Of a stretch of DNA of 64,000 nt, positions 1 to 64,000 are shown piece after piece; position 1 is the first letter of the stretch; each line of letters starts with the position of its first letter. The position numbers and the translations under genes are program-made. The notes beneath the pieces were generated by a model. The model did not search any database. It was given only the letters and a program-made list of their open reading frames with translations, and was not told the DNA's origin. This stretch comes from Candidatus Mediterraneibacter guildfordensis (GTDB taxonomy: Bacteria; Bacillota; Clostridia; Lachnospirales; Lachnospiraceae), in NCBI GenBank assembly GCA_019112735.1, contig DXIS01000035.1:1-64000 (forward strand), read 5' to 3'.

Positions 1-251
1 TATCCTAAATCAAAAGAAAACTTCACATCATCAAATGAATTATCTATAAAAGTATTAATCATAGATTTTGCAAATTTATCTTTATCCGGAATATACAATT
101 TATTCGCTATAATACTTACATCTTCCGAATATCCATTTTGATAGCTTGTAATCCTAGTATTTCGGATCTCCACTTCTCGCCCAAATTGTAAATAAAAGCC
201 TACCAAAAAAATTATAACGACAATCAGAACTATCCACTTCAATTTCTTCAT
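1..251 (-). CDS. Partial small membrane-anchored protein, C-terminus outside window
   Basis: An open frame of 83 codons starts at ATG 251-249 and runs off the left edge without a stop. It opens with MKKLKWIVLIVVIIFLVGFY, a positively charged start followed by one hydrophobic segment, so it is a single-pass membrane or exported protein. The remainder is polar and lysine/aspartate-rich. AGGTG four bases before the ATG is a modest ribosome site. It is divergent from the XRE gene at 350 and shares a 100-bp promoter region with it. No family is recognised. Its position inside the tRNA-bounded segment suggests it belongs to the integrated element. Confidence 0.6.
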   Translation of the reverse strand, partial: MKKLKWIVLIVVIIFLVGFYLQFGREVEIRNTRITSYQNGYSEDVSIIANKLYIPDKDKFAKSMINTFIDNSFDDVKFSFDLG

Positions 252-290
252 AAAACACCTACCGTTTTAATAGAAGTATATCATTCTTCC

Positions 291-325
291 TGCCATTTTG
301 GAATCTATTATTCTGCCATTTTGGA
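291..325. promoter_or_regulatory. Two direct copies of TGCCATTTTGGA, possible XRE operator
   Basis: TGCCATTTTGGA occurs at 291-302 and again at 314-325, 23 bp apart, between the divergent genes at 251 and 350. Each copy contains the interrupted palindrome CCA-TTT-TGG. Two phased palindromic sites next to a helix-turn-helix gene suggest an autoregulatory operator. Binding by the neighbouring protein is inferred. Confidence 0.45.
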
Positions 326-349
326 TATCCTTTCAATAAGGTGGGTGCT

Positions 350-616
350 ATGGATAGAGTAAATCAACGAACTAATCATTTATTGGGATATAACATAAGA
401 CGGTTACGAATCAAAAACGGTCTACGCAACAAAGACGTTGTAACACAACTGCAAATACGCGGAATAGAAATTTCAACCGGAACATACAGCAAAGTCGAAT
501 TAGGACTTAATAATCCAAGTGTTGACATGCTGATTGCACTTACCGATATTTTTTCATGTGACTATAATGCTTTCTTTCAAATGCCGGATAACACCGACAA
601 AAAGCAACTTAACTGA
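350..616 (+). CDS. XRE-family helix-turn-helix regulator
   Basis: 88-residue protein of the Cro/C1 fold. It has the usual start GYNIRRLRIKNGLRNKDV, the recognition region around ISTGTYSKVELGLNNPS, and LIALTDIFSCDYNAFFQ, which matches the last helix of the domain. There is no extra effector domain. A frame is also open from GTG 341, but AAGGTGG (338-344) lies five bases before ATG 350, which is chosen. Single-domain XRE proteins of this size commonly control excision or transfer functions of mobile elements; a role here is inferred from its place beside the putative attachment site. Confidence 0.8.
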   Translation: MDRVNQRTNHLLGYNIRRLRIKNGLRNKDVVTQLQIRGIEISTGTYSKVELGLNNPSVDMLIALTDIFSCDYNAFFQMPDNTDKKQLN

Positions 617-1000
617 TTCAATACGCTTGCACAGCCGACCCTCTCCCCTGTTAGGTACACCGTCGCTCTGTGCATCCGCTCCGCGGAACGCTAGGAGCTC
701 AAATAAACAAACAAAGAAATCCTCTCTTCTGATCTGAGGTTCATTCAAACACTTTTGGAGCTCCTTTGCATAATAAGATATAACAATTTAAAAGAACATT
801 CAATTGAAGGGAGCCCATATTTACATGCTTTAAGATAATATTCTAATAGATTATTTTAAGCGACCTTAAGAGCATATGTCCAGACTCTCCTTTCTTTCCT
901 GTTCTGATAGGTCGCTTGCTTTTCTGTTTTATTTAAGTTTTACTTAAGTTTTTTAAGATTACACCTCACAAAGCCTATAAATACGTTATTCATCGGACGT
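617..1000. other. Non-coding stretch with a long-loop inverted repeat
   Basis: No convincing gene is seen here. AAGCGACCT (858-866) and AGGTCGCTT (909-917) form a nine-base inverted repeat around a 42-base loop, followed by T-rich sequence with two TTTAAGTTTTACTTAAG-like stretches (930-958). It could be a terminator for rightward transcription or a recombination-associated structure near the element end. The segment is AT-rich like the rest of the element. Confidence 0.4.
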
Positions 1001-1032
1001 AGAGGTCGCAGGTTCAAATCCTGTCACTCCGA
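1001..1032 (+). other. tRNA 3'-end fragment, putative attachment site
   Basis: These 32 bases are the 3' part of a tRNA: variable loop (AGGTC), T arm (GCAGG, loop TTCAAAT, CCTGT), acceptor strand CACTCCG and discriminator A, then a T-run. The acceptor strand predicts a 5' end of CGGAGTG, which fits tRNA-Pro, but no D arm, anticodon arm or 5' acceptor strand precedes it. A lone 3' end is the usual mark left by tyrosine-recombinase integration into a tRNA gene. By orientation the intact tRNA and integrase should lie to the left, beyond the window. Confidence 0.7.
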
Positions 1033-1065
1033 TTTTTTCATGCAAAAAAATAATAAGATGAAGAA

Positions 1066-1099
1066 AAGGATCACTGCTCTTTCAAAAGCAATGATCCTT
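1066..1099 (-). terminator. Hairpin terminator after truncated XRE fragment
   Basis: AAGGATCA (1066-1073) pairs with TGATCCTT (1092-1099), with extra inner pairing (TGCT/AGCA). On the minus strand it follows the stop of the fragment ending at 1098 and is followed by TTTTCTTC. The plus-strand side is also T-rich, so it may work in both directions. Confidence 0.6.
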
Positions 1100-1196
1100 A
1101 TTTTTTGTTCTTTGATCTTCCCGTCAGATAATCAGCAATTTCCTGCTGTGTCTTATCATTATCTTCCCGGAGATTACGAATGTTTTCAAATATCAT
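1098..1196 (-). pseudogene. Truncated XRE-type regulator, first 32 residues only
   Basis: Minus-strand frame of 32 codons: MIFENIRNLREDNDKTQQE followed by IADYLTGRS. This is the first two helices of a helix-turn-helix domain. The usual continuation into the recognition helix is replaced by three lysine/asparagine codons and a stop. The remaining DNA upstream and downstream does not continue the domain in another frame. It is a broken remnant in a region full of such remnants. Confidence 0.6.
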
Positions 1197-1246
1197 GTCT
1201 CTCTACTTCCCTTAATTTTCTCCATTATAGAAAAGTCTCGACACGA

Positions 1247-1387
1247 CTATTGAAAAATTGCCTCAATGAACTCAGGGTCCAGTTGGATGATCTGATCAGC
1301 TGTTTGGATCATTGCGGGGATTTCAATCACAAGCCGGATATATGTAGGTATGGGAAGGCAGAGTTCCCAGCAAGAGTGCTGCCGCAT
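1247..1387 (-). pseudogene. Possible 46-codon gene remnant
   Basis: A minus-strand frame of 46 codons ends in VIEIPAMIQTADQIIQLDPE plus FIEAIFQ, whose composition looks protein-like. The first twenty residues are cysteine- and proline-rich and less convincing, and no ribosome site precedes the ATG. I do not recognise a family. It is probably the C-terminal shard of a lost gene. Confidence 0.25.
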
Positions 1388-1456
1388 GAAATGCAAATGA
1401 CAGATTTTCTGTTTTGGTATTACCGGGGTGGATCTTGCTCTTTAAAAATCTAATTT

Positions 1457-1987
1457 ATGAAAAAAATCAGTTTGTTTATAGCAATGAGCCTTGACGGATA
1501 TATTGCAGATAATAAAGGCAGTGTTAATTGGTTGGTTGGACAAAGCAATGAGGATAATGATATTGACTCCTATTCAGAATTTGTGAAAGACATTGATACT
1601 GTGATAATGGGATGGAATACTTATCATCAGATTGTTACGGAACTTTCCCCGAACGAATGGGTTTATGATGATTTTACAACCTATGTTGTAACACATAATT
1701 CCCAAATATCTTCTGACAAAATCCATTTTACCGACAAAAATCCTGTTGAATTAGTAAGAAAACTACGAAAAGAAAATGGAAAAGGAATTTGGATATGTGG
1801 TGGAGCAAATCTAATCCAACAGCTAGTTAGAAAAGATATAATCGATTGTTATTATATTACTGTCATTCCTACAATTCTGGGTTCGGGTATTCGGCTTTTT
1901 GAAGATGTTGACCATGAAATCAAGTTGAGATTACTTAAAACACAATCGTATAATGGTATAACAGATTTAATCTACGTCAAAAGATAG
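1457..1987 (+). CDS. Dihydrofolate reductase / RibD C-terminal-domain family protein
   Basis: 176 residues, the normal length for the stand-alone RibD_C (DHFR-like) family. Diagnostic segments are ISLFIAMSLDGYIAD at the N-terminus, IDTVIMGWNTY near residue 50, GIWICGGANLIQQL near 115 (NADPH-binding GG turn) and the ending ITVIPTILGSGIRLFE. These proteins are NADPH-dependent reductases of uncertain substrate. There is no Shine-Dalgarno motif before the ATG (the preceding bases are TTTAAAAATCTAATTT), and the surrounding DNA is AT-rich and full of gene debris. The gene may have been imported without its own promoter and may be poorly expressed. Confidence 0.8.
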   Translation: MKKISLFIAMSLDGYIADNKGSVNWLVGQSNEDNDIDSYSEFVKDIDTVIMGWNTYHQIVTELSPNEWVYDDFTTYVVTHNSQISSDKIHFTDKNPVELVRKLRKENGKGIWICGGANLIQQLVRKDIIDCYYITVIPTILGSGIRLFEDVDHEIKLRLLKTQSYNGITDLIYVKR

Positions 1988-2070
1988 TTTACAGTTTGTT
2001 AAGCATGCAAATCCTAATTTGAAACTTATCGTTATTGACCAAAAATCATATATAGAAGGAGGTGGGGATA

Positions 2071-2151
2071 ATGTTATGTCATAGAATAATTGATTTAAGC
2101 AATCAACTCTGTACAAAATCTGATGATAAGGCGATATTTGTACAGAAGTAA
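2071..2151 (+). CDS. Hypothetical 26-residue ORF with strong ribosome site
   Basis: ATG 2071 follows GAAGGAGGTGGGGATA, an excellent Shine-Dalgarno site, and opens a 26-codon frame (MLCHRIIDLSNQ...). No family is recognised. It may be the stump of a longer gene, since the region is full of truncated genes. The rest of 1988-2266 shows no other coding signal. Confidence 0.3.
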   Translation: MLCHRIIDLSNQLCTKSDDKAIFVQK

Positions 2152-2266
2152 TTTTCGCCGAACAAGGGTAATCAAGGCGGGAACGCATTATCCATTATTG
2201 GGGAAAAAGAAAATGATAAATCCTAAGTTGTAGAGCAGAAAATTGGAATTTGTGAAGGTGTAAAGT

Positions 2267-2446
2267 ATGAGCCAACATATTACTGTGACAGACTATGATC
2301 CACTGTGGCCCCAAAAATATGAAGAAGAATCTCTATTGATTAAGGGAATTCTTGCAGATAACTGCATTGCAATCTATCATATCGGAAGCACATCTGTGCC
2401 GGGATTAGCCGCAAAACCTATTATTGATATTATGGAGAGAATGTGA
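2267..2446 (+). pseudogene. GrpB (UPF0157) family protein, N-terminal fragment
   Basis: Reads MSQHITVTDYDPLWPQKYEE, then IGSTSVPGLAAKPIIDIM and a stop after 59 codons. The DYDPxWxxxYxxE start and the HIGSTSVPGLAAKPIIDI signature are those of the GrpB nucleotidyltransferase-like family, normally about 170 residues. Homology stops at about 2435, exactly where the next fragment begins in another frame. A deletion or recombination has joined two unrelated genes. Confidence 0.8.
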
Positions 2447-2622
2447 TACAACGTGTGATGGCTGTGGACTGCAACGGAAAAGCTATTCCTCCATGCGGAG
2501 CCTGCAGGGAGTTTATGACGCAGTTAATGCCGGGTACATATGGAAATATTGAGATTATGCTGGATTATGACAATCATAAGATTGTAACCCTCAGTGAACT
2601 AACGCCGGAATGGTGGATATGA
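2437..2622 (+). pseudogene. Cytidine/blasticidin-deaminase-like, C-terminal fragment
   Basis: A 61-codon frame without a start codon contains PPCGACREFMTQL, the zinc-binding PCxxCRE motif of the cytidine deaminase family, and ends LSELTPEWWI, a typical C-terminus. The N-terminal half with the HAE zinc/catalytic motif is missing. It is fused out of frame to the GrpB fragment and cannot make an active enzyme. Confidence 0.75.
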
Positions 2623-2658
2623 GGGGATTTTTGGATTGTTTTTTCGGAGGATTACGAC

Positions 2659-2778
2659 ATGAGAAAAATCAAAATAATTTTTTGTATATCATTTTTAATT
2701 GTAAGCATATTATCAGGCTGTGGAAAGCAAGATTTGCCAGAGAAGGGCTGGGGGTTCTGCTTACCCTTGACCATCTGA
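2659..2778 (+). pseudogene. Lipoprotein signal-peptide stump
   Basis: TCGGAGGATTACGAC gives a good ribosome site for ATG 2659. The 39-codon frame begins MRKIKIIFCISFLIVSILSG followed by CGKQ, a clear lipoprotein signal peptide with lipobox LSGC. Protein-like sequence stops after about 28 residues, where the LysR fragment begins in another frame. It is the start of a lost lipoprotein gene. Confidence 0.6.
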
Positions 2779-2930
2779 GCAATACCGGTTCCGAGAGCGA
2801 TCTCGCTTTTATTCCGCTTGATCCGCCGCTCGAGAACAAGATGTATCTTGTGTGGAAGAAATACCAGATCTTTTCTCCGATCGCAGAAAAGTTTCTGGAA
2901 GAGATAAGGGATTATATCTACCCGTTGTGA
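2741..2930 (+). pseudogene. LysR-family regulator, C-terminal fragment
   Basis: The frame reading GVLLTLDHLSNTGSES then DLAFIPLDPPLENKMYLVWK and ending EKFLEEIRDYI matches the end of a LysR substrate-binding domain, where the last strand and helix carry a WKK...SPxAxxFLxxI pattern. The DNA-binding half is absent. Its 3' end overlaps the convergent fur-like gene by 13 bases. Confidence 0.65.
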
Positions 2931-3346
2931 TAAATTATCTTCGATATTTTCTTCCCTTTGCCCAGATAACCGCACCTTCTGGCGCCATCCCGGACGATCT
3001 GGTCCAGCTTCTCTTTTGGCATCCTGAAAACCGTATCATCCTCCAGGATGATCTCGCATCCGCCTTCGCCGCTGCATGTTTTCCCGCACTCGACCCGGTA
3101 CATGTTTTTCCGGCTGATCGCCCCGATCTCTTCCAGCGCATTGATCATCCGGTAGACCGTCGCAGCGCCGATCTTTCTGTCCTCCTGTGACGCCTTATAA
3201 AATATCTCTTTGCAGCTTGCACAGTCATTTTCCAGGATAATGTCGATCAGGATCTTCCTCTGCCTGGTGATCCGGCATCCGTTTTGTTTTAATTTTTCAA
3301 TGATCTCGTCTTTCCTGCTCACCGTATTTTTCCGCCTTATGCTCAT
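2918..3346 (-). CDS. Fur-family metal-responsive repressor
   Basis: 142 residues with the Fur winged-helix pattern: NGCRITRQRKILIDIIL, CKEIFYKASQEDRKIGAATV and YRMINALEEIGAI. The C-terminal dimerisation part is short and lacks the HHDH metal cluster of classical Fur. It retains cysteines (ECGKTCSGEGGC) that could bind metal. The gene overlaps the end of the HMA-domain gene by four bases and closes the metal ATPase cluster. A dyad over the promoter at 3758-3788 is a plausible self-controlled site. Which metal it senses cannot be told from sequence. Confidence 0.8.
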   Translation of the reverse strand: MSIRRKNTVSRKDEIIEKLKQNGCRITRQRKILIDIILENDCASCKEIFYKASQEDRKIGAATVYRMINALEEIGAISRKNMYRVECGKTCSGEGGCEIILEDDTVFRMPKEKLDQIVRDGARRCGYLGKGKKISKIIYHNG

Positions 3347-3711
3347 GAAATGCTGACAACTTTAAAGCCCGCTTTTTCCACCGCCTGTTTCAGATTAGCG
3401 TCATCCACCATGCGGTCAAAGGAAACTTCCGCCGTATTGTCTTTCAGGCTGACTTTGGCAGAAACTCCGTCTATCGCATTGAGCGCATTGGTCACGCTGT
3501 TGGCACAGTTCCGGCAGTGCATGCCTGAAATACGGATCGTGCGCTGTCCGGTCACAGGTCCGTCGAGCGTCTTCTTTTTCACTTTTTTCGTTTTCACGCT
3601 TCCGGACCCGCCTCCGCAACAGGCGCCCTCGCCTCTGAAATGCCTGATCGATCCTTTCAGAGCAAAGATCAGGATCACCACGACCACAAGTATAATGATT
3701 GTATCAGCCAT
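3343..3711 (-). CDS. Membrane-anchored heavy-metal-associated (HMA) domain protein
   Basis: 122 residues. Residues 1-18 form one hydrophobic helix (ADTIIILVVVVILIFAL). The segment GEGACCGGGSGS resembles the glycine/cysteine tail of FeoB-associated small proteins. A lysine-rich linker and an HMA fold at 55-122 with the metal site GMHCRNC follow. HMA domains pass soft metals such as Cu, Zn or Cd to P-type ATPases, so this looks like a membrane-tethered chaperone for the ATPase encoded next to it. A separate promoter (3758-3788) serves this gene and the Fur gene. Confidence 0.8.
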   Translation of the reverse strand: MADTIIILVVVVILIFALKGSIRHFRGEGACCGGGSGSVKTKKVKKKTLDGPVTGQRTIRISGMHCRNCANSVTNALNAIDGVSAKVSLKDNTAEVSFDRMVDDANLKQAVEKAGFKVVSIS

Positions 3712-3757
3712 AACGATCTCTCCATCCCGTTCACATCATTATCATTGTTTTCATGGA

Positions 3758-3788
3758 TTAGTATACACTAACTTAAATTAGATTTCAA
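3758..3788 (-). promoter_or_regulatory. Promoter and operator dyad before the HMA/Fur gene pair
   Basis: Minus-strand TTGAAA (3788-3783) and TATACT (3765-3760) are separated by exactly 17 bp. The near-palindrome TTAGT-N4-ACTAA (3758-3771) lies over the -10 and CTAA-N6-TTAG fills the spacer. Such overlap is what a repressor site looks like; control by the Fur-family product of the same transcript is inferred. Confidence 0.6.
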
Positions 3789-3802
3789 TAACTCAGTACT
3801 TT

Positions 3803-5911
3803 TTATTCCTGATTTCTGTCAGTTTTTTGAGCATCGCAGGGAAGGAGATTTTTCATGCTCCTTAAGCTGATCAGCAGGGTGGATGTGTTATGGAGCAGCG
3901 CCGAAGTCGTTGGTTGGAGCACGCCGGCAATGCCAGACACAATCAGTCCTGCGTTGATCCCGATGATCTGATGATAATTTTTTCCGATCCGCTTCATCAT
4001 TCCGTTTGCAAGACGCTTCAGTACCACCAGTTCCGCCAGATCTTCCGCCGCAATAGTAATATCGGCAATCTCTCTTGCAAGTTCCGCGCCGTCGCTGATG
4101 GCAATGCCCGCATCTGCTGCGGACAGGGCCGGGGAATCGTTGATCCCGTCCCCGATCATGATGACCTTGTGTCCCAGCGCTTTCTCCCGCTCCACAAATC
4201 CTGCCTTTTCTTCCGGCAGCACCTCCGCATAATACTCGTCCACGCCGACCCGGCGGGCGACAGCGGCCGCGGTCTTCTCACTGTCCCCGGTCATCATGAC
4301 CGTTTTCTGTACCCCGTGGGCTCTCAGCGCACGGATCATGTCCGCCGCCTCTTCCCGCAGCGGATCTTCGATACAGATCACCGCGACAAGTTCCTTTTCA
4401 ATGGCAAGATACAGGTGGGAGTATTCCTCCGGCAGCGCCTCAAATCTCTCCCGGCATTCCGGACGGACTGTGCAGCCTTCGTCTTCAAATACAAAATGAC
4501 TGCTTCCGATCACCACTTTTTTCCCGTCAATATACGAAGAGATCCCATGCGCCACCACATACTCTACTTTCGAATGCATTTCCTCGTGGGCGAGCCGCCG
4601 CTTCTTCGCCGCGTCCACCACGGCCTTTGCCATGGAATGAGGGAAATGTTCCTCCAGGCACGCTGCGATCCGCAGGCATTCCTCCTCCGGTTCGTCTCCA
4701 AACGGAATCACTGCTTTCACCGTGGGCTTCGCCTTTGTGAGCGTCCCGGTCTTATCAAAGACTACGGTGTCCGCTTCTGCAACCGCTTCCAGGAATTTCC
4801 CTCCTTTCACGGTGATCCCGTACCCGCCGGCCTCCCGAATCGCCGAGAGCACGGTCAGGGGCATGGCAAGCTTCAGGGCGCAGGAGAAATCTACCATAAG
4901 TACGGACAATGCCTTTGTCACATTTCTGGTCAGGAGCCATACCCCTGCCGTTCCGAACAGGGTATACGGCACCAGCCGGTCAGCCAGATGCTCCGCCCTG
5001 CTCTCCATGGAAGACTTCAGTTTCTCCGAATCTTCGATCATGGCCACGATCTTTTCAAATCTGGTGGAGCCGGAAACCGCCTTTACCCGGACGTCCAGTT
5101 CTCCTTCTTCCACCACGGTTCCCGCATAGACGGACTGTCCCTGCACTCTGCGCACGGGCATGGCCTCCCCTGTAAGGGAGACCTGGTTTACCATGCCTTC
5201 CCCGCCGGCAACCTCTCCGTCAAAGGGGATCACATTTCCCATATGTACGGTCACCACGTCGCCCTTTCGGATCTGATCCGCCTTTACCAGGATCTCCTGT
5301 CCGTTCCGTTTCAGCCAGACCTTTTTAATGTTCAGGGACATGCTCCGCGCCAGGTCTCCTACGGATTTTTTATGGGTCCACTCTTCCAGGAGTTCTCCCA
5401 CTCCCAGAAGGAACATGACCGAACCGGCGGTATTAAAGTCCCGCCGCAGGACGGAGACCCCGATGGCGGTCGCATCCAGAAGCGGGACTTCGATCTTCCT
5501 CTCCCGGATGCAGCGCAGCCCCGCCGCAAGATATCGAAGCGACCTGATCGTCACGATCCACGCGCGCAGGGGCGCAGGCACCAGGAGCCTTCCGCCGTAG
5601 TGCAGCAGCACTTTCGCGATCAGTTTTTCCTTATAGGATGTGTTCAGTTTCCTTCCGGAATTGCGGACAACGGTTTCCGGAACCGCTGTATCTTCATACC
5701 GGAAGCTCTTCAGCAGACGGATCAGCGCGGCACGCTCCCCTGTATAACAGATGACAGCGTCTGCGGTGCGTTCATACACTTTCACATCTGTTATATTGCT
5801 CTGTCTGTCCAGGTACCAGAAAAGAATGTCCGCCTCCGCACATGTCATTTTCCTCTGAACGACATGGATGCGGAGACGGCCCCTGATCTCATGCTTTATG
5901 ATAAATTTCAT
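3803..5911 (-). CDS. P1B-type metal-transporting ATPase
   Basis: 702 residues. An N-terminal HMA-like fold lacking CxxC (1-70) is followed by membrane helices, the actuator motif SLTGEAMP (245-252), the phosphorylation motif DKTGT with Asp386, the HP-loop equivalent EHFPHSMA (421-428), MTGDSEKT (540-547) and GDGINDSP (587-594). The membrane metal site normally reads CPC, SPC or CPx. Here it is SCALKLAMP (343-351), so the proline follows several residues later. That motif resembles a subgroup of Firmicutes ATPases that travel with DUF6110 proteins; their metal is unsettled. The gene overlaps the DUF6110 gene by four bases and precedes the HMA/Fur pair. Confidence 0.88.
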   Translation of the reverse strand: MKFIIKHEIRGRLRIHVVQRKMTCAEADILFWYLDRQSNITDVKVYERTADAVICYTGERAALIRLLKSFRYEDTAVPETVVRNSGRKLNTSYKEKLIAKVLLHYGGRLLVPAPLRAWIVTIRSLRYLAAGLRCIRERKIEVPLLDATAIGVSVLRRDFNTAGSVMFLLGVGELLEEWTHKKSVGDLARSMSLNIKKVWLKRNGQEILVKADQIRKGDVVTVHMGNVIPFDGEVAGGEGMVNQVSLTGEAMPVRRVQGQSVYAGTVVEEGELDVRVKAVSGSTRFEKIVAMIEDSEKLKSSMESRAEHLADRLVPYTLFGTAGVWLLTRNVTKALSVLMVDFSCALKLAMPLTVLSAIREAGGYGITVKGGKFLEAVAEADTVVFDKTGTLTKAKPTVKAVIPFGDEPEEECLRIAACLEEHFPHSMAKAVVDAAKKRRLAHEEMHSKVEYVVAHGISSYIDGKKVVIGSSHFVFEDEGCTVRPECRERFEALPEEYSHLYLAIEKELVAVICIEDPLREEAADMIRALRAHGVQKTVMMTGDSEKTAAAVARRVGVDEYYAEVLPEEKAGFVEREKALGHKVIMIGDGINDSPALSAADAGIAISDGAELAREIADITIAAEDLAELVVLKRLANGMMKRIGKNYHQIIGINAGLIVSGIAGVLQPTTSALLHNTSTLLISLRSMKNLLPCDAQKTDRNQE

Positions 5912-6216
5912 GAACGCTGCGTCGTTCCTTCGTCTGAAAGATCCGCACCGTCTTCCTCTGTCTCCTGCACAGCCGCCGCTTCCTGCGCCGCCCTCTCTTC
6001 ATTGATCTGCTGGGCTTCCGCAAGGATATCCTCCGCATTTTCCTGTACGGTCGTGACCGTTTTCATCACGCAGTCCTTTGCGCGCAGCGCCGCTGCCGTA
6101 CACTCTGTGTAAACCTTCTTCGCATCTTTGCTGGATAAGAGCTTTACCCCCGCTGTCCCGAAGAGAACGCCTCCTGCAAATAATCCGATCTTCTTCATTA
6201 ATGATTCACTGAACAT
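5908..6216 (-). CDS. DUF6110-type small protein of the metal ATPase operon
   Basis: 102 residues. Residues 8-30 (IGLFAGGVLFGTAGVKLLSS) are hydrophobic and glycine-rich. The motif KDAKKVYTECTAAALRAKDC followed by a predicted helix matches the DUF6110 family as I remember it. The tail from about 75 is acidic and low-complexity. It overlaps the ATPase start by four bases, so the two are translated together. AGGAG upstream of ATG 6216 serves as ribosome site. A role as ATPase accessory protein is inferred only from this constant pairing. Confidence 0.65.
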   Translation of the reverse strand: MFSESLMKKIGLFAGGVLFGTAGVKLLSSKDAKKVYTECTAAALRAKDCVMKTVTTVQENAEDILAEAQQINEERAAQEAAAVQETEEDGADLSDEGTTQRS

Positions 6217-6264
6217 AATAACATAACTCCTGTTAAACTATAAAAATAATTGCTGCAGTTGAAT

Positions 6265-6320
6265 TGATCATTACTGCTAAACTGATCAATAATGCCGAGC
6301 TGATCAAGGCCGGCTGATCA
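6265..6320. promoter_or_regulatory. Four TGATCA palindromes in a row
   Basis: TGATCA occurs at 6265-6270, 6283-6288, 6301-6306 and 6315-6320, that is spaced 18, 18 and 14 bp, between the 26-residue gene and the DUF6110 gene. Evenly spaced hexamer palindromes suggest either a cooperative protein site or alternative RNA hairpins in the leader of the ATPase operon. Confidence 0.4.
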
Positions 6321-6398
6321 CTTGTGTCTGTATCCGGTATAAAATACCATTATGAAACAGAACACGGCAGCCCATGCCCAGAATCTGTGCTGTTTCAT
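6318..6398 (-). CDS. 26-residue membrane peptide ending YTGYRHK
   Basis: Minus-strand ATG 6398 opens MKQHRFWAWAAVLCFIMVFY followed by TGYRHK and a stop. AAGGAAGTG about eight bases upstream is a usable ribosome site. One hydrophobic helix with a basic C-terminal tail fits a small single-pass membrane protein. I recall similar tiny proteins ending in YTGYKHK beside this type of P-type ATPase (perhaps DUF6219). It lies 100 bp upstream of the DUF6110 gene in the same direction and would be the first gene of the operon. The reverse strand also encodes a 24-codon frame, which is less likely. Confidence 0.5.
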   Translation of the reverse strand: MKQHRFWAWAAVFCFIMVFYTGYRHK

Positions 6399-6561
6399 GT
6401 GCCATCACTTCCTTCTGTTTTATTAAATTACAATAAGGATACCGTATCAGCATAGCAACACTCTCCCAGGGTAGTCAAAGCTAATCGCCCTTGTCGATAA
6501 AACTTCTCATTATCCCATATAATCCCTGAAATCCACTTGACAGCAGCTGGATATTTCCATA

Positions 6562-6591
6562 ATATAACATTGTTATATATCACTGTTATAT
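6562..6591. promoter_or_regulatory. Palindromic operator in front of the TetR gene
   Basis: ATATAACA-T-TGTTATAT is a perfect 17-bp palindrome (6562-6578). A third half-site, TGTTATAT, follows at 6584-6591 directly before the ribosome site. The position at the start of a TetR-family gene and the size of the site fit autorepression. Confidence 0.65.
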
Positions 6592-6601
6592 GGAGATTGC
6601 C

Positions 6602-7219
6602 ATGGATGAAAACACATTATCTACATTAGAGCGGATCCAGCAGGCCGCATTGGACGAATTTTCAGAGAAGGGATTCCTGGGCGCTTCCCTGCGCCAGATC
6701 GTAAAAAACGCAGGCGTGACTACCGGGGCCTTCTACGGCTACTTTTCCAGCAAGGAAGCCCTGTTCGCTTCCATTGTAGAACCCCATGCCGCCGCCCTTA
6801 TGGGCAGGTTTATGGAAGCCCAGACTTCCTTCGCGGAACTGCCCGAAGAACAGCAGCCGGATCACATGGGCGTAGAGTCCTCGGACTGCGTTCACTGGAT
6901 GGTGGATTATATCTGCCGGCACCGGGAACCGGTAAAGCTGCTGCTTGGCCGGTCAGAAGGCACCAGCTATGAACATTTTGTCCATAACATGGTCGAGGTG
7001 GAAGTGGAATATACCCTGAAATACATGGACGTCCTCCGCCGCCTCGGGCGGGATATCCCCGAGCTGGATGAACAGATGTGCCATATCATTGCCAGCGGCA
7101 TGTTTAACGGAATCTTCGAGATCGTGATACACGATATGCCGGAAGGCAGGGCCCTGCGCTATATAGATCAGCTCAGGGACTTTTATACAGCCGGATGGCT
7201 GAAATTGATGGGGCCGTAG
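6602..7219 (+). CDS. TetR-family transcriptional regulator
   Basis: 205 residues. The N-terminal TetR domain spans about 8-55 with the helix-turn-helix SLRQIVKNAGVTTGAFYGYF and the following SSKEALFASIV. The C-terminal ligand domain is unlike named subfamilies. GGAG (6592-6595) lies six bases before ATG 6602, which I prefer over ATG 6590 inside the operator palindrome. A hairpin terminator overlaps the stop codon. The gene precedes a pair of ABC half-transporters, and TetR repressors often control such neighbours, but the transporter unit has its own, different dyad. Confidence 0.85.
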   Translation: MDENTLSTLERIQQAALDEFSEKGFLGASLRQIVKNAGVTTGAFYGYFSSKEALFASIVEPHAAALMGRFMEAQTSFAELPEEQQPDHMGVESSDCVHWMVDYICRHREPVKLLLGRSEGTSYEHFVHNMVEVEVEYTLKYMDVLRRLGRDIPELDEQMCHIIASGMFNGIFEIVIHDMPEGRALRYIDQLRDFYTAGWLKLMGP

Positions 7220-7234
7220 CCCCCATCTTTTTTT
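7207..7234 (+). terminator. Rho-independent terminator overlapping the TetR stop
   Basis: GATGGGG (7207-7213) pairs with CCCCATC (7221-7227), followed by seven T. The TAG stop (7217-7219) is inside the loop. It separates the TetR gene from the ABC genes. Confidence 0.8.
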
Positions 7235-7242
7235 GCATGATA

Positions 7243-7258
7243 GTTAGTCATTTCTAAC
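7243..7258. promoter_or_regulatory. GTTAG-N6-CTAAC operator before the ABC pair
   Basis: GTTAG TCATTT CTAAC lies 39 bp before the ABC start. The same arrangement (GTTAG-N6-CTAAC) recurs at 10908-10923 before the DUF3793/flavodoxin genes. Two copies before functionally linked units imply one regulator. The outline recalls DtxR/IdeR-type iron boxes; that assignment is inference. Confidence 0.6.
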
Positions 7259-7296
7259 TTCATGATACATATTTTAACCAAAAGGGAGGTAATCAT

Positions 7297-9105
7297 TTGA
7301 AGCAGAAAAAGCAAAGCAGCCTTGCCCGCATCCTGGGTTATGCGGGCGGGCACAGAAATCTCACCCTGCTGGGCTGTATCCTCTCCGCCCTGTCCGCAGT
7401 ACTGGGGCTGATCCCCTATGTGTGCGTATGGCTTGCGGCAAGGGACGTCCTGGAAACCTGGCCCGCGCTCACCGGAGTGTCCGGGTCTGCACACTGGGGC
7501 TGGACGGCGGTATGGACCGCAGTCATAAGTATCGTTCTGTATTTTGCGGCGCTCATGTCCACTCATATCGCAGCCTTCCGCACGGCCCGGAATATCCGGC
7601 GCTCTGCCATGGCGCACGTGCTGAAGCTGCCGCTTGGATTCTTCACGGGCAGTCAGTCCGGACGGCTCAGGAAACTGATCGATGACAATGCAGGTCTCAC
7701 GGAGGATCTGCTGGCTCACAAGCTTCCTGATCTGGCGGGAACGATCGTCACTCCGGTCGCCGCCGTCCTGATGCTGTTCCTCTTTGACTGGAAAATGGGG
7801 CTTCTCTGCCTGCTCACCATGGTGCTGGCGCTGCTGTCCATGTGCCTGATGATGGGCGGAAAGAACGCCGGCTTTTTCCACCGCTATCAGAAGGAGATCG
7901 AGCGCATGAGCGGTGAGGCCGTGGAATATGTCCGGGGCATCCCCGTAGTAAAAATGTTCCAGCAGACCGTGTACTCTTTCAAAGCTTTCTATGCAGCCAT
8001 CAGGGACTACAGCGACCTGGCCAGCCAGTACGCCATGAGCTGCCGTGTGGGGCAGACCTGCTTCCTGACATTTATCAACGGGGCTTTCGCCCTGCTGATC
8101 CCGGCGGCTCTGCTGCTTGCCTCCGGCGGGAACGTGCGCGCGGTGCTTGTCAACTTTATCTTCTATGCCCTGTTCGCCCCTGCCTGCGGCCAGATGATCA
8201 ACCGCATCATGTACATGAGCGAGGCTGTCATGGAGGCGGATGAAGCCGTGGGACGCCTGGATGAGATCCTGAGCCAGAAACCGATGGAAAACACAGGCAT
8301 AGAGAAACAGCCGGCAGACGCCGCTGTATCCTTTGACCATGTAACCTTTACCTACCCCGGCGCGGACCGCCCGGCTCTTTCCGACGTATCGTTTGCTGTC
8401 CGGCCCGGTCAGGTGACGGCGCTGGTAGGGCCCTCCGGGGGAGGCAAGACGACAGCAGCAAGCCTGATCCCCCGCTTCTGGGATGCAGACAGCGGCGCCG
8501 TCTCCATCGGGGGCGTCAATGTCAAAGAAATGAATCCGGAAGACCTGATGAAACAGACAGCCTTTGTGTTTCAGGATACCCGGCTGTTTAAAGAGAGCCT
8601 TCTGGAAAATATCCGCGCGGCCCGGCCGGACGCTTCCAGAGAAGAGGTCCTGTCCGCCGCACACGCTGCGCAGTGCGATGACATTCTGGAAAAACTCCCT
8701 CATGGTCTGGACACCGTTGTGGGAGCCAGGGGCGTGTACCTCTCCGGCGGCGAGCAGCAGCGGATCGCTCTTGCCCGCGCCATTTTAAAAGACGCGCCCA
8801 TCGTGGTGCTGGACGAGGCAACTGCTTTTGCCGACCCTGAAAATGAGCACCAGATCCAGAAGGCGTTTGAAGCGCTGATCCGGAATAAAACCGTATTGAT
8901 GATCGCCCACCGGCTGTCCACCGTACAGGATGCCGATCACATCATCGTCTTAAGCGGCGGGAAGATTGCAGAACAGGGCAGCCATGAAAGCCTGCTTGCA
9001 CAGCACGGCGTTTATGCCGCTATGTGGGAGGACTATCAGCAAAGCGCCCGGTGGAAAGTCGGGCGGACAGATCCAAAAAGCGGAAAGGGGGAAAAGACCG
9101 TATGA
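7297..9105 (+). CDS. ABC transporter half, YbtP/IrtA-like ATPase-permease
   Basis: 602 residues: six membrane helices (about 15-320) fused to a nucleotide-binding domain with Walker A GPSGGGKTT, signature LSGGEQQR and Walker B VVLDEATAFADPENE. The FADPENE stretch after the catalytic glutamate is typical of the siderophore-type exporter-fold proteins YbtP, YbtQ and IrtA/B. Start is TTG 7297, seven bases after GGGAGG; no ATG fits. It overlaps the next gene by four bases, so the two form a heterodimer. The upstream GTTAG-N6-CTAAC dyad suggests iron-linked control. Substrate (iron chelate or other) is inferred. Confidence 0.85.
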   Translation: MKQKKQSSLARILGYAGGHRNLTLLGCILSALSAVLGLIPYVCVWLAARDVLETWPALTGVSGSAHWGWTAVWTAVISIVLYFAALMSTHIAAFRTARNIRRSAMAHVLKLPLGFFTGSQSGRLRKLIDDNAGLTEDLLAHKLPDLAGTIVTPVAAVLMLFLFDWKMGLLCLLTMVLALLSMCLMMGGKNAGFFHRYQKEIERMSGEAVEYVRGIPVVKMFQQTVYSFKAFYAAIRDYSDLASQYAMSCRVGQTCFLTFINGAFALLIPAALLLASGGNVRAVLVNFIFYALFAPACGQMINRIMYMSEAVMEADEAVGRLDEILSQKPMENTGIEKQPADAAVSFDHVTFTYPGADRPALSDVSFAVRPGQVTALVGPSGGGKTTAASLIPRFWDADSGAVSIGGVNVKEMNPEDLMKQTAFVFQDTRLFKESLLENIRAARPDASREEVLSAAHAAQCDDILEKLPHGLDTVVGARGVYLSGGEQQRIALARAILKDAPIVVLDEATAFADPENEHQIQKAFEALIRNKTVLMIAHRLSTVQDADHIIVLSGGKIAEQGSHESLLAQHGVYAAMWEDYQQSARWKVGRTDPKSGKGEKTV

Positions 9106-10847
9106 CAAAGAAATTACAGCACGTATTCGCGCTCAGCGAGAAGGGCGCAAAAGATCTTGTAAAAGCCGTCGTCTGGTGTTTTGTGTGCAACTTAAGCCTG
9201 ATGCTTCCGGTGGGGGCCGTCCTGTTTACGGCACAGCACCTTTTGGATGCCATGGAAACCGGCGGCAGTCCCATGGAGGGTTTCTGGATCTACACAGGCT
9301 TTGCCCTGGCGGTCCTGGTCCTTTTGTTTGTCCTCCACTGGTTCCAGTATGCTTCCCTGTATCTGGCCACTTATAAAGAGAGCGCCAGTCGGCGGGTGAG
9401 CCTGGCGGAAACCCTGAGGCGGCTTCCCTTAAGCTTTTTCGGAAACCGGGACTTAAGCGACCTGACCTCCACCATGATCGCAGACTGCTCCAGTCTGGAC
9501 CAGATGTTCTCCCACTACGTGCCGCAGCTGTTTGCGTCCGTCTTCTCCACGCTGGTGATCGGCGTCGCCATGTTCGTTTGCGACTGGCGGATGGCGCTGG
9601 CCATATTGTGGGTCGTGCCTGTTGCAGTCCTTCTGACGGCAGGAAGCAGGAAGATCCAGGACTCCTTCGGCACAAAGAATATTTTAAACAAACGGGCGGT
9701 CGCCGACTGTATCCAGGAAGGACTGGAAACCATCCGGGATATCAAGGCATGCAGCCGGCAGGACGCGTACATGGAAAAACTGGAGAAGAAACTTGCAGCC
9801 ATGGAGAAAGGCTCCATCCGCTCAGAGCTGGCAACCGGCGTGTTCGTATGCTCCGCCCAGGCGTTTCTCCGGCTGGGTCTGGCAACCACCATCCTGACCG
9901 GCGGAGCTCTTCTTGCGGCCGGAAAACTTTCTTTCCTCTATTTCCTCGGGTTCCTCTTTGCCGCCGCCAGGCTGTACGACCCGCTGGGGCTTGTGCTCCA
10001 GAATATCGCCGCCACCTTCAATGCCAAACTGCAGATTGAGCGGATGCGCTCCATTCTGGAACAGCCGGTACAGGAGGGGACAGTTGAATTTACACCGAAG
10101 AACTATGACATCACCTTTGACCATGTCTCCTTCGCCTACCGGGAGGGGGACGGCGTACTTGAGGATGTAAGCTTCACTGCAAAGCAGGGAGAAGTGACCG
10201 CCCTGATCGGCCCCTCCGGCGGAGGAAAATCCACTGCCTGCAAATTGGCCGCCCGGTTCTGGGACGTTACAGCCGGGAAGGTTCTCTTAGGCGGAACGGA
10301 TGTATCCACGGTGGACCCGGAAACGCTTCTTCGCTCCTACTCCATGGTATTCCAGGATGTGGTGCTGTTCCGGGATACGGTGATGGAAAATATCCGTCTT
10401 GGCCGCCGGGGTGCTTCGGACGAGGAAGTGATCGCAGCCGCCAGAGCTGCCCGGTGCGATGAATTTATCCGGGAACTGCCCCGGGGCTATCAGACCATGA
10501 TCGGCGAGAACGGCTCCACCCTCTCCGGCGGCGAACGGCAGCGGATCTCCATCGCCCGCGCGCTTCTGAAAGATGCACCGGTCATCCTTCTGGATGAGGC
10601 AACCGCCAGCCTGGACGTGGAAAACGAGAGCGCTGTTCAGGAAGCCCTCTCCCGTCTGCTTGCCGGCAAGACGGTTCTGGTCATCGCCCACCGGATGCGC
10701 ACCGTGGAAGCGGCAGACAAGATCGTCGTTCTCTCTGAGGGCAGGGTGACAGAGCAGGGAACCCCTTCGGAACTGATGAAACAAAACGGCCTCTTCCGCC
10801 ATATGGTGGAGCTGCAGAGACAGAGCGCCGGGTGGAGACTGAAATAG
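9102..10847 (+). CDS. ABC transporter half, YbtQ/IrtB-like ATPase-permease
   Basis: 581 residues with N-terminal transmembrane domain and C-terminal ATPase (Walker A GPSGGGKST, signature LSGGERQR, Walker B VILLDEATASLD). The catalytic glutamate is present, as in its partner, so both ATP sites look competent. ATG 9102 overlaps the partner's stop (ATGA). A frame extends upstream to 9024 inside the partner gene, but the overlap start is the natural choice. It forms a two-subunit transporter with the preceding gene. Confidence 0.85.
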   Translation: MTKKLQHVFALSEKGAKDLVKAVVWCFVCNLSLMLPVGAVLFTAQHLLDAMETGGSPMEGFWIYTGFALAVLVLLFVLHWFQYASLYLATYKESASRRVSLAETLRRLPLSFFGNRDLSDLTSTMIADCSSLDQMFSHYVPQLFASVFSTLVIGVAMFVCDWRMALAILWVVPVAVLLTAGSRKIQDSFGTKNILNKRAVADCIQEGLETIRDIKACSRQDAYMEKLEKKLAAMEKGSIRSELATGVFVCSAQAFLRLGLATTILTGGALLAAGKLSFLYFLGFLFAAARLYDPLGLVLQNIAATFNAKLQIERMRSILEQPVQEGTVEFTPKNYDITFDHVSFAYREGDGVLEDVSFTAKQGEVTALIGPSGGGKSTACKLAARFWDVTAGKVLLGGTDVSTVDPETLLRSYSMVFQDVVLFRDTVMENIRLGRRGASDEEVIAAARAARCDEFIRELPRGYQTMIGENGSTLSGGERQRISIARALLKDAPVILLDEATASLDVENESAVQEALSRLLAGKTVLVIAHRMRTVEAADKIVVLSEGRVTEQGTPSELMKQNGLFRHMVELQRQSAGWRLK

Positions 10848-10870
10848 CATGGCCATATAAGAAAAATCTC

Positions 10871-10923
10871 TTGACATGTTGTCTGCACGACATTATAATC
10901 AGCATTAGTTAGTTGCAACTAAC
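10871..10923 (+). promoter_or_regulatory. Strong sigma-A promoter with GTTAG-N6-CTAAC palindrome
   Basis: TTGACA (10871-10876) and TATAAT (10894-10899) are both perfect, with a 17-bp spacer. The perfect 16-bp palindrome GTTAGTTGCAACTAAC (10908-10923) sits at the expected transcription start, where a bound repressor would block the promoter. It has the same design as the dyad at 7243-7258. Confidence 0.85.
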
Positions 10924-10978
10924 CATTGTGGTAAAAAAAGATGCCGGCCGCATTCTAATTTACGGAAAGGAGACACCC

Positions 10979-11530
10979 ATGTCCGAAGATCTGCTCATCC
11001 GTCATTGCTCTCCTACCCTTGCAGGGATCAAGACCGGGAACCTGTTTTCCTGTGTCTGCCCCTGCAGGAAGGAACTGACAAAATCCATATCCGGCTTAAA
11101 CAGGCGGCTGGTCCCCAGAGGGATCCGCATCCTGCCGCTCAGGGTTTGCCAGGGCCGCGCCCTGATCTATGTCTACCGCCCTCACGCACTGGAGGATGAT
11201 CTTACGGATCATCAGGCCAGGGAGCTGCTGCTGCACTACGGCTACATGCCGGAAAATCCCAATGCCTGTGTGATGCATCTGATCCGCCGGCTCCGTTCCA
11301 CAGAGGAATTCCCCCATGAGATCGGCCTGTTTTTAAGTTATCCGCCGAAAGACGTTCTGGGATTCATCCTCAACAGAGCCTGCAACCATAAGTGCCAGGG
11401 CTGCTGGAAGGTATACGGAGATGAGCAGGAATCGAAGAGCATCTTTGAAAAATACGATCTGTGCAGCAGAATTTATTCTGAACAATGGAAACAGGGGAAA
11501 TCCATCGAGCAGCTCACAGTAGCCGGCTGA
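10979..11530 (+). CDS. DUF3793 family protein
   Basis: 183 residues with the segments recalled for DUF3793: HCSPTLAGIKTGNLFSC, ILPLRVCQGRALIYVYRP, HEIGLFLSYPPKDVLGFI and CNHKCQGCWKVYGD. GGAAAGGAG precedes ATG 10979; the frame extends further upstream but lacks a ribosome site. The biochemical role is unknown. The family is commonly found beside a flavodoxin, as here (36 bp downstream), and the strong operator-covered promoter suggests induction by one condition, plausibly iron shortage. Conserved cysteines could bind metal or a cluster. Confidence 0.8.
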   Translation: MSEDLLIRHCSPTLAGIKTGNLFSCVCPCRKELTKSISGLNRRLVPRGIRILPLRVCQGRALIYVYRPHALEDDLTDHQARELLLHYGYMPENPNACVMHLIRRLRSTEEFPHEIGLFLSYPPKDVLGFILNRACNHKCQGCWKVYGDEQESKSIFEKYDLCSRIYSEQWKQGKSIEQLTVAG

Positions 11531-11566
11531 TGTTTCCGCCATGAAAAAGAAAGGAAGATTTGTCTT

Positions 11567-11995
11567 ATGAATAAAATTGCAGTTGTATATTGGAGTGGTA
11601 CCGGAAATACTGAAGCTATGGCCTCTGCCGTAGCAGAAGGTGCAAGAGAAAAAGGGGCGGAGGCGACCCTTATCACCGCCGCCGGATTTTCAGCGGATCA
11701 GGTCGGCGACTATGACGCCATCGCCTTTGGCTGCCCTTCTATGGGAGCGGAGCAGCTGGAAGAAACCGAGTTTGAACCGATGTTCACCTCCTGCGAGGGA
11801 GCCCTGCAGGGAAAAACCATCGCCCTGTTCGGTTCCTATGGCTGGGGCGACGGGGAATGGATGCGCGACTGGGAGGAGCGCTGCAGTCAGGACGGAGCCA
11901 GTCTTGCCAGCGACAGTGTGATCTGCAATGAGGCTCCGGATGATGAGGCTCTTTCGGCGTGCCGTACACTGGGTGCCGCGCTGGCTGAAAAATAA
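11567..11995 (+). CDS. Short-chain flavodoxin
   Basis: 142 residues. The FMN phosphate loop is SGTGNTEAMA (about 10-19), the W/Y-type isoalloxazine loops are GCPSMGAEQLEE and FGSYGWGDGEWM, and the length matches clostridial short-chain flavodoxins. It is a soluble one-electron carrier that can replace ferredoxin when iron is scarce, which agrees with the operator-controlled promoter upstream of the DUF3793 gene. A bidirectional terminator follows. Confidence 0.92.
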   Translation: MNKIAVVYWSGTGNTEAMASAVAEGAREKGAEATLITAAGFSADQVGDYDAIAFGCPSMGAEQLEETEFEPMFTSCEGALQGKTIALFGSYGWGDGEWMRDWEERCSQDGASLASDSVICNEAPDDEALSACRTLGAALAEK

Positions 11996-12016
11996 ATAAT
12001 AACTCCACTTTTCTGC

Positions 12017-12066
12017 AAAAACACCTGCACATTGTACAGATATCTGCACGATGCACAGGTGTTTTT
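12017..12066. terminator. Bidirectional terminator between flavodoxin and dapF
   Basis: AAAAACACCTG (12017-12027) pairs with CAGGTGTTTTT (12056-12066), with further dyad symmetry in the loop. A-run and T-run on both sides let it stop the converging transcripts. Confidence 0.85.
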
Positions 12067-12076
12067 CCTCTTCTTA

Positions 12077-12913
12077 TTACTCCGGCCATTCTCCGTCAAA
12101 TACCACTTCCGCCGGCCCGGTCATATACACGGTGTCCTTCTCCCGGTCCCATCTGATCTGAAGATCACCGCCCAGAAGCTTCACGGTCACCTCATCTTCC
12201 GTCAGGCCGTTCAGCGCGCAGGCAACAGCCACGGCACAGGCGCCGGTCCCACAGGCAAGCGTCTCCCCGGAGCCGCGCTCCCAGACGCGCATCTCTGCCG
12301 TATGCCGGTCGAGGACGCGCACAAACTCGGTATTCACCCGGTTCGGAAACCGCTCATGATTCTCAAACTTTGGTCCGACTGTCTCCAGCGGGAAATCTTT
12401 TACATCGCAGTCCACAAATACGACCGCATGCGGATTTCCCATGGACACGCAGGTCATATAGTATTCTTCCCCGTCTACAAGGATCGGCGCATCCACCGCC
12501 CGGTCGCCTTCCGCCTTCACCGGCACTTTCGCCGGCTCCAGTTCCGGTTTTCCCATATCGACCTTCACCAGTTTCACCTTACCGTCTTCCACCGTCAGGT
12601 CAAGATATTTGATGCCGCCCAGTGTTTCCACGGAAATGTGCGTCTTATCCGTCAGGCCATAATCATAGACATATTTTGCCACACAGCGGATGCCGTTGCC
12701 GCACATCTCTCCGCGGGAGCCGTCCGCATTGTACATCTCCATCTCAAAATCCGCCTTGTCCGACGGATTGATCATGATCAGCCCGTCCGATCCAACGCCA
12801 AAGTGACGGTCGCTGATCTTCTCCGCCAGAGCGGACGGATCCGCGATCTTCTCTTTAAAGCAGTTTACATATACGTAGTCGTTGCCAAGTCCCTGCATCT
12901 TTGTAAATTTCAT
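12077..12913 (-). CDS. dapF: Diaminopimelate epimerase
   Basis: 278 residues. It converts LL- to meso-diaminopimelate for lysine and peptidoglycan. The two catalytic cysteines are in EMCGNGIRC (about 70) and ETLACGTGACAVA (about 220), both complete. The N-terminal MKFTKMQGLGNDYVYV is typical. ATG 12913 has GAGGTGA eight bases upstream; an in-frame GTG at 12925 overlaps that site and is rejected. It stands alone, converging on the flavodoxin gene, with a gene remnant upstream. Confidence 0.95.
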   Translation of the reverse strand: MKFTKMQGLGNDYVYVNCFKEKIADPSALAEKISDRHFGVGSDGLIMINPSDKADFEMEMYNADGSRGEMCGNGIRCVAKYVYDYGLTDKTHISVETLGGIKYLDLTVEDGKVKLVKVDMGKPELEPAKVPVKAEGDRAVDAPILVDGEEYYMTCVSMGNPHAVVFVDCDVKDFPLETVGPKFENHERFPNRVNTEFVRVLDRHTAEMRVWERGSGETLACGTGACAVAVACALNGLTEDEVTVKLLGGDLQIRWDREKDTVYMTGPAEVVFDGEWPE

Positions 12914-12933
12914 AATTGTTGTCACCTCAAAAT

Positions 12934-13170
12934 CTATTTTTTTAATCTATATTTTCTGTCTGTGGTTCGCCCTATCGTTTCAATATTTTCCATTTCCGAA
13001 AGAATAGCCCTTGTCCTCGGCATGCTTAACCCGATATAAGCTGCAATATCTTTTGTTTTTTTTGCGCCATTCTGTTCAAGGTATGTTTGTATATTTTTTA
13101 TATGCTCGCGTGTTTTTCTCCGCTTGTTTTCTTCGCTTGTTTTCTCTACTGTCTTTTTGTAATATCAAAT
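12934..13170 (-). pseudogene. Winged-helix C-terminal fragment (AlbA-2/RecG-like protein)
   Basis: Minus-strand reading gives KTREHIKNIQTYLEQNGAKK, then TKDIAAYIGLSMPRTRAILS and EMENIETIGRTTDRKYRLKK before a stop. This is the wHTH tail that ends many AlbA_2-domain or Fic-associated DNA-binding proteins. There is no N-terminal domain. An in-frame TGA at about 13163-13165 interrupts a short upstream ATG, so it is a remnant. The rest of 12914-13320 shows no gene. Confidence 0.6.
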
Positions 13171-13320
13171 AAATCTGACAAAACGCATCTTCTCCTTTTC
13201 AAGCCATCTTTTCCTAATAGTATCATACTTCGCCTGTAAAAGGGAACAAAATAAGACCAGGAATTTGATCAGCTCTACAACACTGCACCACTTTCCCGGT
13301 CTCTTTTTTGCTCTATCTTT

Positions 13321-15264
13321 CTAAAGTTTTTTCTTCATCCAGAGGAATCCCCATCCCGGCATATCCATGGTCACGATCTCGTCCGTGCCGCCGCTTAAGA
13401 GATTCGTATATTCTGCCTTCTCCGGCATCCATACGGTCTTCGGATAATCGCTGAAGTTAAACACCGCATGGAGTTCCTCGTCCCCGTACCGGCGCACGAT
13501 CCAGAGGATTGACGGATCGCTGTAATCCTTTGTCCACACTTCCGCGTCTGCACTGAAGACCGGTTCCTCCCGGCGGATCTTCTCCAGTTTTTTCAGCGCG
13601 TTAAAGATCCGGCCCTGAACACTGGTCCTGTTTTTGATCTGTTCCACCAGGTCCCAGTTGAATTTCCCTCTGTGGATATAGCGGGAATCCGGCGCCTTAT
13701 CCGGATCTTCTTTGTAAGTATAATCATTGACCTGGCCCACCTCATCGCCGCTGTAGAGCATCGGGATCCCTGACTGAGTAAACATGTATGCGTGGAGCAT
13801 CACGTCTTTTGTGACCGCCCAGTCCATCTTCTCCTCATCCTGCTCGAATCCGGCGCTCTCTACACCGCACATGGACGCGGTCGTCCCGCAGAACCTGGCG
13901 TCCTGGGTCACCGGATCGTCGTTGTAGAGTTCGCCCCGGCTGACGCTGTCCGGGGTTTTCCCCTGGAAGTAATCATTGAGATAACGCTTGTGGGGGATCT
14001 CTTCCATCCCCCATGTTTTCAGCGTATCATAATCAAGTCCCCAGCCGATGTCATCGTGGCACCGCAGATAATTGAGGAATGTGTATTCTCTCGGAAGGGC
14101 GCACACGATGTCCATCTGTTTCCGCAGCAGGCGGATGTCCCGTGTGGCGACCGTATGCCAGGTCGTCGCCATGGTCGTTACATTGTAGAGCATGTGGCAC
14201 TCCGGCTTCTCCACCGTGCCGAAATACGGTGCCACCTTGTCCGGCTCCATTACAACCTCGCCAAGGAGCACGATGCCCGGACAGACGATCTCGCCGATCA
14301 TGCGCATCATCCGGACGATCGTGTGCACCTGGGGCAGGTTCCGGCAGTTCGTTCCCAGTTCCTTCCAGATATAGGGAACTGCATCAATGCGGATGATATC
14401 CATGCCCTGGTTGGCCAGGTAGAGGAAATTATACATCATCTCATTGAACACCCGCGGGTTGCGGTAGTTCAGATCCCACTGATAGGGATAGAAAGTGGTC
14501 ATCACATAATGCCCCATCTCCGGAAGGTATGTGAAGTTGCCCGGCGCCGTCGTCGGGAATACCTGGGGCACGGTCTTCTCATATTCCTGCGGGATAGACG
14601 GATCTGCATAGAAGAAGTAGCGGCTCATATATTCGCCGTCTCCCTGGCGGGCTTTTACCGCCCACTCATGATCCTCCGACGTATGATTCATCACGAAATC
14701 CATGCACAGACTGATCCCTTTGTCATGGCATTTCTCCGCCAGTTCCGCCAGATCATCCATGGTCCCAAGATCCGGCTTTACTTTCCGGAAATCCGCTACC
14801 GCATAACCGCCGTCAGAGCGGCCTTTCGGGGAATCAAGGAAGGGCATCAGATGGATGTAATTCACATTGCAGCTTTCAAGATACGGAAGTTTCTCCTGCA
14901 CCCCTTTGATATTGCCGGCAAAGTTGTCGATGTACATCATCATGCCGACCATATCGCGTTTGCGGTACCATTCTCCTTCCGCCTCGCGCTTCGCATCAAG
15001 TTTTTTCAGCTTGTCGTTTCTCAGATCGTAATACCGCTTCATCTGTCCGCACAGCTCTGCGAACATATCGTCATTGCCGTACAGCTCCATATAGAGCCAG
15101 CGCAGCTCGTCATGATGACGTCCGAGGCGCTCCGCAAATATGCGGTCATTTTCCGCTTTTTTCCTGTCCGCCGCTTTTGCCGATCCTGCCGTTTTCACGG
15201 TGCCTGCTGTTTTCTTTGCAACCGTTTTTCTGCCGCCTGCAGCTTTTGTGGATTTTCCTGCCAT
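13321..15264 (-). CDS. GH13 glucosidase, amylosucrase-like
   Basis: 647 residues. The GH13 barrel has region I MDFVMNHTSEDHEW (about 187), region II GMDIIRIDAVPYIWKELGT (nucleophile Asp294), region III LLGEV (acid/base Glu336) and region IV RCHDDIGW (403-405). The combination with KELGTNCRNLPQVH and the length match amylosucrase-type GH13_4 enzymes rather than the shorter sucrose phosphorylases. It probably acts on sucrose released from raffinose by the adjacent GH36. Residues 2-40 form a lysine/alanine/threonine-rich tail (KSTKAAGGRKTVAKKTAGTV) unusual for the family. ATG 15264 has GGAGG eight bases upstream. It is last in the alpha-galactoside gene order. Confidence 0.85.
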   Translation of the reverse strand: MAGKSTKAAGGRKTVAKKTAGTVKTAGSAKAADRKKAENDRIFAERLGRHHDELRWLYMELYGNDDMFAELCGQMKRYYDLRNDKLKKLDAKREAEGEWYRKRDMVGMMMYIDNFAGNIKGVQEKLPYLESCNVNYIHLMPFLDSPKGRSDGGYAVADFRKVKPDLGTMDDLAELAEKCHDKGISLCMDFVMNHTSEDHEWAVKARQGDGEYMSRYFFYADPSIPQEYEKTVPQVFPTTAPGNFTYLPEMGHYVMTTFYPYQWDLNYRNPRVFNEMMYNFLYLANQGMDIIRIDAVPYIWKELGTNCRNLPQVHTIVRMMRMIGEIVCPGIVLLGEVVMEPDKVAPYFGTVEKPECHMLYNVTTMATTWHTVATRDIRLLRKQMDIVCALPREYTFLNYLRCHDDIGWGLDYDTLKTWGMEEIPHKRYLNDYFQGKTPDSVSRGELYNDDPVTQDARFCGTTASMCGVESAGFEQDEEKMDWAVTKDVMLHAYMFTQSGIPMLYSGDEVGQVNDYTYKEDPDKAPDSRYIHRGKFNWDLVEQIKNRTSVQGRIFNALKKLEKIRREEPVFSADAEVWTKDYSDPSILWIVRRYGDEELHAVFNFSDYPKTVWMPEKAEYTNLLSGGTDEIVTMDMPGWGFLWMKKKL

Positions 15265-15287
15265 GGTCTGCCCCTCCATACTTTTAT

Positions 15288-17474
15288 CTACTGATCTTCT
15301 TCAACAAAATGCCACTGATATGCCTGATATTCTCCGTGGAGCACCGGTTTGGGCACGCCTGCCTCCCGGAGCGCCGTACTGTTGTACAGCTTCCCGGTTG
15401 TTTCTTCCCGGTACATGGTATTTTCTTTCAGGCCTTTGACTTTGATATAATCAACCGTCATATTGGCATGTTTCTTAATTCCGACAACCTGGACCAGCGC
15501 TTCTTTCTGATCCCCGGATACGAATTCCCAGGCGCCCTGATTGTCCGTCTGAGGATTGGTCAGCCGGTAATAGGTTCCCTTCTGGACCAGATCCGCATAC
15601 TTTTTATACTCTGCGATCTGCCGCCGGATCTCCGCCTTGTCCTCCTCGCTCAGCTCGTTCAGGTTGAGCTCATATCCGAACGTACCTGCAAGGGCCACCG
15701 TCCCTCTTGTCTTCATGGTCGTCACACGCTCCGTCTGATGGTTCGGCGAAGCCGACACATGGGATCCGACACAGGAACATGGATAGATAAAGGATGTGCC
15801 GTACTGGATCTCCAGGCGGTCGATCGCATCCGTATTGTCGCTGCACCAGATCTGCGGCGTATAGTAGAGCATGCCGGCGTCGAACCGTCCGCCGCCGCCG
15901 CTGCATCCTTCCAGCAGGATATTCGGGTAACGCTGCACCAGACGCTCCAGGAAATCATAGAGTCCCAGCACGTAATCGTGAAGCACCCTGCCCTGGCTGT
16001 CCGCCGTTGCAGAATATACATCCGCGATGCTCCGGTTCATATCCCACTTGATATATTCCACATTGCCCTGATCCAGGACTGCGCAGATCTGATCATAAAT
16101 ATAATCTACTACTTCTTTTCTGGAGAAGTCAAGCACGAGCTGATGTCTGGAACGGTTCGGACGGCGTCCCGGGATCACGAAAGCCCAGTCCGGATGCTCC
16201 CGGTAGAGATCACTGTCCTCATTGACCATCTCCGGCTCGATCCAGATCCCGAACTTCAGGCCCATGTCATTGATCTTCCCGATCAGCTCGCCCAGGCTGC
16301 AGCCCAGCTTCTTTTCATTCACTTTCCAGTCGCCCAGCCCCCTTAACTCACTGTCGCGCCGACCGAACCAGCCGTCGTCCATGACGAACATCTCGATCCC
16401 CAGCTTCGCCGCCTCCGAAGCAAGCTTCAGAAGAGATTCGCCGGTGAAATCAAAATAGGACGCCTCCCAGCTATTCAACAGGATCGGGCGTACGATCTCT
16501 TTATATTTTCCTCTGCACAGATGGCTTCTCATGCAGCAGTGCAGGTTCTGGGACAGTTTCGCCAGACCTTCTCCCGAATAACTCATGATCACTTCCGGAG
16601 ACTGGAACTCCTCGCCCGCATTCAACGGGTAGGCAAACTGCTCCTCCGAAAATCCCATCAGGAGCCGGGTCTGATAATACTGGTCCTGTCCCGCCTCGCT
16701 CTGGAAGCTTCCGCTGTACACAAATGCCATGGCGTAACAGCTTCCCGCATCCTCCGTGGCCTCATGCTCCGCCATGATCACCGCCGGGTTGTACTGGTGG
16801 CTGGAAGAGCCTCTCGTGCTTCCGATCTTCTGCACCCCGTGTCCGATGGGCATCCTCTGGAGATTCCGCTCCATCGCATGTCGGCCGTAGAATGTAAGGA
16901 AGTCATACTGCCCCCCTACCATGTCAAGGCAGGCCGGCGCCAGCTTCTTCACGGAAATGTGTCCGTCGCTTGCATTGACGATCCGGACGCTCCGGGTAAT
17001 AATATCATACTCCGGCAGGACGCCGTAGAGCAGCACGGCGCGCACGCCGGTCACCCGGTCCTCCAGTACGACTTCAAGCGTCTGCGCCTCATCATCGTCT
17101 GCATACACCGCCGGCAGCCCCTCAAGGGAATATTTCCCGTCCCGGATGCTGTGGCTCTCATAGCGGAAATCGCTGCAGTAGGTCCGGTCTGTATTTTTGA
17201 TAATGCAGGCAGGCGTCCGGTAATCGCCGGTTCCCAGAGAAGGGAATTCCTGTGGAAGGGAGTCCATTGAATAGGTTTTGTCATTCCCCGCATCATACGG
17301 GTTTCCGGAAAATCCCCGGTCGTAATAAGTCAGCAGATAATCCATACATCCGTCCGCTTTCCTGCCGTAGTACAGGTGAAGCAGAAAGCCGTATTTATCG
17401 ATCTGCATCTGATAGGTCGTGTTCTTTGTATGCAGCGTGATCGTTTTCTGCGCCTCATTATATACAATACTCAT
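15288..17474 (-). CDS. GH36 alpha-galactosidase
   Basis: 728 residues, the normal length for family GH36. It has an N-terminal beta-sandwich domain and a barrel with MDDGWFGRRD (about 365), nucleophile Asp478 in IKWDMNR and acid/base Asp546 in CSDNTDAIDR; CSGGGGRFD (about 524) lines the site. It is cytoplasmic (no signal peptide) and would cleave raffinose, stachyose or melibiose brought in by the ABC importer. ATG 17474 has GGAGAGAC upstream; the longer frame to 17552 lacks a site. It lies 123 bp after the permease gene across a hairpin and 23 bp before the GH13 gene. Confidence 0.93.
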   Translation of the reverse strand: MSIVYNEAQKTITLHTKNTTYQMQIDKYGFLLHLYYGRKADGCMDYLLTYYDRGFSGNPYDAGNDKTYSMDSLPQEFPSLGTGDYRTPACIIKNTDRTYCSDFRYESHSIRDGKYSLEGLPAVYADDDEAQTLEVVLEDRVTGVRAVLLYGVLPEYDIITRSVRIVNASDGHISVKKLAPACLDMVGGQYDFLTFYGRHAMERNLQRMPIGHGVQKIGSTRGSSSHQYNPAVIMAEHEATEDAGSCYAMAFVYSGSFQSEAGQDQYYQTRLLMGFSEEQFAYPLNAGEEFQSPEVIMSYSGEGLAKLSQNLHCCMRSHLCRGKYKEIVRPILLNSWEASYFDFTGESLLKLASEAAKLGIEMFVMDDGWFGRRDSELRGLGDWKVNEKKLGCSLGELIGKINDMGLKFGIWIEPEMVNEDSDLYREHPDWAFVIPGRRPNRSRHQLVLDFSRKEVVDYIYDQICAVLDQGNVEYIKWDMNRSIADVYSATADSQGRVLHDYVLGLYDFLERLVQRYPNILLEGCSGGGGRFDAGMLYYTPQIWCSDNTDAIDRLEIQYGTSFIYPCSCVGSHVSASPNHQTERVTTMKTRGTVALAGTFGYELNLNELSEEDKAEIRRQIAEYKKYADLVQKGTYYRLTNPQTDNQGAWEFVSGDQKEALVQVVGIKKHANMTVDYIKVKGLKENTMYREETTGKLYNSTALREAGVPKPVLHGEYQAYQWHFVEEDQ

Positions 17475-17527
17475 AGTCTGTCTCTCCTGATCTGTAAATA
17501 TTGGTTCTTTCCCGTATATGAAAATAT

Positions 17528-17567
17528 CCGGGCAGGTGAATGTACTTCCCACATATCACCCGCCCGG
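17528..17567 (-). terminator. Intercistronic hairpin between permease and GH36 genes
   Basis: CCGGGCAGGTGA (17528-17539) pairs with TCACCCGCCCGG (17556-17567) with one mismatch. On the minus strand it is followed by ATATTTTC. It may reduce read-through from the transporter genes or protect the upstream message. Confidence 0.5.
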
Positions 17568-17597
17568 TATGACGCGCTTATGCGCATCAGGGCTCGC

Positions 17598-18440
17598 TTA
17601 TTTCACGGCGCCGTTCACCACTCCGTTGATGATCTGTTTCTGGCAGATCACATAGAATACAACGATCGGGATCAGTGCCAGCAGATAGGACGCGAACGCC
17701 AGGTTGTAGTTCGTACCGAACTGCGTCTGGAATGTCAGCTGCGCCAGCGGCAGTGTGTTCTGTCCTTTTCCTGACATAATGATCAGCGGTGTCATAACAT
17801 CGTTCCATACGGCCAGTGCAGTGATAACCGCAACCGTTGCATGCATGGGCTTCATGATCGGGAAGATGATCTTCCAGAATGTACGCCATGTGCTCGCGCC
17901 GTCCACTCTCGCTGCTTCCTCGAGGGCAATCGGGATATTTACCAGGTAGCCTGTGTAAAGAAGTAAATTCATCGGCATATAGAATACCACATAGAGGAGA
18001 ATAACGCCAGCCCAATTATCAAGATGCATCTCAGCCGTCTGTTTTGCAAGAGGCATCATCAGGATCGCAAACGGAACGAACATACCGCTTACGATGAAGA
18101 GATATACCAGGTTGTACAGTTTGCTGTGCGCTTTATTTCTTCCAACCGCAAATCCCATCAGGGAGTGGAGGATGATGCAGAGCACAACCGTGCTGACTGT
18201 TACCAGAAGGCTGTTGCCAAGCGACCGCCAGAAATCCGTCAGCTCCATTGCCTGGGCAAAGTTGCTTAAGGACCACTGCGCCGGCAGGGACAGGATTCCG
18301 GAGATGCTGTTTGTCATCTCGGTGGGCTGCTTGAATGCGATTACAATTGTCATATACAGCGGAAATGCCACGGTGAGCAGTCCCACAAACAGAAGGATCG
18401 TTATTGGCCAGTTTACTCTGGCTTTCATTTTCTCATACAT
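17598..18440 (-). CDS. Sugar ABC transporter permease, MalG type
   Basis: 280 residues with six predicted membrane helices and the cytoplasmic EAA loop EEAARVDGASTWRTFWKIIF (about 190-210), the contact site for the ATPase. The start TM1 segment WPITILLFVGLLTVAFPLYM and the ending QKQIINGVVNGAVK match the MalG/LacG branch of CUT1 importers. The first base of its ATG overlaps the stop of the MalF-type gene. No ATPase gene is in the locus, so a shared MsmX-like ATPase must be supplied from elsewhere. Confidence 0.9.
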   Translation of the reverse strand: MYEKMKARVNWPITILLFVGLLTVAFPLYMTIVIAFKQPTEMTNSISGILSLPAQWSLSNFAQAMELTDFWRSLGNSLLVTVSTVVLCIILHSLMGFAVGRNKAHSKLYNLVYLFIVSGMFVPFAILMMPLAKQTAEMHLDNWAGVILLYVVFYMPMNLLLYTGYLVNIPIALEEAARVDGASTWRTFWKIIFPIMKPMHATVAVITALAVWNDVMTPLIIMSGKGQNTLPLAQLTFQTQFGTNYNLAFASYLLALIPIVVFYVICQKQIINGVVNGAVK

Positions 18441-19312
18441 TATAACTGTTCCTCCTTCTTACTTGATATCGTCATCTGTGCAACAGAGATCGCTACGATC
18501 ACGATGAAGAATACAACCGCGTTGGCACTCTGGTATCCGAAGCTTCCGCCTGCCAGACCGTTGTTGTAGATCAGGTAGGAGATGGACTCCGTGCTCTGCT
18601 CCGGACCGCCCTTTGTCATAGCCATGATCTGGTCGAATACCATCAGGAAGTTCTTCACACAGAGGACCATGTTGATCGTAAAGAACGGGATGATCAGCGG
18701 GAAGGTCAGGTATTTGAATTTCTTCCAGCCGGTCGCGCCGTCCAGGTCGCCCGCCTCGTATACATCCTCCGGCACCGTCTGGAGACCGGAAATGTAGATG
18801 ATCGTATTCATGGCGATGGACTGCCATGCGCAGACGATCACGATGGCGATCCATGCCGTCTTGCTGTTGGAGAGCATGCTTCCCTGAAGCGCTCCGATCC
18901 CCAGCATATCGCCAAGGCCCGGCAGGATGTAGGTGAAGAAATACTGGAAAATGTATCCTACAACCAGCGCTCCGAGCACGTTCGGCACGAAATATGCCGC
19001 TCTTAAAAATGTCTTGCCCTTGATCTTGCTGTTCAGGCCAAGCGCCAGGATCAGGCTGATCACATTTGTCAGGATCGTTGCCACGATGGCAAGCTTGATG
19101 GTGAACAGGTAGGAACCGCCGATCCTGGGATCCGTGAACAGATCCAGGTAGTTGCGGAATCCGATGAAATCATAAGTACCGAAACCTTTAAAATTCGTAA
19201 AACTGTAAACCACACCGCGGATAAGCGGTACCGTGTTGAAGCAGACAAACAGCGCCAGGATCGGTATGGTGATCAGCATATATGTCCGCTTGCTGTCATT
19301 TACTTTTTTCAT
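18440..19312 (-). CDS. Sugar ABC transporter permease, MalF type
   Basis: 290 residues, six membrane helices, with the EAA motif EAGDLDGATGWKKFKYLTFP near 200. It is the partner of the MalG-type permease and is translationally coupled to it. It begins 20 bp after the binding-protein gene. The order binding protein, MalF, MalG then glycosidase is typical of raffinose/melibiose loci in Clostridia. Confidence 0.9.
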   Translation of the reverse strand: MKKVNDSKRTYMLITIPILALFVCFNTVPLIRGVVYSFTNFKGFGTYDFIGFRNYLDLFTDPRIGGSYLFTIKLAIVATILTNVISLILALGLNSKIKGKTFLRAAYFVPNVLGALVVGYIFQYFFTYILPGLGDMLGIGALQGSMLSNSKTAWIAIVIVCAWQSIAMNTIIYISGLQTVPEDVYEAGDLDGATGWKKFKYLTFPLIIPFFTINMVLCVKNFLMVFDQIMAMTKGGPEQSTESISYLIYNNGLAGGSFGYQSANAVVFFIVIVAISVAQMTISSKKEEQL

Positions 19313-19332
19313 AATCTAATCCCGCTCCTTTC

Positions 19333-20616
19333 CTACTCGGCAGTGCCGTGCTCTTCATTGTACTCCTGGACCGCACGGATGATATCCCGGTTGTATCTCT
19401 GCCAGCGTGTGTCGAAATCGTTCAGGAAGTCTTCCACATCCCCGTTGATGAGATAGGTCTGGATCAGCGCGTCTGCAGCCATCTCAGACGGATAGTAGTG
19501 GTCCTGATAGTCGGTCATGTTGCCGGACTCAATATACGGAAGCATGCCGTCGAGCATCGGAGCAAGTTCAAACTCACTGTCCTTGCAGGGTACTGCATTC
19601 TGATCGTCGATGTAAGCCTGGATATTCGCATCATCCATCAGGAAATCGAGAACCTCATAAGCGGCTTCTTTGTTCTCGCATTCTGCGGTTACTGCGAACA
19701 GCAGGTCAACACCTGAGTTCAGCGTATTCTTGGACGCATCATCGTTACCCGGCGTCACGAAAGAGTCAATGTTCATCTCCGGATTGACAGAGAGGATCTG
19801 CGGTACCGCGTAGCTTCCGATCGGGTACATTGCGGATTCGCCGTTGGCAAATGCCGTACATGCGTCATTATATCCGTATGCGAACGGATCGTCCGGTCCG
19901 TAGCTTACCAGCTGCGCACATTTCTCCGCTACTTCCACGTACTCCTCGGAGAATGTGGTCTCTCCTGCATTCACTTTCTGACATGTATCCGCCGGCGCAA
20001 GGTCAACCGCCAGTGAGTTCCACGGTGCAAGGCAGGTCCATGTGTCACGGAATCCGAAGTAGAACGGCAGGATGCCTTCCGCCTCGATCTCCTCGCACAG
20101 AGCCATCAGTTCATCCCAGGATTCCGGGATCTCCCAGCCGTGTTCTTCGAACATATCCCTGTTGTACAGGATGCCCGCCGCATTCGCCACATACGGCACA
20201 CCGTATGTACCGTCCTTCGGCGTGATCTCCAGCGCCTCCAGGATGTCGATGTAGGACTCCTTCACATCCGCCAGCCCCGGATAATCCGATACATCTGCCA
20301 GGATATCCGCATCCAGGTAATAGGAATAGTTGATATCACCGCCGATGCCGATGATATCCGGATAATCCTCACGGATGAACCGGGTCCTCAGGATCGTCGT
20401 CGCATCATTGGGCGAACTGATCGTCAGGTGGATGTCGTCATGCGTTGCATTGAACTGGTCTTCCACCTGATCAAAGTACGTCGCCGCCTCCGGCTTGTAC
20501 TGCAGGATCTCAATCTCCGTTTTTCCGCTGTTCTCATCTGAACCGCAGCCCGGAAGAATGACCGCCGCAAGCATGGACGCTGCGAGCACTGCGCTGATCG
20601 CTTTTTTCTTTTTCAT
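19333..20616 (-). CDS. Extracellular sugar-binding lipoprotein of ABC importer
   Basis: 427 residues. The lipoprotein signal peptide is MKKKKAISAVLAASMLAAVI followed by lipobox LPGC (Cys24). The mature part has the family-1 solute-binding fold with the signature GTYGVPYVANAAGILYNRDM (about 157-176). Acidic surface and tryptophans (ESWDEL, DTWTCLAPWN) suit oligosaccharide binding. With the two permeases and GH36 it most likely imports raffinose-family sugars; the exact ligand is inferred from context. Confidence 0.9.
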   Translation of the reverse strand: MKKKKAISAVLAASMLAAVILPGCGSDENSGKTEIEILQYKPEAATYFDQVEDQFNATHDDIHLTISSPNDATTILRTRFIREDYPDIIGIGGDINYSYYLDADILADVSDYPGLADVKESYIDILEALEITPKDGTYGVPYVANAAGILYNRDMFEEHGWEIPESWDELMALCEEIEAEGILPFYFGFRDTWTCLAPWNSLAVDLAPADTCQKVNAGETTFSEEYVEVAEKCAQLVSYGPDDPFAYGYNDACTAFANGESAMYPIGSYAVPQILSVNPEMNIDSFVTPGNDDASKNTLNSGVDLLFAVTAECENKEAAYEVLDFLMDDANIQAYIDDQNAVPCKDSEFELAPMLDGMLPYIESGNMTDYQDHYYPSEMAADALIQTYLINGDVEDFLNDFDTRWQRYNRDIIRAVQEYNEEHGTAE

Positions 20617-20817
20617 AGTGTTTCAGCTCCTTCCTTTTAGCTTTTCCGCTTATATGCAGATTATAGCATCCCACATTTTCAGTAAAAATATCAGTATCAC
20701 CCGTGTTATATGCCATGTTGCAACTTATGTATCTTTTTTGTAAAGTAGGGTCGCATTTTGGTATGTTTTAGTTTATAATGTTTTTATAAATTTTAAAAAT
20801 GTGAAAAGGAGCCTGCT
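20617..20817. promoter_or_regulatory. Divergent promoter region of the alpha-galactoside locus
   Basis: The 201 bp between the AraC gene and the binding-protein gene hold a minus-strand TATAAT (20665-20660) with only a weak -35 at 17 bp (TTTTTA), as expected for an activator-dependent promoter. A plus-strand TATAAT lies at 20774-20779 for the AraC gene. Control of the importer by the AraC protein is inferred. Confidence 0.5.
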
Positions 20818-21669
20818 ATGAGTAAGCATGTTTTTTCCATATTCCCAAACGAAAATTTCGTCGATCTGTGCATGTACCAGTTTGGAAGGGAGCAGTGCGA
20901 TCCCGCCTATTCCTTCGGCCCGGCCACGCGGAACCACTACCTGTTCCACTATGTCCTGTCCGGCACAGGACGGCTCATGACGACGGATTTTAAAGGGCAG
21001 AATCACGAATACCAGATCCGGAGCGGACAGGGATTCATGATCTTCCCCAAGCAGGTCACGACCTACATCGCCGATGCCCGGCTCCCGTGGGAATACGTAT
21101 GGATCGAGTTTGACGGGATGCGCGCAAGAGAAGCGGTGGAAACCGCCGGCCTTACTCCGGAAAGTCCGATATACCATGCCACGTTCAAAGACCTCAGGGA
21201 AAATATGGTCAGCGAAATGCAGTATATCGTGGATCATCAGAACGAAACTTCATTCAACCTGACCGGTCATCTCTATCTGTTCCTTGACTTTCTGACACGG
21301 TCGGCAGCATCCATGAAAATATCCGCAGACGGGCGGATGCGCGATTTTTATATAAAAGAAGCATTGAATTATATAGAACAGAATTTTCAGAACGATATAT
21401 CCGTCGAAGGCATCGCCGCCTTCTGCGGACTGAACCGGACCTATTTCGGCCGGATCTTCAAAGATACCGTCGGACAGTCCCCGCAGCAGTTCCTGCTCAG
21501 CTACCGCATGACCAAAGCCGCGGAGCTGCTGAAACTGACTGCGCTGTCCATCAACGATATCGGAAATGCCGTCGGATATCCGAACCAGCTGCATTTCTCA
21601 AGAGCATTCAAAAATGTATACGGAATATCCCCCAGAGAATGGCGGAACAAGAACCGGGTGATAAAATAA
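20818..21669 (+). CDS. AraC-family activator, probable RafR/MsmR-type
   Basis: 283 residues. The N-terminal cupin-like AraC ligand domain (about 15-160) has the pattern SGTGRLMTTDFKGQNHEYQI. The C-terminal double helix-turn-helix (about 185-280) has GIAAFCGLNRTYFGRIFKDT and AVGYPNQLHFSRAFKNVYGI, the AraC signature. ATG 20818 has AAAGGAG upstream. It is divergent from the binding-protein gene, the usual place for the activator of an alpha-galactoside locus. Confidence 0.88.
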   Translation: MSKHVFSIFPNENFVDLCMYQFGREQCDPAYSFGPATRNHYLFHYVLSGTGRLMTTDFKGQNHEYQIRSGQGFMIFPKQVTTYIADARLPWEYVWIEFDGMRAREAVETAGLTPESPIYHATFKDLRENMVSEMQYIVDHQNETSFNLTGHLYLFLDFLTRSAASMKISADGRMRDFYIKEALNYIEQNFQNDISVEGIAAFCGLNRTYFGRIFKDTVGQSPQQFLLSYRMTKAAELLKLTALSINDIGNAVGYPNQLHFSRAFKNVYGISPREWRNKNRVIK

Positions 21670-21676
21670 ACCAGAC

Positions 21677-22612
21677 CTATCCCGCAATATATTTACATGC
21701 GGCCAGCGCAGCCACGGCGCCGTCCGCCGCTGCCGTCGTGAGCTGTCTGACTTCCTTGGTCCGGCAGTCCCCGGCGGCAAAGATACCCGGATGTGACGTA
21801 ATGCAGTCTTCCGATGCCAGGATAAACCCGTTCTCATCAAGCTTTACGATATCCGCAAATATCTCATTCTGCGGGATATGGCCGACTGCAATAAAGATGC
21901 CGGACACTTCAAGCTTGTATTCTTTTCCCGTTTTCTTATTATTCAGGATCAGACGCTCAACCGCCTGATCACCGATGATATCCCGCACGGTCGTGCTAAG
22001 GATGAATTCTACATTTTCTTTTTCTTCCAGCCGTTTTACGATGTTCTCCTCACCGCGGAACTCATCCCGCCGGTGGATGAGATAGACTTTCCGGCAGTAA
22101 TCAGCCAGGAACTCTGCATCCTGGAGCGCCGTGCTTCCTCCGCCCACGACCGCCACATCTCTTCCGCGGAAGAACATGCCGTCGCAGGTCGCACAGTAAG
22201 ATACGCCTGCGCCCGTCAGCCTCTCCTCATTGGGCACGCCCAGATGGCGGTGGGTCACACCGGTGGCAAGGATCACGCTTCTACAGTGGTATTCTTTCCC
22301 TGTCGTATGGATGACCTTGATCCCGCTTTCTTCGTCAACGATCCCGGTCACCTGCTCCATCACAGTCTCTGCCCCAAGCTTTGTCGCCTGGTCAAGCAGA
22401 TTCATGGAGAATTCACTGCCGCTGACGCTGGCGATCCCGGGATAATTTTCCACATTCGGGGAGGAAGTGATCTGTCCGCCGAAGGTGCTGCCTTCGATGA
22501 TCACCGTCTGCTTCCCGGCGCGCTGCCCGTAGATGGCCGCCGTCATGCCTGCTGTCCCTCCGCCGATGATGCCGATATCATATATTTTTTCTGCACTGTT
22601 TCCCATATTCAC
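21677..22612 (-). CDS. trxB: Thioredoxin reductase
   Basis: 311 residues. FAD site GGGTAGMTAAIYGQRAGK (about 17-34), redox disulfide CATCDG (about 138) and NADPH site VVGGGSTALQDAEFL (about 155), ending with AAGDCRTKEVRQLTTAAADG. It keeps thioredoxin reduced. Start GTG 22612 lies five bases after AAAGGA; ATG 22606 is eleven bases away and less likely. It ends seven bases past the convergent AraC stop and follows proC by 12 bp. Confidence 0.95.
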   Translation of the reverse strand: MNMGNSAEKIYDIGIIGGGTAGMTAAIYGQRAGKQTVIIEGSTFGGQITSSPNVENYPGIASVSGSEFSMNLLDQATKLGAETVMEQVTGIVDEESGIKVIHTTGKEYHCRSVILATGVTHRHLGVPNEERLTGAGVSYCATCDGMFFRGRDVAVVGGGSTALQDAEFLADYCRKVYLIHRRDEFRGEENIVKRLEEKENVEFILSTTVRDIIGDQAVERLILNNKKTGKEYKLEVSGIFIAVGHIPQNEIFADIVKLDENGFILASEDCITSHPGIFAAGDCRTKEVRQLTTAAADGAVAALAACKYIAG

Positions 22613-22624
22613 ATGATTCCTTTC

Positions 22625-23434
22625 TTACATGTTTCTCGATACATCCGCGCAGGCTTTCATCGCCTCAATGACCGCGCTGCGGAATCCCCGCTCCTCCAGC
22701 ACACGGACCGCCTCGATCGTCGTTCCTGCCGGAGAGCACACCATATCTTTTAATTCTCCCGGATGTTTCCCGGTCTCCATGACCATCTTCGCGCTGCCGT
22801 ACACCGCCTGGGCTGCAAACTGATACGCCTGCGCCCTCGGCATGCCTTCCGCCACAGCCGCATCCGCCATGGCTTCAATAAACATAAAGACATAAGCCGG
22901 TGAGCTCCCGCTTACCGCCACGACCGCATCGATCAGATGCTCCGGCACGATCTCCACTTTTCCGAAGGATTCCAGGATCTTCAGCGCGTAGGCTTTCTCT
23001 TCCTCTGTCACATACGGATTCACGCATGCCGCCGTCATGCCCTCGCCGACCAGCGCCGGCGTGTTCGGCATGGTGCGCACGATCTTCACCGGTTTCCCGA
23101 ACTGCTCCTCCAGCCACGCAAGCGTTTTGCCCGGCGCGATGGTGATGATCAGCTGGTCATCGCTCACACAGTCCCGGATCTCTGCGATGGCTTCCGCATA
23201 ATACTGGGGCTTCACGGACAGGATCAGCACCTCAGCCTTCCTGGCCGCTTCGCGGTTGTCAGCCGTCACATGGATCCCGTAAGTTTCTTTTACGTGCTCA
23301 CGCCCTGCGGGGGAGATATCCGCGCCGATGATCTCTTCCGGGCGGAAGATCTCATTTTTAATGATGCCGCCCATGATGGCGCCCGCCATATTGCCTGTTC
23401 CGATAAATCCTAATTTCATACTGCCCTGTTTCAT
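22625..23434 (-). CDS. proC: Pyrroline-5-carboxylate reductase
   Basis: 269 residues. The N-terminal Rossmann fold begins KLGFIGTGNMAGAIMGGI. The C-terminal signature DAVVAVSGSSPAYVFMFIEA and the end VCSPAGTTIEAVRVLEERGF are those of ProC. It makes L-proline from pyrroline-5-carboxylate with NAD(P)H. ATG 23434 follows GGAGAAGGAG; an ORF extension to 23467 is not supported. It lies just upstream of trxB in the same direction, and the two may share a transcript. Confidence 0.95.
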   Translation of the reverse strand: MKQGSMKLGFIGTGNMAGAIMGGIIKNEIFRPEEIIGADISPAGREHVKETYGIHVTADNREAARKAEVLILSVKPQYYAEAIAEIRDCVSDDQLIITIAPGKTLAWLEEQFGKPVKIVRTMPNTPALVGEGMTAACVNPYVTEEEKAYALKILESFGKVEIVPEHLIDAVVAVSGSSPAYVFMFIEAMADAAVAEGMPRAQAYQFAAQAVYGSAKMVMETGKHPGELKDMVCSPAGTTIEAVRVLEERGFRSAVIEAMKACADVSRNM

Positions 23435-23517
23435 TTTATATTCTCTCCTTCTCCTGTTATTATTCAAAATCCGCCGTCTGATCCTCTGTATTTCAGGACA
23501 CGCCTGTAAAATACATG

Positions 23518-23790
23518 TCAGCGAACGGTAAAGCCCCGTTCATCGTCCCGCAGCGGGATTTCTTTCGCATCCATCCATTCAATGGAAATAAAACGGTCGT
23601 GATTGAGCCGCATAAGCAGCTTATTGATCATAGGCTCACGTCCCTGCACTTCCATGGTGACCGTCCCGTCATATTCATTTCTCGCCCAGCCGGTCAGTTC
23701 CAGAGAGGAAGCCGCGTATTTCGCCGTGTAACGGAATCCCACACCCTGCACCCTGCCGTGGAAGACGATATGTTTTCTTACCTCTGACAT
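23518..23790 (-). CDS. acyP: Acylphosphatase
   Basis: 90 residues, the standard size. Active-site motif GRVQGVGFRYTAKYAA contains the phosphate-binding arginine, and asparagine is in GWARNEYDGTV. It hydrolyses acyl phosphates such as acetyl phosphate. ATG 23790 has AGGAGG nine bases upstream; the longer frame to 23970 has no site. Confidence 0.93.
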   Translation of the reverse strand: MSEVRKHIVFHGRVQGVGFRYTAKYAASSLELTGWARNEYDGTVTMEVQGREPMINKLLMRLNHDRFISIEWMDAKEIPLRDDERGFTVR

Positions 23791-23856
23791 CGATAAAAAC
23801 CTCCTGCGCAACCATTTTACCACAAAACGGAGAAAAAGGCACATCCGCTTTCTATC

Positions 23857-23885
23857 TTGTTTATTATCCCGCCCCGTGATACAAT
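23857..23885 (+). promoter_or_regulatory. Promoter upstream of unassigned RNA
   Basis: TTGTTT (23857-23862) and TACAAT (23880-23885) are separated by 17 bp. Transcription would start near 23892 and run toward the hyd genes. Confidence 0.6.
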
Positions 23886-23891
23886 AATCAA

Positions 23892-24027
23892 GACAAACGT
23901 TCTGACTGTAAAGGCCGCAAACGATCTGAGCAAAAAGGCGCATAATATACCGGACAAATGATTTCCGCATCCGATGCGGACGTCTGTTTTCGTATACAAA
24001 AGCGCCTTCGTGCGCTTTTCTTTTTTG
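23892..24027 (+). ncRNA. Putative small RNA or attenuator leader before hyd genes
   Basis: A promoter at 23857 and a rho-independent terminator (AAAGCGC-CTTCG-TGCGCTTTT plus T-run, 23998-24027) enclose about 135 bases with no gene. Inside is a perfect hairpin TCCGCAT-CCG-ATGCGGA. It could be a free small RNA or a leader whose terminator controls read-through into the hydrogenase-maturation genes at 24081. I do not recognise it as any riboswitch class. Confidence 0.45.
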
Positions 24028-24080
24028 CTTTTATAAATCAGGCGAAATACAGGCTGAAGCTGTCATAAAGGAGGCTTTCT

Positions 24081-24329
24081 ATGGACACAAGGATCGCGCT
24101 CATCGGCATCATTCTCGAATCCCGGGAATCGGTCGATGAACTGAATCATCTGCTGAGCGAATACGGGGAATACGTGATCGGCAGGATGGGGATCCCCTAT
24201 CGGGAGAAAGGCATCCACGTCATCAGCGTGGCGATGGATGCGCCGAATAACGTCATCAGCGCTCTGTCCGGCAAACTGGGGATGCTGCCGGACGTGAGTA
24301 CGAAGACGATCTACGGGAAAAATATATGA
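24081..24329 (+). CDS. TM1266-type iron-only hydrogenase system regulator
   Basis: 82 residues of the ACT-like/NikR C-terminal-like fold. RIALIGIILESRESVDELNH, GRMGIPYREKGIHVISV and DAPNNVISALSGKLGMLPDV are the features of the small putative regulators found next to hyd maturation genes. There is no DNA-binding domain. AAAGGAGG lies upstream of ATG 24081 and hydE begins ten bases after its stop, so they are one operon. A regulatory role is presumed from this association. Confidence 0.85.
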   Translation: MDTRIALIGIILESRESVDELNHLLSEYGEYVIGRMGIPYREKGIHVISVAMDAPNNVISALSGKLGMLPDVSTKTIYGKNI

Positions 24330-24339
24330 GGGCAGACGC

Positions 24340-25407
24340 ATGACTCCGAACGAGAGAGAACAGCGCGTTATATCCCTGATCGACCGACTCTGCCTGACCC
24401 GGACGCTGAAGCGGGATGAATGGATCACCGTCATCCGGGAGCGCACGCCCGGCGCCGCGGAACATCTTTTTGAACTGGCGAGGAATGTCCGCCATCTCCA
24501 TTACGGACACGATATCTACATCCGCGGGCTGATCGAATTCACAAACTACTGTAAAAACGACTGCTACTACTGCGGCATCCGCAAAAGCAACGCCAGCGCG
24601 CAGCGCTACCGGCTGACGAAAGAGGACATCCTTGCCTGCTGCGGCCTGGGATACGGACTGGGATTCCGGACCTTTGTCCTGCAGGGCGGCGAGGACGGAT
24701 ATTTTACAGATGACCGGCTCTGTGAGATCGTCTCTGAGATCCGGCATCAGTTTCCCGACTGCGCCATCACCCTTTCTGTCGGCGAGCGCTCCCGCGAAAG
24801 CTACCGTCGCCTCTATGAAGCCGGCGCGGACCGTTATCTGCTCCGCCATGAAACCTATGATGCGAAGCATTACGGCCGGCTGCATCCCCCGCAGTTGTCC
24901 GCCGCCCACAGGAAGCGCTGTCTGTGGGACCTGAAGGAACTCGGGTTTCAGGTGGGCACAGGCTTCATGGTCGGCTCCCCGTACCAGACCCCGGAAAACC
25001 TGGCGGACGACATGCTGTTTCTCCAGAAGCTGAATCCCCAGATGGTGGGGATCGGCCCCTTTGTCCCGCACCACGACACGCCGTTCGCAGACGCCCCCGG
25101 CGGGACGGTGGAACTGACGGTATACATGCTGGGGCTCATCCGGCTTCTTCTGCCACGGGTGCTCCTTCCCGCGACGACCGCCCTCGGGACCATCGCGGCG
25201 GACGGAAGGGAGCAGGGCATCCTGGCAGGCGCCAATGTCATCATGCCGAACCTGTCCCCGCCCGGCGTGCGGGAGAAATATCTGCTCTACGACAATAAAC
25301 TGTGCACCGGCGCCGAAGCTGCGGAAAGCCTGGACCGGCTGAAAGCGCAGATGGAAAAGATCGGATACCACATCACCGTCAGCCGCGGCGACTCGCTGAA
25401 TATATAA
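24340..25407 (+). CDS. hydE: [FeFe]-hydrogenase maturase HydE, radical SAM
   Basis: 355 residues. The radical-SAM cluster ligands are Cys71, Cys75 and Cys78 in NYCKNDCYYCGI, followed by the SAM site LQGGEDGYF and the barrel ending IMPNLSPPGVREKYLLYDNK. HydE works with HydG and HydF to build the dithiomethylamine bridge and diiron part of the H-cluster. It lies between the TM1266-type gene and hydG. HydF and the hydrogenase itself are not in the window. Confidence 0.95.
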   Translation: MTPNEREQRVISLIDRLCLTRTLKRDEWITVIRERTPGAAEHLFELARNVRHLHYGHDIYIRGLIEFTNYCKNDCYYCGIRKSNASAQRYRLTKEDILACCGLGYGLGFRTFVLQGGEDGYFTDDRLCEIVSEIRHQFPDCAITLSVGERSRESYRRLYEAGADRYLLRHETYDAKHYGRLHPPQLSAAHRKRCLWDLKELGFQVGTGFMVGSPYQTPENLADDMLFLQKLNPQMVGIGPFVPHHDTPFADAPGGTVELTVYMLGLIRLLLPRVLLPATTALGTIAADGREQGILAGANVIMPNLSPPGVREKYLLYDNKLCTGAEAAESLDRLKAQMEKIGYHITVSRGDSLNI

Positions 25408-25436
25408 CTTTCAGATACAATAAAGGAGGAAGATAA

Positions 25437-26858
25437 ATGTACGACGTAAAATCAAAATGCGCAGACGATTTCATCAATCACGAAGAAATCCTTGAGACGC
25501 TCGCCTACGCAGACGAAAACAAAGAAAATATCGAACTGATCGATGCCATCATCGAGAAGGCGAAGAAGCGCAAAGGGCTCTCCCACCGGGAGGCTTCCGT
25601 CCTGCTGGCCTGTCCCATCGAGGAAAAGAATCAGGAGATCTATAAGCTGGCGGAACAGATCAAAAAAGATTTCTACGGCAACCGGATCGTCATGTTCGCG
25701 CCGCTGTACCTGTCCAACTACTGCATCAACGGGTGCACCTACTGCCCGTACCACGCGAAGAACAAACACATCCCGAGGAAGCAGCTCTCTCAGGAAGACA
25801 TCCGCCGGGAAGTCATCGCCCTGCAGGATATGGGACACAAGCGCCTCGCCCTTGAAGCCGGCGAAGATCCGGTCAGAAATACAATGGATTATTATCTGAA
25901 ATCCATCGAAACAATCTACAGCATCAAACATAAGAACGGCGCCATCCGCCGCGTCAACATCAACATCGCGGCAACGACCGTTGACAATTACCGTCTGCTG
26001 AAGGAAGCCGGCATCGGCACCTACATCCTCTTCCAGGAGACCTACCACAAAGAGAGCTATCTGGAACTCCATCCGACCGGCCCGAAGCACGACTACAACT
26101 ACCACACCGAGGCCATGGACCGGGCCATGGAAGGCGGCATCGACGACGTGGGCTTAGGCGTCCTCTTCGGCCTTGATAAATACCGCTATGAATTCGCCGG
26201 CCTGCTCATGCATGCGGAACATCTGGAGGCAGCTTTCGGCGTAGGTCCCCACACCATCAGCGTGCCGCGGCTCAAACATGCGGACGACATCAACCCGGAC
26301 GACTTTGACAACGGCATCGATGACGATACATTTGCCAAGATCGTGGCCTGCATCCGCATCGCCGTGCCGTACACCGGCATGATCATCTCCACCCGGGAGA
26401 ACCAGAAGACCCGGGAGCGCGTCCTGCATCTCGGGATCTCCCAGATCAGCGGCGGGTCCCGCACCAGCGTGGGCGGCTACTGCGAACCGGAGCCGGAAGA
26501 CGAGAAATCCGAGCAGTTCGACGTCAGCGACAGCCGCACTCTGGATGAGGTCGTGCGCTGGCTCATGGAGATGGACTACATTCCCAGTTTCTGCACCGCA
26601 TGCTACCGCGAAGGGCGCACCGGCGACCGGTTCATGTCCCTGTGCAAGAGCGGGCAGATCCAGAACTGCTGCCATCCGAACGCACTGATGACGCTAAAAG
26701 AATATCTGATGGATTACGCATCGCCGGAGACAAAGGCGATCGGAGATAAACTGATCGCAAAAGAAGTGCTGAATGTACCGAACGAAAAGGCACGCAATAT
26801 CGTACTGGAAAACCTGCGGCTGATCGAACAGGACAACCGGAGAGACTTCCGATTCTGA
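25437..26858 (+). CDS. hydG: [FeFe]-hydrogenase maturase HydG, tyrosine lyase
   Basis: 473 residues. Radical-SAM ligands Cys96, Cys100 and Cys103 (NYCINGCTYCPYH). The C-terminal auxiliary cluster ligands lie in SFCTACYREGRTGDRFMSLC, the CX2CX22C pattern specific to HydG. It cleaves tyrosine to make the CO and cyanide ligands of the H-cluster. AAAGGAGGAAGATAA precedes ATG 25437. A bidirectional terminator follows. Confidence 0.96.
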   Translation: MYDVKSKCADDFINHEEILETLAYADENKENIELIDAIIEKAKKRKGLSHREASVLLACPIEEKNQEIYKLAEQIKKDFYGNRIVMFAPLYLSNYCINGCTYCPYHAKNKHIPRKQLSQEDIRREVIALQDMGHKRLALEAGEDPVRNTMDYYLKSIETIYSIKHKNGAIRRVNINIAATTVDNYRLLKEAGIGTYILFQETYHKESYLELHPTGPKHDYNYHTEAMDRAMEGGIDDVGLGVLFGLDKYRYEFAGLLMHAEHLEAAFGVGPHTISVPRLKHADDINPDDFDNGIDDDTFAKIVACIRIAVPYTGMIISTRENQKTRERVLHLGISQISGGSRTSVGGYCEPEPEDEKSEQFDVSDSRTLDEVVRWLMEMDYIPSFCTACYREGRTGDRFMSLCKSGQIQNCCHPNALMTLKEYLMDYASPETKAIGDKLIAKEVLNVPNEKARNIVLENLRLIEQDNRRDFRF

Positions 26859-26868
26859 TAATTCCCAC

Positions 26869-26909
26869 AAAAAAGCTAAGGACACTGAACATCGTGCCCT
26901 TAGCTTTTT
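26869..26909. terminator. Bidirectional terminator after hydG
   Basis: AAAAAAGCTAAGG (26869-26881) pairs with CCTTAGCTTTTT (26898-26909), with inner pairs CACT/GTG. It separates the convergent hydG and iron alcohol dehydrogenase genes. Confidence 0.85.
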
Positions 26910-26914
26910 AATTC

Positions 26915-28060
26915 CTACCAAAGTGCTTTGTAGATCCGGATCACATCATCCTTCGAGGGCACTCTCGGATTCGTCGCCGTACATGCGTCCGCAAGCGCTG
27001 CGTCAGCCATCCTGTCGATCGCGCCGAAATATTCCTCTTCTGAAATGGTTCCGATCTGTGAGATCGCAAGCGGAATATCCATCTCTTTCAGCATGAACTG
27101 CACCCAGTTCACAAGAGATCTGACGGTCATGATCTTATTATAGCTGCTGAGCCCAAGTATCTGGGCCACCGTCGCATACCGCTTCACTGCCGGAAGATAG
27201 GTATCCCGGCTCTTGCTGTGCTTATTGATATCACTGTTAAACTCAATGATATGCGGCAGAAGCATCGCATTGGCACGCCCGTGCGGGATGTGGAACGTAG
27301 CCCCCAGCTGGTGCGCCATGCCGTGATTCAGTCCGAGAGAGGCCGTATTGAAAGCCAGCCCTGCAAGACAGGATGCGGAATGCATCTTCTGCCGCGCATG
27401 CGTATCATTTCCGTCCAGGTATGCCCTCAGAAGGAATACGCCGCATATCTCAATCGCTTTTTCTGCGAGCGCGTTTGAAAAGTCACTTCTGTTGATGCTG
27501 ACACAGGCTTCCAGCGCATGTGTAAATACATCCATTCCCGTATCCGCCGTGATCGCAGGCGGAACGCTTTTTACAAGTTCAGCATCCAGGATCGCCTCAT
27601 CCGGCATCATAGAATAAGATACTAATGGATATTTCACTTTTTCCGCCGGATCTGTGACAACCGCAAAAGAGGTAACCTCTGATCCGGTTCCGCTGGTCGT
27701 CGGTATGGCGATCAGCCCGACTTCCGCGTAATTATCCACACGCAGTGCAAATTCGCGGATCGATTTGGATGAATCGATCGCAGAACCGCCTCCTACCGCG
27801 ACGATAGCGTCCGGTTTATATTCCAGCATTTTCTTAACGCCTTCGCTGATCTTCTCAATCGGCGGATCCGGCACCACATCTTTAAATATCTCGAACTGTT
27901 TATTTCCTTTTCTGAGAGGCCCTGTTACCAGTTCGATCAGATCTCCCTGTGCGATAAACGGATCGGTTATCACCAGAACTTTCTGATAAGGGATCTCTGC
28001 AAGACGATCAAGCGCCTGATCACCGAAATATATTCGTGTTTTAATATCAAAGCTTTTCAT
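26915..28060 (-). CDS. Iron-dependent alcohol dehydrogenase, PduQ/FucO-like
   Basis: 381 residues. NAD-binding GGGSAIDSSKSI (about 89), family signature IPTTSGTGSEVTSFAVVTD (about 125), and metal histidines in LNHGMAHQLGATFHIPHGRANA (about 250). The start MKSFDIKTRIYFGDQALDRL and VPDPPIEKISEG resemble PduQ. It would reduce the aldehyde made in the microcompartment (propanal-, lactaldehyde- or acetaldehyde-like) and recycle NADH. Unlike the other enzymes it has no encapsulation peptide. ATG 28060 has AGAGGACAG upstream; the frame extends to 28144 without a site. It lies 13 bp after the DeoR gene. Confidence 0.9.
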   Translation of the reverse strand: MKSFDIKTRIYFGDQALDRLAEIPYQKVLVITDPFIAQGDLIELVTGPLRKGNKQFEIFKDVVPDPPIEKISEGVKKMLEYKPDAIVAVGGGSAIDSSKSIREFALRVDNYAEVGLIAIPTTSGTGSEVTSFAVVTDPAEKVKYPLVSYSMMPDEAILDAELVKSVPPAITADTGMDVFTHALEACVSINRSDFSNALAEKAIEICGVFLLRAYLDGNDTHARQKMHSASCLAGLAFNTASLGLNHGMAHQLGATFHIPHGRANAMLLPHIIEFNSDINKHSKSRDTYLPAVKRYATVAQILGLSSYNKIMTVRSLVNWVQFMLKEMDIPLAISQIGTISEEEYFGAIDRMADAALADACTATNPRVPSKDDVIRIYKALW

Positions 28061-28073
28061 AGCTGTCCTCTCT

Positions 28074-28844
28074 TTATTCAGGATAGAGACACTCCACACC
28101 CGAATTATTAAAAACCTGAAGCCATTTATCTTCCGGCTTCTCATCCGTGATTACTGTTGTAATATCATCCAGAGTTCCGATCTCTGTAAATGCGATCTTA
28201 TCGAATTTACTGCTGTCGATCGCGAGTATCTTCTGCTTCGCCGCCTTCAGCATCGTACGCTTGTTGTTGGCATGCAGATCGTCCGAATCTGTAAATCCGG
28301 CTGATATATCGATCCCCTTGCACGAAATGATCGTCTTGTCCACATGATAATTCGCAAGCATTTTGTCTGTCTGCGGTCCGACCAGTGCAAAGGAACCTTC
28401 CCTTGAAACACCGCCTGTCGAAAGAACCGTCCAGTCCTGAACATCAAAGAGTTCAATAATGATCTCAATGGAGTTCGTAATGATCGTCAGATTCTTTCTG
28501 CCTTTTTCCTGCAGGTTTTTCGCTATATACACAGCCGTGGTACTGGCATCAAGCATAATACTCTCGCCGTCACGGACCAGTCCTGCGACCAGCTCCGCAA
28601 TATGCTGTTTCCCGAGGATATTGCGGTTCTTCCTTACATTAAACGGCAGTTCGATATTTACATTTTCATTAATGACCGCCCCGCCGTAGCTTTTGATGGC
28701 ATAGCCGTCATTCACCAGTTTTTCCAGATCTCTCCGGATCGTCTCCTCGGATACGTCATAAAACTGGCTCAACTCGCTCACAACAACTCTTCTGTCTGTC
28801 TGCAGCTTCTCAAGAATCTGATTTCGTCTTTCTATTGCAAGCAT
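28074..28844 (-). CDS. DeoR-family repressor of the BMC operon
   Basis: 256 residues. N-terminal DeoR helix-turn-helix has RRNQILEKLQTDRRVVVSEL and SQFYDVSEETIRRDLEKL. The C-terminal DeoRC sugar-phosphate domain has LDASTTAVYIAKNL and ISCKGIDISAGFTDSD. This family senses phosphorylated sugars, which fits control by the substrate of the class II aldolase. AGGAGG lies seven bases before ATG 28844. It lies inside the BMC gene series between the PduT-like and alcohol dehydrogenase genes. A dyad near the main BMC promoter (37463-37480) is its candidate site. Confidence 0.88.
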   Translation of the reverse strand: MLAIERRNQILEKLQTDRRVVVSELSQFYDVSEETIRRDLEKLVNDGYAIKSYGGAVINENVNIELPFNVRKNRNILGKQHIAELVAGLVRDGESIMLDASTTAVYIAKNLQEKGRKNLTIITNSIEIIIELFDVQDWTVLSTGGVSREGSFALVGPQTDKMLANYHVDKTIISCKGIDISAGFTDSDDLHANNKRTMLKAAKQKILAIDSSKFDKIAFTEIGTLDDITTVITDEKPEDKWLQVFNNSGVECLYPE

Positions 28845-28866
28845 CACGCTGCCTCCTGCATATGCC

Positions 28867-28948
28867 AGAACAGACCCTCCGACCGCTCTGCATATCCGGC
28901 ACCGGTCCGGATTACTGCAGTATAAGCAGGGGAGAGCCTGTCTGTTCT
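28867..28948. other. Long-range inverted repeat between BMC-T and DeoR genes
   Basis: AGAACAGAC (28867-28875) pairs with GTCTGTTCT (28940-28948) around a 64-base loop with smaller GC-rich hairpins (CCGG-N-CCGG). There is no T-run, so it is not a simple terminator. It may separate the shell/enzyme part of the message from the regulator part. Confidence 0.35.
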
Positions 28949-28954
28949 AAGCTG

Positions 28955-29503
28955 TTATAAAATTGCATCGCGAATCTGGGCATCCGGATGAGCGATAACA
29001 GACGAATCGAGGAACATGCCTCTATCTTTCACCGCTTCTTTCGCCCGTTCGATCGCCGCCTCTACAGCAGCAACCTCGCCTGTCAGCAGCATGTAGGATT
29101 TACCGCACATACCTCTTGCGATACGCAGTTCGATCAGATCAACGATCGCCGTCTTGGCAGCCTCATCGGCCGCAACGATAATGGACGCCGCGTCATATGT
29201 CTCGAAAATACCGAGCGCAGATACGTCCTCGATCTTAGATGCTCCATAGATCGCCGGGAAAATAGATTCATGCGGGTTACCGAGTACAAAACTGTCGATC
29301 AGGTGGAAGCCGTGCAGCGTCTTGGCATTGTCCACCGCTGCTTTAACGGCGCTTAAGTCACCTGTAATGATCGCAATATACTTACCCGGACATACTGTCT
29401 GAGCTTCGATTATACTGACTTCAGAGGTTTTTACCATTGCATCCGTTGCGGTAATACCTGCTGAAACAGTCTTATATTCTACCATTCCAATTGCCTTACT
29501 CAT
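28955..29503 (-). CDS. Tandem-domain BMC-T shell protein, PduT-like
   Basis: 182 residues with two BMC folds in a row: AIGMVEYKTVSAGITATDAM (domain 1) and ALGIFETYDAASIIVAADEA (domain 2). Cys38 in AQTVCPGKYIAII is at the pore position that holds a [4Fe-4S] cluster in PduT. ATG 29503 is preferred to GTG 29512 because it gives Cys38. Three subunits make a pseudohexameric facet tile. Its neighbour upstream is the PduS-like protein, so the pair probably passes electrons across the shell. Confidence 0.9.
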   Translation of the reverse strand: MSKAIGMVEYKTVSAGITATDAMVKTSEVSIIEAQTVCPGKYIAIITGDLSAVKAAVDNAKTLHGFHLIDSFVLGNPHESIFPAIYGASKIEDVSALGIFETYDAASIIVAADEAAKTAIVDLIELRIARGMCGKSYMLLTGEVAAVEAAIERAKEAVKDRGMFLDSSVIAHPDAQIRDAIL

Positions 29504-29519
29504 TGCCTGCACGTCCTTC

Positions 29520-30842
29520 CTATGTCTCTATGATAACATATTTGTCATTTACTTCAGTCACCGTACCCGTAACCGATGCATGGATCCCCACGCTCAGTCC
29601 CTTGCCGGGTTCAGCGATCATCTGTCCCTTCGTCACCTTATCGCCCTTCTTTACAACAGGTGATGCAGGTGCTCCGATGTGCTGGCTCATCATGATCTTG
29701 ACTTTCTTTACAGCGACCTCGGATTCATCCAGAGGCGCTTCTTTATTGTATTTCGTAAGATCGATCCTTGCCATCAGTCTCTCCATCGGGACTTTTCTGT
29801 ACTCTCTCTCCGGTCCGACCGGTTTCGCTTCCACTTTCGGCGGCTTGATGCCGTGCGCCCTCAAGCCGGCTTTGTATTCGGCCATCAGGCTTCTCGGTGA
29901 AAGCCCCTGGAAGCAGGAGTACAGCTCACAGACACCACAGGAAGAACAGAACATCGTGTTCACGAAGATGTCCGGCTCCTGAATATCTTTGCAGGTAGCT
30001 GCAAGCATAAACTTGTTTGGCTCGATCGGATGTCCGAGCAGATGTCTCGGACACAGATCCGTACACATCGTACACTGACAGCAGCATGCAGCTGCGCGTT
30101 TCATGTCGATGGAGTTTTTCTTTAACTTTTTCTGAACGATATAATGGTCTTCCGGCAGTACCAGGATCGCGTTTGTCGTCTTTGTGACCGGCTGCGCGCC
30201 TGTGCCGATATTTCCCATCATAGGACCGCCGACAAAATATACCGGATTCGGAGTGGTAACATGTCCCGCTTTGGCTACAACCTCGTCCAGCGGTGTTCCG
30301 ATCGGAACACGGACTGTAACAGGATGCTCAACCTCGGCAACAACGGATACCAGCTTATCCTCAACAGGTGTATTCTCATGCAGAGCTCTGTACGCATTGT
30401 AAATCGTCTCCACGTTGAATACAGCCACGCCGCTCTCGATCGGGAGTCCGCCGGGGCGTACGACCTTGCCTGTCACTTCATAAATAAGGACTACTTCATC
30501 GCCGGCAGGATAAACCTCATCCAGCAGTCCGAGCCTCATTTCCGGATATTTGTCGATCACAGCACTTACCGCTTCAATCGTATTCTTATAAGCTTTCTTG
30601 ATACCGATGATCGCTTCTTTCGCCCCGACCGTCTCAGCGATCGTGTGGAACATATCTGCGATCTCAGCGGCATGTTTCTCAAGAAGCTGTCTGTGAAGTC
30701 TGAGAAGCGGTTCGCATTCTGCACAGTTCAGGATGATCGTTTCCGCACGCTCATCCAGCTTGGCGTATGTAGGGAAACCTGCGCCGCCGGCACCAACGAT
30801 ACCGTTCTGCTGCAATATGCTGCTCAATTCTTTCATATCCAT
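29520..30842 (-). CDS. PduS-like RnfC-related electron-transfer flavoprotein
   Basis: 440 residues. N-terminal RnfC-like region with GIVGAGGAGFPTYAKLDERA and NCAECEPLLRLHRQLLEKHA (NADH/FMN part), then two [4Fe-4S] sites in CCCQCTMCTDLCPRHLLGH and CSSCGVCELYSC, and a C-terminal biotinyl-like domain (KGDKVTKGQMIAEPGKG). In Pdu systems PduS is a cobalamin reductase docked to PduT. Here no B12 enzyme is present, so it more likely oxidises NADH inside the shell and sends electrons out through the PduT-like pore. ATG 30842 follows the vertex-protein stop closely. Confidence 0.88.
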   Translation of the reverse strand: MDMKELSSILQQNGIVGAGGAGFPTYAKLDERAETIILNCAECEPLLRLHRQLLEKHAAEIADMFHTIAETVGAKEAIIGIKKAYKNTIEAVSAVIDKYPEMRLGLLDEVYPAGDEVVLIYEVTGKVVRPGGLPIESGVAVFNVETIYNAYRALHENTPVEDKLVSVVAEVEHPVTVRVPIGTPLDEVVAKAGHVTTPNPVYFVGGPMMGNIGTGAQPVTKTTNAILVLPEDHYIVQKKLKKNSIDMKRAAACCCQCTMCTDLCPRHLLGHPIEPNKFMLAATCKDIQEPDIFVNTMFCSSCGVCELYSCFQGLSPRSLMAEYKAGLRAHGIKPPKVEAKPVGPEREYRKVPMERLMARIDLTKYNKEAPLDESEVAVKKVKIMMSQHIGAPASPVVKKGDKVTKGQMIAEPGKGLSVGIHASVTGTVTEVNDKYVIIET

Positions 30843-30849
30843 AATTCCA

Positions 30850-31116
30850 CTACTCCAGTCCTGATCCGTCGTCAATAATTCCTACGATAGCAGCATCAAT
30901 CGGTGCTTCCGGCATACCGCTGCCGATCCTGGCCGCGCTGCCCTGTGCGACAAGCACATACTCGCCGATGCCCGCGCCGATCTTGTCGATCGCGATGAGC
31001 TGGTCAGCGCCGGAATGCATATGCTCCAGAATATCCACGATCATAAACTTATTGCCGACCAAATTTTCACATTTGCGTGTTGAAACAACACTTCCAACAA
31101 CTTTTCCAATCAGCAT
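30850..31116 (-). CDS. BMC-P pentameric vertex protein (EutN/CcmL/PduN)
   Basis: 88 residues, complete. MLIGKVVGSVVSTRKCENLV and KFMIVDIL, then GAGIGEYVLVAQGSAARIG and DAAIVGIIDD, give the OB-fold pentamer signature. It caps the twelve vertices of the shell. It overlaps the end of the pduL gene by seven bases. Confidence 0.95.
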   Translation of the reverse strand: MLIGKVVGSVVSTRKCENLVGNKFMIVDILEHMHSGADQLIAIDKIGAGIGEYVLVAQGSAARIGSGMPEAPIDAAIVGIIDDGSGLE

Positions 31117-31760
31117 GATAAAATCCTCACCGTATCGCCGGATGCTATCTTTGCAGCGTTCGCCTCATCTGTATCGATGTGCATTTCCAGAGTAAAGCTG
31201 TCGTCTACACGGATCTTTACCTGATTGAATATTGTTCCTCTCTCATTGTCCGCTTTTACGGATACGATATCGCCATCGTGTACGCCGGCTGCCATAGCAT
31301 CGCGCGGTGACATATGGATATGACGCATCGCGATAATGCATCCTTCATCAAGATAGAGCGCGCCTTTCGGTCCTACTACTGCGATCGGAGCGCTTCCGGC
31401 GATCTTGCCGGACTCTCTGATCGGAGCCTTAACGCCGAGCTTGATCGCGTCTGTCGCAGAGATCTCTACCTGCGTCTGTTTTCTGACCGGTCCAAGTACT
31501 CTGACATTCTCAATTGCGCGGAGTTTCAGGCCGACGATCGTAACCGTCTCGTTGGATGCGAACTGTCCGCCCATCAGCTCTTTTTTCTTCGTGAGCTGAT
31601 AGCCTTTTCCGAACAGCACTTCCACGTGCTCCTGTGTAAGATGGATATGTCTTGCGGACACTCCGATGGGTACAAGGAAACCTGCATCATCGGATGATTT
31701 CTGCTTTTCTACTGCTTCTAAAACCAGCTTCGTAATTAATGCCACATTACTGTTATCCAT
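31110..31760 (-). CDS. pduL: PduL-type phosphotransacylase with encapsulation peptide
   Basis: 216 residues. Two PduL repeats with zinc ligands in VSARHIHLTQEHVEVLFG (His38, His40) and MRHIHMSPRDAMAAGV. It swaps CoA for phosphate on acyl-CoA, regenerating CoA inside the shell and giving an acyl phosphate for ATP formation outside. Residues 2-22 (DNSNVALITKLVLEAVEKQ) form an amphipathic helix followed by a flexible link, as in lumen-targeting peptides. AAGGAG lies before ATG 31760. Confidence 0.95.
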   Translation of the reverse strand: MDNSNVALITKLVLEAVEKQKSSDDAGFLVPIGVSARHIHLTQEHVEVLFGKGYQLTKKKELMGGQFASNETVTIVGLKLRAIENVRVLGPVRKQTQVEISATDAIKLGVKAPIRESGKIAGSAPIAVVGPKGALYLDEGCIIAMRHIHMSPRDAMAAGVHDGDIVSVKADNERGTIFNQVKIRVDDSFTLEMHIDTDEANAAKIASGDTVRILSC

Positions 31761-31842
31761 ATCTGATTCTCCTTGTATCTGCAGGGAACTGATCCGGTTT
31801 CCCGGTCAGTCCCCTGGTTGCTCCGTCAATAACAAATGAATA

Positions 31843-32247
31843 TTATTTAAGAACCGGAAGAATCTTCTCCACATCATTGTGCGGTCTCGGGATTACATGT
31901 GTAGCTACGAGCTCGCCGAGTCTTCCTGCAGCCTCTGCTCCGGACTCTACAGCTGATTTAACAGCTCCTACATCGCCGCGTACCATAACTGTTACAAGTC
32001 CGCTACCGATCTTCTCTGTTCCAACGAGAACTACGTTCGCTGCTTTTAACATTGTATCTGCTGCCTCGATTGATGCAACCAGACCTCTTGTTTCAACCAT
32101 TCCTAATGCTTCCTGTGACATTTTTCGTTCCTCCTTCTGAACTGTTGTTTTTTTCTGTACCGTTTCTGCCTTCTGCGCCGTTTTATTTACTCTCCGTACA
32201 GTTTTCGCCGGCACTTTGGCTGTTGTTGTTTTCTTTTCTTCCGCCAT
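31843..32247 (-). CDS. BMC-H shell protein with lysine-rich extension and two start sites
   Basis: 134 residues from ATG 32247, or 92 residues from internal ATG 32121. The C-terminal part is a PduA/PduJ-type hexamer subunit ([53 protein letters not shown]). It is nearly identical to the product of 32593-32874, so the two arose by duplication. Residues 1-42 are a lysine/threonine-rich, probably unstructured tail ([18 protein letters not shown]). Both starts have strong ribosome sites: AGGAGG before 32247, and AAGGAGG (32136-32130) eight bases before 32121. Two forms may therefore be made, as for PduB/PduB'. Confidence 0.88.
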
Positions 32248-32260
32248 CTTAAACTGCCTC

Positions 32261-32545
32261 CTAACTTACCCTGTTTGCACTGCCGTTTACGATCTTCAGT
32301 ACCTCCTCATGGGGGCTCGGGATCACTACGGCACAAACCGGCTGTTTGATTCCGCCGGCTCTGGCAGCTTCAACGGCCTGTGTAACAGCGGATACATCGC
32401 CGCGGATGATAATTGTGACCAGGCGTCCGCCCAGTTTTTTCTCCCATGTGACAAACTGCACATTCGCTGTCTTGCACATGATATCTACAGCAACTACCGC
32501 CGCCGTAACACTTGGGATCTCAAAAAATCCATACGCGTTTCCCAT
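32261..32545 (-). CDS. BMC-H shell protein
   Basis: 94 residues with the single BMC fold: [40 protein letters not shown] and [17 protein letters not shown]. It differs from the PduA-like copies in the pore and edge regions (TWEKKLGGR), so it probably provides a tile with a different pore. It lies 15 bp upstream of the extended BMC-H gene and 47 bp downstream of the PduA-like gene. Confidence 0.93.
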
Positions 32546-32592
32546 GAGACTGCTCCTTTGCTTTAATTAGGGACCTCCCGCAAGCAGTATGA

Positions 32593-32874
32593 CTATACAG
32601 TAGGAAGGATCTTCTCAACATCGTTGTGCGGTCTCGGGATCACGTGTGTAGCTACGAGCTCGCCGAGTCTTCCTGCTGCGTCTGCGCCAGTCTCAACTGC
32701 AGCCTTAACAGCTCCTACATCGCCGCGTACCATAACTGTTACAAGTCCGCTGCCGATCTTCTCTGTTCCAACCAGCGTTACCTCTGCTGCTTTTGTCATT
32801 GCATCTGCAGCCTCGATCGCTGCTGTGAGTCCTCTTGTCTCAACCATTCCTAATGCCTGCTGTGCCATTGCCAT
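32593..32874 (-). CDS. BMC-H shell protein, PduA/PduJ-like
   Basis: 93 residues, canonical hexameric shell protein: [20 protein letters not shown], the KIGSGL pore loop and [15 protein letters not shown] end. Its very close copy lies two genes downstream with an extra tail. DNA identity between the copies is also high, so duplication is recent or maintained by gene conversion. AGGAGG precedes the start. Confidence 0.95.
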
Positions 32875-32887
32875 TGTTCATTTCCTC

Positions 32888-33241
32888 CTAAATCTCTTCA
32901 ATATCTTTTTCATTGATGATATGTGGTTCACCTTTGTCTAACCCGGTAAGTTTCAGCATCTTCTCCGTATCCTCTGTCGGTCTTGCGATCTCATACTCGG
33001 TTACAACGCCCGCCAGTTCTTCAGCTCTCGCTTTCGCCGCTTCAAGCGCTGCCGTGACATCGGATACGCTTCCGCGGAATTTGACCATGACGATCAGTGG
33101 TACAGGTAATTCATCTGCATTTGCCGGTTTGTTTTTGTCGAATTTCTCCAGCCATACATTGCCGGCCTTGCATCCGGCGTCCGCCGCCGCAAAAGCCGTT
33201 GCCAGTCCGAAGACCTCCAACATACCTACTGCTTCTCCCAT
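32888..33241 (-). CDS. BMC-H shell protein with C-terminal extension
   Basis: 117 residues. The BMC fold GMLEVFGLATAFAAADAGCK, VPLIVMVKFRGSVSDVTAAL and ARPTEDTEKMLKLTGL carries an insertion after strand 2 (EKFDKNKPANADELP) and a charged tail (GEPHIINEKDIEEI). The insertion places extra loops on one face and may alter the pore or bind cargo. It lies 11 bp after the zinc alcohol dehydrogenase gene. Confidence 0.9.
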   Translation of the reverse strand: MGEAVGMLEVFGLATAFAAADAGCKAGNVWLEKFDKNKPANADELPVPLIVMVKFRGSVSDVTAALEAAKARAEELAGVVTEYEIARPTEDTEKMLKLTGLDKGEPHIINEKDIEEI

Positions 33242-33252
33242 AACGATCCACC

Positions 33253-34461
33253 TTATTTATTAATGATCGCGATCTTAAGGCCTTTCTGTGCAAGATTTGT
33301 TCTGTGAGCCTCGTTGATCTCCTCAAGCGGGAACCTGTGTGTGATCAGTTCCTTCATCGGAAGACCGATCGCCTGTGCTCTCTTAAGGAAATCAAAGGTC
33401 GTTGCGTAATCTCTCAGTGTGTATACCCAGGAGCCGACCAGGTTGATCTCTTTGGAGCAGAGGTCGAAGTGCGGATTGATCGTAGCGTCGCCGCCGTTGA
33501 TGAAGAATCCGAGTTCGCAGAGTCCGCCGCCGTTGCGGATAAACTTGTAGATGTTTGAATGCGCTGCCGGTGAGCCTGTGCACTGGAACGCAAAATCTGC
33601 AAGGTGTCCGCCGAACGCGTCTTTCACTGCTGCTGAAAGAGCCTCGATCCCTTTGTACTCCATGAAGTTAACAGACTTTTCTGCGCCCATTCTCTTCGCG
33701 AAGTCAAGTCTCTGCTGGTTACCGTCTACAGCAACGATGTTCTCGATGCCCAGTGTGCGGAGTACTGCGATACAGATCAGACCGATCGGTCCGCATCCCT
33801 GTACAACAACTCTGCTGTTGAATCTCAGGATGCCTGTTGTCTTCGCTCTCTCAACCGCATGTACGAGAACCGCACATGGCTCGATGAGGATTCTGGAATC
33901 AAGATCCAGGTCGCTTACATTGAATACTGAGGATCCTTCGCGGATGAGGATGTAGTCCGAGAACCATCCGTTCAGATGGATGTCGTCATCCGGAAGAAGT
34001 CCGTATACATCAGCGTCGCCGACATTCTTCTTGTTCAGGTCGAACATCTCGATGTCCGGATCATCCTTGAAGATCATACATGTAACGACTTTGTCGCCGA
34101 CCTTCAGCGGTTTTCCTGCGCTGTCCACTTTTACATTTTTACCCATCTTCACGATCTCGCCGGTTCCCTCGTGTCCGAGCGCTACCGGGATCAGTCCGAA
34201 CGGGTCTTTCTTGAATTCATGGGCATCTGTTCCACAGATACCGCATCCCTCTACTTTTACGAGGATATCGCCGTCTCCCACTTCCGGGATCGGGAACTCT
34301 TTGACATCATAGTGCTCAAGTGATGTCAGCATGGCAACATGCGCTGTCTTCGGGATCGCCTGGCTTGCAGCCGGAGCGGACGGAGACGGGATGTTCTTGT
34401 CAAGCATACTTTCGAGTACCTGTTTTACAACGGCTTCCACGTTAGCGGAATTCATTTCCAT
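33253..34461 (-). CDS. Zinc-type alcohol dehydrogenase with encapsulation peptide
   Basis: 402 residues. Residues 3-24 (NSANVEAVVKQVLESMLDK) form an amphipathic lumen-targeting helix followed by a Pro/Ala/Ser linker. Catalytic zinc ligands are in GCGICGTDAHEF and GHEGTGEI, and the Rossmann site is GCGPIGLICIAVL. The four-cysteine structural zinc lobe of the family is absent; an acidic stretch (DDPDIEMFDLNKKN) stands in its place. It probably reduces or oxidises the encapsulated aldehyde or alcohol with NAD(H). AGGAGG lies eight bases before ATG 34461; the frame to 34530 has no site. Confidence 0.88.
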   Translation of the reverse strand: MEMNSANVEAVVKQVLESMLDKNIPSPSAPAASQAIPKTAHVAMLTSLEHYDVKEFPIPEVGDGDILVKVEGCGICGTDAHEFKKDPFGLIPVALGHEGTGEIVKMGKNVKVDSAGKPLKVGDKVVTCMIFKDDPDIEMFDLNKKNVGDADVYGLLPDDDIHLNGWFSDYILIREGSSVFNVSDLDLDSRILIEPCAVLVHAVERAKTTGILRFNSRVVVQGCGPIGLICIAVLRTLGIENIVAVDGNQQRLDFAKRMGAEKSVNFMEYKGIEALSAAVKDAFGGHLADFAFQCTGSPAAHSNIYKFIRNGGGLCELGFFINGGDATINPHFDLCSKEINLVGSWVYTLRDYATTFDFLKRAQAIGLPMKELITHRFPLEEINEAHRTNLAQKGLKIAIINK

Positions 34462-34660
34462 GTTATCTACCTCCTGATTATTGTTTCTCGCTGATGGCGT
34501 GCGCCATATGCTTCTGCCACATTTCGGCAATTTTCGCCATGCACAGTTCGATTCCGCTTCGCTTCATCTCACTGTCGGCGTACGCCGTATGATTCCGCCA
34601 CAGCCAATGTGTATTTACAGGCAAGCCTGCATACACATTTCTGTGTCGTCATCGCATGGC
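34462..34660. other. 199-bp intercistronic region with long hairpin
   Basis: Between the aldehyde and alcohol dehydrogenase genes AATGTGTAT-TTA-CAGGC (34606-34622) pairs with GCCTG-C-ATACACATT (34625-34639), a 14-bp stem with a 2-base loop. A second dyad, GGCGTGCGCC, lies nearby. There is no T-run on the transcribed strand, so it is more likely a processing or stabilising element than a terminator. No gene is seen. Confidence 0.5.
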
Positions 34661-36049
34661 TTAACGTATGCACAGACTGTCAGTCATTACGCAGCGTCTT
34701 CTCTTTGTGAATGTGCTTGCGCTTGTCAGACCTTCGCCTGTCCTGCTGGCGATCGTAAATGTACAGAAGCCTTCTCCTCCGAATCCGAGCGCCGCGTAGG
34801 ACGGGCCGTTCTTTACGAGGATCGCTGTGTCGATCGCCTTCGCATATTTTGTGATATTGTCGACATTCTTTGAATGGATATGTGCGGAGTGGCGGTTGCC
34901 GTGCTCAAGCCATACTGCCTGCTCAACTGCATCGTCAAAATCCTTCGCCCTTACAACGCCGAGGATCGGCATCATAAGCTCTGTGGCGATCAGCGGATGC
35001 TCCTTCGGACCTTCAAATGTGATGCATCTGATATTGTCCGGTACGGTAACGCCGATCATGCCGAGCAGCGTCTTTGCATCACGTCCGACGCATTTCCTGT
35101 TCAGCTTGCCGCCTTTGAGAACAACGGCTGTCAGGGCGTCCTGCTCTTCCTTGGATGCAAGGTAGCAGCCCTGCTCGCTGATCATGTAGTGCATCAGTTC
35201 GTCCGCAACAGAGTCAACTGCTACGATCTCTTTCTCGGCAATACACGGAAGATTATTGTCGAATGTACATCCGTTTACGATATCCTCAGCCGCTTTGCGG
35301 ATGTCCGCTGTCTCATCAACAACTGCCGGCGGGTTTCCTGCACCTGCGCCGATCCCTCTTCTTCCGGAGGAAAGGACTGCGGTAACAACGCCCGGGCCGC
35401 CTGTCGCAGCGATCAGCTGGATATACGGATGCTTCATCATGATATTGCTTGTCTCAAGCGTCGGATGCTCGACCGTGCAGGCGATGTTGTCCGGGCCGCC
35501 CGCCTCTACGGATGCCTCGTTTACAAGGTTGATCGCGTAGATGGATGTCTTGATGGCCGCCGGATGCGGGTTGAATACAACCGTATTTCCTGCTGCGAAC
35601 ATGCCGATCGTGTTACAGAGAACCGTCTCGCTCGGGTTCGTACACGGTGTGATCGCGCCGATCACTCCGAACGGTCCCATCTCGATGAGGGTAAGTCCTC
35701 TGTCTCCCGACCATGCTGTTGTTGTGATATCTTCCGTTCCCGGAGTCTTCTCAGCAACGAGCTGGTGTTTTAAAATCTTATGTCCGACATTTCCCATGCC
35801 GGTCTCCTGTACGCCCATGCGCGCCAGGATCTCTGCGTTCTCCATAATCTTTTTGCGGATGTTGGAGATAACTTTTTCTCTGTGGTCCAGGGACATTCTG
35901 GCTACAACTTTCTGCGCCTTCTTTGCCGCCTCGATCGCCTCGTTCATGTCAGTGAATACGCCGTGGTTTCCTGTCACATCTGATGCGATCTGCATTTTTG
36001 CCATAACTTCCTGTACGATGTCCTGAACCATCTGTTCGTTTACAGACAC
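34661..36049 (-). CDS. CoA-acylating aldehyde dehydrogenase, PduP-like
   Basis: 462 residues. Residues 1-20 (MSVNEQMVQDIVQEVMAKMQ) form the encapsulation helix, then a linker and the catalytic domain with QETGMGNVGHKILKH, GPFGVIGAITPCTNPSETV and the nucleophile Cys269 in NNLPCIAEKE. It turns the aldehyde into acyl-CoA with NAD. Start is GTG 36049, seven bases after GGAGG; no suitable ATG exists. It overlaps the GlcG-like gene by ten bases. Confidence 0.93.
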   Translation of the reverse strand: MSVNEQMVQDIVQEVMAKMQIASDVTGNHGVFTDMNEAIEAAKKAQKVVARMSLDHREKVISNIRKKIMENAEILARMGVQETGMGNVGHKILKHQLVAEKTPGTEDITTTAWSGDRGLTLIEMGPFGVIGAITPCTNPSETVLCNTIGMFAAGNTVVFNPHPAAIKTSIYAINLVNEASVEAGGPDNIACTVEHPTLETSNIMMKHPYIQLIAATGGPGVVTAVLSSGRRGIGAGAGNPPAVVDETADIRKAAEDIVNGCTFDNNLPCIAEKEIVAVDSVADELMHYMISEQGCYLASKEEQDALTAVVLKGGKLNRKCVGRDAKTLLGMIGVTVPDNIRCITFEGPKEHPLIATELMMPILGVVRAKDFDDAVEQAVWLEHGNRHSAHIHSKNVDNITKYAKAIDTAILVKNGPSYAALGFGGEGFCTFTIASRTGEGLTSASTFTKRRRCVMTDSLCIR

Positions 36050-36558
36050 TCTAATACCTCCTTAAAGACTTCCTTTCCGTATGCGGCGATCGCCGTATCC
36101 TGGGCAGCGGTCCCGCCGCTCACGCCCAGCGCGCCTACGATCTGTCCGTCGTACTCCAGCACCTCGCCGCCGCCGAAGATCACGATCTTGCCGTTATTCG
36201 TAAACTGAATGCCGTACAGATCCTGACCGGGCTGGCTCAGTTCCGCGAGCTGTGCGGTGGACATCTTGAGGCTTGCGGATGTGTAAGTCTTGTTTAATGC
36301 GATGTCAAAACTGGCTATGTATGCGCCGTCCATGCACTGAACAGCCACCGGCCTTCCGGCCTTGTCCGAAACGGCCGCCACAACGTCGACGCCCATCTCC
36401 GACGCTTTCGCCTTGACCTTCTCGATCAGGGCGTTGGCTGCCGCCAGTGTCATCCTGTGCTTTTTGCACTTGCAGACATGAGGCTTTTCAGCTGCCGGCG
36501 ACGCTTTCATCTGGTCCAATACGGATTTCACCGCATTGGTGATATCCTGCTCATTCAT
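36040..36558 (-). CDS. GlcG/HbpS (DUF336)-like protein with encapsulation peptide
   Basis: 172 residues. Residues 1-18 (MNEQDITNAVKSVLDQMK) are an amphipathic targeting helix. The linker holds Cys29 and Cys31 (HVCKCKKH). The GlcG fold follows: LAAANALIEKVKAKASEMGV, VSDKAGRPVAVQCMDGAYIA and GGGEVLEYDGQIVGALGVSG. The same domain forms the C-terminal half of PduO. Its role in microcompartments is not settled; heme or cofactor binding is likely. It lies between the aldolase and aldehyde dehydrogenase genes. Confidence 0.88.
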   Translation of the reverse strand: MNEQDITNAVKSVLDQMKASPAAEKPHVCKCKKHRMTLAAANALIEKVKAKASEMGVDVVAAVSDKAGRPVAVQCMDGAYIASFDIALNKTYTSASLKMSTAQLAELSQPGQDLYGIQFTNNGKIVIFGGGEVLEYDGQIVGALGVSGGTAAQDTAIAAYGKEVFKEVLECL

Positions 36559-36569
36559 AAGCTGAACTC

Positions 36570-37382
36570 CTACATGCCAAGCTGTTCCATAACCTTCTTT
36601 GTAATAGAAGCAACAAGGTCAGCATCTGATTTTCCTGCCGGTGCTGTAGCGCCTGCTGAGCAGCTTCCGCCGCATGTGTGGCAGCTCGGTTTGCCTGCTT
36701 TTGCGTTCGGGCAGAGATTAGCCGGATGTTTTCCCGGAAGGCCCATTTTTCTTCTTACTTCGTACAGAACCTCAACCTGCTCCGGGCTGAACTCCTGCGG
36801 TCCGCCGATCTGCATTGTCTGCCATAACAGCTGTGCGTAGAACTCTACGGACTCCATCTTCATGTATGCTGCAAGAAGGCTGTCAGAATAGGTCAGTGCG
36901 CCGTGGTTCTCAAGGAGAACTGCATCGAAGTGCTCAAGGTACGGCTCAACTGCATCCGGGATCTCCATTGTACCCGGTGTTCCGTAAGGAGTGATCGGTA
37001 CGCATCCGAGAGCGATAACCGCTTCCGGCATGATCGGCTGTGTCAGCGGAATGCCTGCGATCGCAAATGTTGTAGCGTACAGCGGGTGAGCATGTACAAC
37101 TGATTTAACGTCCGGTCTCTTCTGATATACGCGCATGTGCATCTTGATCTCAGATGACGGTCTGAAGCCTTTGTTTGCCTGAAGGACATTACCGTTCTCA
37201 TCAACCTTGCAGATGTACTCCGGTGTCATGAAGCCTTTGCTGACGCCTGTCGGTGTGCAGAGGAACTCATGGTCGTTGAGTTTTACAGAGAAGTTACCGT
37301 CGTTGGCAGCAACCATTCCGCGATTGTAAACTCTTCTGCCGATTTCACACATTTCTTTTTTGATTTCGTATTCGTTTTGCAT
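36570..37382 (-). CDS. Class II aldolase (FucA-type) with C-terminal encapsulation peptide
   Basis: 270 residues. Zinc ligands His97, His99 (VHAHPLYAT) and His160 (LLENHGALTYS) and catalytic Glu78 match L-fuculose-1-phosphate aldolase. It would split fuculose or rhamnulose 1-phosphate into DHAP and L-lactaldehyde, or 5-deoxyribulose 1-phosphate into DHAP and acetaldehyde. The end is an amphipathic helix (DADLVASITKKVMEQLGM) that targets it to the lumen. Before it lies a linker with Cys224, Cys234, Cys237 and Cys241, spaced like a metal or Fe-S site and not part of the aldolase fold. First gene of the operon; AAGGAGGAG before ATG. Confidence 0.88.
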   Translation of the reverse strand: MQNEYEIKKEMCEIGRRVYNRGMVAANDGNFSVKLNDHEFLCTPTGVSKGFMTPEYICKVDENGNVLQANKGFRPSSEIKMHMRVYQKRPDVKSVVHAHPLYATTFAIAGIPLTQPIMPEAVIALGCVPITPYGTPGTMEIPDAVEPYLEHFDAVLLENHGALTYSDSLLAAYMKMESVEFYAQLLWQTMQIGGPQEFSPEQVEVLYEVRRKMGLPGKHPANLCPNAKAGKPSCHTCGGSCSAGATAPAGKSDADLVASITKKVMEQLGM

Positions 37383-37401
37383 CTTTTCTCCTCCTTGGAT
37401 C

Positions 37402-37480
37402 TACAAAACATTTTGTTTTGTGTTGTTTCTTTTTGAATAGTACCACACAATCCCACAATAGTCAACATGTTTTAATGTTG
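37402..37480 (-). promoter_or_regulatory. Proximal BMC promoter with candidate operators
   Basis: Minus-strand TTGACT (37465-37460) and TACTAT (37442-37437) have a 17-bp spacer. The dyad CAACAT-N6-ATGTTG (37463-37480) overlaps the -35 box and ACAAAACA-N3-TGTTTTGT (37402-37420) lies in the leader. Both are candidate sites for the DeoR protein. Confidence 0.7.
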
Positions 37481-37564
37481 GTTTTTATTGGTTTCTCTTT
37501 TTTAAACCTGTTGACTGTTATGTCATGCGACGGCATACCGCCCGACTATTCTGCAATTAAACTA

Positions 37565-37593
37565 ATTATACTTCATATGACCCTCTAAGTCAA
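37565..37593 (-). promoter_or_regulatory. Distal BMC promoter
   Basis: Minus-strand TTGACT (37593-37588) and perfect TATAAT (37570-37565) with a 17-bp spacer, 128 bp upstream of the proximal promoter. It would give a leader of about 175 bases before the aldolase gene. The rest of 37383-37757 holds no gene. Confidence 0.6.
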
Positions 37594-37688
37594 CGTGAAT
37601 CAACGCCGTTTCAAAACCCGCGAAGATGCTTTTCCACACAATCCAACACGATATCTGTTGTTTTCTATTTGTTTTTTCCGTTTTCACA

Positions 37689-37717
37689 TTGACATGTCTG
37701 CGAAAATGTTCCATACT
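37689..37717 (+). promoter_or_regulatory. Promoter of the PHP phosphatase gene
   Basis: TTGACA (37689-37694) and CATACT (37712-37717) with a 17-bp spacer, 40 bp before ATG 37758 and divergent from the BMC promoters. Confidence 0.6.
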
Positions 37718-37757
37718 AAAAGCAGCGATATTTTTTAAGGAAAGCGAGGCGTGTTTC

Positions 37758-38543
37758 ATGGCATATCAGGAAACCATATACGGCACATGTGTCAGTGAAC
37801 ACGCGCATGCCGGCTTAAAACCGAAAGAACGCTACGAAGTCGATATCCATACCCACACGATCGCGAGCGGACACGGTTCCAGCGCCACCATCACGGATAT
37901 GGTCAAGGCCGCGAAAGCCGCCAGCCTCAAGATGCTCGGCATATCGGACCACGGTCCCGCCACACTGGGCGGCGGACGGATCTCCTACTTCCGGAATCTG
38001 AAATACGCCCAGCGGGAACGCCTGGGAATCCAGATGCTCTACGGCGCGGAGACAAACATTATTAATATGAAGGGAAATCTTGACCTGAAGGACGACATCC
38101 TGAAAGATCTGGATTTCGTGATCGCCAGCATGCATAAACCCACGCTGAAGCCGGGCACGACAGAAGAGAATACGGAAGCGTACATAAAAGCCATGAAGAA
38201 TCCGTATGTATCCGTCATCGGGCACTGCGATGACGAGAAGTTTCCCATCGATCCGTTTAAGCTTTTTAAAGCCGCCATGGACAATCACGTACTTCTGGAG
38301 ATCAATAACAGTTCGCTCAGTCCGGAAGGCTACAGGGGCGACACAAGATTCACCGACCTGGTGATCCTGAACCTGTCCGTCCACTTCAATTATCCGGTGC
38401 TCTTCGCAAGCGACAGCCACGGCAAAGCCCATGTCGGGGACTTCACCTACGCTGCGGAAGCCGCAAGGCTCGCCAGAGTTCCCCGGAACCTTATCCTGAA
38501 CCACTCGTCAAAAGCGCTGCTCGCGTTTCTGGCCGAAAAATAA
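37758..38543 (+). CDS. PHP-domain phosphoesterase, YcdX-like
   Basis: 261 residues. Metal-binding motifs of the PHP fold: DIHTHTIASGHGSS (start), ISDHGPAT, GAETNII, IASMHKPT, VIGHCDD and FASDSHGKAHVG. This set matches YcdX/YcdX-like trinuclear zinc phosphatases. The substrate is unknown. ATG 37758 has GAGG upstream and a promoter at 37689; the frame runs further upstream but the extra part is hydrophobic and lacks a ribosome site. Confidence 0.9.
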   Translation: MAYQETIYGTCVSEHAHAGLKPKERYEVDIHTHTIASGHGSSATITDMVKAAKAASLKMLGISDHGPATLGGGRISYFRNLKYAQRERLGIQMLYGAETNIINMKGNLDLKDDILKDLDFVIASMHKPTLKPGTTEENTEAYIKAMKNPYVSVIGHCDDEKFPIDPFKLFKAAMDNHVLLEINNSSLSPEGYRGDTRFTDLVILNLSVHFNYPVLFASDSHGKAHVGDFTYAAEAARLARVPRNLILNHSSKALLAFLAEK

Positions 38544-38592
38544 ATCACCTGCATATATCTGGATCTTCTCCTCATATGCAGGTGATCTTTTT
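38544..38592. terminator. Bidirectional terminator
   Basis: ATCACCTGCATAT (38544-38556) pairs with ATATGCAGGTGAT (38574-38586), followed by CTTTTT. It separates the PHP gene from the convergent flavodoxin-like gene. Confidence 0.85.
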
Positions 38593-39118
38593 ATTCTTCC
38601 TTCAGGTTTTTTATTTTCTGCCTGAACACTTCTATATCTTTCTCATCCGGATGCGCAAGCGCCCGGTCAAAATTCTCGATCATCCCCCGGATCTTCTGAT
38701 CCTCCGGGTTCTGTTCCAGCAGGGATTCATAACGCCTTCGCACGCTCTCCGGCATTCTGCCCTGACACATATAACTTCCGGCGATCACGCAGCCTTCTCC
38801 AAGATGGGCCTCCACACGGCCCAGGATCTGCGAAAAATATGCTTCGGAACCACCAAAGCCGGCCGTCCCGAACAAAAATACATTCCGTCCGTGCAGCTTC
38901 TCCATACATTTGCCGATATTCCCGCTACAGTCCCCTTTATCCGTCCAGAAGCCAAGGAAGATCATATCTGCGTCTTTCACTTTCTCTTCTATATTATCTG
39001 ACGCTTCGGATGCCGGTGCGAACCATATGCAGCTTTCCTCCCCCAGTTCTCTGGGGACTGCTTCCGCCAGCAGTTTCGTATTACCCGTAGCGCTTTCATA
39101 TATCACTGCATATTTCAT
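38591..39118 (-). CDS. Flavodoxin-family protein, BilS-like
   Basis: 175 residues. FMN phosphate loop ESATGNTKLLAEAV at the start, then LGFWTDKGDCSGNIGKCMEK, FLFGTAGFGGSEAYFSQIL, YMCQGRMPESVRRRYE and a C-terminal PEDQKIRGMIENFDRALAHP. This extended pattern is what I recall for flavodoxins annotated as BilS, the partner of bilirubin reductase in gut Firmicutes. No bilR-like reductase is adjacent, so the name is only by resemblance. It would carry electrons via FMN. It ends inside a bidirectional terminator. Confidence 0.7.
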   Translation of the reverse strand: MKYAVIYESATGNTKLLAEAVPRELGEESCIWFAPASEASDNIEEKVKDADMIFLGFWTDKGDCSGNIGKCMEKLHGRNVFLFGTAGFGGSEAYFSQILGRVEAHLGEGCVIAGSYMCQGRMPESVRRRYESLLEQNPEDQKIRGMIENFDRALAHPDEKDIEVFRQKIKNLKEE

Positions 39119-39157
39119 AACAATCCACTCCTTGTAAATAAATAATACCGCCAGCAG

Positions 39158-40924
39158 TTACTTCGCCGTGTGCGCGAACTGGCTTTCATACAGATGTCTG
39201 TAAAAGCCGCCCTGCGCCAGCAGGCTTTCGTGGCTGCCCTGCTCGATGATCCGGCCGTCCCGCATCACCAGGATCACGTCCGCCTCACGGATCGTGGAGA
39301 GCCGGTGCGCAACGATAAATGTCGTACGCCCTTTCATCAGCTCCGCAAATGCATCCTGGATCTTCATCTCCGTCCGGGTATCAATGGACGAGGTCGCCTC
39401 GTCAAGAATCAGCATCGGCGGCCGGCACAGCATCACGCGGGCAATGCACAAAAGCTGCTTCTGTCCCTGGGACAGTCCGCCGCCATCTTCCGTGATCCAG
39501 GTGTCGTACCCGTTCGGCAGCCTCCGGATGAAACTGTGGATATGGGACGCTTTCGCCGCCGCGATCACTTCTTCCTCCGAAGCGTCCGGGCGTCCCATAG
39601 TAATATTGTCACGGATCGTGCCGGTCTTCAGCCAGGTGTCCTGGAGCACCATGCCGTACCCCGCACGCAGGCTTTGCCGGGTCACCTCGCGGATATCATG
39701 TCCCTCCACGGCGATCGCGCCGTCCTTCACGTCATAGAACCGCATGAGCAGGTTGATAAATGTGGTCTTGCCGCAGCCTGTCGGACCGACGATGGCGATC
39801 CGCTGTCCGGGCTTCACATCCAGATTGAAATCCCGGATCAGCTGCTGCCCTTCTTCATAAGAGAAATCCACATGCGCCGCCTTTACATTGCCCCGCACGT
39901 GGTCAAGTGTCACCGCATCCTCCGGCTCCGGCGTCTGCGGCTCTTCTTCGATCAGGTCAAAGATCCGCTGGGCACATGCCACCGCGTTCTGGAACTCCGT
40001 CACCACACCGGAGATCTCATTGAACGGCTTCGTATACTGATTGGCGTAACTCAGGAAACTGGAGAGCTGGCCGACCGTCAGCGCGCCGTTTACCACGCCG
40101 AACGCACCGGCGATCCCGACGCCTGTATAAACAAGGCTATTGACAAAACGGGTGGCCGGATTGGTGATCGAAGAGAAAAATGTCGCCTTCAGGGACGCCT
40201 TCCCCAGCCGTTCGTTGATCTCATCAAACTGCTCTGTCACCTTCTGTCCCCTGCCGAATGCCTGGACCACTTTCTGGTTCTCCACCATCTCATCGATCAG
40301 GCCCGTCTGCTCTCCGCGGATCTCCGACTGCAGCCGGAACATGGAGAAGGTCCTTCTCGCGATAAAGTTTGCCACCAGGAAAGAGACCGGTGTGATCAGC
40401 ACCACGACAAACGTGATCATCACATTTACGGACAGCATGAAGCAGAACGTTCCCACGATCGTCGCGATCCCGGTAAAAAGCTGGGTGAAACCCATCAGAA
40501 GGCCGTCCGCAAACTGATCCACGTCCGCGATCACCCGGCTCACCACCTCGCCGTGGGGCCGGCCGTCAATATATTTCAGCGGCAGGATCTCGATCTTGCG
40601 GAACGCTTCATTCCGGATATCCTGCACCACCTGATAGGTCATCTTGTTATTGCAGACATTCATCAGCCACTGGGCCAGTGCCGTGACAAGCGTACAGATC
40701 CCGATCCGGATCATGACTTCGACAACGCCCGGGAAATCCACCTGTCCCGCGGATATGATGCAGTCCACCGCCTGTCCCGTAAGCTTCGGCACGTAGAGGG
40801 TCAGTGCAACGGACACGGTCGCCAGAAGGATGGAGAATACCACGAAGATCCGGTATCTTCCCAGATGGCGGAATACTTTTTTCAGGGTTTTCCCCTGTCC
40901 TGTTTTCTTTTTCATCTCAGCCAT
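39158..40924 (-). CDS. Heterodimeric ABC exporter subunit, canonical ATPase (LmrD/TM288-like)
   Basis: 588 residues: six transmembrane helices and ATPase with Walker A GPTGCGKTT, signature LSQGQKQL and Walker B LILDEATSSID with the catalytic glutamate. ATG 40924 has AAGGAGG nine bases upstream and overlaps the preceding ABC gene by eight bases. With that partner it forms a heterodimeric drug/lipid-type exporter. Substrate unknown. Confidence 0.9.
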   Translation of the reverse strand: MAEMKKKTGQGKTLKKVFRHLGRYRIFVVFSILLATVSVALTLYVPKLTGQAVDCIISAGQVDFPGVVEVMIRIGICTLVTALAQWLMNVCNNKMTYQVVQDIRNEAFRKIEILPLKYIDGRPHGEVVSRVIADVDQFADGLLMGFTQLFTGIATIVGTFCFMLSVNVMITFVVVLITPVSFLVANFIARRTFSMFRLQSEIRGEQTGLIDEMVENQKVVQAFGRGQKVTEQFDEINERLGKASLKATFFSSITNPATRFVNSLVYTGVGIAGAFGVVNGALTVGQLSSFLSYANQYTKPFNEISGVVTEFQNAVACAQRIFDLIEEEPQTPEPEDAVTLDHVRGNVKAAHVDFSYEEGQQLIRDFNLDVKPGQRIAIVGPTGCGKTTFINLLMRFYDVKDGAIAVEGHDIREVTRQSLRAGYGMVLQDTWLKTGTIRDNITMGRPDASEEEVIAAAKASHIHSFIRRLPNGYDTWITEDGGGLSQGQKQLLCIARVMLCRPPMLILDEATSSIDTRTEMKIQDAFAELMKGRTTFIVAHRLSTIREADVILVMRDGRIIEQGSHESLLAQGGFYRHLYESQFAHTAK

Positions 40925-42653
40925 TTGCCGCTTCCTCCTTCGGGAACTGTGAATAATAGATCTCCTGGTATGCCGGGCAGGACCGGATGAGCTCCGCGTG
41001 GGTGCCGATCCCGGCCGCCACGCCGTCGTCCAGCACGATGATCTGATCCGCATACTGGACCGAAGACGCCCGCTGGGAGACGATGAACACCGTCGGCTTT
41101 TCTTTCATCCCGCGGATTGCTTCCCGGAGCGCTGCATCTGTGGCAAAGTCAAGCGCCGACGCGCTGTCGTCCAGGATCAGGATCTCCGGCTTCCGTACCA
41201 GCGCCCGGGCAATGGTCAGCCTCTGCTTCTGGCCGCCGGACAGATTACGGCCGGCCTGCTCGATCTGGAATTCCAGCCGTCCCGGCTTCTGATCCACGAA
41301 TTCCCTGGCCTGAGAAACGGCAAGGGCCTCTTCCAGATCCGCTTCCGTGGCATTTTCATTGCCCCAGCGGAGGTTCTCCGCGATCGTTCCTTTAAAGAGG
41401 ACCGCTTTCTGAAGGACCACGCCGATATGCGCCCGCAGGCTTTCCATTTTGTACTCTTTTATATCATGCCCGAAAATGCGCACCGTACCCGCCGCCGCAT
41501 CATAGAATCGGGGGATCATATTTACGAGAGAGGACTTTCCCGAACCGGTGCCGCCGATGATGCCGATGGTCTGTCCCTGCATGGCCCGGAAATGGATATC
41601 CGTCAGGGACTCTCCCGCCGCACCTTTATAAGTGAGGGATACATGGTCGAACTCCACCGCCGGAACCGCTTCGGACGTCGCAGACAGTTCTCTTGTCCCG
41701 TCCTCCATATCCGGCCGGATCTCAAGCACACTTTCGATTCGGTTCCCGCAGGCGATGGCCTTGGTAACCGTGATGATCAGGTTGGCCAGCTTCACCAGTT
41801 CGACCAGGATCTGCGCCATATAGTTGAGGAGCGCCACAACCTCGCCCTGGGTCAGGTCTCCGATATCGACCCGCAGGGCGCCGGCATAGATGAGCGCGAT
41901 CGTCCCGCCGTTTACCACCACATAGGTCAGCGGATTCATCAGACCGGAGATCCGGCCAACGAACTTCTGGGCATCCGTGAGCGCCTGGTTCTCTGATTCA
42001 AAACGCTCCCGCTCTTTCTCTTCTTTATTAAATGCACGGATCACACGCACACCGGTCAGATTCTCCCGGGTCGTCAGCAGGATGCTGTCCAGCCTGGACT
42101 GCACTTTCCGGTACAGCGGCATGGTGACCAGCATGATCCCGAATACGATCACCGAGAGCACCGGGATCACCACGACAAAGATCATGGCCGCTTTCACATC
42201 CACGGTAAAAGCCATGATCATGGCGCCGAATACGATGAACGGCGAGCGCAGGAAGAGACGCAGCACCAGGTTCACGCCGGACTGTGCCTGATTGATATCG
42301 CTGGTCAGCCGGGTGATCAGTGTGGAACTGCCGAGTTCATCCATCTCCGTAAATGTCAGCGTCTGGATGTGCTGAAACAATGCATGCCGCACCCCGGTCC
42401 CGAAGCCCGAGGCCGCCTTCGCCGAGAAATACTGGGCCGTGATCGAACAGACCAGTCCGATCAGTCCCAGGGCGATCAGCACAAAACACATTTTCACAAT
42501 GTACGGCCGGTCGCTGTTCGCGATACCCACATCGATGACCGCCGCCATGACCAGCGGGACAAGCAGCTCGAACGTGGCCTCCAGCATCTTGAAGAGCGGC
42601 GCCAGCACCGATTCCTTTTTATAGTCTTTCAGATAAATAAGAAGTGATTTCAT
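40917..42653 (-). CDS. Heterodimeric ABC exporter subunit, degenerate site (LmrC/TM287-like)
   Basis: 578 residues with transmembrane domain and ATPase: Walker A GGTGSGKSS, signature LSGGQKQR, Walker B LILDDSASALD. Aspartate replaces the catalytic glutamate after Walker B, as in the non-hydrolysing half of heterodimeric exporters such as TM287. It is nine bp after the Nudix gene and coupled to the next ABC gene. Confidence 0.9.
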   Translation of the reverse strand: MKSLLIYLKDYKKESVLAPLFKMLEATFELLVPLVMAAVIDVGIANSDRPYIVKMCFVLIALGLIGLVCSITAQYFSAKAASGFGTGVRHALFQHIQTLTFTEMDELGSSTLITRLTSDINQAQSGVNLVLRLFLRSPFIVFGAMIMAFTVDVKAAMIFVVVIPVLSVIVFGIMLVTMPLYRKVQSRLDSILLTTRENLTGVRVIRAFNKEEKERERFESENQALTDAQKFVGRISGLMNPLTYVVVNGGTIALIYAGALRVDIGDLTQGEVVALLNYMAQILVELVKLANLIITVTKAIACGNRIESVLEIRPDMEDGTRELSATSEAVPAVEFDHVSLTYKGAAGESLTDIHFRAMQGQTIGIIGGTGSGKSSLVNMIPRFYDAAAGTVRIFGHDIKEYKMESLRAHIGVVLQKAVLFKGTIAENLRWGNENATEADLEEALAVSQAREFVDQKPGRLEFQIEQAGRNLSGGQKQRLTIARALVRKPEILILDDSASALDFATDAALREAIRGMKEKPTVFIVSQRASSVQYADQIIVLDDGVAAGIGTHAELIRSCPAYQEIYYSQFPKEEAANG

Positions 42654-42662
42654 ATGTTTCTC

Positions 42663-43730
42663 CTAAAATGCGATTTTTCCCATGCCTTCCATCTGCTCCA
42701 GAATGCCGAGGGCCTCTCCGATCATATTGAACTCTTCGGCATAGATGCAGTGGGGGAAAAATTCCTTCAGACTTTCGTCCAGGATCATCTCCCGGCACTC
42801 TGCATAGTCCATCCAGGTCACTTCCGACACCTCGTCCTCCTGCAGCGACAGCCTCTCAATATCCACCGGCTCTTCATACAGATAGATCCGGCTGAGTTCA
42901 TCGTCCTTAAAGGGCTGTCCGTAAAATTCGCCCTCAAAGCCGCACCGCCGGGTCCCCACTTCCCGAAGCTGCTCCGGGCAGGCCCGGATCCCCAGTTCTT
43001 CCTCCAGCTCTCTCACGGCGCTTTCCGGATAATCGTACCCGCTCTCCACATGTCCCGCAGAAGAAATATCATAGCACCCGGGATTAGAGTCTTTCGATTC
43101 GCTCCGCTTCTGGAGAAGCACATCGTAGCCGCTCCCCTCATTGGGCCGGACGATCCAGGTATGGACCGTGGCGTGAAGCGCGCCCTCCCGGTGGGCAACG
43201 CCCCGTTCCTTCACTCTGCCGGTGCAGGTGCCGTCCGGATTCCGCTCGTCAAAGAGTTCCAGTGCTTTCCCGTCCAGCGCCGCATAGCGGAGCACATCAT
43301 TTTCATCATACACAAGCTTCAGTGAGAAGAACTCCCGGCCCTCGTCCAGCAGCCGGAAGAAGACCTTGTCCCCCTCCCACAGCTCCAGCGACCAGATCTT
43401 CTCCTTGTCGATCCATTCCAGTTCACCTTCATCACAGGGCGCCGGTTCGCCCTCGAAACCGTCCGCCGTATAGAGAGACATGTATTCCACCACATCCTCC
43501 CCATAGACAAATGTCACCAGCCCCCGGTACTTCCATGAAGTGAGCGTGTAGCCGGTCTCTTCCTTCACCTCGCGGAGCAGGCACTCCTCAGGACTCTCCC
43601 CGTGTTCGAAATGTCCGCCCACGCCGATCCATTTATCTTTATTCACATCATTCTCTTTCACCGTGCGGTGAAGCATCAGATATTTCCCGTCTTTTTCAAT
43701 ATAGCACAGCGTGCTCATCTTTGAAGCCAT
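42663..43730 (-). CDS. Tandem Nudix hydrolase
   Basis: 355 residues with two Nudix domains. The first (1-150) has an intact box GHFEHGESPEECLLREVKEE and resembles MutT/MTH1-type 8-oxo-dGTPases. The second (about 165-355) has GHVESGYDYPESAVRELEEE: the first box glutamate is tyrosine but the metal-binding REXXEE core is kept, and VAHREGALHATVHTWIV plus QKRSESKDSNPGCYDISSAG resemble the IPP-isomerase/YfcD group. A fusion of a cleansing Nudix enzyme with a YfcD-like one is not common. It precedes the ABC exporter genes in one transcript. Confidence 0.85.
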   Translation of the reverse strand: MASKMSTLCYIEKDGKYLMLHRTVKENDVNKDKWIGVGGHFEHGESPEECLLREVKEETGYTLTSWKYRGLVTFVYGEDVVEYMSLYTADGFEGEPAPCDEGELEWIDKEKIWSLELWEGDKVFFRLLDEGREFFSLKLVYDENDVLRYAALDGKALELFDERNPDGTCTGRVKERGVAHREGALHATVHTWIVRPNEGSGYDVLLQKRSESKDSNPGCYDISSAGHVESGYDYPESAVRELEEELGIRACPEQLREVGTRRCGFEGEFYGQPFKDDELSRIYLYEEPVDIERLSLQEDEVSEVTWMDYAECREMILDESLKEFFPHCIYAEEFNMIGEALGILEQMEGMGKIAF

Positions 43731-43760
43731 TGTGGTTATCCTCCCGTAATCATGAAAAAA

Positions 43761-45437
43761 TCAGCGCATTTTCACCATACATTCTTTGCGATAAAATGCT
43801 ACGCCGCATTTCATGATATCTTTATATCCCTCCTGCCGAAGCGACGCTTCGTAATCCTGTTCTTCAATCTGCCGAAGCGCTTCATTGCATTTTTCTTCCA
43901 GCCCCTGCCAGGTCTTCGACACCTTGATCTCGATGATCACGGCCTTTCCCCGGACGCTTGGATATCTCACGAGGATATCCGGCCTGCCGTTCCCGGATTT
44001 ACGGTTCGACTGCACAATGTAATTCCCGATATGTTTCAGCATCCCGACTAGGAACCCGTGATAATAGCTCTCCTGATAATCGTAGAAGCTGATCGTCTCC
44101 ATCAGATTCTCCGAGAGGATCTCCGCCATCTTATCGCCGTCCCCGTTCAGCAGGCTTTCATAGAGCGGTGCAAGTTCTTTCTTCTCCGTCTTTTTCTCAA
44201 ACCACTGGAGAACCGCGTTCTTGTAGACATAGCGCACCTCGCTGTTAGGGATCGCCATTTCCATCCGCACGGTCTCATCTTCCTGCTCCTCCCGTATCTT
44301 CTTCAGATACCCAGTAAAGAACAGGAAGTTCCAGAGGTTATCCTGTGTGGAATTCATGTCGTCATATGTGATGTCCTCGTGGATCGGTTTTATGATCGTA
44401 CCGCCTTCGATCAGCCCCTCGATTTCCTGCCGCACCGAGAGATCCGCATGTTCGATCAGATTTTTCACGATACTGTTGGAGCTTGTATTGGACCAGTAAG
44501 GTTTTGCAAAGACCTTTTTGTCCCCGTAGCAGGAATTCACATAATTGATCACACTCCACGGATTATAAACTTCTGATTCACCAAACAGATAACCGTCGTA
44601 CCACTTTCTTACTGTCTCCAGATTCTCTTCAAGTCCGTAATCCTGCAGCATCTGTTCCACCTCTTCCGGTGTAAAACCAAAATGCTCTGCAAAAGAATTA
44701 TTCGTGATAGATACTACATTCAGATTATTCAGACCAGTAAATATTGACTCCTTGCTGATCCGCAGGCATCCGGTCACGACAGCAAACTCCAGATTGTCAT
44801 TGGTCTTCAAGGCCGACTCGAACAGCGACCGGATCAGAGCCACCATCCTGTCATAAAATCCGCTGAAATACGCATTTTCCAACGGAACGTCATACTCATC
44901 GATCAGAATGACAGAACGCTGTCCCGTACAGGCATACAGACATTCCGACAAAAATTTTAACGAATCCGCATAATCGCTCTCCGTTCCGTTCAGATCGCGG
45001 ATCCTTTCATAACGCTGTACTTCAGCTTCTCCCATTTTCCCGCTGTTTTTTACCTGTTCCCAGTGTCTTCGGTATTCTTCTCTCACCGCCTTTTTCAACA
45101 TATCGTAAGCAAGGTCATACGAATACTGCTTCATGGATTTCAGGGAGATACTGATCACAGGATATTTCCCCATATGGGAGAGATATTTTTCTCCCGCATC
45201 CATGATCTTCAGCCCCTGAAACAGGCTGCTGTTATCTTTTTCCCCTTTTTCAAAGAAATATCGGAGAATGCTCATATTCAGTGTTTTTCCGAATCTCCTG
45301 GGCCGGGTAAAGAGATTGACCTTCCCCTTCATGTCCAGCAGTTCTTTTATAAACAGAGTCTTATCTACAAAATAATAGCCATGCTCCCGCAGATCCTCAA
45401 AATTTTCCACACCGATCGGCAGAGGTATCCATTCCAT
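43761..45437 (-). CDS. AAA-ATPase-like / PD-(D/E)XK nuclease-like protein
   Basis: 558 residues. MEWIPLPIGVENFEDLREHG, YYFVDKTLFIKELLD and TRPRRFGKTLNMSILRYFFE (P-loop-like) open an AAA-like domain. VILIDEYDVPLENA is the Walker B region. The C-terminal GNGRPDILVRYPSVRGKA followed by VIIEIKVSK is a PD-(D/E)XK site. These proteins are expanded in Bacteroidetes and Lachnospiraceae; function unknown. Its ribosome site GGAGG (45450-45446) lies within a hairpin (see 45444-45493). The next gene (Nudix) is 30 bp downstream. Confidence 0.85.
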   Translation of the reverse strand: MEWIPLPIGVENFEDLREHGYYFVDKTLFIKELLDMKGKVNLFTRPRRFGKTLNMSILRYFFEKGEKDNSSLFQGLKIMDAGEKYLSHMGKYPVISISLKSMKQYSYDLAYDMLKKAVREEYRRHWEQVKNSGKMGEAEVQRYERIRDLNGTESDYADSLKFLSECLYACTGQRSVILIDEYDVPLENAYFSGFYDRMVALIRSLFESALKTNDNLEFAVVTGCLRISKESIFTGLNNLNVVSITNNSFAEHFGFTPEEVEQMLQDYGLEENLETVRKWYDGYLFGESEVYNPWSVINYVNSCYGDKKVFAKPYWSNTSSNSIVKNLIEHADLSVRQEIEGLIEGGTIIKPIHEDITYDDMNSTQDNLWNFLFFTGYLKKIREEQEDETVRMEMAIPNSEVRYVYKNAVLQWFEKKTEKKELAPLYESLLNGDGDKMAEILSENLMETISFYDYQESYYHGFLVGMLKHIGNYIVQSNRKSGNGRPDILVRYPSVRGKAVIIEIKVSKTWQGLEEKCNEALRQIEEQDYEASLRQEGYKDIMKCGVAFYRKECMVKMR

Positions 45438-45443
45438 ACAAAA

Positions 45444-45493
45444 CGCCTCCCTTCCAGATGTAGTTTCATTTTACTACGTCCGAAAAGGAGGCG
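45444..45493 (-). promoter_or_regulatory. Hairpin sequestering the ribosome site of the AAA gene
   Basis: CGCCTCC (45444-45450) and GGAGGCG (45487-45493) are exact complements. In the minus-strand RNA the second arm of this stem is GGAGGCG, the Shine-Dalgarno site of ATG 45437. A nested stem ACTAC/GTAGT (45473-45477 with 45460-45464) strengthens it. It may limit translation until opened by a protein, ribosome or heat. Confidence 0.55.
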
Positions 45494-45548
45494 CAAGATT
45501 CAGTATATTATGGATTACAGAATGCCCCTGTTGACAAAAGGCAGCAGG

Positions 45549-47264
45549 TCACCTGTCCGGCAGGCTGTCCCGCACGCACAGCGCCCCATACCCGAGCTGC
45601 GCATTGGGCCACTTCCGGTATCCCGGAAGCTGCCGGGCGCCTCTTCTGAGATACGCTTTCACTTTCTCCCCGTATAAATACGGATCATTTCCGCGCACGA
45701 TCCCCCATTCCATCAGGAGCGCCGCCCCGCCGGCGGCAAAGGGGACCGCAAATGATGTTCCCGTAAAGGCCCGGTAGCCTCCGCCCGGAACGGGAGCATT
45801 TACATCCACACCGGGCGCCGCCACATCTGGTTTGGGCACGCCGGCGCTCTCATAGACAGCGGACGGTCCCCGTCCGGAAAAGTCTGCATACGAAAAAGTC
45901 CTTGCGTCATACGCCGCAACGGTTACCACCCGGGCAGCCGTGGACGGGACTGTCAGGGTGGACATGCCGTCCGGCGTGAGGAATGCGGTTCCCACGTTCA
46001 GCGCCGCCTGCGCCGGAAGCCACATCTGATACGTACCGGCCACGATCAGCCGGGGCGTGAGCACGATCTGCCAGACGCCGCTGTCCACATAATCCCGCAT
46101 CGGGAGAAACGCAATAAAGATCTCCTGCCGCACGCTGTACGGCTTCGGCTCCCCGTAGTAAACCAGCAGTTCGGTCGAACCGGTCAGATACCGCTGGGCG
46201 CCGGTCTTCTCCCGGAACGGGCCGGCCTGTTCCCCCGCCGGACTAATAATGGAAATATCGATCTCATCGGTGTAGGATTTCCAGATCTGCAGGCCGAAAG
46301 GCTGCTCCCGCTCCTGCACTGCCAGTTCCTGAACCGTCTCCTCTTCATCGCTTACAATCCCCGCCGCATGCCCTGCTGCCGTTCCCTCGTTGCCGGTCCC
46401 GATGCAGATCACATTTTTCCAGATAGCGGACACATCATTCAGGTACTGCTCCACCAGCGAAGAGCCGTCATGAGGTCCGTACGTATTGCCGAAACTGATA
46501 TTGACCGCCACCGGCATGCGCATTTCCTGCGCCTTCCGGATCAGGTAGTCCACACCGGTCATGAGCTCCGTCGTCCTGGGGAAACCACCCGGCTGCGGAC
46601 TTTTCATCTTCACAATGACCAGTTCCGACTCCGGCGCCGCTCCGCGGTATCTGCGCCCTTCGCTTCCCCGGCCGTTGCCCGCGGCGATCCCTGCCACGGC
46701 AGTCCCATGTCCGCTGCTGTCCACACTCAGAGGCGGCCGTACCGCAGGCCGTTCCGACCCTTGTGCATTCAGGAATTCATTGATCTCTTCGGATGTGAAC
46801 TCCCGGTCCGCCTGGTCCCACAGCGCCGCGATCCGCGTCGTCCCATCTTCGTTCCGGAAATCCGCATTGGTCAGATCGATCCCGCTGTCCACGATGCCGA
46901 CCAGCACTCCCTGTCCGGTCAGACCATAAGGAGCCTCCTGCACCGCATCGATACAGGATACCTGCCGCCCCACATCCGCCTGGAAATACAGACTCTTCGG
47001 CTTCTCGACAAACTCTACCTCCGGAAGCGAAGCCAGCGCTTCGATCCGGTCTTCCCGGATACGCACCACTGCGTAGTTGTTCAGAAGCTCCGTTACAGAT
47101 TCGCTGATCTCCCGTGCCGCATCAAGACTGCCCGAATACTTGATGATCAGATCCCACGCCCGTTCACCGGCATCATATCCCACGTCCAGTTCCGCCGAGC
47201 GGGCGCGTTCCTCCGGGGTTGCTTCAAAGGCGAGGTTGAGGATGTTTTCAATCTTCTGGCTCAT
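45549..47264 (-). CDS. S8 subtilisin-like peptidase, Csp-type
   Basis: 571 residues with an intact triad: Asp126 in GIVDSGIDL, His186 in SGHGTAVAGI and Ser504 in TGTSFAVPF. An inserted 'jellyroll' of about 130 residues between oxyanion Asn (TGNEG) and Ser, and an N-terminal prodomain-like part, place it near clostridial CspA/B/C proteases. No signal peptide is present, as in Csp proteins that act on spore germination enzymes, but many paralogues exist and the target is unknown. ATG 47264 follows AAAGGAT; ATG 47279 is an alternative. Confidence 0.88.
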   Translation of the reverse strand: MSQKIENILNLAFEATPEERARSAELDVGYDAGERAWDLIIKYSGSLDAAREISESVTELLNNYAVVRIREDRIEALASLPEVEFVEKPKSLYFQADVGRQVSCIDAVQEAPYGLTGQGVLVGIVDSGIDLTNADFRNEDGTTRIAALWDQADREFTSEEINEFLNAQGSERPAVRPPLSVDSSGHGTAVAGIAAGNGRGSEGRRYRGAAPESELVIVKMKSPQPGGFPRTTELMTGVDYLIRKAQEMRMPVAVNISFGNTYGPHDGSSLVEQYLNDVSAIWKNVICIGTGNEGTAAGHAAGIVSDEEETVQELAVQEREQPFGLQIWKSYTDEIDISIISPAGEQAGPFREKTGAQRYLTGSTELLVYYGEPKPYSVRQEIFIAFLPMRDYVDSGVWQIVLTPRLIVAGTYQMWLPAQAALNVGTAFLTPDGMSTLTVPSTAARVVTVAAYDARTFSYADFSGRGPSAVYESAGVPKPDVAAPGVDVNAPVPGGGYRAFTGTSFAVPFAAGGAALLMEWGIVRGNDPYLYGEKVKAYLRRGARQLPGYRKWPNAQLGYGALCVRDSLPDR

Positions 47265-47363
47265 GCCGGATCCTTTCATGCTGAAATATCTTTCATCTGA
47301 TATATTCTATGCGGCAGGATGCAGTATTGCATTGCTTTATTTTTTCTCCTTTACGATCGATCA

Positions 47364-47483
47364 CTATATCAGCCCATGCTCCAGACAATAATAATAGATT
47401 CCGTCCTGTGCGGCATGCCCGCATCCTTCGTCGGCAACCGCCTTCAAAGATTCAGAAGAATTTGCCATTGCGATGCCGGTCGC
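47364..47483 (-). pseudogene. HAD-IIB (Cof-type) hydrolase, C-terminal fragment
   Basis: A minus-strand frame reads GIAMANSSESLKAVADEGCG followed by HAAQDGIYYYCLEHGLI and a stop. This matches the end of Cof-type HAD phosphatases, which carry the GIAMGNA...A(D) metal motif and a DGIY...GLI tail. Nothing before it continues the domain (a stop lies at 47486-47484). It is the last 35-40 residues of a lost gene between two intact ones. Confidence 0.65.
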
Positions 47484-47499
47484 TCAATATTCGGATTCT

Positions 47500-48033
47500 C
47501 TACCGCTTCTCTTCCGATAAATCTTTCCGCATAATGTAATCAGTCTGCTCGTCATTTCCCACGGTAAATGTATGAGATCCTGTTCTGTAAAAACCTTTTC
47601 CTTCATAGAACCGGATCGCTCTTTCATTTTTCTCCCAGACGCCAAGCCAGATATACTCCTTCTTCTGCTCTGCCGCCAGCCTCACCGCCTCGTCCATCAG
47701 ACGACTGCCAAGCCCTGTTCCCTGAAATTCTTTTGCCACATAGATCCGCTCCACCTCCAGCGAATGCGGATCGCCGGTCTCAGTCTGCGCCGCCGCTTCA
47801 TTGAGTTTGAGGCAGCCCGCCGGTCTGCTGTCCCGATACAGGAGATAGAACGCCGAGTCCTGATTCCTCAGTTCTTCGAGTATTCTGTCTCTGGCAAACG
47901 CCTGGTTCAGGTAAAGTTCCATATCCTCCGGAGTATTCATACTGGCGAATGTGTCAGAGAACGTTTCCGCCAGAAGGCTGCGCAGTATATCCGCGTCCTC
48001 CTCCGTGCATTTTTTAAGAATAATACCATCCAT
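47500..48033 (-). CDS. GNAT-family N-acetyltransferase
   Basis: 177 residues. The acetyl-CoA site is VAKEFQGTGLGSRLMDEAV (Q-x-x-G-x-G) near 100-118, preceded by SLEVERIYV and followed by WEKNERAIRFYEGKGF, the typical GNAT order. It resembles the PaiA/YkkB-like group; substrate unknown. AGGAGG lies upstream of ATG 48033. Confidence 0.9.
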   Translation of the reverse strand: MDGIILKKCTEEDADILRSLLAETFSDTFASMNTPEDMELYLNQAFARDRILEELRNQDSAFYLLYRDSRPAGCLKLNEAAAQTETGDPHSLEVERIYVAKEFQGTGLGSRLMDEAVRLAAEQKKEYIWLGVWEKNERAIRFYEGKGFYRTGSHTFTVGNDEQTDYIMRKDLSEEKR

Positions 48034-48176
48034 TTCAGGCTCCTCCTTTTCATTCTGACGCTATGTGCGTGTTTTTACTGTAGCGCTATTCTAATGCCGC
48101 GTCAATGTGAAACCTCCAAAATCATCACTGACGTCCATAATACGCCTCAGGCATTATCCGGGATTTAATCTAAGCA

Positions 48177-48206
48177 TTGGACGAATTTTCCTGCAGGAGC
48201 TATACT
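48177..48206 (+). promoter_or_regulatory. Promoter of the CMD-family gene
   Basis: TTGGAC (48177-48182) and TATACT (48201-48206) with an 18-bp spacer, 25 bp before the start codon at 48231. Confidence 0.55.
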
Positions 48207-48230
48207 ATTTCAATAAAGGAGGGATTCACA

Positions 48231-48935
48231 ATGGGAAATTATAAACTTACAGATCCGGAATTTGCAGAACGGTTTGAACATTTTGCTTTTGACGAAGTTA
48301 TCAATGAAGAAGGCCAGCAGCTTGACGGGATCACCCGCCACATGGCTGTTGCAGCCACACTGATCGGCTGTCAGGGAATTGATGCGTTCCGCCTGGAAGT
48401 CCCCCGCGCTCTGGACGCGGGTCTGACTCCGGTAATGCTGAAGGAAATCATCTACCAGGCAGTAGATTATCTGGGAATCGGGCGCGTCCTTCCTTTTCTC
48501 GACGCGGCAAATGATATCCTCACCTCCAGAGGCGTCAGTCTCCCGCTGGAAAGCCAGGCGACGACTACAATGAAAGACCGTCTGGAAAAAGGTGCCCAGG
48601 CGCAGGCCGACATCTTCGGCGCCCACATGAAGGAAGCCTGGAAAACAGGCCACATCAACCGCTGGCTGGCAGACAACTGCTTCGGCGATTACTACACGCG
48701 CACCGGCCTTGACTTAAAGCAGCGTGAGATGATCACCTTCTGCTTCCTCGCCGCCCAGGGCGGATGCGAACCGCAGCTCATCGCCCATTCCAAGGGCAAT
48801 ATGAACCTGGGCAATGACAAAGATTTCCTTATCCGGATCGTTTCCCAGTGCCTGCCCTACATCGGGTATCCGAGAAGCCTGAATGCCATTACATGCATCA
48901 ATAAAGCTGCTGCCGAGATGGAAGGCAATGTGTGA
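48231..48935 (+). CDS. Carboxymuconolactone decarboxylase (CMD/AhpD-fold) family protein
   Basis: 234 residues with two CMD folds (about 30-105 and 140-225): LDGITRHMAVAATLIGCQGI and LDLKQREMITFCFLAAQGGC. The AhpD CxxC redox pair is absent; each repeat has one cysteine. Typical annotation is CMD-family or putative lactone decarboxylase; the reaction is unknown. ATG 48231 follows AAAGGAGGG by seven bases. A 22-bp GC palindrome lies downstream. Confidence 0.85.
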   Translation: MGNYKLTDPEFAERFEHFAFDEVINEEGQQLDGITRHMAVAATLIGCQGIDAFRLEVPRALDAGLTPVMLKEIIYQAVDYLGIGRVLPFLDAANDILTSRGVSLPLESQATTTMKDRLEKGAQAQADIFGAHMKEAWKTGHINRWLADNCFGDYYTRTGLDLKQREMITFCFLAAQGGCEPQLIAHSKGNMNLGNDKDFLIRIVSQCLPYIGYPRSLNAITCINKAAAEMEGNV

Positions 48936-48995
48936 TCCGGGAACGGATCAGATCTACAGATTCTCTATCGCATACATTTTTCTGAACATAGAAAT

Positions 48996-49017
48996 GGCGC
49001 AGGGAATTCCCTGCGCC
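48996..49017. terminator. Perfect 22-bp palindrome between convergent genes
   Basis: GGCGCAGGGAATTCCCTGCG continues to a perfect 22-bp palindrome ending CC at 49017. Neither side has a good T-run, so its strength as a terminator is doubtful, but it sits exactly between the converging CMD and phosphofructokinase genes. Confidence 0.5.
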
Positions 49018-49037
49018 GCCCAATTGTACTGATCCGT

Positions 49038-50261
49038 TTATTTACGATATGCGAACTTCGGCAGCCCGTCCTCCATCGGGACTTTTACTTCTCCCTGAAT
49101 GAGCGGCCTTGCATACTCAATAAAGCCTTCTCCGATATCAGAGCCGTTCTCCGTGATCCATTCAAGGGGAACGGTTTTTTCCTGATTACAGATCTGATCC
49201 ACGTCTTCCATTGTATAATCGATCCGGTAATCCTCACCCGGCAGACGGGAAAATCCGATCATCTTCCCGGTCGCCCCCTCGATGGCGCATTTCACCCCGT
49301 ACGCTCCGGAAGCAATGGCCTCCTTCTGGTCCGTGCCGGAAAGCATGGCGGATGAGCACCGCTGGGATACATTAAGCTCTACAGAGCGGACCTTTACGCC
49401 GATCTTTTCTTTCACCAGATTCTCCAGATATTTCCCGGAACCAGTGAGCATCTTGTGCCCGAATGTATCCACGCCCACATCGCTTGCCAGCTCGCAGATA
49501 AAGGTTCCCTTTCCATCGTTGATGCCTTCGGAAATGCAGACCACCAGGTTGGACCGCTTTTCCAGCGCAGCCTTTACATCCGCGATGAATTTCTCCGGAT
49601 CAAAGGCCACTTCCGGCAGGTAGATAAGGACCGGGTTGTCGCCGGCCTCCTTTCGCGCCAGCACGCTGGCCGCGGTCAGCCAGCCCGCGTGGCGTCCCAT
49701 GATCTCCACGATGGTCACAGATTTTTTGTTGTCATACACAGATGCATCCACCGCGATCTCCCGCACCGTGGAAGCCACATATTTCGCCGCACTTCCGAAT
49801 CCCGGCGTATGGTCCGTACACACCAGGTCATTGTCAATGGTCTTGGGGATTCCCATGAAATGGATGTCGCTGCCGGCCTTCTTCGCATAGCGGGACAGCT
49901 TGCTCACCGTATCCATGGAATCATTTCCGCCGATGTAGAAGAAATAACCGATCCCGTACTGCGCAAACTTCTCAAACAGTTTCGGATACACTTCATCCTC
50001 CAGGTCTTCCGGGAGTTTATATCTGCAGGAACCGAGATATGACCCCGGCGTTGTCTTAATAAGCTCCAGTTCGCCGGAGCGCTCCAGCGGCTCCATGTCC
50101 ATCACCTGATCATTCAGGAATCCCTCGATCCCATTGATCATTCCGTATACTGTACCGCAGGCATCCTCCCGGTTCAGCGCCTCGTATACCACGCCGTACA
50201 GGCTGGCATTGATCACTGCGGTCGGTCCGCCCGACTGCCCTACAATCACATTTCTCTTCAT
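49038..50261 (-). CDS. 6-phosphofructokinase, probably pyrophosphate-dependent
   Basis: 407 residues. GQSGGPTAVINAS opens the fold. YIGGNDSMDT has Asn where ATP enzymes have Gly in GGDG, and PKTIDND has Lys where ATP enzymes have Gly (PGTIDND); both features point to PPi as phosphoryl donor. IMGRHAGWLTAAS and the length (ATP-PfkA is about 320) agree. It catalyses the reversible fructose-6-phosphate/fructose-1,6-bisphosphate step. It stands alone, divergent from the glycosyltransferase gene. Confidence 0.88.
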   Translation of the reverse strand: MKRNVIVGQSGGPTAVINASLYGVVYEALNREDACGTVYGMINGIEGFLNDQVMDMEPLERSGELELIKTTPGSYLGSCRYKLPEDLEDEVYPKLFEKFAQYGIGYFFYIGGNDSMDTVSKLSRYAKKAGSDIHFMGIPKTIDNDLVCTDHTPGFGSAAKYVASTVREIAVDASVYDNKKSVTIVEIMGRHAGWLTAASVLARKEAGDNPVLIYLPEVAFDPEKFIADVKAALEKRSNLVVCISEGINDGKGTFICELASDVGVDTFGHKMLTGSGKYLENLVKEKIGVKVRSVELNVSQRCSSAMLSGTDQKEAIASGAYGVKCAIEGATGKMIGFSRLPGEDYRIDYTMEDVDQICNQEKTVPLEWITENGSDIGEGFIEYARPLIQGEVKVPMEDGLPKFAYRK

Positions 50262-50328
50262 ATATATTCCCTCCGCTTAAAAATCATCTGATTCATCCAC
50301 CCTTTTACTATATCGGAAAAATTTGAAT

Positions 50329-50358
50329 TTTACAATACACTCCGGGCAATGGTATAAT
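50329..50358 (+). promoter_or_regulatory. Promoter of the glycosyltransferase gene
   Basis: TTTACA (50329-50334) and TATAAT (50353-50358) with an 18-bp spacer, 31 bp before ATG 50390. Confidence 0.65.
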
Positions 50359-50389
50359 AATAAAAATTAAATCTGCAGGGAGGAAAAAG

Positions 50390-51406
50390 ATGAAATATAT
50401 CTCTTTCGCCATTCCGTGTTACAACTCGGAGGCGTATATGGAAAAAGCCATTAACTCGATCCTTGTCGGCGGCAAAGACGTGGAGATCATCGTGGTCAAC
50501 GATGGTTCAAAAGACGGCACCCAGGCCATCGCCGAACGCTATCAGGAAAAATATCCCACCATTGTCAAAGCGGTCAGCAAAGAAAACGGCGGACACGGCG
50601 ACGCAGTGAACTGGGGGCTGCGCCATGCCACCGGAAAATATTTTAAAGTCGTGGACAGCGACGACTGGGTGGATGAGGAATCGCTTCACAAGATCCTTGA
50701 AGCCGTAAAAAACTTTGTGGAAGCCGAAACTGAAGTGGATATGATCATCGCCAATTATGTGTACGAAAAAGTCGGCATGGAACACAAGAAAGTGATCCGT
50801 TACGACAACGTCCTGCCGGAGAACCAGATCTTCCGCTGGGACGACATCGGCCGGTTCCGACTGGATCAGTACATCCTCATGCACTCCGTCATCTACCGCA
50901 CGGAAATGCTGAAACTGTGCCAGCTCAATCTGCCGAAGCATACGTTCTACGTAGACAATATTTACGTCTACTACCCGCTGCCGCACGTGCGCACACTGTA
51001 TTACCTGAACGTGGATTTCTACCGGTACTTCATCGGCCGCGAAGATCAGTCGGTCAATGAGAAAGTCATGATCGGACGGATCGATCAGCAGCTCTTCGTG
51101 ACAAAAACCATGATCGCAATGTATGAGCTTCGCCTGATCACAAGCAAAAAGCTCCGCAAATACATGATCAACTACCTGGCCATCATGATGACTGTATCCT
51201 CGATCCTGTGCATCCGTTCAAAGAAACAGGAAAACCTGATCAAGAAAAAGGAACTCTGGGATTATCTGAAGCGCAAAGATTACAAGACATATATCAAGAT
51301 CCGCTACGGCATCCTCGGACAGACCATGAACCTGCCGGGCCGTTCCGGAAGGAAAGTATCCTCGCTGGCATACAGCGTAGCGAGACGGCTGATCGGATTC
51401 AACTAG
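50390..51406 (+). CDS. Family 2 glycosyltransferase
   Basis: 338 residues. GT-A fold: SFAIPCYNSEAYMEKAINSI, VEIIVVNDGSKDGTQAIAER, KENGGHGDAVNWGLRHATGK and the metal motif VVDSDDWVDEE. There is no membrane helix; the C-terminal 130 residues are basic and tyrosine-rich. It probably adds a sugar to a cell-wall or surface polymer; donor and acceptor unknown. GGGAGG precedes ATG 50390. Repeat arrays begin 25 bp after its stop. Confidence 0.88.
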   Translation: MKYISFAIPCYNSEAYMEKAINSILVGGKDVEIIVVNDGSKDGTQAIAERYQEKYPTIVKAVSKENGGHGDAVNWGLRHATGKYFKVVDSDDWVDEESLHKILEAVKNFVEAETEVDMIIANYVYEKVGMEHKKVIRYDNVLPENQIFRWDDIGRFRLDQYILMHSVIYRTEMLKLCQLNLPKHTFYVDNIYVYYPLPHVRTLYYLNVDFYRYFIGREDQSVNEKVMIGRIDQQLFVTKTMIAMYELRLITSKKLRKYMINYLAIMMTVSSILCIRSKKQENLIKKKELWDYLKRKDYKTYIKIRYGILGQTMNLPGRSGRKVSSLAYSVARRLIGFN

Positions 51407-51431
51407 GAATCGTTTTCAAGAATTACCGCCC

Positions 51432-51542
51432 CGCTGGCGGGTTTTCGCGCCGGCTGGGGCGGGTTTTCGCGCCGGCTGGGGAGGGTTTTCGCACCAGCTG
51501 GGCGTTTTTTGCATCAACTGGGACGGGTTTTCGCACCAACGA
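51432..51542. repeat. 22-bp tandem repeat, five units
   Basis: Five copies of a unit resembling GGGTTTTCGCGCCGGCTGG. The conserved GC steps fall at 51447, 51469, 51491, 51511 and 51533: spacing 22, 22, 20, 22. Unit 4 has lost two bases. It directly abuts the 53-bp array. On the other side of the nuclease-like gene a weaker 19-22-bp repeat on the opposite strand (52941-53010) has a similar core (GGATTTTGGC). Confidence 0.75.
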
Positions 51543-51790
51543 ACGGTAAGATTGTTGATTTAATGATTTCCGACCGTATGATTTCAAGTACAATCACCGT
51601 CGACTTTCATGTTTTTAAGTTCCCGACCGTACATTTTAAGCTGCAGGCACCGTCATTTCTCATATTTTCCTGTTCCTGACCGTAAGATTCAACTCGCCAC
51701 CACCGTCTGTTTTCACATTTATCAATTCCCGACTGTTTGCCCCCTCATAAGCATACCGTTGGATCCACTATTTTCCACTTTTCGTCCGTA
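51543..51790. repeat. Phased motif array 1 (53-bp period, 23/30 spacing)
   Basis: Hexamers of consensus ACCGTA/ACCGTC start at 51543 (ACGGTA), 51573, 51596, 51626, 51649, 51679, 51702, 51732 (ACTGTT), 51755 (ACCGTT) and 51785 (TCCGTA). The steps are 30, 23, 30, 23, 30, 23, 30, 23 and 30 with no exception. The sequence between them is AT-rich and only loosely conserved (TTTCAT...TTTT.AATTCC before the A-type motif). It lies downstream of the nuclease-like gene. Confidence 0.85.
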
Positions 51791-51833
51791 TCAATCTATT
51801 TTAAAGCATATCAAAAGATATGAATATTGAACT

Positions 51834-52628
51834 TCATATCAGATATTTTTCAGCAAGCCTTTTTACATGCCTCATATCCAGAACGTTTTTCTCTGTTTCG
51901 AACGTGAGGATGAGTCTTTCTCCCGGGTAAATATCGTTTTCCTCATATGCCTGGATTTTCTTTACAGCATTATGAGCATATACCGGATCATCCATTCTGC
52001 CGTCATGTTCCCAGTATATTTCCTGTCCGGACGCCTTTGACAGGAACGTAAAATCCGGATGAACAATCCCAAATCTGTTCAGATACAACGGTTTCTCATA
52101 ATGATACGGGATTCCACTCCGGTAAAAGTAATCCGCCATGATCTTTTCTGATTTAGACCGGACACGCTCGCCTTTTTCTGTCAGTATAACCGGTGTTCCT
52201 TCCGGAAAATCTTTTTTCCTGTATTCTTCGGAAATCCACTTTTCCAGTTTTTGATCCCAGGTCGGCTCAACCGGAATAATCAATGCTTTTCTTGCCTCAT
52301 GTTCCTTTAAAAATATCTTCTCAATTTCGTCGTCTGCATAATCCTTTGTTATTCTCCTGATCTGAGCGAGCCTTTTCGCAGCCAGTTTTGAGATCTTTTC
52401 ATCATATGACTTCTGGGCAAGCCGGCGGATCAATCGAGTCTCTGCTTTCGGAATGTATGTGCCTCGTTTTTTATCACCCGGCATACTGAGATAATACTGA
52501 TATGTTTTCCCGCACCCAGACAACCTCAGATTTCCTGAAGGCGCATCGTGCAGCCTTTCTGTCGTTTCATTCAGTAACTTTTCCATTCTTTCTTCTTCCT
52601 TCAATAACATTGTCCTAAGTTTTTCCAT
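51834..52628 (-). CDS. PD-(D/E)XK nuclease-like protein between two repeat arrays
   Basis: 264 residues. The N-terminal part has SGNLRLSGCGKTYQYYLS and KKRGTYIPKAETRLIRRLAQ, a pattern I associate with uncharacterised Lachnospiraceae proteins. A coiled-coil-like helix follows. The C-terminal domain has Glu161 in RSKSEKIMADYF, Asp192 in IVHPDFTFL and Glu207 in IYWEHDG, the order of PD-(D/E)XK sites, though histidine replaces the last lysine. RLILTFETEK closes the fold. AAGGAG lies before ATG 52628. Its DNA is more AT-rich than its neighbours. Function unknown; the flanking arrays suggest a DNA- or RNA-directed role. Confidence 0.75.
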   Translation of the reverse strand: MEKLRTMLLKEEERMEKLLNETTERLHDAPSGNLRLSGCGKTYQYYLSMPGDKKRGTYIPKAETRLIRRLAQKSYDEKISKLAAKRLAQIRRITKDYADDEIEKIFLKEHEARKALIIPVEPTWDQKLEKWISEEYRKKDFPEGTPVILTEKGERVRSKSEKIMADYFYRSGIPYHYEKPLYLNRFGIVHPDFTFLSKASGQEIYWEHDGRMDDPVYAHNAVKKIQAYEENDIYPGERLILTFETEKNVLDMRHVKRLAEKYLI

Positions 52629-52675
52629 ACACTTCTCCTTCCTTATTTACTTTCATTTTACATATACATGGATTT

Positions 52676-52923
52676 ACGGCTTGAATGTGCCTTTTTGAAT
52701 TCGCGACCGTACAATTTCATCAATTAACACAGTCGGCATTTTTAATTTTGAATTCCAGACTGTACGATTTTACAAATTAACACAGTCAGGTTTCATGATT
52801 TTGAATTTTGGACTGTTTGTTCTTACAGATTAACACAGTCGATATTCATAATTCTGATTTTGCAACTGTACATCCTTGCTTAAATGTACAGTCACAAACA
52901 AAGATTTGTCATACCGGGCCGTA
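52676..52923. repeat. Phased motif array 2 (53-bp period, 23/30 spacing)
   Basis: Motifs start at 52676 (ACGGCT), 52706 (ACCGTA), 52729 (ACAGTC), 52759 (ACTGTA), 52782 (ACAGTC), 52812 (ACTGTT), 52835 (ACAGTC), 52865 (ACTGTA), 52888 (ACAGTC) and 52918 (GCCGTA). The steps are again 30, 23, 30, 23 without exception, ten sites over 248 bp, exactly as in array 1. Neighbouring GACTGT and ACAGTC are inverted repeats of each other. It lies just upstream of the nuclease-like gene. The end merges into a hairpin ATACCGGGC-N6-GCCCGGTAT (52911-52934). Confidence 0.85.
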
Positions 52924-52940
52924 CAGCCCGGTATCTGTGA

Positions 52941-53010
52941 GCTAAAAGCCAGTTCTGTTTCGCCAGAATCCATCCCGCGTGCCAAAATCCGTTCTACGCA
53001 CGCATCGGAT
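52941..53010 (-). repeat. Degenerate 19-22-bp repeat next to array 2
   Basis: Read on the minus strand, GGATCCGATGCG, GGATTTTGGCACG, GGATTCTGGCGA and GGCTTTTAGC recur at 22, 19 and 21 bp. The core resembles the 22-bp tandem at 51432 but in the opposite orientation. It runs up to the end of the xpt gene. The similarity is weak. Confidence 0.35.
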
Positions 53011-53030
53011 CCAGCCCGTGTTCAGCGGAC

Positions 53031-53684
53031 CTAGTCCAGTGTCGCGCTCCGGCAGATCTCGCCTTCTTTCGGTTCGACGCATCCGCATCCTGCCGTCATT
53101 TTGCTCTGATCCCGGAACTGGACCTCGCCCGTCTCGGCATTCATGCCGTCTACGATGGCCAGCGACTCCAGCTGGAAGCCGAGATTTCTTATGATCCGCC
53201 CGCCGGACTGGAATCCTTTCTCGATGGCGATCCCGATGCCTTCTACAGTGGCGCCGGCAGACTGGACGATCTGGATCAGCCCCTGCAGGGCACAGCCGTT
53301 TGCCAGGAAATCATCGATGATCAGGACATGGTCGTCAGGCGTGAGAAACTTCTTCGCTACGATCACATGATTGATGCACTTATGTGTGAACGATTCGACC
53401 TCCGCCACATACATCTCGCCGTCCAGGTTGATGCTCTGGGATTTCTTGGCGAATACAACCGGGACATCGAAATGCTGGGCCGCCACGCAGGCGATGCCGA
53501 TCCCTGACGCTTCGATCGTCAGGATCTTATTGATCGGCCTGCCGGCAAAACGGCGTTTAAACTCCGCGCCCATCTGGTCAAGAAGCTTGATATCCATCTG
53601 ATGATTCAGAAAACTGTCCACTTTCAGGACATTTCCCTCTTTTACCACTCCGTCTTTTACGATACGTTCTTCCAGAAAATTCAT
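53031..53684 (-). CDS. xpt: Xanthine phosphoribosyltransferase
   Basis: 217 residues. PRPP-binding motif [18 protein letters not shown] (about 125), purine site [15 protein letters not shown] and [20 protein letters not shown] match Xpt of Firmicutes (about 194). A C-terminal addition of about 22 residues ([20 protein letters not shown]) carries three cysteines and is not part of the known fold. ATG 53684 overlaps the stop of the YesL-like gene and has GGAGG upstream. No purine riboswitch is seen upstream of the operon. Confidence 0.93.
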
Positions 53685-54352
53685 CACTTATCCTCCGTTT
53701 CGGTCACACGACCATCCTCATTATCTTCTTCATTGTCGCCAAACACGCTGAACACTCTCCACAAAATGAAGGAATTGATCCACGCCAGCAGCGAACCGCC
53801 GATCAGGAACCAGAGCGGAATGGCGAACATCAGTGTCACACTGTTCCACAGGGACGCGATTACCGCGATCACCGCGACAGCAACCATAAGCAGTGTGTAC
53901 GGGAATCTTCCGACTGTCAGAAGCAGGGCATTGCGGAATGTGGCGCGGACCATATTTTCATACCGGGCGGTCAGCGGGAACACATAGATCATGACCGAAA
54001 ACAGAATAAACCCGAACAGGAAAAATACGCCGCGGAGAATCAGCCCCGGCGTTCCCGCGATCACGCCCGCTACTCTGTAGTCAATGTAGCAGACGATCCC
54101 AAGCGCAAGCAGGATGAGCCACATGATCGTGCTCTGTTTGAAATTTTCTTTAAACGCCTTAAAGAACCCCCGGAAAATATATCCCTCTTCATTTTTCACC
54201 ATTTTCAGCATAACCGTATAAAGTGCTGTGGTCGATGCACCGATCGTAAATACCGGGATACAGCAGATCAGCCAGAGGACATTGAGGCAGACCATATCGC
54301 AGATCTTATTGAGCGCCCGGACGATCACATTGTCAGTAATATTGAATCTCAT
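53684..54352 (-). CDS. YesL-like DUF624 membrane protein
   Basis: 222 residues with five or six hydrophobic segments. [40 protein letters not shown] and the following [20 protein letters not shown] are the DUF624/YesL hallmark. The C-terminus is acidic. Function unknown, though often encoded near sugar uptake genes. ATG 54352 follows CAGGAGAG; the frame to 54433 is unsupported. It is coupled to xpt and divergent from the glycerate kinase gene. Confidence 0.85.
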
Positions 54353-54468
54353 TTTTCTCTCCTGTCTTTCTCTTTGGAATAAATCATGATGATCATTCAT
54401 TTTTATGATAAAATATCTCTTACAGTATAGCACACGAAAATAAAGGATACAATGCGGGGTAATGGAAA

Positions 54469-55665
54469 ATGAAATTCTTATTTGCTTCTGATTCTTTTAA
54501 AGGCACACTCTCTTCCCGCCAGACTGCAGAACTTCTCACACAGGCGGCCGGCGAGGTCTTTCCGGGCTGCGGATGCAGCTTTGTGGAAATGGCTGACGGC
54601 GGGGAAGGAACGGTGGATGCCGTGCTCTCCGCCGCAGGCGGACATATGCGGACGATAAACGTACACGATCCTCTGGGAAGGATCATCCGGGCATCCTACG
54701 GCATCCTTCCTGATAAAACCGCGGTGATCGAAATGGCGGCTGCTTCCGGGCTTCCGCTTGTCCCGTCCGGGCTGCGGGACCCGCGCCGGACTACATCATA
54801 CGGCACCGGCGAACTGATCGCAGATGCACTGGCGCAGGGCTGCCGGAAGATCGCTGTGGCCATCGGCGGCTCCGCCACAAACGACGGCGGGATCGGATGC
54901 ATGCAGGCCCTCGGCGTACAGTTTCTGGACACAGACGGCCGGGAACTGCCCGGGCTTTATGCAGACGGATCATCAGGCACCGGACCGGGCTTCTGCACCG
55001 GCGCGGATCTGGCGCAGATCCGCAGCATCGACCTGTCCGGCATGGATCCCCTGATCCGGGGCGCAGAGTTTACCATTATGTGTGACGTCACGAATCCGCT
55101 CTGCGGAGAAACCGGCGCCACTTATACGTTCGGGAAACAAAAAGGCGGAACCCCGGAGATATTAAACGAACTGGAAGCCGGCATGCGAAACTACCGGGAT
55201 ATCCTCCTTTGCCAGTCCGGCGTCAACATGGACGAAGTACCTGGATCCGGCGCAGCCGGAGGGCTGGGCGCCGCGCTGATGGTCTTTCTGAACGGGAAAC
55301 TCAAATCCGGGATTGAAACGGTCCTGGATCTGACCGGATTTGATGAGAAACTGGCGGATGTGGACCTGGTCATCACCGGCGAAGGCCGGGCCGACGGACA
55401 GTCCGTCTGCGGAAAAGTCATGCAGGGCGTAGGGCTGCGCTGCAGAAAATACGGCATCCCGGCGGTTGCCATCGTGGGCAGCATGGGACCGGGCGCAGAA
55501 GTGCTCTTTGACTTCGGCATTGAATCCATCATCACAACAGTAAACGGGATCATGCCTCTTGAAGAGGCTCTGGAACGTGCGGAAGAACTGTATCTGAATG
55601 CTGCGCGCCGGATGTTCCGGATGCTGCGGGCGGGGCGTATCGCACAAAAGAAAAGCCCGCGATAA
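54469..55665 (+). CDS. Glycerate kinase (GarK/GlxK family)
   Basis: 398 residues. FLFASDSFKGTLSSRQTAEL, ADGGEGTVDAV, AIGGSATNDGGIGCMQALG, FTIMCDVTNPLCGETGATYT and GSGAAGGLGAALMVFL are the signatures of type-2 glycerate kinases (PF02595). It phosphorylates D-glycerate for entry into lower glycolysis. The C-terminal ten residues (QKKSPR) are coded by the terminator arm of the tRNA gene on the other strand. Confidence 0.93.
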   Translation: MKFLFASDSFKGTLSSRQTAELLTQAAGEVFPGCGCSFVEMADGGEGTVDAVLSAAGGHMRTINVHDPLGRIIRASYGILPDKTAVIEMAAASGLPLVPSGLRDPRRTTSYGTGELIADALAQGCRKIAVAIGGSATNDGGIGCMQALGVQFLDTDGRELPGLYADGSSGTGPGFCTGADLAQIRSIDLSGMDPLIRGAEFTIMCDVTNPLCGETGATYTFGKQKGGTPEILNELEAGMRNYRDILLCQSGVNMDEVPGSGAAGGLGAALMVFLNGKLKSGIETVLDLTGFDEKLADVDLVITGEGRADGQSVCGKVMQGVGLRCRKYGIPAVAIVGSMGPGAEVLFDFGIESIITTVNGIMPLEEALERAEELYLNAARRMFRMLRAGRIAQKKSPR

Positions 55666-55671
55666 GCGGGC
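55647..55671 (-). terminator. Terminator of the tRNA-Gly transcript
   Basis: On the minus strand GCCCGC-TTATC-GCGGGC (55671-55655) is followed by TTTTCTTTT. It overlaps the last codons of the glycerate kinase gene, so both genes share these bases. Confidence 0.75.
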
Positions 55672-55681
55672 ATAAAAAAAG

Positions 55682-55752
55682 AGCGGGTGATGAGAATCGA
55701 ACTCACGTATCCAGCTTGGAAGGCTGGTGTTCTACCATTGAACTACACCCGC
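55682..55752 (-). tRNA. tRNA-Gly, anticodon TCC
   Basis: 71-base cloverleaf on the minus strand: acceptor GCGGGTG pairs with CACCCGC, anticodon stem CCAGC/GCTGG with loop CTTCCAA (anticodon TCC), T loop TTCGATT in GTGAG-TTCGATT-CTCAT, discriminator T. CCA is not encoded. A terminator lies just downstream on the minus strand. Confidence 0.96.
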
Positions 55753-55888
55753 ATCATCTCTGACACAATCGGTATATTATCACAGATCGTGCATAAATGC
55801 AAGCACTTTTTTCTGAAATCCGGTGCTGTCCATAAAATCCGGGCCGGCGGCGCGCTCTCATCTGAACGCGTCGTCCGGCCCGTTTTTT

Positions 55889-58423
55889 CTATCCGATCAC
55901 ATCTTTATAAGAAGCATGTTTTTTAAGCGCTTCGCCGAGCTCCGGCATCCTGCCAAGATCCCCGATAAGGATCACACCGGAAAGGCGGTTATTGAGGAAG
56001 AAATACTTCCGGTACTGTTCTTTGCCCATGTCGCGGAACTCCACGGTCTTGTACAGGAGATTCGGATTCTTGCCGTTGTCCCCCGCCGCGAAAAGAGCCG
56101 TGTTCATGCCGTGGAATGTAAGCGCGGCCTCCACCGGCTCATACTCCAGGGGTTCGCCCGCCGCATTGGCTCCGGCGATGCGCCCCTGCTCGGAGGCTTC
56201 CGGCCAGATCGCGTAATTCATGCCTTCGTATTCCGCGCAGTCGCCGCAGGCGTAAATGTCCGGCAGGTTCGTCGCCATATGGCTGTCCACCTTCACTGCG
56301 CGTCCGATCTCCAGGCCCATTTCCTGTGCCAGATCCGTCTTTGCCCGGACGCCTGCGGACACGATCACGATGTCGGCGGGGATGGTCTCTCCGCCGTCGA
56401 TACGGACGCCGCTCACATGGCCTTCGCCTTCAATGGCCGCTACCGTTACACCGGTCCGGATCGCCACATCATGCTTCGCCGCGATCTCTTTCAGGATCTC
56501 CGCGGAACCGGCGTCAAGCTGCCGTCCCATGAGCACCGGCGCCACTTCCAGCACGGTTACCTTAAGGCCTGCCTTCTTCAGTTCCCAGGCCGCCTCAAGG
56601 CCAAGAACACCGCCGCCGATCACGACCGCATTTTCCGCTTTTTCCATCAGCGTCTCTACCTTCTCCACGTCAGAAAGCCTGCGGATCGCGATGACTTCCG
56701 GCAACCCGCGCCCTTCCATGGGCGGGATGAAGCACTCGCTGCCCAGTGCGTAGATGAGGCGGGTGTAGCGGATCTTCTCTCCACTGTCAAGGAGCACTTC
56801 TTTCTGTTCCTGATCCACTGCCGTCACCTGTTTCCCGAGCATCTGGTATACCCGGTTCTCCTCGTACCATGCCGGTCCCTCGATGGCGATCTGCTCCGCG
56901 CTCAGGCCCGCCACGATGGACTTGGTCAGCATCGGACGGTTATAGGACGGATAGGGTTCATTGGAGATCATCACGATGGAGCCGGTCTTATCCCGCTCCC
57001 GGATGGCCTTCGCCGCATTGAATCCCGCCGCGCCGTTTCCAAGGATCACATAATATTCCTGTGTATTATTGATATAGCCGGTCTCCTGTGCATCCACCGG
57101 CACAAAGTTCTCTTTTCCCACGCCGCAGACCGGACAGATCTCCAGCGAAGAATCGAAGATCTCGCCGCAGACGAGGCATTTCACCAGACTTCTCGCGCCC
57201 GGCTTCTTCGGCTTTACCGGCTCCTTGTCCTGCACGATGCAGCCGAACTGGTAGCCGAACTCATAGGCGCTCACCAGGTCCGCCTCTGACGGTTTGAACC
57301 GCACACGGAAGCCTTCGACCGTCTTCATCTTCAGCTGTTTCAGACGGGCCGTGATATTGGGCACGCCCTCGCCGCTCCAGCCGTAGCTTCCGAACGCGCC
57401 GGCATGTTTGCCGCCGTGGGTCGCCGGGAACATGCCAAGAGTCAGATCCCAGATCGGTTTCAGCGCCTCGCCCACGATGGTTGGCGTTCCCAGCAGGATG
57501 CCGTCCGCGAAGAGCAGTTCTTCATTTACTTTTGCCGCGTCAGCTTCCACCATGTCATAGGAACGCACGTCAATGTCGCCGCTGTCCTTCACGCCCTCGG
57601 CGATCTTCTCCGTCAGGGATTTCGTATACCCGTAGGCGCTCACATACGGGATGATGACCGTTTTCTTCGGGTTCGGGTTCACCACCGTGGACCATTCACG
57701 GTACTGCTTCATCACGGATTTAATGCGGTCGCCCACCAGCACCGGCCCGTGTCCGGTGCAGACCATGGAAATGTCCATCGGCTCCACCCGGTCCAGGGCT
57801 TTGAGCATAAACGGCTTAAACGGTCCAATGATGCAGTCGTAATAATATTTCAGCGCCTTCTGATAATCGTCTTCATTTTTAATCTCAGAAGAAACCACTT
57901 CCGGCAGACAGTAATGTGAGCCAAAGGAATCGCAGGTCACCAGAATCTGCTCCTCCTCGATAAATGTATACATCGTGTCCGGCCAGTGCAGGTTCGGCAC
58001 GAACATAAACTGCAGCGTCCGGTTCCCGATGGTCATCTTGTCCCCGTCCCGCGCCGGGATGCCCACGAAGTCCCGGTTCACGATCTCCTTCAGGAACCCG
58101 AGGGCGCAGCCCGTGGCAATGATCTTCATCTGGGGGCTGTAATCCAGCAGGCGCTCTACGCTTCCCGCATGGTCCGGCTCGGTATGGCTCACCACCAGGT
58201 AATCGATCCTGTGCACATCGGTCACTTCCTGAAGCTTCTCCAGATAGTTGTCAAAAAACTTCGCCTTCGCCGTCTCAAATAGTACCGTCTTATCCCCTGC
58301 TTTCATCACATAGGAATTGTAGGTCGTCCCGAACTCCGTGTACATGATGATGTCAAACACCCGGAGCTGGTCGTCGATGATCCCTGTCCAGTAAAAATCG
58401 TCCCGCAATCTGATACTTTTCAT
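55889..58423 (-). CDS. Three-part flavodiiron protein (FDP class F): FDP + rubredoxin + NADH reductase
   Basis: 844 residues. The diiron domain (1-250) has His80, Glu82, Asp84 and His85 (SHTEPDHAGS), His146, Asp165 and His225. A flavodoxin domain spans about 254-395. A short-spaced rubredoxin has Cys416/419 and Cys430/433 (CLVCG...CPVCG, ten residues between pairs). An NADH:rubredoxin oxidoreductase part follows (455-844; YVILGNGAAGFNAAKA, VVIGGGVLGLEAAWEL, ACGDCAEYEG). One chain can thus pass electrons from NADH to the diiron site and reduce O2 or NO, protecting an anaerobe. Known from clostridia. No upstream partner gene. Confidence 0.95.
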   Translation of the reverse strand: MKSIRLRDDFYWTGIIDDQLRVFDIIMYTEFGTTYNSYVMKAGDKTVLFETAKAKFFDNYLEKLQEVTDVHRIDYLVVSHTEPDHAGSVERLLDYSPQMKIIATGCALGFLKEIVNRDFVGIPARDGDKMTIGNRTLQFMFVPNLHWPDTMYTFIEEEQILVTCDSFGSHYCLPEVVSSEIKNEDDYQKALKYYYDCIIGPFKPFMLKALDRVEPMDISMVCTGHGPVLVGDRIKSVMKQYREWSTVVNPNPKKTVIIPYVSAYGYTKSLTEKIAEGVKDSGDIDVRSYDMVEADAAKVNEELLFADGILLGTPTIVGEALKPIWDLTLGMFPATHGGKHAGAFGSYGWSGEGVPNITARLKQLKMKTVEGFRVRFKPSEADLVSAYEFGYQFGCIVQDKEPVKPKKPGARSLVKCLVCGEIFDSSLEICPVCGVGKENFVPVDAQETGYINNTQEYYVILGNGAAGFNAAKAIRERDKTGSIVMISNEPYPSYNRPMLTKSIVAGLSAEQIAIEGPAWYEENRVYQMLGKQVTAVDQEQKEVLLDSGEKIRYTRLIYALGSECFIPPMEGRGLPEVIAIRRLSDVEKVETLMEKAENAVVIGGGVLGLEAAWELKKAGLKVTVLEVAPVLMGRQLDAGSAEILKEIAAKHDVAIRTGVTVAAIEGEGHVSGVRIDGGETIPADIVIVSAGVRAKTDLAQEMGLEIGRAVKVDSHMATNLPDIYACGDCAEYEGMNYAIWPEASEQGRIAGANAAGEPLEYEPVEAALTFHGMNTALFAAGDNGKNPNLLYKTVEFRDMGKEQYRKYFFLNNRLSGVILIGDLGRMPELGEALKKHASYKDVIG

Positions 58424-58468
58424 GTCTGTCTCCTTTTCTACTTTTTAATATTTTATTTCCTGCGTTTT

Positions 58469-59104
58469 TTATACGCCGTTTTTCTTACAGATATCAGCCA
58501 GGCAGCATTTATCACAGTGAGGCTTCGTCCGCGCCGTGCAGACGTCCCGCCCGTGATACACGAGCCGGTGGCAGAGATCGCTCCCCTCCTCCGGGGGAAT
58601 GATCTTCCAGAGCGCCATCTCCACTTTCTTCGGCTCTTTGATCCCGTCCACCAGGCCGATCCGGTTCACCAGCCGGATGCAGTGGGTATCCGTCACGATG
58701 GCCGGCTTTCCGAACACATCGCCCATGATGAGGTTTGCGCTCTTCCTTCCGACTCCCGGAAGCTTCAGAAGGGCGTCAAAATCATCGGGCACCTTCCCGC
58801 CGTATTCATCCCGGATCATCTTCATGCAGGCGCTGATATCCCTTGCCTTGCTCCTGCCCAGGCCGCAGGGCCGGACGATGGCTTCGATGTCATCCACATC
58901 TGCATCCGCCAGCGCATCCACATCCGGATATTTCTTGTACAGATCTTCCACTACTATATTTACACGCGCGTCGGTGCACTGGGCGGCCAGCCTCACGCTG
59001 ACCAGCAGTTTCCACGCCTGGTCATAGTCCAGGGTGCATCCGGCGTCCGGGTATTCTTCCTTCAGGCGGCTGATCACTTCCAGCGCCCGCTGTTTCTTTG
59101 TCAT
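58469..59104 (-). CDS. nth: Endonuclease III
   Basis: 211 residues. Helix-hairpin-helix LPGVGRKSANLIMGDVFG with the catalytic lysine (about 120), catalytic Asp in IVTDTHCIRLVNRIG, and the [4Fe-4S] ligands in CTARTKPHCDKCCLADIC. It removes oxidised pyrimidines from DNA. ATG 59104 overlaps the stop of the preceding gene by four bases. Confidence 0.95.
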   Translation of the reverse strand: MTKKQRALEVISRLKEEYPDAGCTLDYDQAWKLLVSVRLAAQCTDARVNIVVEDLYKKYPDVDALADADVDDIEAIVRPCGLGRSKARDISACMKMIRDEYGGKVPDDFDALLKLPGVGRKSANLIMGDVFGKPAIVTDTHCIRLVNRIGLVDGIKEPKKVEMALWKIIPPEEGSDLCHRLVYHGRDVCTARTKPHCDKCCLADICKKNGV

Positions 59105-60123
59105 GATTTATGTTCCTCCAGTGTATCTTTCAGTTCTTTGAATGCTTCTGCAAACCGCTTTGAGGATGCCGTCGGGTTGCGCCTCAGCTGGCTTGCAATA
59201 TGCCGGTAATTCCGGTCCGTCCGGGCGCCCATTTTCCCAAGTTCATCCCGGATGATCCTCTTCAGATCCGGAAGTTCATCCTTCATGAAAAGCCCGGCGC
59301 GCTCCGCCAGTTCCTCCAGCTGCAGCCTTCTCTGCTCACGCTGCATGCCGACCCGCTCCAGGCAGGCCTTCCGGTAGGAACGCCGCTTCTGCGCCAGCTC
59401 CTCTGTCCGTTTCCGGTGTTCCTCAGCCAGCTGCTCGGAACGTTTCTTATACTCCGCCACCAGTTCATCTGCACGCTGCCGGTATTCGCCGACCAGTTCG
59501 TCGGAACGCTGCCGGTATTCCTCCAGCTTCTCCTCGGATGCGGCCAGCACCCGCTCCTGAAGTCTGCGGATCTGCTCTTTGCTCTCTTCCAGCTGGGCCA
59601 GGACCCGTTTGAAATCCATCGCCTCGTTGAAAGACTGGGTCAGATCGACTGACGCCGCAACTGTCAGCACCATGGCCATGATGTCCGACGCCAGAAGCGG
59701 GATCCCCAGAACCACCCGCTCGATGGGCACATGGACGAACCGTACGAGCAGGACGGAAAACACGCCCCAGCAAAGCGATGAACTGGCGCAGATGTATCCG
59801 TGCACATTCAGCTTCTGGTTGCTGTAATCCCAGTACCGCACATGGAACATGCGCTCCATCACCGCACCGGTTACATACTCAAGCGCCGTGGCGGCGACCA
59901 GGCCGAAGATAAAGATCAGCCACGGATGCTCCCGCACGCCGATGGTGCTCACCAGGATCACCACCGCTCCTGATCCGTAGATCGGCAGCATCGGTCCGTG
60001 AAGGAACCCCCGGTTCACCCAGTGCCGCTTCCGCACAGACACATAGCAGCTCTCCCAGACCCAGCCGATGAAGCTGTAGATAAAGAAGAAGATCAGCCAC
60101 TGGGATAAATGATATGCGTGCAT
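59101..60123 (-). CDS. CmpB-type (PF06541) membrane protein with coiled coil
   Basis: 340 residues. The first 165 hold four or five hydrophobic segments with FIYSFIGWVWESCYVSVRKR and FLHGPMLPIYGSGAV, the hallmark of the 'putative ABC-transporter type IV' CmpB family. Residues about 175-300 are a long charged helix with four 11-residue repeats: EYRQRSDELVG, EYRQRADELVA, EYKKRSEQLAE and EHRKRTEELAQ. An 11-residue period gives a right-handed coiled coil. Function unknown. It is coupled to nth. Confidence 0.8.
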   Translation of the reverse strand: MHAYHLSQWLIFFFIYSFIGWVWESCYVSVRKRHWVNRGFLHGPMLPIYGSGAVVILVSTIGVREHPWLIFIFGLVAATALEYVTGAVMERMFHVRYWDYSNQKLNVHGYICASSSLCWGVFSVLLVRFVHVPIERVVLGIPLLASDIMAMVLTVAASVDLTQSFNEAMDFKRVLAQLEESKEQIRRLQERVLAASEEKLEEYRQRSDELVGEYRQRADELVAEYKKRSEQLAEEHRKRTEELAQKRRSYRKACLERVGMQREQRRLQLEELAERAGLFMKDELPDLKRIIRDELGKMGARTDRNYRHIASQLRRNPTASSKRFAEAFKELKDTLEEHKS

Positions 60124-60126
60124 AAA

Positions 60127-60570
60127 CTACTCCTTCTCTTCGATCGCCATAAGCATATCGACTCTCCGCTGATGGCGGCCGCCCTCAAATTCCGTGGAAA
60201 GCCACGCATCCACGATCATTTTCGCCAGTTCGCCTCCCACGACCCTGGCGCCAAAAGCCAGGATATTGCAGTCGTTGTGCGCTCTCGCCATTTTCGCGGT
60301 GAACGGTTCGCTGCAGACTGCCGCCCGGATCCCCTTCACCTTATTCGCCGCAATGGAAATGCCAAGGCCTGTTCCGCAGATCAGGATCCCCTGCTCCACT
60401 TCGCCGGCCGCCACCGCCCGCGCCACGATCTCCCCGTATACAGGATAATCACAGCTCTCAGCTGAATTTGTGCCGTAATCCACAACCTCGTGTCCCTTTT
60501 CCTTCAGAAATTCAATGATCTCCGCCTTCATCTCCAGCGCAGAATGGTCGTTTCCGATCCCGATCTTCAT
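60127..60570 (-). CDS. rpiB: Ribose-5-phosphate isomerase B
   Basis: 147 residues. MKIGIGNDHSALEMKAEIIE, the phosphate/catalytic loop ICGTGLGISIAANK (Cys65) and RAHNDCNILAFGARV are the RpiB signature. It interconverts ribose and ribulose 5-phosphates; LacAB-type homologues act on galactose 6-phosphate, but the single-gene form is RpiB. ATG 60570 is chosen over the frame start at 60600. It lies just upstream of the CmpB gene. Confidence 0.93.
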   Translation of the reverse strand: MKIGIGNDHSALEMKAEIIEFLKEKGHEVVDYGTNSAESCDYPVYGEIVARAVAAGEVEQGILICGTGLGISIAANKVKGIRAAVCSEPFTAKMARAHNDCNILAFGARVVGGELAKMIVDAWLSTEFEGGRHQRRVDMLMAIEEKE

Positions 60571-60702
60571 AATGTATCTCCTCTCTCCGGCCGCCTGCAC
60601 GACAGCCGCTGTTTCTATATTCTGTGTATTCCGGAGCGCAGTTCCGGCTCCGTCTCCATCATAACAAATTCACGGGGCATGCGCAAGGAAGGACCCGGGC
60701 AA

Positions 60703-60757
60703 TTCTGTTTTAAAACAGAAAAAGGATCCCCGCAAAACACACGTTTTGCAGGAATCC
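60703..60757 (-). terminator. Terminator after dnaJ-like gene, with adjacent palindrome
   Basis: On the minus strand GGATTCCTGCAAAACG pairs with TTTTGCGGGGATCC (60757-60724), followed by TTTTTC. The perfect palindrome TTCTGTTTTAAAACAGAA (60703-60720) follows directly. Confidence 0.8.
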
Positions 60758-60777
60758 CTGTGAGTTTGTGTATTATT

Positions 60778-61827
60778 TCAGGCAGTCCTTGCACGCCCTG
60801 CGCATGCCGCTTCATATTCCCGCAGCTTCTGTTTCGCCTCCGCGCTCAGATTCTGCGGCACGCTGATCTGCACGGTCACGTACTGATCACCCCGCACAGA
60901 CGGGTTTTTCATGGAAACGATGCCTTTCCCCCTCAGCCGGATCTTCGTACCGGACTGGGTGCCTTCCCTGATCTTGCAGACTACATTGCCATACAGCGTG
61001 CCAACGACCGCTTCGCCGCCAAATACCGCTGTGGTATACGGAATGCTGACCGTTGTATAGACATCCGTCCCTTTTCGCTCATAGCCCGGTTTCGGCGCCA
61101 CGGTGACTTTCAGGAAGAGGTCGCCCGCTTCACCGCCATTTGCGCCCGGCATGCCTTTCCCTTTCAGCCGGATGGACTTGCCGGTATCGATCCCGGCCGG
61201 GATATGCACCTGGAGCGACTGCACCCCGCCGGTCCTGCCGGAAGGATCCTGAAGACGGACCACCTTGTCGCAGCCAAAGGCCGCTTCGTCGAAACCGACC
61301 GTCACATCGGCATGGACATCGCTGCCCTTCTGCGGGAAACTGCCGCCGAAACCGCTTCCGCCAAAGCCGCTGCTGCGCGATGAGCGGCCTGCGCCGCCGG
61401 TTCCGTGATGAAACATATCCCCGAAAATATCTCCGAAGATGTCATCCATATTGCCGCCCTCGAAATGATATTCCTGATAGCCGCCGCCCGGTCCGCCGGA
61501 ACTGTAGGTCCGCCAGAATCCGCCGCCCGGCCCGCCGTAGCCAGTGCCGCCGAAACCCGCGCCCGCATTGCCGTATCCTGCGCCGGCTCCGGCGGTCTGG
61601 TCAAAGGCCGCATGGCCGAACTGATCGTAAAGTTTTCTTTTCTCTTTATCTCCCAGGACGTCATACGCCTCGGTCACTTCTTTAAACTTCTGCTCTGCCT
61701 CCGCATTTCCCGCATTCGTATCCGGGTGATACTTTTTGGCAAGCTTCCGGTATGCTTTCTTGATCTGCGATTCATCCGCATTCCTGCTGACGCCCAGCAC
61801 ATCATAATAATCTCTCTTTGCTGACAT
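60778..61827 (-). CDS. DnaJ-type co-chaperone without zinc finger (CbpA-like)
   Basis: 349 residues. J domain (1-68) with KKYHPDTN, then a long Gly/Phe-rich segment (about 75-155, with [13 protein letters not shown]), and the two C-terminal beta domains ([38 protein letters not shown]). The four CxxCxGxG zinc motifs of DnaJ are absent, so this is a type II, CbpA-like protein. It stimulates DnaK. ATG 61827 has GGGAGG upstream. No CIRCE element is present; a strong promoter lies at 61940-61968. Confidence 0.92.
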
Positions 61828-61939
61828 GGTAACCACCCTCCCTGATCTCTGAATCTGACTGCTGTTATTATTACATGAGAACATCCGCCCGGGGCAGACG
61901 CCCCGCGCGGACAGATCCTAATTCCTTTGTTCTATTTGT

Positions 61940-61968
61940 AATATAACAGCCATTTTCAGAGTTGTCAA
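61940..61968 (-). promoter_or_regulatory. Promoter of the dnaJ-like gene
   Basis: Minus-strand TTGACA (61968-61963) and TATATT (61945-61940) with a 17-bp spacer, beginning ten bases after the tex stop codon. Confidence 0.75.
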
Positions 61969-61978
61969 GAGGCTGACG

Positions 61979-64000
61979 TTACACTTTCATTGTCAGCTGG
62001 ATTCTTTTCTTCTTCAGATCCACACTCATAACTTTCACATCCACGATGTCGCCCACGCTGACCACTTCCAGCGGGTGTTTGATGTACCGGTCCGTGATCT
62101 GGGAAATGTGGACCAGTCCGTCCTGGTGCACACCGATATCCACGAAGACACCGAAGTCAATGACATTGCGCACGGTTCCCTTGAGCACCATGCCCTCTTT
62201 CAGGTCTTTCATTTCCAGCACATCCGTGCGAAGGATCGGCTTTGGCATCTCATCGCGGGGATCTCTCGCCGGCTTCTCCAGCTCTTTCACGATATCGCGC
62301 AGGGTGATCTCGCCGATCCCGAGTTCTTCCGCCAGTTTCTTATAATCGCGGATGGTCACCGACAGGCCGGTCAGCCGGCGGGCGGTGATGTCTTCCGGAG
62401 TAAATCCCTGCTTCTTCAGGAGTTTCTCCGCCGCCTCATAGGATTCCGGATGAACGCCGGTGGTGTCAAGGGGGTTCTTCCCGCCCTGGATCCGGGTAAA
62501 CCCGGCGCACTGCTCATAGGCTTTCGGTCCCAGCTTCGGCACTTTCAGGAGTTCTCTGCGGTCTGCGAAGCGGCCGTGCTCCTCACGGTATGCTACGATA
62601 TTCTTTGCAATCGTCCCGCTGATGCCCGCGATGTACGAGAGCAGCGGCGCAGACGCGGTATTGAGGTCCACGCCCACCTTATTGACACAGTCTTCCACCA
62701 CACCGTTCAGGGACTCGCCCAGCTTCTTCTGGTTCATGTCGTGCTGATACTGGCCGACGCCGATGGATTTCGGATCGATCTTCACCAGTTCCGCCAGCGG
62801 ATCCTGAAGCCTCCGGGCGATGGAAGCGGCGCTGCGCTGTCCCACATCGAACTTCGGGAATTCCTCGCTGGCCAGCTTGCTCGCTGAATACACAGAAGCC
62901 CCCGCTTCATTTACGATCACATACTGTACCTTTTCTTCCGGGATCTCCTTAAGCAGTTCCACTATAAACTGCTCGGACTCCCGGGACGCCGTTCCGTTGC
63001 CCAGCGAGATCAGGGAAATATGGTATTTCGGAATGATTTTCTTCAACAGATCTTTACTGGCCTGGATCTTCTTCGGCGTCGTCGGCGCGGTCGGATAGAT
63101 GACCGTCGTCCCGAGCACCTTGCCGGTCGGATCCACCACAGCCAGCTTACAGCCGGTTCGGAAGGCCGGATCCCAGCCCAGCACCACCCGTCCTGCGATG
63201 GGCGGCTGCATGAGGAGCTGGTGCAGGTTCTTTCCAAATACTTCGATGGCGCCGTCCTCCGCTTTCTCCGTCAGTGCGCTGCGGATCTCACGCTCAATGG
63301 CCGGAGCGATCAGCCGACGGTAGCTGTCCTGCACCGTTTCCTTCAGAACCGGTCCTGTGTACGGATTATCCTTATGGATCGTCTTCTTCTCCAGATAGCG
63401 CAGGATATCTTCCTCGGGCGCTTCCACCTTCACCGTTAGGAACTTCTCCTTCTCACCCCGGTTCAGCGCCAGGATCCGGTGCCCCGCCAGCTTTGATACC
63501 GGCTCCTCGAACTCGTAATACATCTCATAAACGGATTCCGCCTCCGGATCTTTCGCCGCGGAAGTTACCTTTCCTTTTTTCATCGTCGTTTTCCGGATCC
63601 AGGTCCGGTAATCCGCATTGTCCGAGATCATTTCCGCGATAATATCCATGGCGCCGGCAATCGCGTCCGCCGCGCTCTCTACGCCCTTCTCCTCAGAAAT
63701 GTACTGCGCCGCCGTCTGCTCCAGCGGCTCTTTCGCATTCTGCAGCAGGATGTATGCGGCCAGCGGCTCCAGCCCTTTCTCTTTGGCGATGGTCGCCCGG
63801 GTCCGACGCTTCGGGCGGTACGGCCGGTAGAGGTCCTCCACCGTTACCAGCGTCTCCGCCGCCAGGATCTGCGCTTTCAGTTCTTCCGTCAGTTTCCCCT
63901 GCTCGTCGATGCTGGCGATCACCTGCTCTTTCTTCTCTTCCAGATTCCGCAGATATTTCAGGCGCTCGTCCAGCTTCCGCAGCTGCTCGTCATTGAGGGA
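61979..64000 (-). CDS. tex: Tex-family RNA-binding transcription accessory protein, 5' end outside window
   Basis: 674 codons are visible; the frame is open at the right edge (it begins SLNDEQLRKLDERLKYLRN), and about 50 N-terminal residues are missing. Visible parts are the Tex N-terminal helices (VEDLYRPYRPKRRTRATIAK), the YqgF-like domain (GRVVLGWDPAFRTGCKLAVV), helix-hairpin-helix (LNTASAPLLSYIAGISGTIA) and the C-terminal S1 domain (KGTVRNVIDFGVFVDIGVHQ). Tex proteins bind RNA and affect transcription and translation fidelity. Confidence 0.95.
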   Translation of the reverse strand, partial: SLNDEQLRKLDERLKYLRNLEEKKEQVIASIDEQGKLTEELKAQILAAETLVTVEDLYRPYRPKRRTRATIAKEKGLEPLAAYILLQNAKEPLEQTAAQYISEEKGVESAADAIAGAMDIIAEMISDNADYRTWIRKTTMKKGKVTSAAKDPEAESVYEMYYEFEEPVSKLAGHRILALNRGEKEKFLTVKVEAPEEDILRYLEKKTIHKDNPYTGPVLKETVQDSYRRLIAPAIEREIRSALTEKAEDGAIEVFGKNLHQLLMQPPIAGRVVLGWDPAFRTGCKLAVVDPTGKVLGTTVIYPTAPTTPKKIQASKDLLKKIIPKYHISLISLGNGTASRESEQFIVELLKEIPEEKVQYVIVNEAGASVYSASKLASEEFPKFDVGQRSAASIARRLQDPLAELVKIDPKSIGVGQYQHDMNQKKLGESLNGVVEDCVNKVGVDLNTASAPLLSYIAGISGTIAKNIVAYREEHGRFADRRELLKVPKLGPKAYEQCAGFTRIQGGKNPLDTTGVHPESYEAAEKLLKKQGFTPEDITARRLTGLSVTIRDYKKLAEELGIGEITLRDIVKELEKPARDPRDEMPKPILRTDVLEMKDLKEGMVLKGTVRNVIDFGVFVDIGVHQDGLVHISQITDRYIKHPLEVVSVGDIVDVKVMSVDLKKKRIQLTMKV

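Follow-up and report, generated by a model that had tools for sequence, protein, structure and literature searches.

A putative PD-(D/E)XK enzyme of Clostridia and its helically phased arrays of locus-specific half-sites

Here we describe a locus of Candidatus Mediterraneibacter guildfordensis in which the gene of a putative PD-(D/E)XK enzyme stands between two arrays of short inverted half-sites, with a period of whole turns of the DNA helix. The gene is a member of an unnamed family of Clostridia, and the core that appears best supported by the sequences is the pairing of an enzyme with phased arrays of its own; the function of this pair is less certain. We favour the reading that the locus is one “duo”, a site-specific enzyme together with the arrays that belong to it, which would spread in the manner of REP sequences and their RAYT partners; we give it a probability of roughly 0.45, and its main rival is a chromosome scaffold. 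The preference for repeat spreading comes from arrays that look amplified and copied and that are commoner in genomes with the gene, as well as from an active site that is almost invariant.

In the window, i.e., the whole stretch of 64,000 nucleotides that was analysed, array 1 (51543..51790) lies 3′ of the gene and array 2 (52706..52922) 5′ of it, neither being assigned to a strand. Array 1 consists of nine exact ACNGT sites (at 51543, 51573, 51596, 51626, 51649, 51679, 51702, 51732 and 51755) in alternating steps of 30 and 23 bp, and of a degenerate TCCGT at 51785 that is still in register; on the gene strand its half-site reads (T/C)ACNGTCG, the pairs are inverted and the period is 53 bp. 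Array 2, with alternating steps of 23 and 30 bp and the same period, has eight exact sites (52706, 52729, 52759, 52782, 52812, 52835, 52865 and 52888) and two degenerate ones in register, ACGGC at 52676 and GCCGT at 52918. The former belongs to the gene-proximal half-site (52676..52682, without assigned strand; AAGCCGTAAAT on the gene strand), in 30-bp register with array 2, whose counterpart in the related locus L003 is AAGCCGAACAT. An earlier note on this DNA had counted ten motifs on each side, which is correct only if one degenerate site in array 1 and two in array 2 are included, the exact sites being nine and eight; its observation that the 30/23 steps run without a slip was borne out for both arrays, with ten sites in register per side. 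Throughout the 64 kb, chains of at least three exact ACNGT sites at 23/30 steps are these two arrays only, and none of 20 shuffles of the window by a first-order Markov model contains such a chain. TRF reports a 53-bp repeat with 75% matches for array 2 and does not list array 1. The gene is neighboured by one gene resembling glycosyltransferases and one resembling phosphoribosyltransferases, the latter of which we take to be xpt. Between the glycosyltransferase-like gene and array 1, a GC-rich repeat of 22 bp (GGCGGGTTTTCGCACCAGCTGG, TRF) is present in about 4.8 copies (51430-51538), and comparable GC-rich stretches are seen at the matching position in L002 and L003. A 33-bp repeat (4.4 copies, 66% matches) occupies 59394-59538 of the window.

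The gene (51834..52628, minus strand) is conserved upon comparison with its homologues and encodes a protein of 264 residues, composed of an N-terminal arm and a C-terminal PD-(D/E)XK domain (residues 132-264; 51837..52235, minus strand). Its AlphaFold2 model has a mean pLDDT of 93.9 and predicts the arm to consist of a helix, a small sheet and a second, long helix, with a variable beta-sheet region (residues 28-62; 52443..52547, minus strand) that is the candidate reader of the half-sites. The model places E161 on a helix and D192 and E207 on strands, and among 135 homologues E161, D192 and H208 are conserved in all 135 and E207 in 134. These homologues are unique full-length genes (160 before duplicates were removed), whose profile match begins no later than position 40 and runs to at least position 230 and which differ from one another in the last 200 residues, a set that omits the loci fetched for xpt and rpsI and from which truncated copies were dropped, though several of them have arrays (e.g., L024, L056, L059 and L073). 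In Foldseek, the whole protein has as top matches the restriction and repair nucleases NucS, DrdV, Bax1 and BamHI, weakly (best E 0.03, no match at E 0.001), and searches of Pfam and NCBIfam gave no match up to E 1. The predicted core fold and the E, D and (D/E) residues support membership of the PD-(D/E)XK superfamily, in agreement with what the earlier note had proposed for this protein. The motif (WEHx, with H208 invariant) lacks the usual catalytic lysine two positions past the second acid, and residue 209 varies (D in 44, F in 24, E in 20 and L in 16 of 135 homologues); a migrated lysine or arginine, or H208 itself, may stand in for it. A known fold for the N-terminal arm was rejected, the best PDB match reaching only a non-significant E of 0.32.

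A scan of genome contigs covering 84,980 species returned 73 related loci, whose titles mostly correspond to Lachnospiraceae or nearby genera and of which 52 have an upstream repeat with a step of 51-54 or 62-64 bp. Searched with alignment A1, 16 of 58 genomes of the genus gave matches at E 1e-30, as did 97 of 299 genomes of the family at E 1e-15; in the class, 28 of 391 did so at E 1e-15, some of them in the nuclease domain only. Several genomes in the family and class searches have six or more matches. At the level of the phylum, 6 of 398 genomes match at E 1e-30, five being of the same family and the sixth a match in the nuclease domain only. Among the matches listed, family members follow genes that we take to be rpsI, guaA, argF and xpt, and also lie at other places.

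Array presence was scored on the flanks by either of two methods, a 7-mer occurring at least five times in both orientations (a criterion reached by 18 of 780 shuffles) or an autocorrelation above 55 at a lag of at least 45 (the autocorrelation threshold, i.e., the 99% shuffle value, is 51, and one of 253 shuffles scored 100/100); because this definition is broad, the counts include a few other repeats. Arrays were found on either side of 111 of the 125 full-length homologues with at least 300 nt of both flanks, 14 loci having none by either method. Together with the shuffles, these figures reject an accidental link between gene and array, a link that the earlier note had proposed to check through the flanks of homologues. 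They also show that a pair of flanking arrays, as in the window, is not the rule, since arrays lie upstream in 106 of 128 cases and downstream in only 23 of 132 (flanks of at least 300 nt), at least four of the latter being other repeats (L048, L053, L210 and L235). Two chromosomal places in members of the genus served as controls for DNA without the gene. At the xpt place (30 fetched, 55 matches), three carry gene and array, one is cut off and 26 carry neither; at the rpsI place (30 fetched, 41 matches), three carry both, eight are cut off at 80 nt or less and 19 carry neither, some of these 19 spanning only 200-400 nt. One rpsI control, L154, scored 53 against the threshold of 51, with a gap-free repeat at lag 54 located 1.1 kb away in which no inverted arms are visible. 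The contigs L132, L134, L135, L146, L147, L149, L156 and L157 end within 80 bp after rpsI. Downstream of the gene, L007 and L008 have a second array with a leader identical to the upstream one and no gene behind it, and L048 and L053 contain, at a distance of some 200-400 bp on that side, a direct repeat of 100 bp which resembles a duplicated tRNA sequence.

For each flank, the most frequent 7-mer among those present in both orientations was taken, and the gaps of 40-115 bp between successive sites of the same orientation were recorded. The 547 gaps fall at 51-54 (289), 61-65 (84), 71-76 (67), 83-87 (39), 93-97 (15) and 102-108 bp (38), the remaining ones being 14 at 42-50 and one at 111, and not a single one lies in 55-60, 66-70, 77-82, 88-92 or 98-101 bp. 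At 10.5 bp per turn the vector strength R is 0.82 (n=547), and it is 0.85 with one modal gap per flank (n=83) and 0.84 or 0.88 with one modal gap per protein cluster (35 clusters at 50% identity and 14 at 40%, respectively). Upstream autocorrelation lags give R=0.87 (n=88), the highest value among 2000 random lag sets being 0.36, and those above 55 give R=0.82 (n=26). The periods are whole helical turns, from five to nine and about ten, the latter possibly a doubled five, since two units of 53 bp would give a gap near 106 bp. Given this clustering, the DNA face, and not unit length alone, appears to be under selection; the suggestion that all sites of one kind lie on one face of the DNA, made earlier for the window, thus extends to the whole family.

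The units contain two inverted arms of 6-10 nt, whose sequence varies widely by locus (AACCGTA, GCCGAAC, ATTCGTA, GTACGTA, CCGCTGT, GGGACAA, ATTACGT, TACCCCG and many more), near relatives often having the same arm sequence, so that one motif for all arrays gives way to locus-specific half-sites. Fresh arrays repeat the whole unit, spacers included, and diverged arrays keep only the short arms. Identical columns amount to 92% in half-sites versus 42% between them in six loci, and to 92% versus 72% in four loci, with motif columns defined by the first sequence; half-sites appear to be retained while the intervening DNA drifts. The loci L018 and L054 have near-identical array units, a fresh amplification. 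Among 19 pairs of paralogues within one genome, drawn from the 64 arrays with an arm score of at least 9 bits that were also used for the Mantel test, none has the same site; their mean similarity is 3.18, and that of between-genome pairs is 3.37 at 30-60% protein identity and 3.22 below 30%. Motif similarity follows residues 28-62 given the nuclease domain (partial Mantel r=0.33; 0 of 500 permutations), and follows the nuclease domain given the beta region only weakly (r 0.10; 16 of 500); the other N-terminal parts give 0.17 and 0.18 given the nuclease domain, and the sliding-window correlation peaks at residues 31-55. Furthermore, L003 occupies the same chromosomal place as the locus of the window, with a nuclease domain that is 91% identical and a beta region that is 51% identical, and in the half-sites of both its arrays and in the gene-proximal site the TACNGTC type is replaced by the TTCGGCY type. 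This locus would represent a natural switch of the reader region together with its half-sites.

Arrays are not confined to the surroundings of the gene. This was apparent in two complete genomes, G719 and G302, which were searched for exact pairs of three motifs, as the window's genome was for its own; exact-pair searches overlook diverged arrays. In G719, TACCATA (period 72) occurs at six loci plus one isolated pair and TACCCCG (period 94) at 12 loci, and in G302, CCCGTAA (period 53) occurs at three loci; the reversed-pattern controls gave 0. The stretches fetched around 18 gene-free arrays of these genomes contain no relative of the gene, and the cognate gene is over 20 kb away from 16 of these arrays and within 5 kb of two, both of them TACCCCG arrays. 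Because spacers are more alike across loci (similarity means of 0.39-0.68, taking the better of two orientations) than when shuffled (means of 0.21-0.30), the dispersed arrays are probably copies. Frames near gene-free arrays in L251 (2140-2484) and L255 (1-1242) are, we presume, transposase-like.

In the genome of the window, no second array of the window's motif is seen (two isolated pairs outside, reversed-pattern control 1). Throughout the genus, exact AACCGTA pairs were found in 14 of 16 gene carriers, mostly in the gene's own arrays, and in 2 of 42 genomes in which the gene was not found; away from the gene, the figures are 7 of 16 versus 2 of 42 (Fisher p=0.001). All 11 stretches fetched around such distant pairs hold 4 to 12 in-register sites, counted with up to one mismatch, and no relative of the gene. 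The two non-carriers, G013 and G036 (no gene at E 1e-30; assemblies 81% and 90% complete), have arrays of seven and six sites in register, shuffles for such arrays giving 0 sites in 107 of 110 cases and 2 in three, which rejects the idea that gene-free arrays exist only in carriers. The association between gene and array is strong but, on account of these two genomes, not exclusive, and of the two findings that the earlier note regarded as signs of an accidental link, homologues lacking arrays are the minority described above, which speaks against accident, and arrays without the gene do occur. A gene-free AACCGTA array persists as a four-site remnant in register in the window's own genome (G000; L274, contig C20, 1093-1183) and another, with seven sites, in G006 (L280); both are possible relics of an older duo. 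As the gene-linked arrays of these two genomes carry another half-site, and no gene was found in the two non-carriers, an array can evidently persist in the absence of its enzyme, either as a relic or because it serves some purpose itself.

Taken as a duo, the locus would work through several steps. The N-terminal beta-sheet arm very probably reads a half-site of about 7 bp in double-stranded DNA. The enzyme would bind the inverted pairs of half-sites as a dimer, and with hardly less confidence we expect neighbouring dimers to assemble on one face of the DNA, since successive units are nearly always whole helical turns apart. The sequence pattern is that of arrays cognate to one enzyme and changing with it, and several duos in a genome therefore need not share sites, crosstalk being presumably lacking. 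Finally, and for this last step with somewhat less than even odds, the enzyme, with its nearly invariant active site, would cut or nick array DNA, repair from other copies would amplify and homogenise the arrays and disperse them to intergenic places, and binding near the gene start may limit the enzyme's own expression. By such copying through repair, the duo would behave like a REP/RAYT pair with a different enzyme.

The main rival, which we regard as less likely, proposes that the arrays are intergenic anchors of a chromosome scaffold, where the bound enzyme bridges or insulates regions or acts on supercoiling, its nuclease domain relieving topology or being regulatory. A parallel exists in the BIMEs and their gyrase. 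Helical phasing would suit such an assembly, as would half-sites that are kept while spacers diverge, and persistence where the matching gene is missing would be expected of sites that are of use by themselves. Moreover, judged by the nearest frames, the 18 gene-free arrays of the two complete genomes are intergenic, nine between convergent and nine between tandem genes and none between divergent ones (L267 becomes convergent if a longer right-hand frame is used); the p value of 0.019 for the convergent excess, however, rests on an assumed convergent baseline of 25%. The almost invariant active site argues against a scaffold, and so do the patchy occurrence in the genus (16 of 58 genomes), the change of motif between close relatives and the several duos per genome, three traits that suggest conflict or selfish spread more than a housekeeping role. 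Both the selfish repeat/nuclease unit and the cooperative binding scaffold that the earlier note had envisaged remain, as the two leading readings.

Improbable in our view is a role restricted to autoregulation and sequestration, the array being an oversized operator and a sponge that holds a dangerous nuclease low and bound. The upstream position of most arrays (106 of 128) and the half-site near the gene start, which changes along with the array, would be expected of an operator. Nevertheless, L217 and L240 have a clear array downstream only, cognate arrays also lie far from the gene, and independent repressor dimers would not require the same helical phase at every unit; the promoter scan, in turn, identified no promoter, with five promoter-like sites versus 3.6 expected.

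Still less probable is a guard or defence system in which the array keeps the enzyme inactive until loss or degradation of chromosomal DNA, for instance by a phage, releases it. The nuclease domain is akin to that of the PADLOC candidate PDC-S68 (E 1.4e-27), the distribution is patchy and paralogues differ in specificity. However, the match to PDC-S68 covers the C-terminal nuclease domain only, and candidates of this kind are the sole argument for the defence locus mentioned in the earlier note; the AAA and helicase proteins found on plasmids share the same C-terminal domain and, like PDC-S68, are large and excluded from the match at the N-terminal arm. Furthermore, the neighbours in the 13 loci listed are mostly housekeeping-like, as judged by eye. 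Mobile elements were also considered as carriers. A plasmid element was rejected, all seven plasmid matches being to the nuclease domain only, and so was a phage element: the three phage records are uncultured and unverified or short, the best one, 4.2 kb long and 31% identical over 89% of the protein, stays below the threshold for upstream lags (48/100), and a search of viral contigs gave no match. A transposon with array ends is not supported by the single empty site compared, that of L141 at the rpsI place, where array, leader and gene are missing as one piece relative to L011 and neither a target-site duplication nor a terminal repeat is seen.

Whether the arms act as DNA or as RNA can be approached from their mismatches. 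Read on the coding strand, arm pairs comprise 2553 complementary positions and, as mismatches, 96 G.T, 77 A.C and 130 others; as G.T is not in excess over A.C (p=0.17), the mismatches point to neither strand as one that folds, be it as RNA or as single-stranded DNA, and this, together with the whole-turn phasing, favours recognition of the arms as double-stranded DNA. Hairpin RNAs transcribed from the arrays and processed by the enzyme or serving it as guides would account for the inverted arms of 6-10 nt and are very improbable, given the lack of this strand bias, whole-turn periods that have no reason in RNA, and no Rfam family at gathering score in 51300-53100 (one sub-threshold match). A CRISPR or RNA guide array is rejected by the repeat structure, the lack of strand bias and the phasing, as had already been concluded for the window: CRISPR loci have cas genes and repeats of 20-50 nt that are identical and separated by unique spacers, whereas here diverged arrays keep short arms only, fresh ones repeat the whole unit, and by eye there is no cas gene in 13 loci.

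Among known systems, iterons, parS/parC and operator arrays are protein sites arranged in arrays that adjoin the gene of the binding protein. We know of none among them with a nuclease of invariant active site, nor with a comparable range of periods or locus-specific half-sites. Tn7-like ends, in turn, have several TnsB sites near the gene of the PD-(D/E)XK enzyme TnsA; by contrast, no transposase was seen by eye in the 13 gene loci listed here, arrays are usually one-sided, and the one empty site compared has no target-site duplication. The closest likeness is with the “REPtrons”, where the catalytic gene of a RAYT (TnpAREP) is described as flanked by inverted repeats, with co-evolution of repeat and enzyme and with REP/BIME repeats dispersed between genes (PMC2817692, PMC8266576). 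In G719 and G302, likewise, cognate inverted repeats are found both beside the gene and dispersed, a likeness limited by the window's own motif, which lacks a dispersed array in its own genome. The enzyme differs, however, being a putative PD-(D/E)XK protein here and an HUH/Y1 tyrosine transposase in REPtrons, and the present half-sites, without hairpin bias, would be read in double-stranded DNA. Moreover, the periods follow whole helical turns, while inter-REP segments vary in length (PMC2817692). Here arrays are few and several duos occur per genome, whereas REPs are reported at more than 100 per genome.

Altogether, these loci may represent an undescribed class of bacterial repeats, a proposal that we put forward at a little below the odds given to the favoured reading: enzymes that would read, maintain and spread their own phased arrays across the chromosome, with several mutually orthogonal duos co-occurring in one genome and new specificities arising by matched change of reader and array. 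In the searches of open PMC papers no description of such a system was found, and the combination of a nuclease, a rapidly re-specified apparent DNA-reading region and whole-turn arrays was not found in the searches made. As the periods fall on whole helical turns, a protein-DNA assembly would be readable from sequence alone. Furthermore, the matched series of readers and half-sites could yield a recognition code for an arm without a significant PDB match, and the dispersed arrays would offer a testable model for the origin and spread of bacterial intergenic repeats.
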